DNA from: Oscillospiraceae bacterium
GTDB taxonomy: Bacteria; Bacillota; Clostridia; Oscillospirales; CAG-272
Direction of reading: 5' to 3'
Length of the DNA: 46,305 nucleotides
NCBI GenBank assembly: GCA_015064555.1
Contig: SVRZ01000020.1
Span: forward strand, 1 to 46,305
Below the pieces are notes generated by a model. It did no database searches. It worked only from the letters and a program-made list of their open reading frames with translations, and was not told where the DNA came from. Made by a program: the position numbers and the translations under genes. How positions within the stretch are numbered: position 1 is the first letter of the stretch; the number at the start of each line of letters is the position of its first letter. This document shows, piece after piece, positions 1-46,305 of this stretch.

Positions 1-104
1 ACTTCGCCCTTTTCCATCGATTTGAGTTCTTTTTTCTCCGGCATTGGGTCGCCCGGATACACTTGGCAGCCGAAAACTTCTTGGGAAATATCGTAGATTT
101 TCAT
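1..104 (-). CDS. Cyclase-family protein, N-terminal fragment
   Basis: Only the first 34 codons lie in the window; the gene runs off the left edge. The start is MKIYDISQEVFGCQVYPGDP, which resembles the opening of the cyclase / kynurenine-formamidase-like family: an early hydrophobic strand, then a 'YPGDP' segment that in the family leads to a metal-binding His-rich motif. That motif would lie outside the window. The ATG at 104 is preceded by GGAG at a good distance, and a consensus promoter lies just upstream. The substrate cannot be predicted; the family includes metal-dependent hydrolases acting on formylkynurenine and related amides. Confidence 0.6.
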   Translation of the reverse strand, partial: MKIYDISQEVFGCQVYPGDPMPEKKELKSMEKGE

Positions 105-143
105 TACTTATTCTCCGTCAAATTCTGGATTTTCGGTGAGTTT

Positions 144-172
144 ATTATAGCATAATATCTAACTAAAATCAA
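144..172 (-). promoter_or_regulatory. SigA-type promoter for the cyclase-family gene
   Basis: Read on the minus strand: TTGATT (172-167), a 17-base spacer, then TATAAT (149-144). It lies 40 bases upstream of the ATG at 104. A degenerate copy of the same sequence recurs near 621-650, ahead of the second hairpin-repeat copy. Confidence 0.7.
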
Positions 173-196
173 GGAGTATCTTCGGTAATTCAATAA

Positions 197-243
197 TTGA
201 ACGATACCCCATAAATTGAACGAAAGGGGTATAAAGTGAACGA
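197..243 (+). repeat. Three iteron-like TGAACGA repeats with a TACCCC/GGGGTA inverted pair
   Basis: TTGAACGA occurs at 197-204 and 216-223, and GTGAACGA at 236-243, at 19- to 20-base spacing. TACCCC (205-210) and GGGGTA (226-231) form an inverted pair around the middle copy. The arrangement could be a regulator binding site upstream of the cyclase-gene promoter or the remnant of a mobile-element end. No gene is visible here. Confidence 0.4.
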
Positions 244-286
244 TTTGTATTTTTAGGCTAAAAACAAAAAAGCTCGCAGATTTAAT

Positions 287-411
287 CACTTTCGTAGAAA
301 GTGTATATCATCAATTTCGCAGAAATTGTATATCATCAATGCAAAGCATTGTATATCATCATTACGGAGTTTAATACACGCTAAAGCGTGATGATATGCA
401 AAAAAGAGCGA
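287..411. repeat. Hairpin array, copy 1 (tRNA-Leu side)
   Basis: A string of small perfect palindromes separated by the 8-base linker TATATCAT (ATGATATA on the other strand). They are CACTTTC-GTA-GAAAGTG (287-303), CAATTTC-GCA-GAAATTG (312-328), CAATGC-AAA-GCATTG (337-351), a decayed CATTAC unit, and CACGC-TAAA-GCGTG (378-391). Bases 303-411 are repeated almost exactly at 657-766. The stems differ completely in sequence while linker and loop size stay fixed. The same family forms the larger array at 19431-19903. Confidence 0.85.
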
Positions 412-620
412 CTATCGATTGATAGTAACCCTGGGGACGGGAATTTGCCGCGCGGGACTCTGCTTTGATCGAATTAATTTGTTTGCGCAAGGTAATGCTT
501 GGGATCTCCGCGCTGGCAATATACCGCCGCAGGCGGTATGTGCACCCGATTCGCGCCCGAGCAATAGTGCGAGCAAAGAGAGGTTGCCAAACAGGGGCGG
601 AAGATTAAGAGAAAGTGCAT
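412..620. other. GC-rich insert between two hairpin-array copies, no gene seen
   Basis: This stretch of about 210 bases is clearly richer in G+C than its surroundings and separates two near-identical hairpin-array copies. It opens with the palindrome CTATC-GATT-GATAG and contains ATACCGCC-GCA-GGCGGTAT near 520-540. Reading frames of 67 and 71 codons exist on both strands, but neither has a ribosome-binding site or recognisable protein features. I read it as an intergenic repeat or element remnant of unknown type. Confidence 0.5.
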
Positions 621-656
621 AGCACAAAATCTAACTTAAATCAAGGCGTAAGCCTT

Positions 657-840
657 GTATATCATCAATTTCGCAGAAATTGTATATCATCAATGCAAAG
701 CATTGTATATCATCATTACGGAGTTTTTATACACGCTAAAGCGTGATGATATGCAAAAAAGAGCGATTTTCTCGCTCTTTTTGATGATATCCACCACACT
801 TCGTGCGGTGATGATATACCATTACTCCGTAATGGATAAA
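657..840. repeat. Hairpin array, copy 2, directly downstream of tRNA-Leu(GAG)
   Basis: Bases 657-766 repeat 303-411. The copy is preceded by CAAGGC-GTAA-GCCTTG and followed by a terminator-like hairpin (755-782), a mismatched CACCACAC-TTC-GTGCGGTG unit, and CATTAC-TCC-GTAATG. Linkers are TATATCAT or ATGATATA. In the direction of tRNA transcription the array begins immediately after the tRNA terminator. The unit CAAGGC-NNAA-GCCTTG, linker, CAATTTC-GCA-GAAATTG is shared with the array beside the other tRNA-Leu at about 19743-19780. Confidence 0.85.
755..782. terminator. Bidirectional hairpin with A and T flanks
   Basis: AAAAAGAGCGA, a short loop, then TCGCTCTTTTT. This is a terminator-shaped palindrome inside the hairpin array. 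In copy 1 the same left arm is present but the right arm is missing because the GC-rich segment begins there. Confidence 0.6.
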
Positions 841-870
841 AAAAGTCGTATCAAAATGATACGACTTTTT
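840..870 (-). terminator. Intrinsic terminator of tRNA-Leu(GAG)
   Basis: On the minus strand AAAGTCGTATCA, a TTT loop, then TGATACGACTTTTTTT. A 12-bp stem followed by a U-run, starting right after the tRNA CCA end. Confidence 0.9.
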
Positions 871-954
871 TGGTGCGGGAGACGGGAATTGAACCCGTAC
901 GGTAAAACCACACGCCCCTCAAACGTGCGCGTCTGCCAGTTCCGCCACTCCCGC
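871..954 (-). tRNA. tRNA-Leu(GAG)
   Basis: Folds as a class II tRNA of 84 nt with the CCA encoded (TGG at 871-873 on the plus strand). The acceptor stem GCGGGAG pairs with CTCCCGC. The D-arm contains GGCAGACGC. The anticodon loop is TTGAGGG, giving anticodon GAG, which decodes CUC/CUU leucine codons. A long variable arm and a GGTTCAATTCC T-loop are present. Confidence 0.95.
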
Positions 955-966
955 AGAACCTCGATT

Positions 967-995
967 ATTATACATCATAAAAAATCATTTGTCAA
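967..995 (-). promoter_or_regulatory. Consensus promoter of tRNA-Leu(GAG)
   Basis: Minus strand TTGACA (995-990), 17-base spacer, TATAAT (972-967): a full-consensus SigA promoter ending 13 bases before the tRNA 5' end. Confidence 0.9.
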
Positions 996-1083
996 GGTGT
1001 TTTTTAAAAAAAGTGTAGATTTTTAAAAAAGTTTTTCTTATGCGTTCTGAAATCTATTGTATATTTAATTATGGAGGGTATAT

Positions 1084-1290
1084 ATGGGATTTTTAGATTG
1101 GTTAGCAGGAAAATCAGGCTCGAGCAGCAGTAGCGGCAGCGGCGGCAATCCTTGCTGTAACTGCCTTCATTATTTTGAGTATATGGGCGACAGAGGTTGC
1201 AGTAATTTCTTCGCTCCTCAGAATTGCAAGTATAATGCACATGCATCGCCTACTCATCGCATAAATTGTCCTCAGTATTCATCAAAGTAA
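1084..1290 (+). CDS. Small cysteine-rich hypothetical protein
   Basis: A 68-residue protein with a clear ribosome site (GGAGGG about 7 bases before the ATG) and a strong terminator directly behind it, so it is probably a real single-gene transcript. The N-terminus (GFLDWLAG) is amphipathic, followed by a Ser/Gly-only linker (about residues 11-21). The rest carries seven cysteines, CC-x-C near residues 24-27 and single Cys later, plus three His, in the style of a small zinc-binding or disulfide-linked domain. I do not recognise the family. No signal peptide is evident. Confidence 0.7.
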   Translation: MGFLDWLAGKSGSSSSSGSGGNPCCNCLHYFEYMGDRGCSNFFAPQNCKYNAHASPTHRINCPQYSSK

Positions 1291-1291
1291 T

Positions 1292-1347
1292 AAAAACGCG
1301 CACAGTAGAGAATCGGGTAAGAATGATTCATACTGTGCGCGTTTTTT
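1292..1347 (+). terminator. Intrinsic terminator after the 68-aa gene
   Basis: AAAACGCGCACAGTA pairs with TACTGTGCGCGTTTT, followed by further Ts. A 15-bp perfect stem that could work in both directions. Confidence 0.9.
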
Positions 1348-1405
1348 GTTATAAGATCCTTATTGAGCTGCTTGTAAGAGAATTTTTATCATATCTCCTT
1401 GCGGC

Positions 1406-1526
1406 TTATCAGGATATTTTGCGCCTTGAATTGCTTGATTCTTCCTTGCTGTCAAGATCAATTTTACCAAGCTCGTTGCATCTGTCGCAAAGGATACGCG
1501 CGATCTCGGCTCTGCCTCTGCCGTTT
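1406..1526 (-). repeat. 121-bp direct repeat, distal copy (acyltransferase 3' end)
   Basis: This matches 5071-5191 with only four mismatches in 121 bases and in the same orientation. It covers the last codons, the stop codon and three further bases of the acyltransferase gene, then identity stops abruptly on both sides. Together the two copies bracket the accessory genes at 1637-4876. Confidence 0.95.
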
Positions 1527-1588
1527 ACACATTTTTTGATAATATAGCAGTCACCATTTTTGCGAGCGAATTTCGGGAAATAGCGCAT
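1409..1588 (-). pseudogene. Truncated reading frame ending in a copy of the acyltransferase C-terminus
   Basis: A 59-codon open frame whose last 38 or so codons (from NGRGRAEIARIL to KIS-stop) are those of the acyltransferase at 5074-5808. The preceding 21 codons, MRYFPKFARKNGDCYIIKKC, are different. They could be a diverged relative of the parent's YFRK...TYII.K.V segment, with a small deletion after it. The frame stays open upstream to a stop at 1616-1618, and no ribosome site precedes the ATG. The four differences from the parent copy are two synonymous changes plus one AAA to AGG (Lys to Arg). I read it as a gene remnant rather than an expressed protein. Confidence 0.7.
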
Positions 1589-1636
1589 ATTTTCATAGTT
1601 TACGGCGTATTCGATTCAGGTTGGGATTGGCTAGCG

Positions 1637-1924
1637 TCATAAGAATAAGCTTTTTATAAATTCCGATAGCTTTTCCTTTTGCTTTTTGTTCAGGAGAGAT
1701 ATGGTCTCGCTTATTTCATCGTTATTACGGACGTCAAAAAATGCCACCAGTGAAATGTTCAATGCGTCGCAAATGTATTCCAGATATTCTATAGTGGGTT
1801 TTTTGTTTCCGAGTTCTATCTCTCGCAAGTAGCTTTGCGATATTCCCGCAAGATTAGCGAGTCCATTGACAGTCAATCCTCGATTTATACGCAGTTCTTT
1901 TATTCTGTTACTAACGTCAAACAT
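1637..1924 (-). CDS. XRE-family helix-turn-helix regulator
   Basis: A 95-residue DNA-binding protein. Residues about 6-60 form a Cro/CI-type five-helix HTH: RIKELRINRGLTVNGLANLAGIS with recognition helix QSYLREIELGNKKPT. This is followed by the usual aromatic/hydrophobic helix and a short Lys/Glu-rich C-terminal helix. There is no sensor domain. The ATG is preceded by GGAG. The gene diverges from the 482-aa surface-protein gene, whose strong promoter lies in the shared 160-base intergenic region, so it may control that promoter. ACATA/ATGT half-sites around 1943-1960 are candidate operators, which is inference. Confidence 0.9.
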   Translation of the reverse strand: MFDVSNRIKELRINRGLTVNGLANLAGISQSYLREIELGNKKPTIEYLEYICDALNISLVAFFDVRNNDEISETISLLNKKQKEKLSEFIKSLFL

Positions 1925-2005
1925 AAATTTTCTCCAATCATTTACATATTTATGTCACATATAGTATAATACAAATTTTTTCGACAGAAAATTACAACTA
2001 AAGTA

Positions 2006-2034
2006 TTGACATTTAATATCTATAGTGTTATAAT
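2006..2034 (+). promoter_or_regulatory. Consensus promoter of the 482-aa surface-protein gene
   Basis: TTGACA (2006-2011), 17-base spacer, TATAAT (2029-2034). A perfect SigA promoter about 50 bases before the ATG and downstream of the divergent XRE gene. Confidence 0.9.
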
Positions 2035-2084
2035 GTAAAAAAACTATTTCTATAGCGATAATTAATATCGTCGGAGAGGTTGAA

Positions 2085-3533
2085 ATGAAGAGACTTTTAA
2101 AACCAGTGTCAGCCCTATTGCTGGGAGCATTGTTGGCTACTCTTGTCTTGATTTGTATTTTTGGGTTTGATGGATTTCTTGGATTGTTTGAGCATAGACG
2201 TAATAATCCGGATATAAGTGTAGTAACAAATAGTAGATTTGATGAAAAATACAATCCGTATACAGTTGCAGATTCATTTGCACTTGATAACGGACTTTGC
2301 TATTACATATTCGAACTTGGAACCGTTGATTACGTTCCTATGAATATCAGCGGAGCAGACGGTGTTCTTTTTAACGGAACCGAAATGGAATTGACCTTTC
2401 ATTATTCCGAAACCAATGTAACGGAATCGTCGAGCATGATTGAAAATACTTTGGAAAACAGCATTGAACTTACTACTAAAACTTACAGCAAGGTGACTGT
2501 AGAACCAAAGATGGCATCGGTATTTAAAGCGGGAATCAATACGGGTATTGAAAACTCGGTAAGTCACGGTATTACTCACACCTATCACGAAAGCTTTTAC
2601 AATTCGGTTCGCAATGAAACTACGTTTGAAAAAACACTTACTTACAGAATGAACCGAGACGATCCAAAGGGGTATTACTTCTACACACCGGTTGCTTCAA
2701 TGAAGGTATACGAGGTAGTTGTCTATAATACAAATCAAAAAAAGATAGAATATATGTTTTCATATAGTCAGTTCAGTAATGCGCTTCCCGGGTTGTATTA
2801 TTCTTCCAATGGATTTATTGATTACGATAGCTTCAATATTGAATTCAATGAAAACAAGCTTCCAAATTTTGAAGTTCCCTCTAAGGTAGTGCCTACTGAA
2901 TTTAATGTGTCGGTTGATGCAAAAGGGGGATCAAGCGAGATTTCTTCTCTCAATTGCAAACTGGGAGAACCGTATGGCACACTTCCTGAAGCGAGCAGAA
3001 AGGGATACAAGCTGGCTAACTGGGTCTGCGATGGACGAATCGTCGACGAGGATTCGCTCGTTCTGTCGACTAAACCTGTTGAGGCATCGTGGGAGCTCAT
3101 AACTTCTGCAACAATTTCTGTGAAAAAAGAGCTTGAGGTAAGCTCAACCTATAAATTAAGCCCGTTAGACTATTTTATAACCGGTAATAACGGGGAGAGC
3201 GGAGGAAATAACCTGAGCATTAATGACAGATTTGATTTCGATACTCTTAAAAAAGAAGGATATAAACTGCAAATAACGGTAGATTGTGACGTGAAGCATA
3301 ATATAGGGGCGATTTTAGGGCTGGAGTACGAGATTAATTTCAGATCCAACGGAATGGTATTTGAAAGCATAGGCGATGGAATAAATTCCACGCAATATAT
3401 CCACCGCCATTTGGTTTCAAAAGAAGTTCCGCTCAATAATATTACAGGCGAGGTTGATTTTACAATAAGCACGGAAAATGTATTCCCTTTGTATATGAAA
3501 AATATTCAGATCAAATTAGAATTCACAAAATAA
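2085..3533 (+). CDS. Surface-anchored protein with an InlB-type repeat, function unknown
   Basis: 482 residues, start chosen at the ATG preceded by GGAGAGG. Residues 1-12 are basic and about 10-33 form one hydrophobic segment (signal anchor), so the remainder should be extracellular. Residues about 95-215 are rich in Ser/Thr with alternating polar/hydrophobic residues, interrupted by SVFKAGINTGIENSVSHGIT. The style is reminiscent of the stem hairpin of aerolysin/ETX-type beta-pore-formers, but this is a weak impression. Residues about 275-335 look like a Listeria-Bacteroides (InlB B) repeat (GEPYGTLPEASRKGYKLANW). The C-terminal 150 residues are probably a beta-sandwich. It is the first gene of an island with two membrane proteins and a divergent XRE regulator. 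Confidence 0.75.
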   Translation: MKRLLKPVSALLLGALLATLVLICIFGFDGFLGLFEHRRNNPDISVVTNSRFDEKYNPYTVADSFALDNGLCYYIFELGTVDYVPMNISGADGVLFNGTEMELTFHYSETNVTESSSMIENTLENSIELTTKTYSKVTVEPKMASVFKAGINTGIENSVSHGITHTYHESFYNSVRNETTFEKTLTYRMNRDDPKGYYFYTPVASMKVYEVVVYNTNQKKIEYMFSYSQFSNALPGLYYSSNGFIDYDSFNIEFNENKLPNFEVPSKVVPTEFNVSVDAKGGSSEISSLNCKLGEPYGTLPEASRKGYKLANWVCDGRIVDEDSLVLSTKPVEASWELITSATISVKKELEVSSTYKLSPLDYFITGNNGESGGNNLSINDRFDFDTLKKEGYKLQITVDCDVKHNIGAILGLEYEINFRSNGMVFESIGDGINSTQYIHRHLVSKEVPLNNITGEVDFTISTENVFPLYMKNIQIKLEFTK

Positions 3534-3552
3534 TGTTTTGGCTTTTATAAGC

Positions 3553-3595
3553 TACGGCGACCTTGTTGCTTAGGTGAGGCGGACAGGGAACCGTA
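3553..3595 (+). other. Two-part intergenic hairpin
   Basis: TACGG (3553-3557) pairs with CCGTA (3591-3595) and, inside it, CCTTGT (3561-3566) pairs with ACAGGG (3583-3588), leaving a 16-base loop. No T-run follows, so it is not an intrinsic terminator. It may set mRNA stability or processing between the 482-aa and 139-aa genes. Confidence 0.45.
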
Positions 3596-3625
3596 ATTAA
3601 AATATTTTATTACTAGGAGACAATT

Positions 3626-4045
3626 ATGAACAAAATTGAAAAAACAGCGAAAATCACTAAAGTGGTAATTAAAAGCATTTGGTGGATTCTAGGCATTGCG
3701 TTATGGATTGTGGGATTGACTGGTATATTCCTTGATAATACTATGGATAGTAAATTCTTAAGTTGGATGATCTGGGGAATAATGTGCACTCCTTTCATTA
3801 TCGGATTTATCGTTAAGAACGCGAAAAAAGGTGCAGAAGACAGTGCAAGAGACGGTGCGAGACATTATACCTACGACAGTTCCACCGGGACGATCAGCAA
3901 CCATCCGTTCGCGGGTTATGTATTCGGATTCCTGGCAGGTATATTTGTAGGTGTTCTTTTTGGACCCATAGCACTTCCTCTTTTCTTCGTCAAAAACGTT
4001 GTAGATATCGTTGAAACCATAATTGAGATAAAGAGGGCGGCATAA
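3626..4045 (+). CDS. Small multi-pass membrane protein, unknown
   Basis: 139 residues with AGGAG before the ATG. Hydrophobic stretches at about 14-36, 46-62 and 92-122 suggest three or four membrane passes. A polar stretch in the middle (about 63-88, KNAKKGAEDSARDGARHYTY) is probably cytoplasmic or exposed. I do not recognise the family. It follows the 482-aa surface protein by 92 bases in the same direction, so co-expression is likely. Base composition and A/T-ending codons match the rest of the island rather than the neighbouring core genes. Confidence 0.75.
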   Translation: MNKIEKTAKITKVVIKSIWWILGIALWIVGLTGIFLDNTMDSKFLSWMIWGIMCTPFIIGFIVKNAKKGAEDSARDGARHYTYDSSTGTISNHPFAGYVFGFLAGIFVGVLFGPIALPLFFVKNVVDIVETIIEIKRAA

Positions 4046-4195
4046 CTTAAATTCTTTTGAGATATCAAGTACATAGAGCCTTGTCTATGGTTGTTATCGG
4101 TTGTTATATTTTAACCCGGAATTAATGATCACATGAAGTGAAAACTTTTTAATTTTAGGTTAGCATTTTATTTTACGTAAGGATTTTTACTTATT

Positions 4196-4876
4196 ATGAC
4201 AAAAGTAGATAAAAATTTAATATTCAACAGCCTCACCAAATATATACATAACGAATGGTATGGAAAAGCATCTAAGAAAAATCCCGAGTTTGCCAATGCT
4301 GTGAAGGAAATCACTATATCGGATGTTGAGATAGGTGATCCGCCAACTTTGAGATGCGGATACGTAGAGGGGAGCAGCACGGGTGTCGGAAAATCCCAAC
4401 AGGGCGATACGGTTTACACAAGAACGGTATCTGTATCATTTGATACCGAGGAATATTTTTTTGCAGAAAAACGTGATGTAACTCTGGCAAATTATGCACT
4501 GAGAGTGTTTGGTGCCCGTACCGAGTGTCATACTCCTTCCGAAGCTGCATCTCTGGCTGAAAAATGCGGACGGACTCACTGCCGTAACGATTTGAGTGAC
4601 CTTAATTATTCTATGACAGAATACAGATTGAATCGTTACAAGCTTATATACACGGGTGATGAATTTACACCCGATGTATATCCGGTATATGCAAATATAA
4701 CCCATACAAATGGTAAAAAAGAGAAAATATCGGTTGGTCGTTGCTACCTGAAAGATGAGGAAGAGTATGTATCATGGAATATTTCCACTCCTATGACAGA
4801 TGCGACTAAGTTGATAATAGGAGGAATAATAACTGCTGCTGTAATCGTAGCTGTTGTTCTTATTTTTACTTTGTAA
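4196..4876 (+). CDS. Tail-anchored membrane protein, unknown
   Basis: 226 residues. The first 200 are soluble-looking with mixed charge and five Cys (for example CHTPSEAASLAEKCGRTHC at about 109-127). Residues about 203-225 are a single hydrophobic helix at the extreme C-terminus, which predicts a tail-anchored protein facing the cytoplasm. There is no signal peptide. AAGGA lies about 13 bases before the ATG, which is rather far. The 150-base gap upstream could hold its own weak promoter. It is last in the island and is followed by a very strong terminator. No family recognised. Confidence 0.7.
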   Translation: MTKVDKNLIFNSLTKYIHNEWYGKASKKNPEFANAVKEITISDVEIGDPPTLRCGYVEGSSTGVGKSQQGDTVYTRTVSVSFDTEEYFFAEKRDVTLANYALRVFGARTECHTPSEAASLAEKCGRTHCRNDLSDLNYSMTEYRLNRYKLIYTGDEFTPDVYPVYANITHTNGKKEKISVGRCYLKDEEEYVSWNISTPMTDATKLIIGGIITAAVIVAVVLIFTL

Positions 4877-4959
4877 AATTTGGTCTGTTTGAACGAAACA
4901 CACGCAAAGTTTATGTCAAGTTATAAAAATGCCGTATCTTAAAATGTTTAAGCGAAAGA

Positions 4960-5010
4960 AAGACTTGTACACCGTGGATGCTGATGTATCCACGGTGTAC
5001 AAGTCTTTTT
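4960..5010 (+). terminator. Strong intrinsic terminator closing the island operon
   Basis: A perfect 20-bp stem (AAGACTTGTACACCGTGGAT and its complement) with an 8-base loop, followed by TTTTT. Confidence 0.95.
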
Positions 5011-5070
5011 GTAATTTAAAGTGCTACAGTAACGGACTGTTGCAGAGAAAATAAAACTGCAGCACAACCG

Positions 5071-5191
5071 TTATCAGGATATTTTGCGTTTTGAATTGCT
5101 TGATTCTTCCTTGCTGTCAAGATCAATTTTACCAAGCTCGTTGCATCGGTCACAAAGGATACGCGCGATCTCGGCTCTGCCTCTGCCGTTT
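5071..5191 (-). repeat. 121-bp direct repeat, proximal copy (inside the acyltransferase gene)
   Basis: Partner of 1406-1526, with 117 of 121 bases identical. It begins three bases beyond the acyltransferase stop codon and covers the last 38 or so codons. Confidence 0.95.
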
Positions 5192-5808
5192 GCAGCAAGC
5201 TCGGAATAAAGAACAGGCTTATCGATTATGTACGTAAGATCGCTCTTTCTGAAGTATGTAACGAATATGGGAAGATCTATACCGCGCATCTTGCATACCT
5301 CCGCAAAGAGAACGACTCCCTCGTGGAAGCCCTCGAGCTCAGCAAGATAGCCATTCGTCGAGTCCTCCGGGAAGGCAACTATATTACAGCCTGACTGAAT
5401 GGTACGCACGCTCTCTCTCATAGTAACGACAAGCTTCGCATCATGATAGGTCGATATGAGATCAAGCCCACTATAAAACAGATGTGTAAGAGGGCTGGCG
5501 ATAAGGCAGAAGAGCCTTGCGAGATGGATATTCCAATGCTTCTTTTCGTGATAATAAATCTGAGTCTGATACTTGTAAAGCGATTTGAGTCCCGAATTCA
5601 TCTCGGATGCTCCCCACATACGGATGGGCTTATCAAGATATATCTCAAGCGACATAGGCGCATCGGTGCCCTCGTGGTTGCTGACTATGAGTGCTCCGCC
5701 GGAGATCTCCTCGCCGAGATAAACGAACCTCGGCTTTTTATATCTTATTTTCATTATCTTCTTTAATGCTCTGAAATAAAGCTTTCTTTTTAGTGGCTTA
5801 CATTCCAT
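5074..5808 (-). CDS. PlsC-like acyltransferase, divergent active-site motifs
   Basis: 244 residues resembling the 1-acylglycerol-3-phosphate acyltransferase family, which adds the second acyl chain to make phosphatidic acid at the membrane. The first motif, SNHEGTDAP (43-51), has His45 and Asp49, an HX3D spacing instead of the usual HX4D. The FPEGTRS block appears as FPEDSTNG (146-153). Both departures raise doubt about the exact substrate, and it may belong to a Clostridia-specific subfamily. A hydrophobic segment at about 97-120 could contact the membrane. AAGGAGG precedes the ATG. The last 38 codons are duplicated at 1406-1526. Confidence 0.75.
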   Translation of the reverse strand: MECKPLKRKLYFRALKKIMKIRYKKPRFVYLGEEISGGALIVSNHEGTDAPMSLEIYLDKPIRMWGASEMNSGLKSLYKYQTQIYYHEKKHWNIHLARLFCLIASPLTHLFYSGLDLISTYHDAKLVVTMRESVRTIQSGCNIVAFPEDSTNGYLAELEGFHEGVVLFAEVCKMRGIDLPIFVTYFRKSDLTYIIDKPVLYSELAANGRGRAEIARILCDRCNELGKIDLDSKEESSNSKRKIS

Positions 5809-5854
5809 TTTTAAAAGTACCTCCTTGTATTGCCTTGATTGCCAAAGCCTTTAT

Positions 5855-5883
5855 ATTATAACACGCTCCACCGCTAAAATCAA
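5855..5883 (-). promoter_or_regulatory. Promoter of the acyltransferase gene
   Basis: Minus strand TTGATT (5883-5878), 17-base spacer, TATAAT (5860-5855), about 47 bases before the ATG at 5808. Confidence 0.8.
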
Positions 5884-5962
5884 GTGAAGATTTAAAAAAA
5901 CAACAATTGTTAATTATTTTGTTAATTTTTGGTTTTAATTTTGTATTATTTTTGTGACATAC

Positions 5963-5991
5963 TTGAAAAAAGCCGATGCATTTGATAAAAT
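5963..5991 (+). promoter_or_regulatory. Promoter of the serine-protease gene
   Basis: TTGAAA (5963-5968), 17-base spacer, TAAAAT (5986-5991), about 30 bases before the start of the lipoprotein protease. An AACAATTGTT palindrome near 5902-5911 lies upstream. Confidence 0.65.
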
Positions 5992-6021
5992 AGGATCAAA
6001 AGTAATATTTTCTGGAGCAAA

Positions 6022-6978
6022 ATGATGAAAAAATATTTATCGCTTGTGCTTGTGCTTGCAATATTTATATGCTCGATTTCGCTTTTTAGCTGCACCGGGA
6101 ATACAGAGCCGGGGAACGTAACCTACGTCTTCGGAGGTGGAAAGAGCGATAAGACCGAGCCCGTGACAGATGCTGCAATGATAGACGATCTTATTCCCGA
6201 AAGGGACGGATATATATTTCTCGGCTGGTGCACAGATCCCGCCCGCGAGATCTTTTATAATCCTGCCTGCTATGAGTCGGGGGACATTGTTTTATATGCG
6301 AAATGGATGCGCGATATTACCGCTATAGCAAATGAGGTAGCCGAGGATGCGCTCACCTTTAACGTCAAGGTGAAAAGGGAGAGCTTTAATCCGGCAAGTC
6401 TTTCGCCTGCACAGACCTCTGTCGGAAGCGGTGTCATATATAAGAAAACAAGCACGCATTACTACATTCTCACAAATAATCATATAGTGGAAAGCGATAT
6501 GTACCGTAGCTACTATACAGTTTACGATGCTTACGGAAACGAATACAGCGCCTCTGTTCTTGCGGCGGATCGAAGCTATGACCTGGCGCTGCTTTCGATA
6601 GTCCGTTATTCCGACGTAAAGCTTTCGGTGGCAGATCTTTCCGATAGCGATCCCGAGCGCGGTGCAGAGGTCGTTTCGATAGGCGCACCCGGCGGAGTAT
6701 ATAATACGGTCACCTATGGAAACGTCAGCGATTACCAAGTATTTGATGCCCCCGTATCGGACGGAACAGAAGGCGAGAAGAACGAGATAGAGTTTCCAAT
6801 TCTCTGGCATACCGCATTCTCAAAGCAGGGCTCATCCGGCGGTGCGCTTCTGAATGCAGATCTTGAGCTTATCGGTATCAATTATGCGGTTGCATCGGGT
6901 AAGGATGGCGTATTCATGTATACCTTCGCTATCCCGATAACCAAGGTCAATGAATTTATCGCTAAATACGGTCAGTAA
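6022..6978 (+). CDS. Lipoprotein trypsin-like serine protease with an InlB-type repeat
   Basis: 318 residues. The N-terminal signal peptide ends in a lipobox, LFSC with Cys24, so the protein should be a lipid-anchored exported protein. Residues about 50-97 resemble a Listeria-Bacteroides repeat (RDGYIFLGWCTDPAR...LYAKW). Residues about 130-315 form a trypsin-fold domain of the HtrA/trypsin_2 type: His154 in TNNHIVE, Asp187 in DRSYDLALL and Ser272 in GSSGG make the catalytic triad. There is no PDZ domain, so it is shorter than DegP/HtrA. It is likely an extracytoplasmic processing or quality-control protease. Start chosen at the first Met of MMKK after TGGAG. It appears to be a single-gene unit. 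Confidence 0.88.
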   Translation: MMKKYLSLVLVLAIFICSISLFSCTGNTEPGNVTYVFGGGKSDKTEPVTDAAMIDDLIPERDGYIFLGWCTDPAREIFYNPACYESGDIVLYAKWMRDITAIANEVAEDALTFNVKVKRESFNPASLSPAQTSVGSGVIYKKTSTHYYILTNNHIVESDMYRSYYTVYDAYGNEYSASVLAADRSYDLALLSIVRYSDVKLSVADLSDSDPERGAEVVSIGAPGGVYNTVTYGNVSDYQVFDAPVSDGTEGEKNEIEFPILWHTAFSKQGSSGGALLNADLELIGINYAVASGKDGVFMYTFAIPITKVNEFIAKYGQ

Positions 6979-6996
6979 TAAAATTTGCGTTTTATA

Positions 6997-7056
6997 TTGA
7001 CAATGGAAAATTTATATGCTATAATATGAACGGTTGAACAGTTGCTCAACCGTTCA
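6997..7056 (+). promoter_or_regulatory. Promoter and SmtB/ArsR-type operator of the metal-efflux operon
   Basis: TTGACA (6997-7002), 17-base spacer, TATAAT (7020-7025). Overlapping the transcription start is a perfect 11-bp inverted repeat, TGAACGGTTGA (7027-7037) and TCAACCGTTCA (7046-7056), typical in position and form of ArsR/SmtB-family operators. The palindrome is followed by ACTG and six Ts (7061-7066), so the transcript could also fold as a terminator-like hairpin. Confidence 0.85.
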
Positions 7057-7099
7057 ACTGTTTTTTGGATAAATAACTGAAAATGGAAGGGGGAGAGAA

Positions 7100-7447
7100 G
7101 TGAAGGAGAAAAACGAAATTTCGCTCTGCGAGGATGAGATAGCGACCGTCGGTGAAGTGCAGATAGCGGATGAGGAGATGCTTTTTCGCTTGTCTGATTT
7201 CTTTAAGCTGATAGCAGATATGACGAGAATAAAGATACTTCTTGCTCTCGATCGGGGACCGTTATGCGTATGCGATATATGCGCGGCTGTCGGAATGACG
7301 AAGTCTGCGGTTTCGCATCAGCTCAAGGGCTTAAGGGACGGAAATCTTATAAAATCGAGAAAAAACGGCAGACATGTCTTTTACGAGCTCGCCGATTCTC
7401 ACGTGAGAGATATAATAGAAAAAACTATCGAGCACGTATCCGAATGA
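7100..7447 (+). CDS. ArsR/SmtB-family metal-sensing repressor (CadC/ZiaR-like)
   Basis: 115 residues, GTG start after GGGGGAG. A winged-helix repressor that releases DNA when metal binds. Residues 56-61 are CVCDIC in helix alpha-3, matching the CadC/ZiaR cysteine site, with Cys10 in the N-terminal arm. In the last helix Asp99, His101, His112 and Glu115 have exactly the spacing of the SmtB zinc site (D-x-H, x10, H-x2-E). Both metal sites therefore appear intact, pointing to Zn/Cd/Pb sensing. The recognition helix is TKSAVSHQLKGLRD. The palindromic operator lies just upstream and the next two genes encode metal handling, so it should autoregulate the operon. Confidence 0.92.
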   Translation: MKEKNEISLCEDEIATVGEVQIADEEMLFRLSDFFKLIADMTRIKILLALDRGPLCVCDICAAVGMTKSAVSHQLKGLRDGNLIKSRKNGRHVFYELADSHVRDIIEKTIEHVSE

Positions 7448-7485
7448 TAAAAGCATTGATACAATTACAATAAAGGAGAAAAATT

Positions 7486-7701
7486 ATGAAATACAAATTC
7501 AAAATAACCGGTCTTGATTGCCCGAATTGCGCGGCGAAGCTCGCCTCTATTATCGAGGCAAAGGATAAGGTATCCTCGGCAAAGATCAATTTTCTTACCG
7601 AGAAGCTGACGGTTGAGTCCGAGCTTGGCGAGCCCGAGCTTAAGGCTCTTGTTTCGGATACCGCGACCAAATTTGATAAAAACGTAAAAATAGAAGCATA
7701 A
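7486..7701 (+). CDS. HMA-domain metallochaperone-like protein
   Basis: 71 residues: one complete heavy-metal-associated (ferredoxin-like) domain with the metal motif GLDCPNCA, Cys12 and Cys15. AAAGGAG precedes the ATG. It lies between the metal sensor and the efflux ATPase. The ATPase lacks its own N-terminal HMA domain, so this protein probably acts as the detached metal-binding domain or delivers metal to the pump. The Asp before the first Cys (DCPNC) is typical of Zn/Cd-type HMA domains (as in ZntA and CadA) rather than copper ones. Confidence 0.88.
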   Translation: MKYKFKITGLDCPNCAAKLASIIEAKDKVSSAKINFLTEKLTVESELGEPELKALVSDTATKFDKNVKIEA

Positions 7702-7710
7702 CTTAGTATA

Positions 7711-9561
7711 ATGAAGAAAATATTCAGCTTTTTACTGAAAGACACAGGGAAGCTTATCGCAGGCTTGCTGCTTTTTGCGGCGGCGCTGATATCCGAGCTC
7801 TTGTCCTTTGATATAGCCTCGCTTATACTGTATATATGCGCGCTTCTTATGGCGGGCCACGGAGTTTATATATCTGCGGTGAAGGGAATCGTCAGGCGAG
7901 ATTTCTTAGATGAAAAGTTCCTTATGTCCATAGCCTCGATAGGTGCGATGATAGTGGGAGAATACAGTGAGGGTGTTGCCGTTATGCTCTTCTTCTTGCT
8001 CGGCGAGATATTCGAGAAGAAGGCGGTAAGCCGTTCGCGAGGGAAAATAAGAGCACTCCTCGATATATGTCCCGATGAGGCGACCGTTATCCGCGAGGGC
8101 GTCGAGGAGGTCGTGGATGCCGATGAGGTAGCGGTTGGCGATATTATGCTTATCCGCCCCGGAGAGAGAGTTGCCGCCGATTGTCGTGTTATAAGCGGCT
8201 CTGCAGACGTCGACACCTCTGCCATAACGGGTGAATCTATTCCGCGCGCCGTTCATCCCTCGGATATTCTTGAGAGCGGTGTTATCGTGCTTAATGCCGC
8301 GCTTCATTGCGAGGCAATAAGGGAGTCATCCGATTCGGGTGCGCAGAGGATACTCGATATGGTCGAGAATGCGTCCGACCGTAAATCAAAGGAGGAGAGC
8401 TTCATTACCTCCTTTGCAAAGGTTTACACGCCTATAGTCGTTTCGCTTGCTATCCTGCTTGCAACGCTACCCTCTATCATAGGAATCACCGAGTGGAGCG
8501 AGTCGGTCTATCGTGCCCTGATATTTCTCGTTATATCCTGTCCTTGCGCGCTCGTTATCTCGGTGCCGCTTGCCTTTTTCGGCGGTATCGGAGCCGCCGC
8601 ATCAAGAGGAATACTTTTCAAGGGGGGAAGCTCTTTTGCTCCGCTTGCATCGGCAAGGGTAGTTGCATTTGACAAAACGGGAACTCTTACCGAAGGAAAA
8701 TTTGTTATAAAAGAAATTTACCCCGAGGGCGTGTCGAAAGAAACACTGATCGAGCTTGCCTCCGCGGTTGAATACGGCTCATCGCATCCTATAGCATCCG
8801 CCCTCCGCGCATGCGGTGGAGAGGTAACGCCTGCCGATAATATTGAAGAGTATAGCGGCAAGGGTGCTGTCGGCTACGTCGGCGGCATAAGGATAGCCGT
8901 CGGAAATGCGCGTCTTATGGAGGACGAGGGCGCACGCATTCCCCTGTCATCGACCGATAAAGCAGGCTCCCGGGTTTACGTATCCCAAGGCGGGGAATAC
9001 GTTGGTGCATTTCTGATAAAGGATTCGATAAAGCCCGAGGCGTGTGAAGCTATTACAGCCCTCCGCACCCTTGGGATCAGAAAGACAGTAATGTTATCGG
9101 GCGACAAAAGGACCTATGCCGAGGCTATCGCGTGCGAGCTTTCACTCGATGAATTCCGCGCGGAGCTTTTGCCGGAGGATAAATATTCGGCAATCGAGGA
9201 ATATAAGGCAGAGGGCAAGGTGATGTACGTCGGTGACGGAATAAATGACGCCCCCGCACTCACCTATGCCGACGTAGGCGTTGCCATGGGCTTGATAGGC
9301 AGCGATGCCGCGATAGAAACTGCCGATGCGGTCATAGCCTCCGACAACCTCTTGCGTCTGCCCGAGGCTGTGCGTATAGCACGCAAAACACTTATGATAG
9401 CAAAATCAAACATAGCGTTCGCCCTGACGGTGAAAATCGCTATAATGATACTCGGTGCATTCGGCATTGCAAATATGTGGCTGGCGGTCTTTGCTGACGT
9501 AGGCGTAGCCGTTCTCGCGATACTAAATTCGATGAGGGTTTTAGCCTTCAAGGGCAAATAA
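7711..9561 (+). CDS. cadA: Zn/Cd/Pb-type P1B ATPase (CadA/ZntA-like efflux pump)
   Basis: 616 residues. P-type ATPase that exports divalent heavy metals. It shows TGES (173-176), the CPC metal motif (277-279), the phosphorylation site DKTGT with Asp321, the HP dipeptide (359-360) and GDGINDAP (508-515). Asp596 in FADVGVAVLAILNSMR corresponds to the last-helix Asp that marks the Zn2+/Cd2+ (P1B-2) group. There is no N-terminal HMA domain, since the preceding gene supplies it. The start lies 10 bases after the preceding stop without a clear Shine-Dalgarno site, suggesting translational coupling. Third gene of the operon controlled by the ArsR-type regulator. Confidence 0.93.
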   Translation: MKKIFSFLLKDTGKLIAGLLLFAAALISELLSFDIASLILYICALLMAGHGVYISAVKGIVRRDFLDEKFLMSIASIGAMIVGEYSEGVAVMLFFLLGEIFEKKAVSRSRGKIRALLDICPDEATVIREGVEEVVDADEVAVGDIMLIRPGERVAADCRVISGSADVDTSAITGESIPRAVHPSDILESGVIVLNAALHCEAIRESSDSGAQRILDMVENASDRKSKEESFITSFAKVYTPIVVSLAILLATLPSIIGITEWSESVYRALIFLVISCPCALVISVPLAFFGGIGAAASRGILFKGGSSFAPLASARVVAFDKTGTLTEGKFVIKEIYPEGVSKETLIELASAVEYGSSHPIASALRACGGEVTPADNIEEYSGKGAVGYVGGIRIAVGNARLMEDEGARIPLSSTDKAGSRVYVSQGGEYVGAFLIKDSIKPEACEAITALRTLGIRKTVMLSGDKRTYAEAIACELSLDEFRAELLPEDKYSAIEEYKAEGKVMYVGDGINDAPALTYADVGVAMGLIGSDAAIETADAVIASDNLLRLPEAVRIARKTLMIAKSNIAFALTVKIAIMILGAFGIANMWLAVFADVGVAVLAILNSMRVLAFKGK

Positions 9562-9589
9562 ATGCTATTTTCGCAATCGACAATTATAA

Positions 9590-9637
9590 AAAACGGTATA
9601 TTCAAGTCGTAAAAGCTTGGATTTACCGTTTTTTTCT
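9590..9637 (+). terminator. Terminator of the metal-efflux operon
   Basis: AAAAAACGGTA...CAAG and CTTG...TACCGTTTTTTT form an imperfect hairpin ending in a T-run. Confidence 0.85.
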
Positions 9638-9646
9638 GTCTTTTGC

Positions 9647-9675
9647 TTGATTTTTGTATGCCCATATGATATAAT
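9647..9675 (+). promoter_or_regulatory. Promoter of the collagen-like protein gene
   Basis: TTGATT (9647-9652), 17-base spacer, TATAAT (9670-9675), followed by the AGGAGG site for the ATG at 9718. Confidence 0.8.
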
Positions 9676-9717
9676 ATTGCAATATATTGCAAGTCAAATA
9701 TGCCATAGGAGGCCTCT

Positions 9718-12234
9718 ATGAAAAGCAGATTATCCACTGTACTTATAATTCTGGTTGTTTTTGCAGCATTTTTCGTCATGTTCTGGTTTTTGATACCGAA
9801 GCTAAGAGACAGAAATGACGGTAATACCGATTCCGGCATTACCGATGGGGATAATGCGGATACGGGCGATACAGGCGATACCGATGATTCGGGCAATGAT
9901 ATCCAATACACCCTCCCTGTCATAGGTGAGAATGGAAATTGGTGGATAGATGGTAAGGATACCGGAATTTCCGCTCTCGGTCAGAAGGGGCAGGACGGAG
10001 AAGACGGTGCTCCCGGTAAAGACGGCGCTCCGGGTAAAGACGGAGAGAACGGTAAGGATGGTAAGGACGGTGATGACGGTCTTACTCCCTATATCGGCGA
10101 GAACGGCAATTGGTGGATCGGAGATACCGATACCAAGGTTTCTGCCGCAGGTAAGGACGGCGCTCCGGGCGAGGATGGAGAAGACGGCGCTCCCGGTGAA
10201 GACGGCGCTCCGGGAAAAGACGGTCTTACACCTTATATTGGAGAAAACGGCAACTGGTGGATAGGCGATACCGACACCAAGGTTTCTGCGGGCGGCTCAT
10301 CCGGCGCAGGCAGTGAGAATGGCAAGGACGGTCTTACTCCCCATATCGGAGAAAACGGCAATTGGTGGATAGGTGAGACCGATACCGAGGTTCCCGTCAC
10401 GGGAAATGACGGTGAGGACGGTCTTACACCATATATTGGAGAGAACGGCAATTGGTGGATAGGCGATACCGATACCAAGGTTTCCGCCACAGGTAAGGAT
10501 GGTGCACCGGGAAAGGATGGACTTACACCTTATATAGGTGAGAATGGCAACTGGTGGATAGGCGATACCGATACTAAGGTTTCCGCTACCGGTAAGGACG
10601 GTACACCGGGTAAGGATGGACTCACTCCCTATATCGGAGAGAACGGCAATTGGTGGATAGGTGATACCGACACCAAGGTTTCGGTTTCGGGTAAGGACGG
10701 TCATGCAGGTTCTGACGGCAGAGGAATACTCAAGGCAGAGATAAAGAACGGATATCTTTACATAACATATACGGATGCACCCGATTCTCCCGTAAATCTG
10801 GGCAAGGTCGTCTCCGACGGTGACTCATCGGGCTCTGGAGGTGTGATCAACGTGGAATCGCTTGATTTTTATCCGCTCCCGGACGGAACGTACGGTGTAA
10901 CGGCAGGTGATCTTCTTTATCTTGATGAGATAACGGTTCCCGAGGAATACAACGGCAAAAAGGTAACAGCCGTTTTGCCGGGTGCCTTTGAAAATGCTTT
11001 TAATCTCAAGAGGATAACTCTCCCGGAAAGCATTACCACGATATACGACAAAGCGTTTATGGATTGTGCGCTTCTTTCGGAAATTTTCTTTGGAGAAAAT
11101 ACGGATATTCCCCTGACTGTAGTTAAGATAGGCGATGACGTATTTTCAGGATGCGAGTCATTAACCGTCGTATGCGAGGCGGCATCAAGACCTGAAGGAT
11201 GGTCCGAGCATTTCGCAGGCGGATGCACCGTAATATGGCGCGGAGCCGAGGAATCCGAGGGCACCGAATTTGATTGGGAAATATCGGGTGATCACGCGAT
11301 AATCAAGAGCTATAAGGGAAATTCCGATACCGTTGTAATTCCGGACAGCCTCGGCGGATATCCCGTGACCGAAATAAAGAGCGGTGCATTCAAGGATCGG
11401 ATCGATATATTTGCGGTAACGGTAGGTAAAAACGTAGCTTCAATAGGTGATTCGGCTTTCTCCGGATGCTACAGGCTCGTTGAGATATATAATTTGTCGG
11501 ATCTTGAGATAGTAGAGACCTCCGAGAATAACGGCGGAATAGCGGCGAATGCCATGAGTGTACATACCGATATTTCCGAGGAAAGCATCCTTACGGAAAA
11601 TGATGGTATCATCTTTGCGGGCAGTACTGCAGTCGGTTACGTGGGCGAAGGTGAAAAGCTCACTCTGCCCGATACCGTAGGAGGCAGCAGATATTACGTT
11701 CGTGAATACGCATTCTTCGGTCTTGATATAACCGAGCTTGTTATAGGTAAGGGCGTCAGATCTATAGGCAGATATGCATTTGCCGAATGTCTTTCGCTTG
11801 AAAGTATTGAATTTAATGCCGAGGAGTGCTCAGGAACGGTCGATGCCTTCAAAAATGCGGGCAGGAGCACCGAGGGAATAACTCTCGTTATAGGCGATAG
11901 CGTCAGCTATCTTGCATCCGATCTTTTCCATGCATCGGAGGGAAATGTCGCTCCGAATATAACCGTTCTTGATATGACGGCGGCTCTCGCTTGCACAACG
12001 GTTGATACAAGCGCATTTGAAAACTGCATATACCTTGAGCAGATCACTATTTCAGCGTCTGTGATCGCTATTATGGAAAATGCATTCTCCGGATGCTCTG
12101 CGCTCGGCTCCGCGGTGATAAAGGGCTCGGGCAGCTGGAATGCCGGAGGTATTCCTGTTATCGAAAGCGATCCCGAAAAGCTCGCAGAGTACCTTCGCGA
12201 AACGTATGCATCCTTCGCCTGGACGCGAGCCTGA
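9718..12234 (+). CDS. Surface protein: collagen-like / GENGNWWIG repeats plus BspA-type leucine-rich repeats
   Basis: 838 residues, AGGAGG before the ATG. Residues about 8-27 are a membrane anchor and 30-62 an acidic Thr/Asp/Gly linker. Residues 64-340 contain seven copies of a module centred on IGENGNWWIGDTDTKVSA, alternating with collagen-like Gly-X-Y runs (APGKDG, GEDGAPG). From about residue 385 to the end there are BspA/LRR_5-type leucine-rich repeats (GAFENAFNLKRITLP, AFSGCYRLVEIY). No sortase motif is seen. This is likely a stalk-and-head protein displayed from the membrane, with a binding role inferred from LRR_5 families. Repeat DNA is highly similar and may vary in copy number. The next gene's ribosome site overlaps its stop codon. 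Confidence 0.88.
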   Translation: MKSRLSTVLIILVVFAAFFVMFWFLIPKLRDRNDGNTDSGITDGDNADTGDTGDTDDSGNDIQYTLPVIGENGNWWIDGKDTGISALGQKGQDGEDGAPGKDGAPGKDGENGKDGKDGDDGLTPYIGENGNWWIGDTDTKVSAAGKDGAPGEDGEDGAPGEDGAPGKDGLTPYIGENGNWWIGDTDTKVSAGGSSGAGSENGKDGLTPHIGENGNWWIGETDTEVPVTGNDGEDGLTPYIGENGNWWIGDTDTKVSATGKDGAPGKDGLTPYIGENGNWWIGDTDTKVSATGKDGTPGKDGLTPYIGENGNWWIGDTDTKVSVSGKDGHAGSDGRGILKAEIKNGYLYITYTDAPDSPVNLGKVVSDGDSSGSGGVINVESLDFYPLPDGTYGVTAGDLLYLDEITVPEEYNGKKVTAVLPGAFENAFNLKRITLPESITTIYDKAFMDCALLSEIFFGENTDIPLTVVKIGDDVFSGCESLTVVCEAASRPEGWSEHFAGGCTVIWRGAEESEGTEFDWEISGDHAIIKSYKGNSDTVVIPDSLGGYPVTEIKSGAFKDRIDIFAVTVGKNVASIGDSAFSGCYRLVEIYNLSDLEIVETSENNGGIAANAMSVHTDISEESILTENDGIIFAGSTAVGYVGEGEKLTLPDTVGGSRYYVREYAFFGLDITELVIGKGVRSIGRYAFAECLSLESIEFNAEECSGTVDAFKNAGRSTEGITLVIGDSVSYLASDLFHASEGNVAPNITVLDMTAALACTTVDTSAFENCIYLEQITISASVIAIMENAFSGCSALGSAVIKGSGSWNAGGIPVIESDPEKLAEYLRETYASFAWTRA

Positions 12235-12244
12235 GGTGAAAAAC

Positions 12245-13171
12245 GTGAAGGTATACGTGCCTGCTTATTACAATAGCTTCGGATGTATAGCCGATAAATG
12301 CCGCCATAGCTGCTGCATCGGCTGGGAAATATCGGTGGATGGGGAAAGCATGAAAAAATACACCGCCCACAGCACCGAATATCCATTTCTTGAAAGCATA
12401 GAATATAACGGTGAGTACAATTGCTTCCGTTTAGGCGAGGGCGAGAGATGTCCCCACCTTGATGAAAGAGGACTCTGCCGTATTATCACAAGGATGGGCG
12501 AGAGCTATCTTTGCGATATCTGTCGCGAGCATCCGAGATTCTACAGTCGCATAGGCGATAGGATCGAGGCGGGGCTGGGGCTTGTTTGTGAGGCGGCGGC
12601 AGAGCTGATACTCACCTCGGATACCCTTTTTGGCATTTCTGTGTCGGATGACGAGAGGGCAGAGGAGAGTGTGCCCGATACCGCATATGACAGCACCGTT
12701 ATCCTCTCTGCAAGGGCAGGGATAGCCGAAATTATATCCAACAAGGAAAGAAGTCTCGAAGATAAGCTTCACCTTGTATGCAAAGAATTTTCGATTCCCG
12801 AGGATATCCACACCGACTCCGAATGGCTCGAGATATTTCGGGATCTTGAGGTGCTTGATCTCGGATGGCTTGAGCTTCTCGGACGCGCTGTGCCCGATTC
12901 TACGATATTACCCGGTGCCGAGCTCTGTCTTGAAAGACTTTTCGACTATCTTATCTACAGGCATCTGAGCCGATCCGAGAGCTACGACAATATGCGTGCG
13001 CGTATCGGATTTTCTATCCTGGGTGTCCGTATTGTGAATGCCATACTCGCCGGCATCGGTAAAACAGATCTGAATACCGTCATAGACGTTGCAAGAGCCT
13101 ATTCGGAGGAGATAGAATATTCAGAGGATAATACCTCCGAGTTGATTTTTGAATTTGAAAGCGCGATGTAG
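12245..13171 (+). CDS. FliB-like (flagellin lysine-N-methylase family) Cys-cluster protein
   Basis: 308 residues from the GTG at 12245, which has GAGGTG six bases upstream. The same frame is open further upstream, but that part overlaps the preceding gene. The N-terminus VKVYVPAYYNSFGCIADKCR followed by HSCC (Cys14, 19, 23, 24) and a second cluster CPH...GLC...LCDIC (Cys69, 78, 90, 93) is the signature of the FliB/YkgJ-related family, which probably binds a metal or Fe-S cluster. FliB methylates flagellin lysines in Salmonella. No flagellar genes are present here, and the preceding surface-protein gene is rich in Lys, so a different target is possible. Confidence 0.8.
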   Translation: MKVYVPAYYNSFGCIADKCRHSCCIGWEISVDGESMKKYTAHSTEYPFLESIEYNGEYNCFRLGEGERCPHLDERGLCRIITRMGESYLCDICREHPRFYSRIGDRIEAGLGLVCEAAAELILTSDTLFGISVSDDERAEESVPDTAYDSTVILSARAGIAEIISNKERSLEDKLHLVCKEFSIPEDIHTDSEWLEIFRDLEVLDLGWLELLGRAVPDSTILPGAELCLERLFDYLIYRHLSRSESYDNMRARIGFSILGVRIVNAILAGIGKTDLNTVIDVARAYSEEIEYSEDNTSELIFEFESAM

Positions 13172-13194
13172 TTAAATGCGCGGAAAGGAATAAA

Positions 13195-14136
13195 ATGCAA
13201 GTATTTTTATCCACCTTAGAGCAAATGGCGCTGCTCTTTATATTCGTTATGGTGGGCTATATTCTTATGAAGCTCAGGGTGGTTCCCGAAAATTCGGGCG
13301 CGGTTCTCTCAAAGCTTGAAAACAATCTATTCACCCCCGCATCCATTCTCTCGACCTTTATTACGGGCTTTACGGTAGCTTCACTTTCGTCTGCCTGGCA
13401 GTTTGTGCTTCTCGGTACGGTGGTAACCGCAATAGGCATTCCTGTTGCTTTATTTGTAGCAAGACTTGTAACCCGGGACTCCTACATACGAAAGATATAC
13501 ACCTATGGTCTGGCTTTTTCGAATTTCGGATTTATGGGAAATGCCGTTGTCCAGAATGTGTACGGCGATACCGTTTATATGAAGTACCTGATATTCGTTA
13601 TCCCATTCTGGGTAGCGATATACGGATGGGGTGTTCCTGCGCTTCTCATGCCGGGCGGTGAGGATGTTTCGGTGAAGCAGAGAATGAAGAACATACTCAA
13701 TCCTATGCTTATAGCCACCGTGCTTGGTATGATTATCGGAATATCGGGTATTCCTGTCCCGGGCTTCATCAATCGCGCGATCTCAACGCTCGGTGCCTGC
13801 ATGTCACCTCTTGCGATGATACTTACGGGTATGGCAATAGCTAAAATAGATATAAAGGAAAGCTTCAAAAACGGAAAGGCATACATAATTTCGGCAGTAA
13901 GGCTCATAGCTCTTCCGCTTGTATTCATAGCCCTTCTTTATCCGATCCCGATGGCATATGAGCTTAAGCTCTGCGCGGTCTGTGCGGTATCAATGCCGCT
14001 CGGCCTCAGCACGATAGTCGTCCCCGGCGGCTACGGACTTGACACAAGAGTTGCATCGGGTATGACGATGATATCGCATCTTCTCTCCTGTATAACGATA
14101 CCGCTCATATTTATGCTGTTTGAGTTTTTGTTCTGA
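13195..14136 (+). CDS. AEC-family (auxin efflux carrier-like) transporter
   Basis: 313 residues, AAAGGA before the ATG. About ten hydrophobic helices in two groups of five, separated by a short polar loop near residues 155-170 (GGEDVSVKQRMKN), as in the AEC/BASS-like fold. Residues SNFGFMGNAVVQNVYG and GMAIAKIDIK fit the family's broken-helix regions. Bacterial members export or import organic acids such as malate, but the substrate cannot be read here. It lies 23 bases after the FliB-like gene and ends at a terminator shared with the convergent glycan operon. Confidence 0.9.
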   Translation: MQVFLSTLEQMALLFIFVMVGYILMKLRVVPENSGAVLSKLENNLFTPASILSTFITGFTVASLSSAWQFVLLGTVVTAIGIPVALFVARLVTRDSYIRKIYTYGLAFSNFGFMGNAVVQNVYGDTVYMKYLIFVIPFWVAIYGWGVPALLMPGGEDVSVKQRMKNILNPMLIATVLGMIIGISGIPVPGFINRAISTLGACMSPLAMILTGMAIAKIDIKESFKNGKAYIISAVRLIALPLVFIALLYPIPMAYELKLCAVCAVSMPLGLSTIVVPGGYGLDTRVASGMTMISHLLSCITIPLIFMLFEFLF

Positions 14137-14143
14137 TTACAAT

Positions 14144-14199
14144 AAAAAACAGAGGCTTCGAAAATGCACTTTTCGCATTTATTGAAGCCTCTGTTTTTT
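14144..14199. terminator. Bidirectional terminator between convergent operons
   Basis: AAAAAACAGAGGCTTC pairs with GAAGCCTCTGTTTTTT, so it serves both the AEC gene and the lyase operon. Confidence 0.93.
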
Positions 14200-14229
14200 A
14201 TTTGGTACCGCTCTTCGGGGATAAAGCCT

Positions 14230-15915
14230 TTAGTTCATCTCTATCTCAAATTCCTTTATGCCATCATTAAGCTTGAAATCTATAAGATAGATCATAAATT
14301 TCTTTGTGGTTTCCATCTCGGATACCGAAACGGTGCATACCGAGGGATCGAAGGATACCGTGCAGGATTTCACGGTTATTTTTCCGTTGTCTACCGTGGG
14401 AGGATAGAGCGAAACTATTCTTTCGGTGATAGGCTCATCGGTATCGAAGACGTCCTTCATTTTCACCGAGCTTTCGCCGGCAGTGAATGCTCGTCTGACC
14501 GAGCGAACAGCTTCGTCGCCGTAAGCGCCTGCTATATCCATAGAGAACACACCGTCCTCAAAGCTTACGTCGGATGCCGAATGCTGCTTTCCAAGCTTCT
14601 GTGCTCCTTTTTCGCCGAAGTAGGGAAGGTTATGACCGAGAGATGAGCACTCGATGAAGTCGTATCTCGTTTCATTTTTGAAATACTGCTTAACGTAGAC
14701 TGCGCGTCCCATATCGGTTATAAGCTGCTCGCCGTCCTTGGCGAAAATAAATGTACCGACATCGTTGTGATTATGATGCTCTGCGTTGTGTCCTGCTTTA
14801 GCCGCGAAGCCGTAGGTACCGGTCCTCTTTATATACCATTGAGATTCATTGGCGTAATATTCTGCATCGGCATTATCGGGGGTGGGATTGTTATATATAT
14901 CCTCATCGAGCCATATCGCCGAATTCAGGAGCAGGCAGAAGCGTGAGCAGCCGTCCTTGTTGTAGGATATCGAGGGGGAATATACCTTAACGTCATCGGG
15001 ATAAAGCTTCTTGAGATAATGGAGAGTTCCGAGGTGATAGCGGAGTGTGCGGTCGCCATCCGCAAATGATACAGACGCCTGACCGGAAAGATACATCTTC
15101 TGTATGAAGGTAGCTATAGTCTTTACCTTTTCGCGTGCGAAGTAATCCTCCTTACCTTCGGTATAGGTCTTTACCATATCGGCATATGTGATAAAGAAGC
15201 CGAAGCCGTAGTGCCAGTAGCTCGTACCCTCAAGGCAGTAGCCGTCATTTCTGAAGCCTGCGAGGAAGGATTCCATAATCTTGTCGAATCTCGGCTTTAT
15301 CTCGTCAAAGAGGTCGGGGCGCATGAGCATGAAGGTACAGCCGACAGAGCCTCCGCAGACCGCCGCCCAGTTATTGGTGCATCTCGTTTCCCACCAGAAA
15401 AGGTCGGGATTGTTCATAAAGGAGTCGATTATCCTCTGCTGAACCTCAACCTTTAATCGCTTTGCGACAAGAGTATCGAGTCTGTCACCGAGCAGGGTGT
15501 ATATCTCCGAGAGCGCAAAGCCGGTCTCGGCGGCAAAGAGGTCAATATGAGTCTTGTAATATACGTCAAGATTCGGGTGATGAGCCGAAACAGACCAGGT
15601 ATATTCATCGCAGATGGCAAAGACTATATCGTTGAGATAATCGATATATTTCTGCTCCTCGGGATAAATGAGCGACATAACGGCAGAGGTAGCAAGCTGA
15701 CCGCGTCTTATGAAATAGGGGTTTTCATATACAGCTCTGTTTCCCGAAACGGTAAATTCCTTGAATGCACTGTATCTGAGCTCTGCGATGCTCTTACCCT
15801 CGCAATACTTTATCCAATCCGAGTGTCTTTCGTCAAGATATTTTTTGTAGCAAGGATTATTTCGCACGGTGACCGACCAAAATTCCGGATCGTGTGCTTT
15901 TCCGATAAGATTCAT
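14230..15915 (-). CDS. Heparinase II/III-family polysaccharide lyase, second copy
   Basis: 561 residues, the same length as its upstream neighbour and roughly half identical to it over the parts compared by eye. The N-terminal two-thirds is an alpha/alpha-toroid with NNWAAVCGGSVGCT and EGTSYWHYGFGFF, where the Tyr and His are the expected catalytic residues. The heparinase II/III C-terminal beta-sandwich starts with AGHNAEHHNHNDVGTFIFAK, whose His-x-His-x-Asp motif is typical of the family. The family cleaves uronate-containing chains (heparin, heparan, alginate and others) by beta-elimination. No signal peptide is seen, so cytoplasmic action on imported oligosaccharides is likely. GGAGG precedes the ATG. 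Third gene of the operon. Confidence 0.85.
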   Translation of the reverse strand: MNLIGKAHDPEFWSVTVRNNPCYKKYLDERHSDWIKYCEGKSIAELRYSAFKEFTVSGNRAVYENPYFIRRGQLATSAVMSLIYPEEQKYIDYLNDIVFAICDEYTWSVSAHHPNLDVYYKTHIDLFAAETGFALSEIYTLLGDRLDTLVAKRLKVEVQQRIIDSFMNNPDLFWWETRCTNNWAAVCGGSVGCTFMLMRPDLFDEIKPRFDKIMESFLAGFRNDGYCLEGTSYWHYGFGFFITYADMVKTYTEGKEDYFAREKVKTIATFIQKMYLSGQASVSFADGDRTLRYHLGTLHYLKKLYPDDVKVYSPSISYNKDGCSRFCLLLNSAIWLDEDIYNNPTPDNADAEYYANESQWYIKRTGTYGFAAKAGHNAEHHNHNDVGTFIFAKDGEQLITDMGRAVYVKQYFKNETRYDFIECSSLGHNLPYFGEKGAQKLGKQHSASDVSFEDGVFSMDIAGAYGDEAVRSVRRAFTAGESSVKMKDVFDTDEPITERIVSLYPPTVDNGKITVKSCTVSFDPSVCTVSVSEMETTKKFMIYLIDFKLNDGIKEFEIEMN

Positions 15916-15927
15916 ATTCCTTCCTCC

Positions 15928-17613
15928 TTATTCGAATACGAGAGTAAGCTTGCTTACACCCGTTTTCAGCGTAAAGTCGGCAAAGTAGATAGTTTTGTTC
16001 TTTGAATTGATCTGCTCGGTGAGGCTAACGGATGCCGCCGATGCATCGTAAATGATAGCTATGGATTCGGTAACGACGGCACCGTCCTTTATTTCCGGGC
16101 GCTCTGTGAGAACTATCCTGTCGGTTACGGGTATGCCCTCGGAGCATACGAATTCATCCGTGAGGGTAACCTCGGTGTCGGTAAAGGTGAAGCTGCGCTT
16201 AACGCTCTTTATGTCCTCGCTTCCGTAAGCGGCAGCGATATCCATAGTGAATACCCCGTCCTTGAAATCAACGTCACAAGAGCCGTACTCGGGACCGGAT
16301 TTCTGGATGATATCACCGAAATAGGGTACAGAGTGTCCGAGAGAGGAGCACTCTATCATTCCGTATCTTGTATCCTGGGCGAAATACTGTTGAGAGTAAA
16401 CGCCGGGGCCCTGATCGGTAACTATCTGCTTTCCGTTTTTCGCAATTATGAAAGCGCCAACGTCGTTGTGGTTATGAGGCTCCTGATTGTGTCCCGCCTT
16501 AGCCGCAAATCCGTATGCATTCGTCCTCTTAACGAGCCACTGAGTATCCTTTCCGTAATACTCGGCCTCCGCATTGTCGGGTGCGGGGTTATTATATATA
16601 TCCTCGTCAAGCCAGGTTGCCGCGCGGACGAGCCAGTTGAATCTTCCGCATCCGTCGTTTATGTAGGAATACTCGGGAGAGTAAACGACAACGTCGTCAT
16701 ATTCCTTCTTCAGGAAGTGCAGAAGACCTATCTGATACTGCAGAGTATCGCCTCCGTCGGAGAAGCTTACGCACTTGAGTCCGGAAAGATACATCTTCTG
16801 AACGAAGGTTGCGATCGCGTGTACCTTCGGGCGCTCAAAGTAGTTGTATTTGCCCTCCGAGAAGGTGCGGAGCATCTCGGCATAAGCGCAGAAGAAGCCA
16901 AAGCCGTAATGCCAGTAATGCGTTCCCTCTGCACAGAATCCGTCATCCTGATATCCCTTCAGGAAGTTTTCCATAGAAAAATCAAGTCTTGGCTTAAGCT
17001 CGTAGAATTTTTCGGGGAAGAGAAGCATAAGCGTGCAGCCTACAGAGCCGGTGCACACCGCCGCCCAGTTCGCCGTATTGGAAACCGCCCATCCCCAGTT
17101 TGTGGTTTTTATATAGGAGTTGACAACGCGCGTTTCGATCTCTACCTTTATCATTTCGCGGATAAGCGGATCGAGTCTGTCGCCGAGAAGGGTATATATC
17201 TCGGCAAGCGTATAAGCCGTTTCGCAGGCGAAGAGATCGAGGTGGGTGCGGTTTACTACTTCAAGCAGCTTGGGCTGATGTGCAGGGATCGACCAGATAT
17301 ATTCGTTGCATATCGCAAAGATCATATCCATGGCGTAATTCAGGTATTTCTCCTCCTCCGGATATATGAGCGCGAGTATGGCAGCAGTTTCTACCTGAAC
17401 TCTGCGTCTGTAATAGGGCTTCTGGAATATTGTCCTGTTGCCGTTGAGCCCGTAAAGACGGAACTCGGTGTATCTGAGAGCTTCAAACGGTGCGTTTTCG
17501 CAAAGCTCATCCCAAGTTTTATGAAGAAAATCACGGTAAAATTTAAAGTGATCCTTGGAGCGAACCTCCTCGCTCCAGAATTTAGGATCGTTGCCTTTTC
17601 CAAGTAAGTTCAT
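15928..17613 (-). CDS. Heparinase II/III-family polysaccharide lyase, first copy
   Basis: 561 residues. Toroid domain to about residue 340 with Asn182 in NTANWAAVC and EGTHYWHYGFGF containing Tyr233, His235 and Tyr236. The heparinase II/III domain begins near 370 with HNQEPHNHNDVGAFIIAK (His380, His382, Asp384). The key acid/base candidates are all present. The N-terminus MNLLGKGNDPKFW is polar, with no export signal. It sits 12 bases upstream of the paralogous lyase and 23 bases downstream of the GH20 gene, so one transcript is almost certain. The two lyases may act on different linkages or sulfation states, which is inference. Confidence 0.87.
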   Translation of the reverse strand: MNLLGKGNDPKFWSEEVRSKDHFKFYRDFLHKTWDELCENAPFEALRYTEFRLYGLNGNRTIFQKPYYRRRVQVETAAILALIYPEEEKYLNYAMDMIFAICNEYIWSIPAHQPKLLEVVNRTHLDLFACETAYTLAEIYTLLGDRLDPLIREMIKVEIETRVVNSYIKTTNWGWAVSNTANWAAVCTGSVGCTLMLLFPEKFYELKPRLDFSMENFLKGYQDDGFCAEGTHYWHYGFGFFCAYAEMLRTFSEGKYNYFERPKVHAIATFVQKMYLSGLKCVSFSDGGDTLQYQIGLLHFLKKEYDDVVVYSPEYSYINDGCGRFNWLVRAATWLDEDIYNNPAPDNAEAEYYGKDTQWLVKRTNAYGFAAKAGHNQEPHNHNDVGAFIIAKNGKQIVTDQGPGVYSQQYFAQDTRYGMIECSSLGHSVPYFGDIIQKSGPEYGSCDVDFKDGVFTMDIAAAYGSEDIKSVKRSFTFTDTEVTLTDEFVCSEGIPVTDRIVLTERPEIKDGAVVTESIAIIYDASAASVSLTEQINSKNKTIYFADFTLKTGVSKLTLVFE

Positions 17614-17636
17614 AACAGTAGTCCACCTTATTTGTT

Positions 17637-19238
17637 TTAATGTGAAATAACGTTTGGCGATGCGTAATCTCCGTAGCGGTTTGATCTCAGAGGCATGCCC
17701 TCAGCCTTGCCGATGGGGAGTATCTTTTCCTCGAGCTCGTCTATTTTGTCGATATCTCCGTTAAGATAAGCAAGAAGCCTTGCCTTGCAGGATTTAAGGC
17801 GCAAAAGAATTCCTCCGATCCTGAGATCCTGAACGTCGAATCCGTGAGGCTTGTTATCCTTATGCCACTGATAAGAGAATGAGGTGTGGAATTTCTCTGT
17901 TGCGGAAATAACGAAATCGTAATCCTCAACAAGAGCAGCAAGAGCCGCCTTGTCGTTTTCTGTATAGGCTTTACGAGTCTTTATACCGAGCTCATACTTA
18001 CGAGAGAGCACCGAGCAAAGATCTGCGGCACTTCTGAATACGTAAGCGTATTTCTCGCTCTTGCCGGCAACATCCAGGAGCCTTTCTGCCATTCTTCCGT
18101 ACTCGGCTCCGACACCATCTGATACAGTGTAATCATAGAATCCGAGGAAGGGATCCGAATAAAGCATATATTTTGAGGGATTCTCGGTACCCTGAACGCC
18201 GCATATCGCATTCGGCGAGTCTATTTCCATAAAATCATCGTATTCGATACCGAAGAGTGCCTTGAATTTTTTCTTGATATCAGCCTCGTCGGTATTTCCC
18301 TTTGCGTACTCTATAATGTAGAGCAGGGCGGGGAGCTGAGAGAAGTGAGAGCATTCCGCGCCGTCATCTCCCCAGAGGGTGATGAAAACGTTCTCAACCT
18401 TGTTTTCCTTGCAGGCATCCATAGCGGGAAGCATTGTTTTCAGCGAATACTTATTATGCGGTATGAGTCCGCTCCAGCACCAGGCACCGCCCGCAAACCA
18501 GACCTCGTCTGCCATCTGGCGGTGATTGTATATCATATCGTCGTAGCTCTCTTTTTTGAGCGAGTAATAATTCCAATAAACGGGAATAAGACCTTCGGGA
18601 ATTGCATCCTTAGCACTCTTGGGAACCTCGCACTTGGTCGTGTAGTATCCGCCCTTATTCCATCCGCGGAAGAACATATCCGACCACATCATAGGTGAAA
18701 ATCCGTATGACCTGACGATCTCGTTTACTCTGGCAAGATGCCTCTTCATCAGCACGTCTATCGTTTCATATCCGTGAATATCGAGATGCTGTCCTCTGCC
18801 GAGCATATGTGCCTCGTCCATACCTATATGTATAAGTCTTGAGGTGAAGCACTCCGAGAGGGTGGCTATCATATCGTCAATAAGCTTATACGTGCGCTCG
18901 TCGTCGGTAAGAAGTATATCGTTGCAATCCTTCGGCACCTTGTTCCATTTGAGATATGCATTAAGATGCGCGAGCGTCTGTATACATGGGATAACCTCAA
19001 TGCCGTGCTCTGCGGCAAAGGCATCTATTTCCTTCATTTCAGCCTTCGAATATCTTCCTCTCAGGTATCCGAAATAAGGGTTTCCGTCTACCTCGTATGT
19101 ATCCTCGCAGTAGAGTAGAACACAGTTGTAGCCCATCTTTTCGAGATGAAGCAAAAAGTCCTTCAGGGCATCCATATTCATTACCGCATTTCTGGACATA
19201 TCTATCATAACGCCGAAGCGTGTGAAGTTGTTCGCCAT
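17637..19238 (-). CDS. GH20-family glycoside hydrolase (beta-N-acetylhexosaminidase-like)
   Basis: 533 residues with AAGGAG before the ATG. A TIM-barrel starting at once (FTRFGVMIDMSRNAVMNMDA), without the small N-terminal GH20b domain or a signal peptide. HIGMDEAHMLGRG contains the Asp141-Glu142 pair used for substrate-assisted cleavage in GH20. MMWSDMFFRGW and EVWFAGGAWCWSG are further barrel-strand motifs. The family removes terminal beta-GlcNAc or GalNAc, which would combine with the two lyases downstream to take apart amino-sugar/uronate oligosaccharides in the cytoplasm. First gene of the operon, behind a strong promoter. No transporter gene is linked in this window. Confidence 0.87.
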   Translation of the reverse strand: MANNFTRFGVMIDMSRNAVMNMDALKDFLLHLEKMGYNCVLLYCEDTYEVDGNPYFGYLRGRYSKAEMKEIDAFAAEHGIEVIPCIQTLAHLNAYLKWNKVPKDCNDILLTDDERTYKLIDDMIATLSECFTSRLIHIGMDEAHMLGRGQHLDIHGYETIDVLMKRHLARVNEIVRSYGFSPMMWSDMFFRGWNKGGYYTTKCEVPKSAKDAIPEGLIPVYWNYYSLKKESYDDMIYNHRQMADEVWFAGGAWCWSGLIPHNKYSLKTMLPAMDACKENKVENVFITLWGDDGAECSHFSQLPALLYIIEYAKGNTDEADIKKKFKALFGIEYDDFMEIDSPNAICGVQGTENPSKYMLYSDPFLGFYDYTVSDGVGAEYGRMAERLLDVAGKSEKYAYVFRSAADLCSVLSRKYELGIKTRKAYTENDKAALAALVEDYDFVISATEKFHTSFSYQWHKDNKPHGFDVQDLRIGGILLRLKSCKARLLAYLNGDIDKIDELEEKILPIGKAEGMPLRSNRYGDYASPNVISH

Positions 19239-19295
19239 ATTTTGTTCTCCTTTTTATTAACTTATTAAATCGAAAATCCTTACGCGGACACCTTC

Positions 19296-19332
19296 ATTAT
19301 ATACTCGCGCGTGCACAAAGTCAACAATTGTT
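19296..19332 (-). promoter_or_regulatory. Promoter of the GH20-lyase operon with an overlapping palindrome
   Basis: Minus strand TTGACT (19324-19319), 17-base spacer, TATAAT (19301-19296). The perfect palindrome AACAATTGTT (19323-19332) touches the -35 box and is a candidate regulator site; the same ten bases also occur near 5902. The spacer contains GCACGCGCG. Confidence 0.85.
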
Positions 19333-19430
19333 AAATAAAAAAGCGATATTTTACAAGCGGAATGGAAAATATTAATAAAAAATCCCCCCGTTTTTTATGC
19401 ATAACTGCGAAAAATGGGGAGAGGGAGATG

Positions 19431-19903
19431 CGGCGCTTTGCGGTGATGATATACACCTTCGGTGATGATATACAGCCCAAAGGGCTGATGATATACACCT
19501 TCGGTGATGATATACAGCCCAAAGGGCTGATGATATACACCTTCGGTGATGATATACAGCCCAAAGGGCTGATGATATACGCCTGCGGCGATGATATACA
19601 GCCCAAAGGGCTGATGATATACGCCTGCGGCGATGATATACAGCCCCAAGGGCTGATGATATACACCTTCGGTGATGATATACAGCCCAAAGGACTGATG
19701 ATATACAACCTCTGGTTGATATCACAAAATCAAAACAAAATCAAGGCGAAAGCCTTGTATATCATCAATTTCGCAGAAATTGCATATCATCCGTCCGAAA
19801 ACGAGTATATCTCGCTTTCGGGCGAGTATATCATCAAGTCGCAGAGGAATACACCTTCGGTGATGATATACATTCAATGATATACCAAGTCTGCGACTTG
19901 GAT
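19431..19903. repeat. Large array of variable hairpins with the constant linker GATGATATAC
   Basis: About 18 small hairpins in a row, each followed by ATGATATA. The most common pair is CACC-TTC-GGTG and CAGCCC-AAA-GGGCTG, which with two linkers makes a 42-base unit repeated several times. Other units are CGCC-TGC-GGCG, CAGCCC-CAA-GGGCTG, CAACC-TCT-GGTTG, CAAGGC-GAAA-GCCTTG, CAATTTC-GCA-GAAATTG and CCAAGTC-TGC-GACTTGG. The orientation of the linker flips to TATATCAT in the part near the tRNA gene. Stem arms always match each other although units differ, loops are nearly always three bases, and the array ends at the terminator of tRNA-Leu(CAA). Several frames are open across it only because the unit length is a multiple of three. 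Confidence 0.92.
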
Positions 19904-19943
19904 AAAAAATGCTGCAGAAAAAATACATTTTCTGCAGCATTTT
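19904..19943 (-). terminator. Intrinsic terminator of tRNA-Leu(CAA)
   Basis: On the minus strand AAAATGCTGCAGAAAA, a short loop, then TTTTCTGCAGCATTTTTT. It starts directly after the CCA end. Confidence 0.9.
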
Positions 19944-20030
19944 TGGTGCCGGTGGCGGGGGTCGAACCCGCACGTTCTTGCGAACACGGGATTTTGAGTC
20001 CCGGGCGTCTGCCAATTCCACCACACCGGC
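19944..20030 (-). tRNA. tRNA-Leu(CAA)
   Basis: A class II tRNA of 87 nt with encoded CCA. The acceptor stem GCCGGTG pairs with CACCGGC, the D-arm is GGCAGACGC, and the anticodon loop CTCAAAA gives CAA for UUG codons. The long variable arm is TGTTCGCAAGAACG and the T-loop GGTTCGACCCC. Confidence 0.95.
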
Positions 20031-20042
20031 ATATCATCGGTA

Positions 20043-20071
20043 ATTATAGCACAACGAGTTGGAAAAATCAA
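20043..20071 (-). promoter_or_regulatory. Promoter of tRNA-Leu(CAA)
   Basis: Minus strand TTGATT (20071-20066), 17-base spacer, TATAAT (20048-20043), ending 13 bases before the tRNA. Confidence 0.85.
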
Positions 20072-20133
20072 TAACTTTTTTTAAAAAAATAAAATATTTC
20101 CGATAAAAATGAAAACAAAATTAAAAAACCGTA

Positions 20134-20162
20134 TTGTAATTTGTCAATGTTTATAGTATAAT
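20134..20162 (+). promoter_or_regulatory. Promoter of the 312-aa gene and its operon
   Basis: TTGTAA (20134-20139), 17-base spacer, TATAAT (20157-20162), 33 bases before the ATG at 20196. Confidence 0.7.
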
Positions 20163-20195
20163 TTATAAGTAAAAATATTTTTAGGTGGGAAACGT

Positions 20196-21134
20196 ATGTA
20201 CGAGGATATGGATTTTTCGGTAAATGAGATATCCCTTTCCAACCTTCGTGAGTTGTCCTCGGAGATAGGAAAGAGCTATGACAGCCGTCTTTGCGAGCTG
20301 GCATTTATAGCCGATTCGGTGGCAGATCGCTTTTCCGAGCTGACCGATAGCGGAATGGATGCTTACGGAATACTGACTCTTCTTTCTGAATACCGTATAT
20401 TACCCGGCGGAGCCGATGAGAAAGGTGCCCGTCTTGCCAACGCGGATTTTATTGACTCGAGCATAAGATACACCGATATGGCTTCCTTCGCAGGGCTTAT
20501 ACTCGAGAAGCTCGCTTCGCGCGGAATAGAGATCTCCGAGCGTGACTTTCTTCCCGAGGATGAGGCAGATGAGCTTTTGACCTACGTCAAGAATCCTCTT
20601 GCAGATGAGGCATTTGACGTATTTTCTCTGGATTTTGATGATCCGAGAGTGGCATATGCGGATAGCAACAGGGCGGCTTGCTTCGCGGTAGCGGACGGAA
20701 AGGTCGGTTACTGCATACTCCCATTTGAGGAGAGCGGAGCGCGTATCCCGGGAATATACTCGATGATAAATGCGCTCGAGCTGAAAATAGCAGCGGTGAT
20801 CCCTGTATTCGGTGCCGATGCCGCGGCAGATATGAAGTATGCTCTTGTCGGGCGCTCGTTCAGAATTCCAAAGGCGGGTATTGACACTGACAGATATCTT
20901 GAAATACGTCTTTCCTCGGAGTCGGCGGTGACTTTCACAGCAGCTGCGCTTGCGGCAGAATATTTCGGACTTGATATATTCAGGCTCGTAACTATGCCCG
21001 AGGGTGATGAGGGCGCTCCGGCAAGCCTGATGATATTGCGTGACACGGGCAGCGGATTCACGGCATTTCTGGCTTACCTTGCTATTTTTGCCGTATCATA
21101 CTCAATTGTCGGCATATACGAAAATATAGAATAA
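20196..21134 (+). CDS. Protein with a possible prephenate-dehydratase-like (periplasmic-binding-fold) domain
   Basis: 312 residues, AGGTGG before the ATG. The first 115 residues are acidic and helical and may include a chorismate-mutase-like helical segment, which is not proven. Residues about 150-290 resemble the PheA dehydratase fold: DSNRAACFAVADGKVGYCIL followed by PFEESGARIPGIYSMINALE parallels the family's 'AV..G..DYGVVPIENS..G.V' segment. An ACT-like region is not obvious, and the C-terminal SGFTAFLAYLAIFAVSYSIVG is hydrophobic. The normal TRDF-type catalytic Thr motif is not visible, so enzyme activity is doubtful. It leads a cluster with a TSCPD protein and phosphoglucomutase. Confidence 0.6.
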   Translation: MYEDMDFSVNEISLSNLRELSSEIGKSYDSRLCELAFIADSVADRFSELTDSGMDAYGILTLLSEYRILPGGADEKGARLANADFIDSSIRYTDMASFAGLILEKLASRGIEISERDFLPEDEADELLTYVKNPLADEAFDVFSLDFDDPRVAYADSNRAACFAVADGKVGYCILPFEESGARIPGIYSMINALELKIAAVIPVFGADAAADMKYALVGRSFRIPKAGIDTDRYLEIRLSSESAVTFTAAALAAEYFGLDIFRLVTMPEGDEGAPASLMILRDTGSGFTAFLAYLAIFAVSYSIVGIYENIE

Positions 21135-21163
21135 ATCAGCCAAAATATCGAAAGGATATAATT

Positions 21164-21421
21164 ATGAAGCAGCATATTGAATATAAAACGCGCGGCACCT
21201 GCTCGCGTATGATAACCCTTGAGGTCGAGGACGGAATAATAACCGATTGTGCATTTCTCGGAGGCTGCTCCGGAAATACCGCAGGCATCGCCTCGCTCGT
21301 AAAGGGAATGAAGGCTGAGGATGCGATAGAAAGGCTGAAGGGAATAAAGTGCGGCTTTAAGCCCACATCCTGTCCCGATCAGCTTGCAAGAGCACTCGAG
21401 GAAAATCTCAAAGAGCAGTAA
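21164..21421 (+). CDS. TSCPD-domain protein (TIGR03905-type)
   Basis: 85 residues, AAAGGA before the ATG. A compact domain with GTCSRMI (Cys13), LGGCSGNTAGI (Cys35) and the name-giving TSCPDQLA near the C-terminus (Cys70). The fold is related to a C-terminal domain of vitamin-B12-dependent ribonucleotide reductases. Five cysteines (13, 29, 35, 63, 70) suggest metal or cluster binding. The role of stand-alone members is unknown. Confidence 0.9.
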   Translation: MKQHIEYKTRGTCSRMITLEVEDGIITDCAFLGGCSGNTAGIASLVKGMKAEDAIERLKGIKCGFKPTSCPDQLARALEENLKEQ

Positions 21422-21460
21422 CCTTTTTTCAAAGTAAATTTTATCCCTGGAGAGGAAAAT

Positions 21461-23188
21461 ATGAGTTTTAATACCGAATACAAAAGATGGCTTCAGTCGA
21501 GTGCTTTGACCGAGGCAGAGAAAAACGAGCTTGTTTCTATTGAAAACGATGAGAAGACGAAGGCATTGCGCTTTGCCGAGCCTATGAGCTTTGGAACGGC
21601 GGGCCTTCGCTCAACCATGTATATGGGAATAGGATGTATGAACCGATTCACGGTTGCACAGACGACAAGAGGCATAGCGGCACTCGTAAAATCCGAGGGC
21701 GGCGAGAAGCGCGGGGTTGCTATCGCCTTCGATTCGAGAAACAATTCGCGTGCATTTGCTCGCGTCAGCGCATCCGTTCTTGCATCGGAGGGGATCAAGG
21801 TATACATTTTTGACACCTTGAGGCCTACCCCCGAGCTTTCCTTCGCGGTAAGACATTTCGGTGCGCTTGCGGGTATAAACATCACCGCATCCCATAACCC
21901 CAAGGAATATAACGGATATAAGGCATATTGGGAGGACGGTGCTCAGATAAATCCCGAGCAGGCAGCGATAGTTTCTTCTGCACGTGCCGAGTTCGACGTG
22001 CTTGACGTATCGGGCACCGATTATTATGAAAAGGGCGTTGAGTCGGGAATCATAACCGTGCTTGACGACAGCTTTGACGAGCACTATATAAACGCGGTCC
22101 TTGCAACTGCGATAAATGCAGACGAGGTCTCGGATGTAGCAGATGAATTGAAGGTGGTTTACTCTCCGCTTCACGGTGCGGGCTATAAGCTTGTTCCCGA
22201 GGTGTTCGGAAGAATAGGTCTTAAGCATCTTTATACCGTTGATTCCCAGATGACGCCGGACGGTGATTTTCCCACCGTTAAGAAGCCCAATCCCGAGTAT
22301 GCGGACGTATTCTGCGACGGAATTGCTATAGCAGACCGCGTAGGCTCTGATCTCATTATCGCGACCGATCCCGATTCGGACAGAGTCGGAGTTATGGCAA
22401 GGGGCAAGAGCGGAGAATTCGTCACCGTCAGCGGAAATCAGATGGGCGCACTCCTTCTTGACTATGCGATAGAGCAGAAGCGCCGTCTCGGTAAACTTTC
22501 GGATAACGCATTCTGTGTAAAGAGCATAGTTTCCACCGATATGGCGTATAAGATTGCAAGCACGCAGGGCGTGAAGCTTTACGACGTATACACCGGCTTC
22601 AAGTTCATAGGCGAGGTCGTAAAGAATTATGAGGCGCGCGGTGAGGAAGACGCATTCATCTTAGGATTTGAGGAAAGCTACGGATATCTTCTCGGCTCTT
22701 ATGCAAGAGATAAGGATGCGGTCGAGGCATCTATGATAATCCTTGAAATGACCGCATATTATAAGAAGCGCGGAATGACTCTCATCGATGCTCTCGATGC
22801 TCTCTATGAAAAATACGGCTGCTACGGTGAGCGAACCGTTGATATTTATATGGAGGGATATGACGGAATAGAAAAGCGCAAGAGAGTTATGTCGGCTCTG
22901 CGCGAGAATATCCCCGAGAGCTTCGGCTCCGCTAAGGTTATCGAGGCGCGCGACTATAAGGCAGGCAAGATAACCGATACCGTAAGCGGTACGGTCAAAG
23001 AGACCGGACTTGATCCTGCTGACGTGCTTTATTACGTTCTTGACAGCGGTGACAAGATAGTTATCCGCCCATCGGGAACCGAGCCTAAGATAAAGATATA
23101 CGTTCTGGCAAACAGCGAATGCCGTGAGGCTCTGGCAAGCAAAATTGAGGAGTATGCCGAGTGCGCTCTGAGGCTCGCTTCGGTTTGA
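21461..23188 (+). CDS. pgcA: Phosphoglucomutase / phosphomannomutase (PgcA-type)
   Basis: 575 residues, GGAGAGG before the ATG. Alpha-D-phosphohexomutase that interconverts hexose 1- and 6-phosphates, feeding UDP-glucose and envelope sugar synthesis. FGTAGLR appears near the N-terminus, the phosphoserine loop is TASHNPKEYNGYK, the metal loop is DPDSDRVG, the sugar-binding loop is FEESYGYL, and the phosphate-binding loop near the C-terminus is RPSGTEPKIKIY. All four functional loops are intact, and the length is that of Bacillus PgcA. It sits in the same direction as the TSCPD gene 40 bases upstream and lepA 46 bases downstream. Confidence 0.95.
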   Translation: MSFNTEYKRWLQSSALTEAEKNELVSIENDEKTKALRFAEPMSFGTAGLRSTMYMGIGCMNRFTVAQTTRGIAALVKSEGGEKRGVAIAFDSRNNSRAFARVSASVLASEGIKVYIFDTLRPTPELSFAVRHFGALAGINITASHNPKEYNGYKAYWEDGAQINPEQAAIVSSARAEFDVLDVSGTDYYEKGVESGIITVLDDSFDEHYINAVLATAINADEVSDVADELKVVYSPLHGAGYKLVPEVFGRIGLKHLYTVDSQMTPDGDFPTVKKPNPEYADVFCDGIAIADRVGSDLIIATDPDSDRVGVMARGKSGEFVTVSGNQMGALLLDYAIEQKRRLGKLSDNAFCVKSIVSTDMAYKIASTQGVKLYDVYTGFKFIGEVVKNYEARGEEDAFILGFEESYGYLLGSYARDKDAVEASMIILEMTAYYKKRGMTLIDALDALYEKYGCYGERTVDIYMEGYDGIEKRKRVMSALRENIPESFGSAKVIEARDYKAGKITDTVSGTVKETGLDPADVLYYVLDSGDKIVIRPSGTEPKIKIYVLANSECREALASKIEEYAECALRLASV

Positions 23189-23233
23189 CCATTTATCAAG
23201 ACAAAATAAATACTTTCAAAGTAGGGAACAAAA

Positions 23234-25048
23234 GTGACGGAAAAACAGAAGCACATCAGGAATTTTTCTATCATAGCCCATATAGATCACGGTAAATCAA
23301 CTCTGGCTGACCGCATTCTTGAAAAAACGCGTACGGTAGCCATCCGTGATATGGAGGCACAGATTTTGGATAATATGGACCTTGAGAGGGAGAGAGGAAT
23401 CACCATCAAGGCACGCGCGGTAAAGCTTAATTACCATGCAAACAACGGAGAGGACTATGAGTTTAATCTTATTGATACTCCCGGTCACGTTGACTTCGGC
23501 TATGAGGTATCAAGGTCGCTGAAGGCGTGCGAGGGTGCTATCCTTGTCGTGGATGCAACTCAGGGCGTTGAGGCTCAGACTCTTGCAAACGCATATCTTG
23601 CGATAGACAACGATCTCGAGATCCTTCCCGTAATCAATAAAATAGACCTGGCAAGCGCCGACATAGAGGGCTCGCGCCGCGAGATAGAGGATATCATCGG
23701 CATACCTGCCGATGATTGCCCCGCAGTCTCCGCGAAGAACGGAATCAATATTGAGGATGTCCTTGAAAAGATAATAACCGATATTCCCGCGCCCGATGGT
23801 GATCCCGATGCGCCTCTTAAAGCGCTTATATTTGACTCGCACTATGATCCGTATCTTGGTGTCGTGGTCTATATAAGGATATTTGACGGTAAGATCAAGG
23901 CGGGCGACAAGGTAAAGCTTATGTCGGCTGACCGCGAGTTCGAGGTCTGCGAGGTAGGAACGATGCAGCCCTTCGGGCTTAATAAGTGCAGCGAGCTTTC
24001 CGCCGGAGATGTAGGATATTTCACTGCGGCGATAAAGACTATAAGCGATACCAAGGTAGGCGATACCGTTACCCACTCCGATAGGATGGCGGACGAGCCG
24101 CTTGACGGCTTCCGTGAGGTTCACCCGATGGTATATGCCGGTATATACCCGGCAGACGGTGCGCGATACGGCGATCTTCGCGAGGCGCTTGAAAAGCTTC
24201 AGCTGAACGATGCTGCTCTCGTATTTGAGCCGGAGACCTCTGTTGCGCTCGGCTTCGGCTTCAGATGCGGATTCCTGGGGCTTCTTCATATGGAGATAAT
24301 CGAGGAGCGCCTTGAGCGCGAATTCAACCTCGATCTTATAACGACAGCACCCTCGGTAATATACAAGGTAAGACTCAAAAGCGGCGAGGAGATAATGATA
24401 GACAATCCCTCGAAGTTCCCATCGCCCGATGAAATAGACGTAGCCTATGAGCCGATAATGAATGCATCCATAATATCACCTTCCGAGTACATCGGCGGAA
24501 TTATGGAGCTTTGCCAGGATAGGCGCGGCAATTTCATTGATATGAAGTATATAGACACCGAGCGTGTTGAGATACATTATGAGCTTCCGCTCAACGAGAT
24601 AATATACGATTTCTTTGATGCACTCAAGAGTCGCTCAAAGGGATACGCCTCGCTCGACTATGAGCTGAACGAATATCAGGCATCAAAGCTTGTTAAGCTT
24701 GATTTTATGCTTAATGGCGAGGTCGTTGACGCGCTGTCATTTATCGTATTTGAGGACAGGGCATACGGCAGAGCGAGAAAGATAGCAGAGAAGCTTAAGG
24801 AAAACATTCCGCGCCAGCTCTTCGAGATACCTATTCAGGCGGCGATCGGCTCCAAGATCATAGCACGTGAGACGGTCAAGGCAATGAGAAAGGACGTTCT
24901 TGCGAAGTGCTATGGCGGTGATATAACGCGTAAGAAGAAGCTGCTTGAAAAGCAAAAGGAAGGTAAGAAGAAGATGCGTAAGCTCGGTAGCGTTGAGGTA
25001 ACGCCTGAGGCATTTATGGCAGTTCTGAAGCTCGATGATGGAAACTGA
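23234..25048 (+). CDS. lepA: Elongation factor 4 (LepA), ribosome back-translocation GTPase
   Basis: 604 residues from a GTG start after GTAGGGA. G1 AHIDHGKST (15-23), switch region [10 protein letters not shown]3 DTPGHVDF and G4 NKID are all present. Domain II, the two alpha/beta domains and the C-terminal LepA-specific domain follow, the latter ending in [20 protein letters not shown]. The length is normal for the family. It acts on stalled or mis-translocated ribosomes. The last 14 bases overlap the start of hemW, a typical Firmicutes arrangement. Confidence 0.98.
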
Positions 25049-26156
25049 CAGCATAGGTCTTTACGTTCATATCCCGTTCTGCCTAAGAAAGTGCAATTAC
25101 TGCGATTTCTGCTCCGCCGCATCGGGCGAGGCAGAGCGCGAGGTGTATATTTCAAGGCTGACGGATGAGATAGAGAGCTACAGGCGCGATGAGCCGATAA
25201 CGGTAGATACCCTCTTTTTCGGAGGAGGAACACCGTCGATCCTGACCGTCCGTCAGCTTGAAGTTATCATGCGCTCGGTGCGGAAAACCTTCCGTCTGGC
25301 CGAGGACTGTGAGATAACGCTTGAGGTAAATCCTAAGACGGCATCCGAGGAAAAGCTCAGAGGATTTAGAGAGCTTGGGATTAACAGGTTAAGTATCGGA
25401 ATGCAGTCTATTCACGAAAACGAACAGAAAATATTAGGCAGAATTCATAATTTTCAGGATTTTCTAGATACTTACAGAGCCGCTCGTGCCGTTGGCATAG
25501 CTAATATAGGAGTCGATCTTATGTACGGAATCCCCGAGCAGACGCTTGACTCCTTTGAGAAAACTCTCAGCGCCGTCATAAAATTATCCCCCGAGCATAT
25601 ATCCTGCTACGGGCTGATAATCGAGGAAGGAACTCCGTTCTGGCGCGAGCGAGATAGGCTTCCGATACCATCCGAGGATGAGGAATGTCTTATGTATGAT
25701 CTTGCCCATCGCATCCTGACCGAGCACGGGTACGACCATTACGAAATATCAAATTACGCAAGGCAAGGATACAAGAGCCGCCACAACCTGAAATATTGGC
25801 ATGACGAGGAATATATCGGAGTCGGTCTTTCGGCTCATTCCTACCATCTCGGCAAGCGATATTACAACACCTCGTCGATGGATGAATATATTTCTGACGG
25901 ATGCGCACACTATGATATGGAGGACGGCGGCGGGAAAAAGGATCCGTTTGAATATGCGATGCTTGCCCTGCGGCTCTCGGATGGAATACTCCTTTCCGAA
26001 TACGAATCGCTTTTCGGCAGGTCATTCACCGAGGGGAATGAGCAGCTCATCTCATCACTCATATCGGCAGAATATATTGAAATTTCGGGTGGACGCCTTT
26101 ATCTTACACCGAAAGGATTTTACGTGAGCAATTCGATAATGGCAGAGCTTTTGTAA
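25035..26156 (+). CDS. hemW: HemW, radical-SAM haem chaperone
   Basis: 373 residues. The radical-SAM cluster motif is CLRKCNYC (Cys16, Cys20, Cys23) within [14 protein letters not shown], followed by [10 protein letters not shown] and the HemN/HemW-type C-terminal domain ([18 protein letters not shown]). It lacks the longer N-terminus of oxygen-independent coproporphyrinogen oxidase HemN and matches the shorter HemW proteins that hand haem to target enzymes. Two adjacent ATGs (25035 and 25038) are possible starts, both inside the lepA 3' end, indicating coupled translation. Confidence 0.93.
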
Positions 26157-26181
26157 AATTGAATCTATGCTAAAATTTCTC

Positions 26182-26210
26182 TTGACAAATCATCTTATAT
26201 GCATTATAAT
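26182..26210 (+). promoter_or_regulatory. Consensus promoter of the DUF1292 gene
   Basis: TTGACA (26182-26187), 17-base spacer, TATAAT (26205-26210): perfect consensus, 37 bases before the ATG. Confidence 0.9.
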
Positions 26211-26246
26211 AAGCGTAGAAGATAAACCAAAGAATGGAGATAGACC

Positions 26247-26552
26247 ATGGAAGAAAATATGAATGTAAATCCCGAAGAGCTTGAGCCCGTCGTAATTACT
26301 CTTGTAGACGAGGAGACCTCCGAGGAGCAGAATTTTGAAATTATTGCAGACGGTATGCTTGACGGTAAGACCTACTATGCACTCGTTCCTGCAGATGATG
26401 AGGAGAGCGAGGAGTATATCATTCTTCGCTACAGAGAGGGCGAGAATGATGAGGTCATCTTTGAGACGGTTGACGATGATGAGGAGTTCGAGAAGGTTGA
26501 GGATTATTTCAACGATCTCTTCTTCAGCGAGGTTGACTACGATCAGCAGTAA
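26247..26552 (+). CDS. DUF1292-family acidic protein (YrzB-like)
   Basis: 101 residues with about one third Asp plus Glu. Residues about 15-90 follow the DUF1292 pattern: ITLVDEETSEEQNFEIIADG, then YYALVPADDEESEEYIILRY and an acidic tail. The family is widespread in Firmicutes and of unknown role; in Bacillus it neighbours yrrK/yrzL. A Shine-Dalgarno-like GGAG lies eight bases before the ATG (the ATG overlaps an NcoI-like CCATGG). A probable 6S RNA follows 10 bases after its stop. Confidence 0.9.
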   Translation: MEENMNVNPEELEPVVITLVDEETSEEQNFEIIADGMLDGKTYYALVPADDEESEEYIILRYREGENDEVIFETVDDDEEFEKVEDYFNDLFFSEVDYDQQ

Positions 26553-26561
26553 TGATTGATT

Positions 26562-26766
26562 TTCCTGCGAGGTGCGTGATATGGCATATTTGGACCTACA
26601 CACACATTAAGGGAGCTTGGGCTTCGGTTGACGGGATGCAGGCCTCCCGTATATCGGCGAATTTTCCCCTTTATACGGACGTTGGAAGCGCAAAGCAATC
26701 GAGAGAGCACCCACCTGTACAAGCAGGGTTAAACTCTGCTATACACGGCCTATGCGGGTTTTTTAT
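26562..26766 (+). ncRNA. ssrS: Probable 6S RNA
   Basis: A 205-base non-coding segment whose ends pair to a closing stem (CCTGCG near 26564 with TGCGGG near 26752), then a T-run (GGGTTTTTT). It has long imperfect arms on both sides of an open centre. Segments such as GGACCTACA, TTAAGGGAGCTTGGG and GAGCACCCACCTG are what I associate with Clostridia 6S RNA, which binds SigA-RNA polymerase as a promoter mimic. A possible promoter TTGACT (26533-26538) overlaps the end of the DUF1292 gene, with a poor -10. Processing from the upstream transcript is an alternative. Confidence 0.68.
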
Positions 26767-26776
26767 AATTAAAGCA

Positions 26777-26814
26777 AAAAGGGTTGCCCGGTAAAAATCG
26801 GGCAGCTCTTTTTT
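26777..26814 (+). terminator. Intrinsic terminator
   Basis: AGGGTTGCCCG pairs with CGGGCAGCTCT around an 8-base loop, followed by TTTTTT. It lies just behind the 6S-like RNA. Confidence 0.85.
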
Positions 26815-26819
26815 GCCTT

Positions 26820-26867
26820 TTGAGAGGCTTTCACCGTTATTGGTCTTAGGGATAGCCTCTTTTTTCT
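26820..26867 (+). terminator. Second terminator-like hairpin
   Basis: GAGAGGCT (26822-26829) and AGCCTCT (26854-26860) enclose a long loop and precede six Ts. The stem is short, so this is a weaker call. Confidence 0.5.
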
Positions 26868-26977
26868 CAAATTTTGCCGTTTCGAAATGAATCCGATGCA
26901 CCTTTTTGATATACCTATGTGCATTTTATCGCTCTGCCATTCATATGATTTACCGAGTTAAAAAATGGAGGGCGAAA

Positions 26978-29548
26978 ATGACAAAGAATTTTAAGGGGCT
27001 CACAGAGTCAGAGGTTATCGCCTCGCGTGAAAGGAACGGTAGCAATACGCTTGAGCGCGAGAAAAGCAAGGGAATATTCATAAAATTCCTTGAGAATCTT
27101 TCCGATCCCATAATCCGTGTGCTTATGATAGCCGTTCTGCTTGAGATAATATTTACCCTCGGCAGATGCAATTGGCTTGAGGTAGGCGGAATAATAGCTG
27201 CGGTGATAATAGCAACAGCCGTGTCAACCGTGTCCGAGCATGGCAGTGAGCGCGCCTTTCTTAAGATGAGGGAGGAGAGCGAAAACGCACGTGCCACGGT
27301 CATAAGAGAGGGAAATGCCGCGGACGTACCCGTGTCGGATATAGTAGTCGGTGACCTTCTGGCGGTATCTGCAGGGCAGACCGTAGCGGCGGACGGAGTC
27401 ATCATCTACGGTAAAATAAGCGTTGATCAGTCTGCTTTGAACGGAGAGAGCCGTGAGGTGCGTAAGCAGCCCTCGGGCAGGACAGAGGGAGGTCTTGATT
27501 CGGAAAATTCGGTTTTCCGCGGTGCGATAGTCACAGGAGGCGAAGCGGTGATCCGTGTTACCTCGGTAGGTAAGGAAACCTATTACGGTATGGTTGCGCG
27601 TGATATCCAGGCACAAACAAGGGAAAGTCCTCTGAAGCGTCGCCTTTCCGAGCTGGCAAAGTCGATAAGCAAGCTTGGCTACCTTATGGCGGCTATCGTT
27701 GGTATTTCTTATCTTTTCTTCACCGTCATACACGAAAACGGATATGATCCAATCCTTATCGGCAAAATGCTGAGAAGCGGCAGAGAAATGATCGGTATAT
27801 TGACACACGCACTGACTCTTATGATAACCGTGGTGGTCGTTGCAGTTCCAGAGGGGCTTCCGATGATGATCACCGTGGTGCTCTCGGCTAATATGAAGCG
27901 TATGCTGAATGACAGCGTTATGGTGAAAAAACTTGTCGGAATAGAAACTGCAGGCTCTATGAACCTTCTCTTTACCGATAAGACGGGAACTCTTACCGAA
28001 GGGCATCCCTCGGTCGAAAGGATAATAACCGCATCGGGAAGCTATAAAAGCCTTGCCGCGCTTGGATGCGAGCCGTATGCGCTGAGATGGCTCGGTATAT
28101 CGGCTAAGGAGGGCGTATCGTCTGTATCCGGTATAGGCGGAAACAGCACCGACAGGGCATTCTCTGAATTTTTTCGTGATGCCGAGACAGAGGCGATCGC
28201 GATCGCCTCACGTGTGGAATTCAGTAGTGAGCGAAAGTTCTCGTCCCTCGAGCTTTTGACGGGTGAGTCGCTTATAAAGGGCGCACCGGATATACTTTTG
28301 GGAAGCTGTGTATATGCCCTTGATAAAAACGGTAAAAAGCTCGCCTTTGACAAGGAGAGGATAATGCGTGAATACCGCTCGGCGGCTATGACCGGCGAGC
28401 GCGTAATAGCCGTTATAATGCGCGACGGTAACGGTGACTCTATCTTTATTTCGCTTGTAGTGATGAAGGATAAGCTGCGTCGCGATGCAAAAAGGTCGGT
28501 GGAACGTCTTCGCGCGGCAGGTATACAAACGGTTATGATAACGGGTGACGGACGTGAAACGGCGTCTGCAATAGCCACCGAATGCGGAATACTCAAGGGC
28601 GGATACGGCAAAATAATCACACACGGTGAGCTTGAGAGGATGAGCGATGCCGAAATAAAAGCGATCCTTCCCGAGCTGAGGGTGATCGCAAGAGCACTTC
28701 CAACGGATAAGAGCCGCCTTGTGAGGATAGCTCAGGAGGCTGACCTCGTGGTTGGAATGACGGGTGACGGAATAAACGATGCCCCCGCCTTAAAGCTTGC
28801 AGACGTCGGCTTCGCAATGGGAAGCGGTACCGATATAGCAAAAGGGGCAGGGGATATAATAATACTTAATAACAGCCTCTCGGCAATATGCTCGACAGTC
28901 CTGTATGGCAGAACTATATTCAAATCCATAAGGAAGTTCATATCTTTCCAGCTTATGATGAACCTGGTCGCCTGCGGAGTATCATTGATAGGACAATTCA
29001 TCGGAGTGGAAAACCCTATAACGATAATACAGATGCTCTGGATAAACATCATAATGGATACACTCGGAGGTCTTGCCTTTGCAGGGGAGGCTCCGCTTGA
29101 ATATTATATGATGGAGCCGCCGAAGGCAAGAAATGAAAAAATACTCTCGCGCGATATGCTGAACCAGATATTCATAACAGGCGGATATACACTTCTCCTA
29201 TGCATTGCATTTTTGAGGATAGACTTCTTTTCGTCATTATTCAGGCCCTCGCCTGATAGTGCCTGCTTTTTAACCGGATTTTACTGTCTTTTCATCTTTT
29301 CCGGCATATTCAATTGCTTCAATGCACGCTCGGAGCGGATGTCGCTGTTCTCGAATATATGTAAGAATCGCGGATTTTTAGCGATAATGCTCCTGATTGC
29401 AACTATTCAGATAGTGATGATATATTTCGGTGGTGAGATATTCAGGAGTGTGCCGCTTTCATTCCGCGAGCTCTTGAATGTGATACTACTGTCAATTTCG
29501 GTAATTCCGTTTGATATGGTAAGAAGGATAGCCAAAAAGCTCTCATAG
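26978..29548 (+). CDS. P2-type calcium-transporting ATPase
   Basis: 856 residues from the ATG at 26978, which has GGAGGG six bases upstream; the in-frame extension upstream lacks a ribosome site. It is a P-type ATPase with a cation_ATPase_N domain (LTESEVIASRERNGSNTLE), NGES (155-158, in place of TGES), the ion-binding PEGLP (291-295) typical of SERCA/PMCA-type Ca2+ pumps, and the phosphorylation site DKTGT with Asp334. TGDGRET, TGDGINDAP and a C-terminal group of about five helices follow. It exports Ca2+ from the cytoplasm. There is no CPC motif, which separates it from the heavy-metal pump at 7711. Confidence 0.92.
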   Translation: MTKNFKGLTESEVIASRERNGSNTLEREKSKGIFIKFLENLSDPIIRVLMIAVLLEIIFTLGRCNWLEVGGIIAAVIIATAVSTVSEHGSERAFLKMREESENARATVIREGNAADVPVSDIVVGDLLAVSAGQTVAADGVIIYGKISVDQSALNGESREVRKQPSGRTEGGLDSENSVFRGAIVTGGEAVIRVTSVGKETYYGMVARDIQAQTRESPLKRRLSELAKSISKLGYLMAAIVGISYLFFTVIHENGYDPILIGKMLRSGREMIGILTHALTLMITVVVVAVPEGLPMMITVVLSANMKRMLNDSVMVKKLVGIETAGSMNLLFTDKTGTLTEGHPSVERIITASGSYKSLAALGCEPYALRWLGISAKEGVSSVSGIGGNSTDRAFSEFFRDAETEAIAIASRVEFSSERKFSSLELLTGESLIKGAPDILLGSCVYALDKNGKKLAFDKERIMREYRSAAMTGERVIAVIMRDGNGDSIFISLVVMKDKLRRDAKRSVERLRAAGIQTVMITGDGRETASAIATECGILKGGYGKIITHGELERMSDAEIKAILPELRVIARALPTDKSRLVRIAQEADLVVGMTGDGINDAPALKLADVGFAMGSGTDIAKGAGDIIILNNSLSAICSTVLYGRTIFKSIRKFISFQLMMNLVACGVSLIGQFIGVENPITIIQMLWINIIMDTLGGLAFAGEAPLEYYMMEPPKARNEKILSRDMLNQIFITGGYTLLLCIAFLRIDFFSSLFRPSPDSACFLTGFYCLFIFSGIFNCFNARSERMSLFSNICKNRGFLAIMLLIATIQIVMIYFGGEIFRSVPLSFRELLNVILLSISVIPFDMVRRIAKKLS

Positions 29549-29571
29549 AGTCAGCTTTCGGGCGAAAACAG

Positions 29572-29631
29572 AAAAAATGCACAGAGAACGATGAAGGGGA
29601 AAGCCTTCGGCATTTCTCTGTGCATTTTTAT
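29572..29631. terminator. Bidirectional terminator
   Basis: AAAAAATGCACAGAGAA pairs with TTCTCTGTGCATTTTTA between the convergent ATPase and small membrane-protein genes. Confidence 0.92.
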
Positions 29632-29642
29632 TGGTCAACCGA

Positions 29643-29942
29643 TCAGATATCCAAGGGAAGCTGATTGGTGATCTCTTCGAACATTGCAGCATCGATAACG
29701 CCCAATTTGAGAAGGAGGGCGAGAACACCTACAAGAACAAGTCCGATAATGATAGCCAAAAGGAAGCATCTTGCATAACTGCGGCGATTGATATTACGCT
29801 CACTGATAGCGTGAACTATAAGGCAGATCTGTCCTATTACAGGGAGCACGTAAAGAAAGTTAAGCCAGAAATACCTCCACGCGCCGAGAGGACGGTACTT
29901 TTTCGGCAGTCTGCGAGCTTCAGCCTTTTCGTAAGTTGTCAT
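29643..29942 (-). CDS. Small two-helix membrane protein
   Basis: 99 residues with GGAGG before the ATG. A basic N-terminus (MTTYEKAEARRLPKKYRPLG) is followed by WRYFWLNFLYVLPVIGQICL, a polar NINRRSYARC loop, and a second hydrophobic segment at about 61-80. Similar short proteins are common in gut Clostridia, but I know no function. It lies 30 bases downstream of rsmA in the same direction. Confidence 0.8.
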   Translation of the reverse strand: MTTYEKAEARRLPKKYRPLGAWRYFWLNFLYVLPVIGQICLIVHAISERNINRRSYARCFLLAIIIGLVLVGVLALLLKLGVIDAAMFEEITNQLPLDI

Positions 29943-29972
29943 TTTTATATTCCTCCATTAAAATTATATTTT

Positions 29973-30833
29973 TCATTTTGAATTATCGTAAAGGTAGTCC
30001 GAAAGTCGGACAAAATCCGCAGTGCTGAGCCGCTCACCGCGAATGTTTTCGTGATGTCCCGTAGCTGCGATAGCCTCGGATATAAGCTCCTTGGGATAGC
30101 CAAGCTTTGCCGAGAGTGCATTGAGAAGCGTTTTTCTCCGCATTTCAAATGCAGCCTTTATCGTATTTTTGAATAATCGTTCGCTTTTCGGAATATACCT
30201 GGGCTCGCGGTAGAGATCTATCCGCACAACGGCGCTATCAACCTTAGGCATAGGTACAAATGATCCGGCAGAAACGCGGAAAAGCTTCCGCACCTCTCCG
30301 TAATATCCGATAACTGCGGTTATCGCTCCGTAATCAGAGCTTCCGGGAGGGGCAACAAGTCGGGATGCAACCTCATTTTGAACCATTACCGTTATCGAGG
30401 AGAACTTTATTCCCGATTCAAGGAGATACATAAGTATCGGTGTTGTTATGTAATAGGGCAGATTTGCGCAAACGCTGACAGGCATACCGTCGCCGTATTC
30501 TTGGATAATGGCATTCAGGTCGGTCTTCATAACGTCCGCGTTTATAACCGTAACGTTGTCAAACTCGGCAAGAGTCTTGTCAAGTATCGGAATGAGTCCT
30601 CGGTCGATCTCAATGGCAACGACTCTTTTATAACGTGAAGCAAGCTCGGCGGTAAGACAACCGATCCCCGGCCCGATCTCTATAATAAGACTGTCGCGCT
30701 CATCGGTGCAATTATCCGCAATGTCCTCGGGTATGATCCTGTTCGTAAGGAAATTCTGTCCGTATTCCTTGCGAAAACTGATTCCTGCATCCGCCATCAA
30801 TGACCGTATAACGGATAAATTGCATAAATCCAT
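29973..30833 (-). CDS. rsmA: 16S rRNA dimethyladenosine transferase (RsmA/KsgA)
   Basis: 286 residues, GGAG before the ATG. A SAM-dependent enzyme that dimethylates the two adjacent adenines in the 3' loop of 16S rRNA. FRKEYGQNFL near residue 20, the SAM motif EIGPGIGCLTAEL, the catalytic NLPYYITTP and a C-terminal rRNA-binding helical domain are all intact. Length is normal. It diverges from tRNA-Thr(CGT) across a 67-base spacer. Confidence 0.97.
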   Translation of the reverse strand: MDLCNLSVIRSLMADAGISFRKEYGQNFLTNRIIPEDIADNCTDERDSLIIEIGPGIGCLTAELASRYKRVVAIEIDRGLIPILDKTLAEFDNVTVINADVMKTDLNAIIQEYGDGMPVSVCANLPYYITTPILMYLLESGIKFSSITVMVQNEVASRLVAPPGSSDYGAITAVIGYYGEVRKLFRVSAGSFVPMPKVDSAVVRIDLYREPRYIPKSERLFKNTIKAAFEMRRKTLLNALSAKLGYPKELISEAIAATGHHENIRGERLSTADFVRLSDYLYDNSK

Positions 30834-30862
30834 AAAAACTCCAAAAAAATCTTAAATTGCTA

Positions 30863-30891
30863 TTGACAAATCATTCGAAAAATGATAGAAT
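30863..30891 (+). promoter_or_regulatory. Promoter of tRNA-Thr(CGT)
   Basis: TTGACA (30863-30868), 17-base spacer, TAGAAT (30886-30891), nine bases before the tRNA. Confidence 0.88.
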
Positions 30892-30900
30892 ATGTGGTGT

Positions 30901-30976
30901 GCTGGTGTGGCTCAGTTGGTAGAGCAGTTGATTCGTAATCAACAGGTCACCGGTTCAAGTCCGGTCACCAGCTCCA
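30901..30976 (+). tRNA. tRNA-Thr(CGT)
   Basis: A class I tRNA of 76 nt with encoded CCA. Acceptor GCTGGTG pairs with CACCAGC. The D-arm is GCTCAGTTGGTAGAGC, and the anticodon loop TTCGTAA gives CGT for ACG codons. The T-arm is CACCGGTTCAAGTCCGGTG-like. Confidence 0.95.
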
Positions 30977-30978
30977 GT

Positions 30979-31008
30979 AAAAGAGAGAACTTCGGTTTTC
31001 TCTTTTTT
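30979..31008 (+). terminator. Intrinsic terminator of tRNA-Thr, repeated in the array behind it
   Basis: AAAAGAGAGAA, loop CTTCGG, TTTTCTCTTTTTT. The same hairpin recurs in every 164-base unit of the following array. Confidence 0.9.
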
Positions 31009-31697
31009 CTTTTGTTTTGGGGTGTCCGGGGACCTGGGATTACGCATCAAAGTATCGCATTCGCGATACGATTCGTAATTTGCCGCGCAAGGCGGCAATG
31101 TAGCACCAGGATCACCGGTTCAAGTCCGGTCACCGGCTCCGGTAAAAGAGAGAACTTCGGTTTTCTCTTTTTCTTTTGTTTTGGGTGTCCGGGGACCTGG
31201 GATTACGCATCAAAGTATCGCATCCGCGATACGATTCGTAATTTGCCGCGCAAGGCGGCAATGTAGCACCAGGATCACCGGTTCAAGTCCGGTCACCGGC
31301 TCCGGTAAAAGAGAGAACTTCGGTTTTCTCTTTTTCTTTTGTTTTGGGGTGCCCGGGGACCTGGGATTACGCATCAAAGTATCGCATCCGCGATACGATT
31401 CGTAATTTGCCGCGCAAGGCGGCAATGTAGCACCAGGATCACCGGTTCAAGTCCGGTCACCAGCTCCAGTAAAAGAGAGAACTTCGGTTTTCTCTTTTTC
31501 TTTTGTTTTGGGGTGTCCGGGGACCTGGGATTACGCATCAAAGTATCGCATTCGCGATACGATTCGTAATTTGCCGCGCAAGGCGGCAATGTAGCACCAG
31601 GATCACCGGTTCAAGTCCGGTCACCGGCTCCGGTAAAAGAGAGAACTTCGGTTTTCTCTTTTTCTTTTGTTTCGGGGTACCCGGGGACCCGGGGAAT
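30979..31697 (+). repeat. Tandem 164-bp repeats containing tRNA-Thr fragments
   Basis: Four full units and a truncated fifth follow tRNA-Thr. The T-arm motif CGGTTCAAGTCCGGT recurs at 30951 (the real tRNA), 31116, 31279, 31443 and 31607. Each unit has the terminator hairpin, a spacer GGGGTGTCCGGGGACCTGGG, a hairpin GTATCGC-ATTC-GCGATAC enclosed by ATTACG/CGTAAT, the anticodon-loop piece GATTCGTAAT, a hairpin TTGCCGC-GCAAG-GCGGCAA, and then the 3' third of the tRNA. Units differ at only a few bases, some of which match the real tRNA (CAGCTCCA in the third copy). The D-arm and 5' acceptor strand are missing, so these are not working tRNA genes. Confidence 0.93.
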
Positions 31698-31698
31698 T

Positions 31699-31744
31699 AA
31701 GCCTTCCCCTTGGGGAAGGGGGACCACGCAGTGGTGGATGAGGT
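31699..31744. repeat. REP/MITE-like palindromic element
   Basis: AGCCTTCCCC-TT-GGGGAAGG followed by ACCACGCAGTGGT and GGATGAGG. This resembles a dispersed palindromic repeat often met in gut Clostridia (CCTTCCCC/GGGGAAGG, a second small hairpin, then GGATGAGG). It cuts off the fifth unit of the tandem array. Bases 31745-31897 behind it hold no recognisable gene. Confidence 0.65.
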
Positions 31745-31897
31745 ATTCCTGATCTATCGTCTTAAGGTTATCAGAAGATATAGATTTTGAGTAAAAATAC
31801 CTTACCAATTAAATTATACTACATATTATCCGAAAAATCAATAGGAAAAGAATATAAATATTTACATCTTTTTCAAAAAATGTAGTTCTAATGCAGT

Positions 31898-33388
31898 TTA
31901 TTCCTTCCATCCGAGGGAACGGGAGACCGCTCTGCGCCATTCCTTGACCTTCGACTCTCGCCAATCCTGACTCTTTTCGGGGTGAAAAACAACGTCGGTG
32001 GAACGATTTTTCTTTATATCATCGAGCGATTCATAGACACCGAGCGCAAGGCCGCACAGATATGCCGCGCCGAGCGCAGTTGTTTCAACGCAGACAGGGC
32101 GCTCGATATCAACGCCCAGAATATCTGCCTGGAATTGCATAAGCAGTCCGTTTGCCGATGCACCGCCGTCAACCTTGAGTCCGTTTATCTTTATGTCTGT
32201 GCTCTTTTCCATAAGGTCGATAACGTCGGAGGTCTGATATGCCATAGATTCGAGTGTGGCACGTATGATATGGTATTTACCTGTCGCACGAGTCAGACCG
32301 ATTATCATTCCGCGTGCATAGGGATCCCACCAAGGAGCGCCGAGTCCTGCGAATGCAGGCACTACTATAACACCGCCCGAATCTGGCACCTTTTTTGCAT
32401 AATATTCGCTGTCCTGAGCAGATTCTATGAGCTTGAGTCCATCTCTGAGCCACTGGATTGCCGCACCGCAGGCAAATACAGAGCCCTCAAGCGCGTAGTA
32501 AACCTTATCTCCGATGCCCCACGCTATAGTTGTAATAAGACCGTTTTCGGTCATATAGGGCTGCTCGCCCGTGTGCATAAGCAGGAATGCACCCGTGCCG
32601 TAGGTATTCTTCAGCTCGCCTGCGTTGAAGCAGCACTGACCGAATAGAGCCGCCTGCTGGTCACCCGCAACGCCGCCTATGGGAAGCTCTGCACCGAGTA
32701 TATCCCTGTCGGTATATCCGAATATCGAGGATGAAGGTCTGACCTCGGGGAGCATAGAGGAGGGAATTCCGAATAGCGAAAGAAGCTCATCATCCCATTT
32801 CAGCTCACGTATATTATAGAGCATGGTTCGAGATGCGTTACTGTAATCTGTCGCGTGGACCCTTCCGCCGGTAAGCTTCCAGATAAGCCAGCTATCCACA
32901 GTTCCGAATGCGAGCTCGCCGCGCTCGGCTCTTTCGCGCGCACCCTCAACGTTATCAAGTATCCATGCTACCTTTGTAGCAGAGAAGTACGGGTCTATGA
33001 GAAGTCCCGTTTTTTCCTTTATCATATCGCGCACACCGTTTTGTGAAAGAGCTTCGCAATAGTCGGCAGTTCTTCTGCATTGCCATACTATTGCATTATA
33101 TACAGGCTCGCCCGTAGCTTTGTCCCACACAATAGTGGTTTCTCTTTGATTGGTGATACCTATACCGTATATCTCGCTCCAGGATGCGCCTATTTTGAGA
33201 AGCGCCTCGGTTGCAACGCTTATCTGAGTTGACCATATCGTCATAGGATCGTGCTCAACCCAACCCTCACGAGGGAATATCTGAGCGAATTCGCGCTGAA
33301 CCATACTGACGATGCGTCCGTCCTTCTCGAAAAGAATGCATCGGGAGCTTGTGGTTCCCTGATCGAGAGCCATAATATATTTCTTCAT
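31898..33388 (-). CDS. glpK: Glycerol kinase
   Basis: 496 residues from the ATG at 33388 (GGAGG ten bases upstream); an ATG 18 bases earlier has no site. FGGY-family kinase that phosphorylates glycerol to glycerol 3-phosphate. The N-terminal DQGTTSSRC phosphate loop, the [13 protein letters not shown] and [11 protein letters not shown] segments, and [20 protein letters not shown] near the C-terminus are characteristic. Length is normal. No glpF or glpD lies next to it. Its mRNA start is not obvious; a terminator of the upstream ribosomal operon lies in the 88-base gap. Confidence 0.96.
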
Positions 33389-33416
33389 ATGCCTGCCTCC
33401 AAGCATTTATTTTTTG

Positions 33417-33472
33417 TTAAAAAACAGGCTGTCACTTTGACTTTTTTTATTTTCGCCAAATCTGACAGCCTA
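33417..33472 (-). terminator. Terminator of the ylxM-ffh-rpsP-khpA operon
   Basis: On the minus strand AGGCTGTCA, a 28-base loop, TGACAGCCT, then GTTTTTT. Confidence 0.8.
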
Positions 33473-33476
33473 TTCT

Positions 33477-33710
33477 TTACTTGATTTCTACAGTGACGTG
33501 CTTACCGCAGGTATTTGCGGCTGCCTTCATAACCTGGCGTATCGCTTTAGCGATCTTACCGTGGCGGCCGATAACCATTCCGGTATCGTCCTCGGCAACA
33601 ACGAGAGTGAGCTCCACGTTATCTCCTTCAACGTTCTCAACGACGTTAACTGCATCGGGAGTATCAACTATCGCACGTGCAATGTCTGTGAGTAACTGCT
33701 TAAGATCCAT
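33477..33710 (-). CDS. khpA: KH-domain RNA-binding protein KhpA
   Basis: 77 residues from the ATG at 33710 (MDLKQLLTDIARAIVD). A single KH domain with the GXXG loop in VIGRHGKIAKAI. KhpA forms a dimer with KhpB in Firmicutes and binds many RNAs, affecting cell-wall and division genes. It follows rpsP by 16 bases, the usual order. The ribosome site (TAGGG) is weak, suggesting coupling to rpsP. Confidence 0.93.
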   Translation of the reverse strand: MDLKQLLTDIARAIVDTPDAVNVVENVEGDNVELTLVVAEDDTGMVIGRHGKIAKAIRQVMKAAANTCGKHVTVEIK

Positions 33711-33726
33711 TACAAGCCCTACCAAA

Positions 33727-33972
33727 TTAGTCAAGGATGTTGGACTTCTTAAGAAGTGCTCTTACAGTATCGGTAGGCTGAGCACCGTTTGCAAGCCACT
33801 TCTGAGCCTTCTCAGCATCGATCTTGATATCAGCGGGATCGGTGAGAGGATTGTAGTAACCGATCTCTTCGATGAACTTACCGTCACGGGGAGATCTCTC
33901 GTCTGCAACTACAACACGGTAGAAGGGAGTCTTCTTAGCTCCAAGTCTCTTAAGTCTGATTTTTACTGCCAT
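33727..33972 (-). CDS. rpsP: 30S ribosomal protein S16
   Basis: 81 residues from [11 protein letters not shown] at 33972 with GGAGG upstream; an in-frame ATG 15 bases earlier overlaps that site. The sequence [20 protein letters not shown] and [10 protein letters not shown] is diagnostic for S16. Third gene of the SRP-ribosomal operon. Confidence 0.98.
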
Positions 33973-34031
33973 TGTTTTGTCCTCCAAAAAATGAAATTAT
34001 TTTATTTTTATTATTTTAATAATAAACCTTG

Positions 34032-35366
34032 TCAGAAGGGAAGCTTGAGACCACCGAGTCCGCGGCGCTTACCCATACCGCCTGTGAATTGCTTCATCAT
34101 CTTTTTCATCTGCTCGAATTGCTTGAGCAGGCGATTGACCTCCTCAACGCTCGTTCCCGAGCCGTCTGCGATGCGCTTTCTTCTTGATCCGTTGATTATA
34201 TCGGGCTTGTTGCGCTCCGCCTTGGTCATAGAAAGTATAATAGCCTCAATGCGTGCCATCTGCTTTTCGTCTATCTGCGCATCCTTGAGTGCCCCGGGCT
34301 TAACGCCGGGCATCATTCCGAGAATCTGATCGAGATTGCCCATCTTTTTGAGACTGTGCATCTGCTCAAGGAAATCATCGAGAGTGAAGGTCTGCTCGCG
34401 CATCTTACGCTCAAGCTCCTTGGCATTTTTCTCGTCGAATGCCGCCTCCGCCTTTTCTATAAGAGAGAGGATATCTCCCATACCGAGTATGCGCGATGCC
34501 ATTCTGTCGGGATGGAAGAGCTCAAGCGCATCCATCTTCTCGCCCGTACCGATAAACTTTATGGGCTTTCCTGTGATATACTTGACCGAGAGCGCCGCAC
34601 CGCCACGGGTGTCACCGTCTATCTTGGTAAGAACAACACCGGTTATATCAAGAAGGTCGTTGAATGACTTGGCAACGTTGACCGCGTCCTGACCTGTCAT
34701 GGCATCGACCACGAGCAGTATCTCGGATGGCTCAACCGTACCCTTTATGCGAACGAGCTCCTGCATCAGCTCCTCGTCTATATGCAGTCGTCCCGCCGTA
34801 TCTATTATAACCATATCGAGCGAGTTTTTCTTGGCATGCTCGATACCCGCCCTTGCTATTTCAACGGGCGAGATCTTCGTTCCCATCGAGAAAACGGGAA
34901 CCCCGACCGACTCACCGACGATCTTCAGCTGATCGACAGCGGCAGGTCTGTAAACGTCGCAGGCAACGAGCAAAGGACGCTTGCCCTTGCTTTTATACAT
35001 GTTTGCTATCTTACCTGCATGAGTGGTTTTACCGGCACCCTGAAGACCGACCATCATAATGACTGTAGGCGGCTTGGGGCTGATATTTATTTTAGGCGTC
35101 TCGCCGCCCATAAGGCTTATCAGCTCCTCGTTAACTATCTTAACGATCTGCTGAGCGGGAAGAAGGCTCTCGAGCACCGCCGATCCGACAGCGCGCTCGG
35201 TAACCGATTTTATAAATTCCTTAACTACCTTGAAATTAACGTCTGCCTCAAGAAGCGCAAGCTTTACCTCACGCATACCTTCCTTAACGTCTGCCTCGGT
35301 AAGCTTACCCTTGCTTCTGAATTTTTTAAAGGCGTTAGCCAATTTTTCCGTAAGACTCTGGAACAT
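34032..35366 (-). CDS. ffh: Signal recognition particle protein Ffh
   Basis: 444 residues. The SRP54 N-domain, a GTPase G-domain with G1 GLQGAGKTTH (108-117), DVYRPAA, DTAGR and TKIDGDTRGGAAL motifs, then the Met-rich M-domain (about 300-430) that binds signal peptides and the SRP RNA. It guides ribosomes making membrane proteins to FtsY. It lies 26 bases downstream of ylxM, its known partner gene. No SRP RNA gene is seen in this window. Confidence 0.98.
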   Translation of the reverse strand: MFQSLTEKLANAFKKFRSKGKLTEADVKEGMREVKLALLEADVNFKVVKEFIKSVTERAVGSAVLESLLPAQQIVKIVNEELISLMGGETPKINISPKPPTVIMMVGLQGAGKTTHAGKIANMYKSKGKRPLLVACDVYRPAAVDQLKIVGESVGVPVFSMGTKISPVEIARAGIEHAKKNSLDMVIIDTAGRLHIDEELMQELVRIKGTVEPSEILLVVDAMTGQDAVNVAKSFNDLLDITGVVLTKIDGDTRGGAALSVKYITGKPIKFIGTGEKMDALELFHPDRMASRILGMGDILSLIEKAEAAFDEKNAKELERKMREQTFTLDDFLEQMHSLKKMGNLDQILGMMPGVKPGALKDAQIDEKQMARIEAIILSMTKAERNKPDIINGSRRKRIADGSGTSVEEVNRLLKQFEQMKKMMKQFTGGMGKRRGLGGLKLPF

Positions 35367-35392
35367 ATTGACCTCCGTAAACTGAAATTAAA

Positions 35393-35737
35393 TTACTTAT
35401 CCTCAAGCCTGTCTGCGATCTCGCGTATTTCTCTGATGATATCGCAGCTCTCGCCCGATTCGAGGCGCGAGGCGATACCGTAAAGCTTATCTCTGAGCTC
35501 GGAGATCTCGGTATAATGCTGCGAAAGCCCCAGGCGCTCGTCAAGATGATCGAGCTGCTCCTCGCTCTTTTTGATAATGTGACGAACGCCCTGGCGCGAG
35601 ATATCCTCGCCATCGGCGATCTCGGATAACGAAAGGTCATCCTCGTAATAGGCTCGCATGATCGCTGCGGAGTGATCGTCAAGCAGGCTCCCATAAACGT
35701 CGAGCAAATATGAATATTTCATATTTTTTTCAAACAT
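35393..35737 (-). CDS. ylxM: YlxM, SRP-associated HTH protein
   Basis: 114 residues. A sigma-70 region-4-like helix-turn-helix (LSLSEIADGEDISRQGVRHI) followed by a coiled-coil-like helix, ending in the usual charged tail. YlxM stimulates SRP function in streptococci. The start at 35737 is chosen because GGGAG precedes it; a second in-frame ATG at 35722 has no site. First gene of the operon. Confidence 0.93.
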   Translation of the reverse strand: MFEKNMKYSYLLDVYGSLLDDHSAAIMRAYYEDDLSLSEIADGEDISRQGVRHIIKKSEEQLDHLDERLGLSQHYTEISELRDKLYGIASRLESGESCDIIREIREIADRLEDK

Positions 35738-35788
35738 AAGTCACTTTTCTCCCGGTCGATCATATGCTGTAAAGTAATTTGCTTTACA

Positions 35789-35817
35789 AGTATAACATAT
35801 ACAGAATGAATTGTCAA
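35789..35817 (-). promoter_or_regulatory. Promoter of the ylxM-ffh-rpsP-khpA operon
   Basis: Minus strand TTGACA (35817-35812), 17-base spacer, TATACT (35794-35789). A small hairpin (GTAAAG/CTTTAC) lies at the expected start of the transcript. Confidence 0.88.
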
Positions 35818-35870
35818 TAGGGAAGGGAAAATTAATTTGAAAAAATATTCGAATTTTTTGAAAAAAGGTA

Positions 35871-35899
35871 TTGCTTTTTTGAAAACTCTGTGATACAAT
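35871..35899 (+). promoter_or_regulatory. Promoter of rpsT
   Basis: TTGCTT (35871-35876), 17-base spacer, TACAAT (35894-35899), giving a leader of about 100 bases. Confidence 0.75.
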
Positions 35900-35914
35900 A
35901 TATTGGTATAAAAA

Positions 35915-35985
35915 TGTGGCTAGGTTGCAGTGAGATCATTGATGGACCCTCTCAGCCGTTAAGATGGAGCTTGCAACGGTCGCTT
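35915..35985 (+). promoter_or_regulatory. Structured rpsT leader
   Basis: GTTGCA near 35925 can pair with TGCAAC near 35973, bringing the ends of a GC-rich leader together; GAGATC/GACCC... segments lie inside. A structured leader in front of a ribosomal protein gene often serves autoregulation, but I do not recognise a named leader family. Confidence 0.45.
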
Positions 35986-36007
35986 TTAAAAATTAAAGGA
36001 GACTGAA

Positions 36008-36271
36008 ATGGCTAATATCAAATCCGCTAAGAAGCGTATACTTGTTAACCGCACTAAGGCACTTCGCAATCAGATGCAGAAGAGCCAGCTCAAGACCTTC
36101 ATGAAGAAGTTCAATGCTGCAGTTGCTGCAGGTGACAAGGCTGCTGCTCAGGAGCTTTATCCTGTAGTAGTAAAGAAGATCGACCAGGCAGTTGTTCGCG
36201 GAATCCTTCATAAGAACAATGCTGCTCACAAGAAGTCGGCTCTTACGCTTAAGCTCAACGCAATGGCTTAA
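36008..36271 (+). CDS. rpsT: 30S ribosomal protein S20
   Basis: 87 residues beginning MANIKSAKKRILVNRTKALR, AAAGGAG before the ATG. Highly basic and helical, with the C-terminal GILHKNNAAHKKSALTLKLN typical of S20. Codons are strongly biased, as in highly expressed genes (AAG, GCT, CTT). It is transcribed alone from its own promoter, with a terminator directly behind. Confidence 0.98.
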   Translation: MANIKSAKKRILVNRTKALRNQMQKSQLKTFMKKFNAAVAAGDKAAAQELYPVVVKKIDQAVVRGILHKNNAAHKKSALTLKLNAMA

Positions 36272-36290
36272 TTCAAAATTAAAGATATAA

Positions 36291-36330
36291 GACCCGGTGT
36301 GCTTAACCCACACTCCGGGCCTTTTTCTTT
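36291..36330 (+). terminator. Intrinsic terminator of rpsT
   Basis: CCCGGTGTG and CACACTCCGGG around a short loop, followed by CTTTTTCTTTTTT. Confidence 0.92.
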
Positions 36331-36429
36331 TTTAAAGCATGAGGTCGATGCAGCAGCAGGGAACACCCGATGCCGCACCGACCTTTATTTTGTTTTGTTT
36401 ACCTTTTATAATGTAGATTGCTTGAGAGA

Positions 36430-39400
36430 TTACGATACGCTTACGTAGACGGTTCCGACGTCTGTGGGCTCGTTCATTCTTACCCTGAGATACACCGTAT
36501 CTCCCTTTTCAATCTGATATCCCATGCTTATGTGAAGATCGTATCCGTTTATTAGCTCATGCTTTTTCGAGGAGTACAGGGATGCAAATATGGTAGATGA
36601 GCCGCTCAAGCTAAACGTGTAATAGCTTGATTCATCTGCGGTGAAGCTGAAGAATACGTACTCTCCGGCTGTATCGATATCAGCCTCCAGCGAGCATCCG
36701 ATAGACAATGTGTAAGCATTCTCGAAGGATGAGCCGAGAAGAGCATACTCCTCCTCGGTAAGCCATTTTGCATAGAGGGTATTCGCGTTTGCCGAATAAT
36801 ATACTTTGTTTACGGGATAACCGGCAAATTCCGCATTATCATACCATCCGCCGAAATACCATCCGTCCTTTTCGGGTGTGGGAAGAGTGATCGGCATATC
36901 AGATTCGATAGGCGGGATAGTATTCTCGCTGTCGGTAATAAACGTATAGATATGCTTATTGCCGTCGTAATCGCCGAATGTGGACAGATCGTATGAATTC
37001 TCACCGTAATGCGTTACGGTATCGGGGTGAACCAATCCGAATACGGTGACTCCTTCTTCTGTAAGCCGACCTGTATTAACGCAATTTGTAACAGTCACGG
37101 TTGCGCCCGGGATCTTTTTGCCTATCAGTCCTCTTGCATGCGCAAATCCAACCGTGGATGAAGCAGAGATATTACCGCTATTCGCGGAGCCTGTGATGGA
37201 TGACGGAATGTTAGTGCCAACCTGTCCGAACAGACCGCCGGCATACGTCGTGGCATAGGGGATTCCCAATGCGCTTACGTCACCGCTGTTTACAGAGTCT
37301 GTAATATCCGAGCAGCTCGCAGCTCCGATAAGACCGCCTGCCAATACATCACAGGTGATGTCTGTTACCTTCGAGATCACAGTACCCGTATTTCTGCAGT
37401 TCTTGACGGTTGCGTCATATGCATCACCTATCAGACCACCTGTGATTGGGTTGCCATTCGCCGAAGCAGAGGACACCTTACCGCCGTTTGAAGAGTCGGC
37501 AATCGTGATATGAGTATCCGTCGCCTCACCCACAAGACCTCCGCTCCTTGCAGTACCGCTTGCATTGACTGTAACATTGCCGATATTCGAGGATCCTTCG
37601 ATAACTGTTTCGCTTTCACACTGGCCGATAATACCGCCGGTATACACAAAGCTGTTCAGTGCTTGAGTTGCGGTTATATCGCCACTGTTGGATGAGTTGA
37701 GTATGCTTGCATATTCGGCATCCAAGCTTCCGTTCTTGCCCACAAGTCCTCCGGCTGCCAGTATATAACCTCCGGTAACGGTGATAAATCCGCTGTTTGT
37801 ACAGTCGGTAACGGTAATTGCTCCGCCATATCCTGCAATGCCGCCTACCGTGAGATTATTTGTTGTTGTAACGTTGATATTACCGGTGTTCTCGCAGTTG
37901 TTGAAGCTTACTGTAAAGCTTCTGGCGATAAGTCCTCCTGCGTATGTATCAGCGTGAGTGTCAATGGTAATATCACCGCTGTTACGGCAGTTGTTAAGCA
38001 CTGCATTTTCAGAATCTCCGCCAAGACCGCCGGCGAAGGAATATGCTGAGGTTTTGGAGAATGTGCTGATTTTTCCTTCATTCGTGCAGCTCTTGAATAC
38101 GGCATTTTCGGAATTTCCGACAAGGCCGCCGGAGGATCCGGAGCCACCGGACTCTGAATTGATATCTCCAAGGTTATGGCAATCCTTAAAATCTACAGCT
38201 TTGGAATCTCCGACAAGACCGCCCGCCACAGATCCTACCGCTCCGGACACCGCATTGACGTTGCCGCTGTTAGTGCATTCCTTAAGATTCAGCGCAGATG
38301 CGCAGTAGGCTATACCAATGGCGCCGCCCGCATATGCGGATTCATTTTCGGCACGAGCGGTAACCGTACCGCTGTTTGAAGAGTCGGTGATATTTATTTC
38401 TTTGACGTCCACGCCTATGCTTCCGCAGATGCCTCCGGCTCTCGCATCGGAGTTAGTGACGCTTGCGGTTATATTACCGCTGTTTGTACAAGAGGTTATT
38501 ACGAAAACAGATGTGCCTGAGCAACCTATTAATCCGCCCGCAAAGGCAAGATCGGTCGCAATAGCGGTAACGTCGCCGCTGTTATGCGAATTTGTAATAG
38601 ATAGTTCTGTTCCTGCCCTAATAATGCCTATAAGTCCGCCTGCGATATTACCGCTGACGTTAGCATTATTGGTAGAGTTTACAACTCTGACGGGGGGATA
38701 AAGAGCTGAGTGCCATCCTGCTTCGCCTATCATTCCGCCCGCGGTTTCTGCGCTGATGCCTCCGCTTGACTCGGAGTCCGTGATAAGCAGCTCATGATTT
38801 GCCAGACCGATAAATCCGCCCGCGAAGGAAGCTGCATTTCCGGATACTGTGATCATTATCTCGGCATTCTTGATCTCACAGTTCTTTATAAATGCTTTGT
38901 CTGTCGCTTGTGCAATAAGTCCGCCGAAATATGCGACACTCCAACCGTCACCGGTTGTGGCATTCAGCGTAGCACGTACGTAGGGATCGACAATATTGAG
39001 ATCTTCGATAATACCGTCGCCTTCCGAGAAGAGACCGAGAGATATATTGGAGTTTTCCACCGTCTTAACGAAGGACATATTCTTGATTGAATATCCCTTT
39101 CCGTTTAATACACCGTGGAATATGTTGCCCTGCCATTCGATTCCGTCGAGGTCGATATCATTCTTAAGCTCGTAATAACGGTGACCGTACATATTCTTAA
39201 GATCATCCGGAGTTGATATATATACGATCTCATCCGAGCAAGTGCGGAATACGTTTGCGGTATTATTAACGTCGGCTATATCCACTTCCTTTGAAATATA
39301 TTCATTATGATAGGATATATCCGATATCGAAATCTGAGGGGACCATCCTGTCCAAGGATCATAGGGATTCTCGCAGGGACGGTAATATCTGTTATCGTCA

Positions 39401-42400
39401 AGCTTTATGAAATCCGAAGAGATAAGACTGTCTACCGTATATCCTGTGGGATTGCTTAAGGTTACGAGAAGGTTTATCTTTTCTGAGGGGAATACCCACG
39501 AGCCGTTCTCAAATACCTCAAAATCCTCATTTACGTACTCGACGGAAAGAACGTCAACTCTTCCGTTGATGAATACGTTATCAGCAATTTCGCTTACGGG
39601 CTTGACCGAGAGAGAGGTGCTGTCGATCCTTGCATTCAGGCTATCCACCTTAAGGTAGGTATCTCCGCCTCCGAATTGTCCTTTGTAGACGATATCAACC
39701 GATATCTGAGTATTTGAGGACTGACTTACACTGTAGGTCTCGCCGTTGATAACAACAGATTCAACAGTCATACCAAGGGGGTTATCGAGCTTGACTGACA
39801 TAACTATTGTGTCGCCCTCGGAAACCGCAGAGGTATTTCTTATCTTGCATTCGGTAACGTCGATATAGGGAAGCGTCTTATAGCTCTTATCAGATGTTGC
39901 CGTTTGCTCACCGTTACCGTCGTGCAGGTCATAGCTGAAGGTGAATCTCACCGTGTAACCGGTATAGTAGGAGAGGGAAGAGAAGTCGATTTTCTTATCC
40001 GTTCCTTCCTTTATAAGAGTATCGCCCTGATAAAGCTCAACCTTGTAGGAGGAAAGAATACCGTCCGCATCGGTGATATCGTAGTCTGCCTTGATGCTGT
40101 CGGGAGTTATGCTTTCATTCTTTACAGTGAAGGTGGGCACAGCCTTAGCCACGGTCTTCGCGGTAAGCTCCTTGGTAAGAGTCTGCGCACCGTTTCCATC
40201 ATTAAGATCGTATGAATAAGTAACCCTTACTGTGTACGCGTTGTCGGAAAGAAGATCTTTAATCTGAAGCGAGGTGAGCTTTTCAAGCTCCTTTACTACC
40301 TCGCCGCCGTGAATAAGCTCGATCTTGGTAATTGAACCTACCTTGTCGGTATCGGTAACGCTTACCGTGAAATCAAGATTATCCTGTCCCTTTGCGGTGT
40401 TCGTAATAATAAAGCTTGGTGCTGCTTTGGAAAGAGTAGTGATAACAAGCTCTTCGGTAACGGTTTTGTCGCCTGTGCCGTCGTTAAGGTTATAGACGTA
40501 TGTGACCTTAACGGTATAGGCATTGTTTGAGAGAAGTCCTGCGAATGCTCTCTGATCAAGAGAATCGGCAACTATCGTGCCATTCTTGTGAACAAGCTCT
40601 ATCTTTGTAACCGTGCCGACGTTATCCTTGTCGCTCTCGGTAATATTGAAGCCGAGAGAGGTCTGCGTCTTTTCGGGGGCATTTACCGAAATTTCGGGTA
40701 CAGCCTTAGCGTCCGTCTTAGCGGTGATCTCCTTTGTGATAGTCTGTGTACCCTTACCGTCATTAAGATCGTAGGTGTAAGTGACTCTGAGTATGTACTC
40801 ATTATCCGAGAGAAGATCGGTGATCTTATGAGAGGTAAGATTTCCGAGGATAGTAATCACCTCACCGCGAATAAGCTCAACCTTTGTTATTGCACCAACC
40901 TTATCGGTATCGGTAACGCTTACCGTGAAATCAAGGCTATCCTGTCCCTTTGCGGTATTGGTCATGCTGATTTCGGGCACGGTCCTGGCATCCGTCTTCG
41001 CGGCAAGCTCTTTCGTAAGAGTTTTTGCACCCATGCCGTCATTCAGATCATAGGTGTACGTAACTCTTACCGTGTATTCATTGTCTGAAAGAAGATCGGT
41101 TAACTTGTGAGAGGTGAGCTTTTCAAGCTCCTTTACTACCTCACCGCCGTGAATAAGCTCAACCTTGGTAATAGCACCTACCTTGTCGGTATCGGTAACG
41201 CCTATAGAGAAATCAAGGCTATCCTGTCCCTTTGAGGTATTTGTAATATTAAAATCGGGCGTTTCCTTTGCAAGCGTGTTTATGGCAAGCTCGCACGTTA
41301 TCGTCTTATCTCCCGTACCGTCGTTAAGATTATAAACGTATGTCACCCTGACGGTGTAGGTATTGTTGGAAAGAAGATTTTCAAATGCTCTCTGCTCGGT
41401 CGATTGCGCCGTAACGGTGCCGCTCTTATGAAGGAGCTCTATTTTCGCAATCGCGCCTATGCTATCGGCATCATTTTCGAAGATGCCGAAGCTTACACCA
41501 GTCTTGGTCGCATTCGGCGTATCAAGCGATATCTCAGGCACAGCCTTTGGCAGGGTATTTACGTATATCTCTCTTACGATTGATTGAGTGCCTCTGCCAT
41601 TGTTGAGATCGTAGGTGTAGGTAATTCTTACCGTATAAGTATTATCCGAAAGAAGTCCCGAAAATTCTCTTGTACCGGTACTGTCGGCAGTGATATTTCC
41701 ATTTGCATGGATAAGCTCTATCTTTGCAAGCTCGCCGACGTTATCCTCGTCGCTTTCGGTGACGGCAAATCCGATGCTCGTCTGCGTGGAGGATGGAGTA
41801 TGCACCGAAATTTCGGGCATGGTCTTAGGATAGGTTTGTATGTCTGCCGTTCTCTCAACGTATTCGATTCCGTTTCCTTCGTTGAGATCGTATGCATAGA
41901 TCACCTTAACGGTGTAACAGGTATCCGAGAGGATTCCTGAGAATCCCTTGCAGCCGGCATCGGTAGAATAGGTAACGACGTCGCCGTCCTTAATAAGCTC
42001 AATGCGCTCGATACGACCGATCTCGTTTACGTCAACTATACCGAGGGTAAAGCTTACCGAGTCCTTTGTTCTGTCGGTGCTCTCAAAGATCACGCTCGGC
42101 TTTGCCATAGCGGTAGTCCTTATCCTGATATCTCTTTGCTCGGTCTTGTCGCCGTTGCCGTCACCGAGGTTGTAAACGTAGGTGACCTTGACCGTGTATT
42201 CGGTATTCGAGAGCAGTCCTTGGAACTCTCTTACCTCGGTGTCAGACGCCGTACTGACAAGTCTTTCTCCAAGATAGAGCTCGATTTTTGTGATACTGCC
42301 TATATTGCTTGTATCGCTTTCCTCTATGCTGAAGCCTACCGAGGTCACCGTCTGAGTGCCGCCGGATATGTTGATATAAGGAATATTATTTTCCTTGGTT

Positions 42401-45339
42401 TTCGCGCTTGCCGTTTTTGTAACGGTAACGTCACGCGCTCCGTTTCCGAGGTTGTATTTGTAGGTAACGGTTATAGAATACTCCGTGTTGGATAAAAGAT
42501 CTTCAAAGATGCGTATCTTTCCGCTTGCATCTGTACGCACAGTGTCCGCACCGAGCATAAGGTCTATCCTTACTATCTCGCCTACGTTATCGGTATCCAC
42601 CTCGTTTATGCCGAAGGATATACTCGATGAATTGGAAATGATATTGTCAAAGGTGATACTCGGCACAGTCTTCGCGCTTGTCCTGACCTCCTCGGTCTTG
42701 ACGATGGTCTTTGCGCCGTTTCCGTCGTTCAGGTCGTATGTATAGGTGACCTTCACCGTGTAATTATTGTCGGAAAGAAGGCCTGTGAAGCCTCTTACGT
42801 CTGCATTTTCCGCCACGGTATTTCCGTTCGTGTGGAGAAGCTCGATCTTGCTGACAGCACCAACGTCATCAACGTCATTCTCGGCTATTGAGAATCCGAT
42901 GCTGCTTTGTGTATTCGTGACGTTGTTGATGAAGAAATCGGGTACGGTCTTTGCATCCGTCTTAGCGGCGAGATCTTTCGTGAGAGTCTTCGCCCCCGTG
43001 CCGTCGTTCAGGTCGTAGGTATATGTAACGCGGAGGGTATACTCGCTGTCCGAGAGGAGATTCTTTACCTCCTGCACCGCATCATTACCGAGAAGGGTTG
43101 TGGCACTTCCGCGTACAAGCTCAACACGGGTTATTTTTCCGACAGAATCCGTGTCGGTAACTCCTATCGAGAATGCAAGGCTCTCCTTGCCCCTTGCGGT
43201 ATTGCTGAGTGCAAGCTCGGGCACCGCCTTTGCATCTGTCCTTGCGCTTATCTCACGCACTATTTCTCTTACGCCCTCGCCGTCACCGAGATCGTATGAG
43301 TAGGTGAGGCGTATCGTGTATTCATTGTCGGATAAAAGATCTGTCACCCTCTGTAATGCAAGGGGTGCGATAGCTGTAGCGCTAGTCCCTTTTACCACCT
43401 CTACCTTGCTTAGCTCTCCGACAGAATCGGTATCGGTGATGCTTGCCGAATAGCTGAGGCTGACCTTATCCTTTGCGGTCAGGGAAAGCGTGAGCTCGGG
43501 GGTAGCCCTCTTGTCGGTAGTGACCGCAAGCTCGGCGGTTTTCGTCTGTGTACCCGCGCCGTCATTCAGGTCAAAGGTATAGGTCGCTCTTATCGTATAC
43601 GTGGTGTCGGTAAGAAGCCCGGTGAAGCTTCTCTGTCCGAGCGAGTCGGGCTGAACGGTGCCGTTCTTGTAACCGAGCTCGAGCCCGATAAGAGTACAGA
43701 TACCGTCGGGATCGGATTCTGTCAGCTCAAAGCTTATCGTCGTGTCGGTATGCATCGCATTGGTTACACCGATCTCGGGAGCGGCGTAGGCATCCGTCCT
43801 TGCCGAGCACTCCTTGACTATCTGCTGATTATCATTACCGTCGTTGAGGTCATAGGTGTAGGTGACGCGGAGTGTATATTCGCAGTCCGAAAGCAGATCC
43901 GCTATCTCATATGTCGAAGCACTTTCAAGTAGAGTAGCCTTGCCGTCGCGTATAAGCTCAACCTTAGTGACCGCACCGACAAAATCGGTGTCGGTAACCG
44001 CAATAGAGAAGGAGAGCGAGGTCTTGGTCTTACCCGTGCTCTCTATGCCAAAGTCGGGTATGGCCTTTGCCGCGGTAGTGAAGTCGAGCGAAATGCTCTC
44101 GTTCCTCTCTCCATCCGTATATTCGGCAACAAGCGTGTAGCTATTATTCGAGAGAAGACCGACGAGCTCTCTTGTATCTGCGGAGATATCACGCATAAAG
44201 CTTCCGCCGTGATAGAGCTTCATAGCGGTAACGGCGGCAGAGGGGTTGTCCTCATTTTTGAGGAAAGCGAAGCTGATTCCGTCATGATCTACCGATATAC
44301 CGTCAAAGAGCATTATTGCCTCGGTGCAGAATGCATCTGCATAAAGGAGATTCATTCCGAATCCCAAGCCCGAAAGATCGTCATAATAGCCGATAACGGC
44401 ATACTGATAGACGGTATTCGAGCTGAGCCCATCAAAGATTACGCTGTTTTCACCGCCTACAAGCTCGCGCTCGCCGACAATATTTGCGCCGTCGTAGAGC
44501 ACCGCCTTGAGCGCACCGCCCGAAAGGCTGACGAGCGAATCCTTATCGGTTATCTGAATACCGAGCGAAAGGCTTTCCGTGGTAACCGCGGATGAGATTA
44601 TCTCAGCCTTCATTTGTCCCTCGGCTCTGACACCCGCCTTGACAGTCTTATCACCGTCAATTATAACGTCCTTTATCTCGGTGCCGTCAACGTACTTGAT
44701 GGCATCGATAGTGTATTCAACAACGCCGCTCGCGTTTCCTACGTTATACTTCAAGATAATAGTCTCCATATCCGAGCCTTCTTCAAACATATAGCTCGAA
44801 TACTTCTTATCATTCAGCGTAAAGGACATTATCTCAAAGTTATCGGGGTTGCTTATATGTATGTGGATGTAGATATCCTCGCCTGTCGAGGCGTAATATA
44901 TATCCTCAAGAGCACCCGTAACGTCCAGCGAGGATTTGATCTCCTCCTCAATATTCTCGCCCTCGGAATTATCGGGGAAGGGGTTTTCCTCGTCTATCTC
45001 GGTATCCTTACCGGTGTGATCGCCCTTGAAATGACCGTTATGATTGCCGTTATCCTTGTCATAATCAAGGTCATCCTTGTCCGAGGTGAGGATAAATCCG
45101 CCTATACCCGCGGCGGTATCCTTCGCGCCCGATATAGTCATTCCCTGGTATATAGGCACCTGCTTTTCGTTATTTGAGGTACCGTTTCCCGAATTGTCAC
45201 CGTTGTCGTCATCGGGATTTCTTGCGATAAGAACCACTCCCGTCACGGTGAGCGAAACCGTCAGCAATGATGCTATTACGATGATGAGGTTTCTCTTAAA
45301 GTGCGGGGAATGAAGAATCTTCAAAAATAATGCTTTCAT
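36430..45339 (-). CDS. Giant surface protein with about 17 Fn3-like modules and GG-x-G repeats
   Basis: 2969 residues from the ATG at 45339 (AAAGGGA upstream); the open frame upstream of it has no ribosome site and crosses the promoter. Residues about 13-40 are a membrane anchor, followed by an acidic Asn/Asp/Gly linker. Then come about 17 modules of about 92 residues, each with S+SF.I...D.D.VG.I.KIEL...LLS...YTVRVTYTYDLNDGNG and a final T. These are Fn3-like by pattern. A middle domain follows, then a long stretch of about 16 GGLIG / NSGNITA units resembling GLUG-type repeats (coded about 37050-38940). Near the C-terminus are an InlB-type repeat and a PPC-like beta domain. No sortase motif. 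Probably a long adhesin-like stalk. Confidence 0.87.
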   Translation of the reverse strand: MKALFLKILHSPHFKRNLIIVIASLLTVSLTVTGVVLIARNPDDDNGDNSGNGTSNNEKQVPIYQGMTISGAKDTAAGIGGFILTSDKDDLDYDKDNGNHNGHFKGDHTGKDTEIDEENPFPDNSEGENIEEEIKSSLDVTGALEDIYYASTGEDIYIHIHISNPDNFEIMSFTLNDKKYSSYMFEEGSDMETIILKYNVGNASGVVEYTIDAIKYVDGTEIKDVIIDGDKTVKAGVRAEGQMKAEIISSAVTTESLSLGIQITDKDSLVSLSGGALKAVLYDGANIVGERELVGGENSVIFDGLSSNTVYQYAVIGYYDDLSGLGFGMNLLYADAFCTEAIMLFDGISVDHDGISFAFLKNEDNPSAAVTAMKLYHGGSFMRDISADTRELVGLLSNNSYTLVAEYTDGERNESISLDFTTAAKAIPDFGIESTGKTKTSLSFSIAVTDTDFVGAVTKVELIRDGKATLLESASTYEIADLLSDCEYTLRVTYTYDLNDGNDNQQIVKECSARTDAYAAPEIGVTNAMHTDTTISFELTESDPDGICTLIGLELGYKNGTVQPDSLGQRSFTGLLTDTTYTIRATYTFDLNDGAGTQTKTAELAVTTDKRATPELTLSLTAKDKVSLSYSASITDTDSVGELSKVEVVKGTSATAIAPLALQRVTDLLSDNEYTIRLTYSYDLGDGEGVREIVREISARTDAKAVPELALSNTARGKESLAFSIGVTDTDSVGKITRVELVRGSATTLLGNDAVQEVKNLLSDSEYTLRVTYTYDLNDGTGAKTLTKDLAAKTDAKTVPDFFINNVTNTQSSIGFSIAENDVDDVGAVSKIELLHTNGNTVAENADVRGFTGLLSDNNYTVKVTYTYDLNDGNGAKTIVKTEEVRTSAKTVPSITFDNIISNSSSISFGINEVDTDNVGEIVRIDLMLGADTVRTDASGKIRIFEDLLSNTEYSITVTYKYNLGNGARDVTVTKTASAKTKENNIPYINISGGTQTVTSVGFSIEESDTSNIGSITKIELYLGERLVSTASDTEVREFQGLLSNTEYTVKVTYVYNLGDGNGDKTEQRDIRIRTTAMAKPSVIFESTDRTKDSVSFTLGIVDVNEIGRIERIELIKDGDVVTYSTDAGCKGFSGILSDTCYTVKVIYAYDLNEGNGIEYVERTADIQTYPKTMPEISVHTPSSTQTSIGFAVTESDEDNVGELAKIELIHANGNITADSTGTREFSGLLSDNTYTVRITYTYDLNNGRGTQSIVREIYVNTLPKAVPEISLDTPNATKTGVSFGIFENDADSIGAIAKIELLHKSGTVTAQSTEQRAFENLLSNNTYTVRVTYVYNLNDGTGDKTITCELAINTLAKETPDFNITNTSKGQDSLDFSIGVTDTDKVGAITKVELIHGGEVVKELEKLTSHKLTDLLSDNEYTVRVTYTYDLNDGMGAKTLTKELAAKTDARTVPEISMTNTAKGQDSLDFTVSVTDTDKVGAITKVELIRGEVITILGNLTSHKITDLLSDNEYILRVTYTYDLNDGKGTQTITKEITAKTDAKAVPEISVNAPEKTQTSLGFNITESDKDNVGTVTKIELVHKNGTIVADSLDQRAFAGLLSNNAYTVKVTYVYNLNDGTGDKTVTEELVITTLSKAAPSFIITNTAKGQDNLDFTVSVTDTDKVGSITKIELIHGGEVVKELEKLTSLQIKDLLSDNAYTVRVTYSYDLNDGNGAQTLTKELTAKTVAKAVPTFTVKNESITPDSIKADYDITDADGILSSYKVELYQGDTLIKEGTDKKIDFSSLSYYTGYTVRFTFSYDLHDGNGEQTATSDKSYKTLPYIDVTECKIRNTSAVSEGDTIVMSVKLDNPLGMTVESVVINGETYSVSQSSNTQISVDIVYKGQFGGGDTYLKVDSLNARIDSTSLSVKPVSEIADNVFINGRVDVLSVEYVNEDFEVFENGSWVFPSEKINLLVTLSNPTGYTVDSLISSDFIKLDDNRYYRPCENPYDPWTGWSPQISISDISYHNEYISKEVDIADVNNTANVFRTCSDEIVYISTPDDLKNMYGHRYYELKNDIDLDGIEWQGNIFHGVLNGKGYSIKNMSFVKTVENSNISLGLFSEGDGIIEDLNIVDPYVRATLNATTGDGWSVAYFGGLIAQATDKAFIKNCEIKNAEIMITVSGNAASFAGGFIGLANHELLITDSESSGGISAETAGGMIGEAGWHSALYPPVRVVNSTNNANVSGNIAGGLIGIIRAGTELSITNSHNSGDVTAIATDLAFAGGLIGCSGTSVFVITSCTNSGNITASVTNSDARAGGICGSIGVDVKEINITDSSNSGTVTARAENESAYAGGAIGIAYCASALNLKECTNSGNVNAVSGAVGSVAGGLVGDSKAVDFKDCHNLGDINSESGGSGSSGGLVGNSENAVFKSCTNEGKISTFSKTSAYSFAGGLGGDSENAVLNNCRNSGDITIDTHADTYAGGLIARSFTVSFNNCENTGNINVTTTNNLTVGGIAGYGGAITVTDCTNSGFITVTGGYILAAGGLVGKNGSLDAEYASILNSSNSGDITATQALNSFVYTGGIIGQCESETVIEGSSNIGNVTVNASGTARSGGLVGEATDTHITIADSSNGGKVSSASANGNPITGGLIGDAYDATVKNCRNTGTVISKVTDITCDVLAGGLIGAASCSDITDSVNSGDVSALGIPYATTYAGGLFGQVGTNIPSSITGSANSGNISASSTVGFAHARGLIGKKIPGATVTVTNCVNTGRLTEEGVTVFGLVHPDTVTHYGENSYDLSTFGDYDGNKHIYTFITDSENTIPPIESDMPITLPTPEKDGWYFGGWYDNAEFAGYPVNKVYYSANANTLYAKWLTEEEYALLGSSFENAYTLSIGCSLEADIDTAGEYVFFSFTADESSYYTFSLSGSSTIFASLYSSKKHELINGYDLHISMGYQIEKGDTVYLRVRMNEPTDVGTVYVSVS
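39830..44650 (-). repeat. Coding tandem repeats of about 280 bp inside the giant gene
   Basis: The Fn3-like modules are also similar as DNA. Stretches near 40140-40390, 40690-40960 and 40980-41240 are nearly identical to each other, for example around CCTTGTCGGTATCGGTAACG. Modules differ more towards the N-terminal end. The pattern suggests recent duplication or gene conversion among the central modules. Confidence 0.85.
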
Positions 45340-45373
45340 TTTCTGTCCCTTTCGATTCCAAAATGAAATTATA

Positions 45374-45414
45374 ATACACGTGTATAGTTTAACACACGCG
45401 CACGCGCTTGTCAA
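45374..45414 (-). promoter_or_regulatory. Promoter and palindromic operator of the giant gene
   Basis: Minus strand TTGACA (45414-45409), 17-base spacer, TAAACT (45391-45386). The perfect 12-base palindrome ATACACGTGTAT (45374-45385) begins right after the -10 box, in a position to block transcription. Bases 45415-45657 hold no recognisable gene. Confidence 0.8.
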
Positions 45415-45657
45415 TAGCCTGGGCATAAAAAGCGCGAAAAGGGGAGAAAAAGCGGATCCGATACAAAAAACGAAGGGGCAACCGAACAAAAAAACAAGAG
45501 CCGAACAGATGAAAAACAAAGAAGATTTCGTTATCGTTCTCTATCATATCCGTTCGACTCATTGTGTAATCATATTCGTTAAAAACGCAAAAAAATGTAA
45601 ACTATTATTTTAATTTCACGGCAAAATACCCTGGGATTCGCATACAGATAGTGTCTG

Positions 45658-46305
45658 TCACCTCTTTGACTCTGTTGAGTGTAGCTTACGAAATGAGGCG
45701 GGGGATTCGCCCTTTTCGGCAATAAATGCCTTGTTCAGATGAGAGGCATCGTAGAATCCGCATTCGAAGGCGATCTCGCCAATGCTGAGCGCGGTATTGA
45801 GGAGCATATATTCGGCAGCCTCAAGCCGCCTTCTCATAAGATATTCCGATGGTGGAAGCTTGCAAAGCTCGGTGAATTTTTTTACGAATGCGCTTCTTGA
45901 AAGGTTAGCGATAGCGGCAAGCTCGCTTACCGTCAGCTTTTCCTTGTAACATTCATGTATCCTCGATATCGCCTTCATGAAGCATTCATCGGCGCGGCGA
46001 AGCTTACTATTACCGCCGCCCTCGCCCGCGATCTCGCTATATGCACGGCATAGCATGGATATCAGCACCATTGTAAGACCGCTTCGGGCAAGACAATCGG
46101 AGGGCAGAGAAGTGTCGGAGTATTCCTCCATCTGTGAAAGGAGAGCACACACCCTTGCAAAATTTTCGCCCGAGAGGTGAAGATGCATAGGCTTCTTTGA
46201 CCTTGCGCGCATGATCGGCTCTGCCCGGAAAAGCTCAAAATAAGAGCCCAGAGCCTGGAAATCAGCCGAATGCTTATCCATAAACCGCTGATTTCCAGGC
46301 TCTGG
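45658..46305 (-). CDS. AraC-family transcription regulator, N-terminus cut by the window edge
   Basis: The frame is open to the right edge, so the start is not seen; an internal ATG at 46281 is possible but has no site. The C-terminal 100 residues are the AraC/XylS double HTH: KLTVSELAAIANLSRSAFVK and the second helix SIGEIAFECGFYDASHLNKAF, then FIAEKGESPASFRKL. The preceding helical part is the linker and dimerisation region of a cupin-type sensor. Such regulators usually control sugar-use genes. It lies upstream of the giant surface protein in the same direction, 318 bases away. Confidence 0.9.
   Translation of the reverse strand, partial: PEPGNQRFMDKHSADFQALGSYFELFRAEPIMRARSKKPMHLHLSGENFARVCALLSQMEEYSDTSLPSDCLARSGLTMVLISMLCRAYSEIAGEGGGNSKLRRADECFMKAISRIHECYKEKLTVSELAAIANLSRSAFVKKFTELCKLPPSEYLMRRRLEAAEYMLLNTALSIGEIAFECGFYDASHLNKAFIAEKGESPASFRKLHSTESKR
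46248..46305. repeat. 19-bp perfect inverted repeat at the window end
   Basis: CCAGAGCCTGGAAATCAGC (46248-46266) and its exact complement (46287-46305) enclose 20 bases, and the second arm stops at the last base. It lies in the AraC coding region. A perfect palindrome of this size ending at a sequence border is often an assembly fold-back, so the last 19 bases may not be real. Confidence 0.9.

Follow-up and report, generated by a model that had tools for sequence, protein, structure and literature searches.

The hairpin array at positions 19431–19903 of the window, a stretch of 46,305 nucleotides from an Oscillospiraceae bacterium (contig SVRZ01000020.1), is composite: most of it is an expansion of a 42-bp dimer, which is joined to a true symmetric unit of about 150 bp. 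Hairpin arrays of this kind, found in uncultured gut bacteria just past tRNA and housekeeping genes, belong with the Gut-1 RNA motif (RF01706), which the window's own array resembles weakly, and they are probably the cis-structures of very small (~0.2–0.8 kb), target-specific mobile elements that form one family. By the same probable explanation, and jointly with it, the window array would be a tRNA-end element that has grown because two of its hairpins expanded in tandem. Overall, the class of motif is known and its context is new; the mobile-element reading is plausible but unproven.

Architecture and distribution of the hairpin unit

The complete form of the unit in the window is element B (642–865, minus strand), anchored at the tRNA-Leu(GAG) gene (871–954, minus strand; ARAGORN) and comprising, on the minus strand, hairpins H0 (845–865), H1 (819–835), H2 (792–810), H3 (754–783), H4 (732–745), antiH1 (714–724), H5 (691–705), H6 (666–682) and H7 (642–657). 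Element A is anchored at the tRNA-Leu(CAA) gene (19944–20030, minus strand; ARAGORN and Rfam). A terminator-like hairpin with A/T flanks, H0 (19910–19939, minus strand), leads from the tRNA CCA to the element; related H0 stems were recognised elsewhere by reading. It is followed on the minus strand by H1 (19885–19901), of the form CC-AAGTC-GCA-GACTT-GG and located after TTTTTTAT, and by the remainder of the element (19742–19862), which contains H4 (CACCGAAGGTG), antiH1 (19835–19845), H5 (19792–19826), H6 (19766–19782), H7 (19742–19757) and linkers, while H2 and H3 have shrunk to TGAATG. Element C (287–400, minus strand) is a truncated copy of the A/B-type unit, with H4 (377–390), antiH1 (360–370), H5 (337–351), H6 (312–328) and a different H7.

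Read from the tRNA, the unit begins with CCA, an A-run, H0, a T-run, ATCC and H1, and continues through linkers with H2–H4, antiH1, and inverted linkers with H5–H7 to GATT. The antiH1 sequence is an inverted recurrence of the 5' arm and loop of H1. Duplicate loci (L017, L036–L044, L187) were dropped. From 144 H1-like candidates, 70 oriented elements were kept whose antiH1 is properly spaced and measures at least 7 nt, GCAA-type H6 hairpins having been removed. These elements have several H1 sequences, including AAGCCGCAG, ATTGCGAAAG, AAGTCGCAG, ATTACGGAG, AAACCGCAG and AAGCCGACAG, each with its own matching copy. A common order, three TATATCAT linkers and then three ATGATATA, was found in 33 of the 70 with at most two mismatches. 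The single invariant linker of the preliminary description does not hold, as in the unit at 19742–19903, and equally in its relatives, the linker reads TATATCAT in one half and ATGATATA in the second, and variants such as CATATCAT, GATGAGATAC and GGATATCATC are present.

The rest of the array is of another kind. At 19444–19707 (no strand assigned; Tandem Repeats Finder), two hairpins with two linkers, CACC-TTC-GGTG and CAGCCC-AAA-GGGCTG, form the 42-bp dimer, tandemly expanded to 6.3 copies with 95% matches. The earlier characterisation of the array as the opposite of an ordinary tandem repeat therefore fails for this part; what stands of that view is that pairing is kept as arms vary.

Other repeats were observed in the window. 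Behind H7 of some units (window 1–240, L003, L004), TTGAACGA/GTTCACTT words are repeated around a GGGGTAT-ATACCCC hairpin; this shared stretch is perhaps an operator or a further element end. At 30901–31693, a tRNA-Thr(CGT) gene precedes a tandem array of a 164-bp unit (4.6 copies); every copy has the 3' part of the tRNA, a terminator-like hairpin and more hairpins, and the array looks like tandem copies of another tRNA-end element. A 6S RNA is located at 26559–26764 (74.6 bits), and 99- and 282-bp tandem repeats, at 10324–10701 and 40750–41378, fall within long open frames.

The H1 motif TTTTTATCC-N9-16-GGYATATCAT occurs at 68 sites in 22 of the 59 relatives, and its reversed control at none. 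The two-linker pattern was found in 21 of the 59 and in one of 398 genomes of a phylum sample, that one being the own genome, where linker GATGATATAC has 47 copies; the pattern is thus widespread both in this genome and among relatives. A contig-wide scan yielded at least 118 stretches with the pattern, and among the 80 matches listed the labels were mostly ruminant-gut Clostridia. By reading, H0 stems reappear alongside the unit at various tRNAs. Among 410 alignments spanning the unit, 40 start within 5 nt of the CCA and 108 only at the H0 T-run, so H0 seems to be co-transferred with some copies but not all. After H7, TTGATT, 17 nt and TATAAT are often found by reading (L031, L077, L094, L101, L114 and others), and a similar leader precedes unrelated genes.

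Hairpin pairing and the relationship to Gut-1 RNA

Hairpins spaced by a constant linker, as first described, are real: ATGATATA is present in 29 copies in the window against 3.3 expected from shuffles, and a short-looped stem of 4 bp or more occupies 417 of 499 intervals (9–25 nt) that separate consecutive same-orientation linkers, compared with 17 of 499 random windows. In all counts, 24 viral-contig stretches matching the pattern were excluded. Perfect arms of at least 3 bp were found in 418 of 535 inter-linker intervals, representing 215 distinct hairpins and 90 distinct arms. Arm covariation, proposed earlier as a check, is evident: the fraction of paired stem positions in distinct hairpins is 0.916, while reshuffling the 3' arms among hairpins of the same position and length gives 0.741 (maximum of 200 reshufflings, 0.772). 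A de novo scan detected 114 runs of at least four hairpins, against none in 292,582 shuffled bases, and revealed further linkers (ATTCCATA, CGATAT, GTGAAAT and others).

It is extremely improbable that the arrays are a functionless product of neutral slippage and quasi-palindrome correction. The expansion of the 42-bp dimer is slippage-like, and template switching can perfect hairpin arms, but such a process leaves unexplained the invariant linker, the loop classes and the H1/antiH1 copies, as well as the association with tRNA and PF05635 genes.

Three-base loops, previously reported as nearly universal, are indeed the most frequent, but 4-nt loops are frequent too. Read in the TATATCAT direction, the loops are mostly of the GNA type with C-G closing pairs, and this is mirrored in the second half of the unit: unique hairpins have 29 GNA loops and one TNC loop in half 1 (n = 108), against no GNA and 34 TNC in half 2 (n = 91). 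GNA loops are stable in DNA. The mirror symmetry of the loops between halves suggests a function exerted by the DNA itself or on both strands.

In the Rfam search at the family's own threshold, the window array had no match; its ATGATATA array scored 25.6 and 24.4 bits against Gut-1 (E-values 0.011 and 0.021), below the cut-off of 50. Among 20 loci tested, sister arrays at L253, L256, L263 and L447 exceeded the cut-off, as did L159 separately. The earlier statement that no named family has this design is thus overturned for the sister arrays, which are Rfam Gut-1, the window array itself remaining below threshold. Gut-1 matches were found in 46 of the 59 relatives, 38 over the cut-off, with 25 matches in genome G000; in 14 control genomes, a match was found in E. 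coli only, below the cut-off. By reading, the best 20 Gut-1 loci share the array layout; 6 have a tRNA within 200 bp and one has a PF05635 gene within 600 bp. Like the sister arrays, Gut-1 is a three-hairpin array with a repeated short linker behind a boundary hairpin; the available part of its published description, based on human gut samples, differs in making no mention of the tRNA, gene-end or PF05635 context (PMC2864571).

An unlikely alternative is that the array is transcribed, by read-through from the tRNA or from its own promoter, and acts as a structured noncoding RNA. The available text of the 2010 paper ranks Gut-1 with the likeliest expressed noncoding RNAs, treating its structure as certain and a cis-regulatory role as improbable (PMC2864571), and stem mismatches on the tRNA-sense strand lean towards G-T in half 1 (15 versus 4 A-C). 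However, half 2 has no such lean (G-T 7, A-C 9), the unit is located behind a terminator, and both loop polarities occur among the arrays of PF05635 genes (three all GNA, 11 all TNC and two mixed, with 6.2 mixed expected). The mirror-symmetric loop classes in particular weaken a reading as one transcript.

Gene-end placement and the PF05635 companion gene

Of the oriented elements, 63 have 200 bp or more of upstream sequence; in 41 of these a tRNA gene on the same strand lies within 150 bp upstream, typically at a distance of 36–50 nt. The anchors span eleven amino-acid types, which rules out a site specific to one tRNA type. Most proteins encoded downstream are unrelated to one another; among the 60, the largest cluster has four members.

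The syntenic tRNA-Leu(CAA) site was compared at 24 loci by reading. Window-type elements are present in G000 and G456, decayed copies in G457 and G470, a truncated copy in G015, and arrays with other linkers in G014, G016 and G463; none was recognisable in the rest. Automatic flagging at this site gave six runs, including L203, which has no linker by reading, and missing L211. Independent decay of units, named in the preliminary description as evidence against a selected or spreading system, is therefore partly seen here, and the two decayed copies and one truncated copy fit old insertions.

Some arrays are followed by a gene for a protein of 114–118 aa belonging to PF05635 (74.6 and 64.1 bits, Pfam cut-off 33.8; E-values 8.5e-21 and 1.5e-17). 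Five solved chains were matched, the closest being 2rld_A (9.3e-23). In the accessible part of PMC10053308, PF05635 is likened to the DGR protein Avd. Listed matches to the family numbered 128, in 47 of the 59 relatives; 110 were examined, 99 of them with at least 350 nt upstream, and 28 loci were dropped from the locus set. A run of at least three hairpins is located upstream of 52 of 99 PF05635 genes, compared with 9 of 85 downstream and 2 of 99 in shuffled sequence, and a tRNA within 600 nt upstream of 38 of 99, against 0 of 99 in the mirrored control. PF05635 genes outside the order had neither a hairpin run (0/28) nor a tRNA (0/28).

The linker differs by PF05635 subfamily (ATGATATA, TATGTAAT, ATTCCATA, ATATCGC, ATATCAC, TGAATT, GATGAAATC, GTTATAT and others). 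Linker and protein similarity correlate (r 0.49; 5000 permutations gave at most 0.18), and the nearest protein in another genome has the same linker in 38 of 47 cases, against 8.7 expected. The correlation is lost in distant pairs (r 0.09, p 0.08) and so demonstrates co-inheritance of linker and subfamily rather than binding. From the array side, the start-motif search found an intact PF05635 gene within 1.5 kb of 7 of the 70 oriented elements and a broken one at three more; no PF05635 gene adjoins the window arrays (tblastn, one query). Within 1.2 kb downstream of PF05635 there was no recombinase, transposase or recurrent partner gene, and so no integrase gene such as a tyrosine-integrase element would carry.

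A non-mobile binding array, serving as a PF05635 operator or as a gyrase or nucleoid-protein site of the sort proposed for BIMEs behind strongly transcribed genes, is quite improbable. Both the location behind tRNA genes and the arrays upstream of PF05635, with a linker shared by the protein subfamily, are in keeping with it; against it, most copies have no adjoining PF05635 gene, a double-stranded operator has no need of palindromic spacers, the anchors are many different genes, and copies decay. REP/BIME sequences also consist of short, repeated, intergenic inverted-pair hairpins, but here the linker is conserved and the arms are not. The Y1/RAYT transposase suggested as a possible partner shows no association: of the same-genus genomes, 17 have arrays and 19 do not, and Y1_Tnp occurs in 4 and 5 of them, respectively; it is absent from G000. 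The spacers, palindromic and common to several loci, are unlike those of CRISPR. CIMEs, integron attC and CTX phage attP offer further comparisons.

The companion protein, as a PF05635 member, recalls the Avd-like bundle of 23S rRNA IVPs; these PF05635 genes, in contrast, are located behind tRNA, guaA and rlmD. No rRNA match was present in the window or in 16 related loci scanned, which excludes placement by 23S insertion at these loci, and no reverse transcriptase cluster was found next to the PF05635 genes.

Target-end copies and probable element mobility

An rlmD-type gene precedes thirteen PF05635 loci and guaA precedes five, the gene families being confirmed. The 53 usable guaA loci were sorted by their number of linker words. 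A stop-codon hairpin scoring at least 7 was found at none of the 27 loci lacking such words, at 2 of the 6 having a single word and at 11 of the 20 having more; one of 53 shuffled sequences reached this score. At four loci the hairpin arms include the last guaA codons and their inverted copy: at L383, L384 (own genome) and L431 they extend 14 to 16 nt into the gene end, and at L420 9 nt. The hairpins of L369 and L425 look like decayed versions of this arrangement. Other guaA hairpins start at or just past the stop codon; as this applies to most strong guaA H0 hairpins, codons are copied in only the four intact ones. At rlmD, a hairpin score of at least 7 was reached by 15 of the 18 array-bearing loci and by 3 of the 10 array-less ones; the shuffle control (18/30) is uninformative there. 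The rlmD hairpin lies inside the coding end, with arms that are changed yet matching. Formation of palindromes at a fixed target, one of the mechanisms first envisaged, has a counterpart in these inverted gene-end copies in the first hairpins of guaA and rlmD loci, but the target is the gene 3' end, not the linker.

By reading, array-less guaA loci (L365, L366, L430, L434 and others) carry repeated TGGCAACA or GTACACG words behind guaA, resembling arm-type integrase sites, and a Phage_integrase open frame is located beside guaA in one relative (L361). According to the available part of a study of streptococci, the 3' ends of tRNA and guaA genes are tyrosine-integrase sites and rumA is a serine-integrase site (PMC4701971). 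The insertion sites are like those of integrative elements at tRNA and guaA 3' ends, but here the unit is below 1 kb, lacks an integrase and rarely has far-end repeats. Literature searches limited to PMC-licensed papers found no description of the hairpin-array element system and no named system into which the inverted copies of target gene ends could be placed.

The tRNA's own 3' end is repeated downstream in 5 of 46 elements, against 0.42 expected. One of the five is in the window: AATTCCCGTC (436–445, minus strand), a 10-nt repeat of the tRNA-Leu(GAG) 3' region, is a candidate far-end (attR-like) remnant, and its score of 10 was not attained with any of 45 other tRNA ends. Two of the five repeats (L136, L160) also lie within longer local duplications. 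A far-end repeat was found at one of 39 PF05635 loci with a tRNA (L300, 22 nt), and at guaA there were three weak matches, none convincing. Canonical att repeats are thus not the rule, and the classical attL/attR picture holds in part only. From a folded single-strand site, little if any repeat would be expected, and for this reason a single-strand reading was retained. No filled/empty-site pair was found among near-identical genomes. The eleven tRNA types, the decayed copies at a shared site and the few flanking tRNA-end repeats lead us to infer that the elements move.

In the mobile-element explanation, a copy immediately follows a tRNA or housekeeping gene on its 3' side. It comprises the boundary hairpin H0 and a hairpin array with a family-specific linker; some copies add a promoter and one gene for a PF05635 four-helix bundle, while many are array-only. 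The hairpins may act as folded DNA, PF05635 may bind the linker together with the hairpin, and a recombinase from another source could join H0 to the target. More tentatively, and on the unlikely side, these could be minimal single-strand-DNA elements integrating by mimicry, with H0 as a foldable copy of the target 3' end that replaces a double-stranded target, an Avd-like protein that reads linker and hairpin, and a borrowed recombinase. H0 would then be tailored to tRNA, guaA, rlmD and other gene ends, by analogy with integron attC and CTX-phage attP.

The association gives Gut-1, an orphan RNA motif, and PF05635, a functionally uncharacterised protein family related to the DGR cofactor Avd, a shared and testable genomic home. 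If integration by mimicry is true, Gut-1 would be the hairpin array of an element family and not a free-standing noncoding RNA. If the inverted target-end copies are att-like hairpins, these would be mobile elements of less than 1 kb that carry a mimic of their target and borrow the enzyme.
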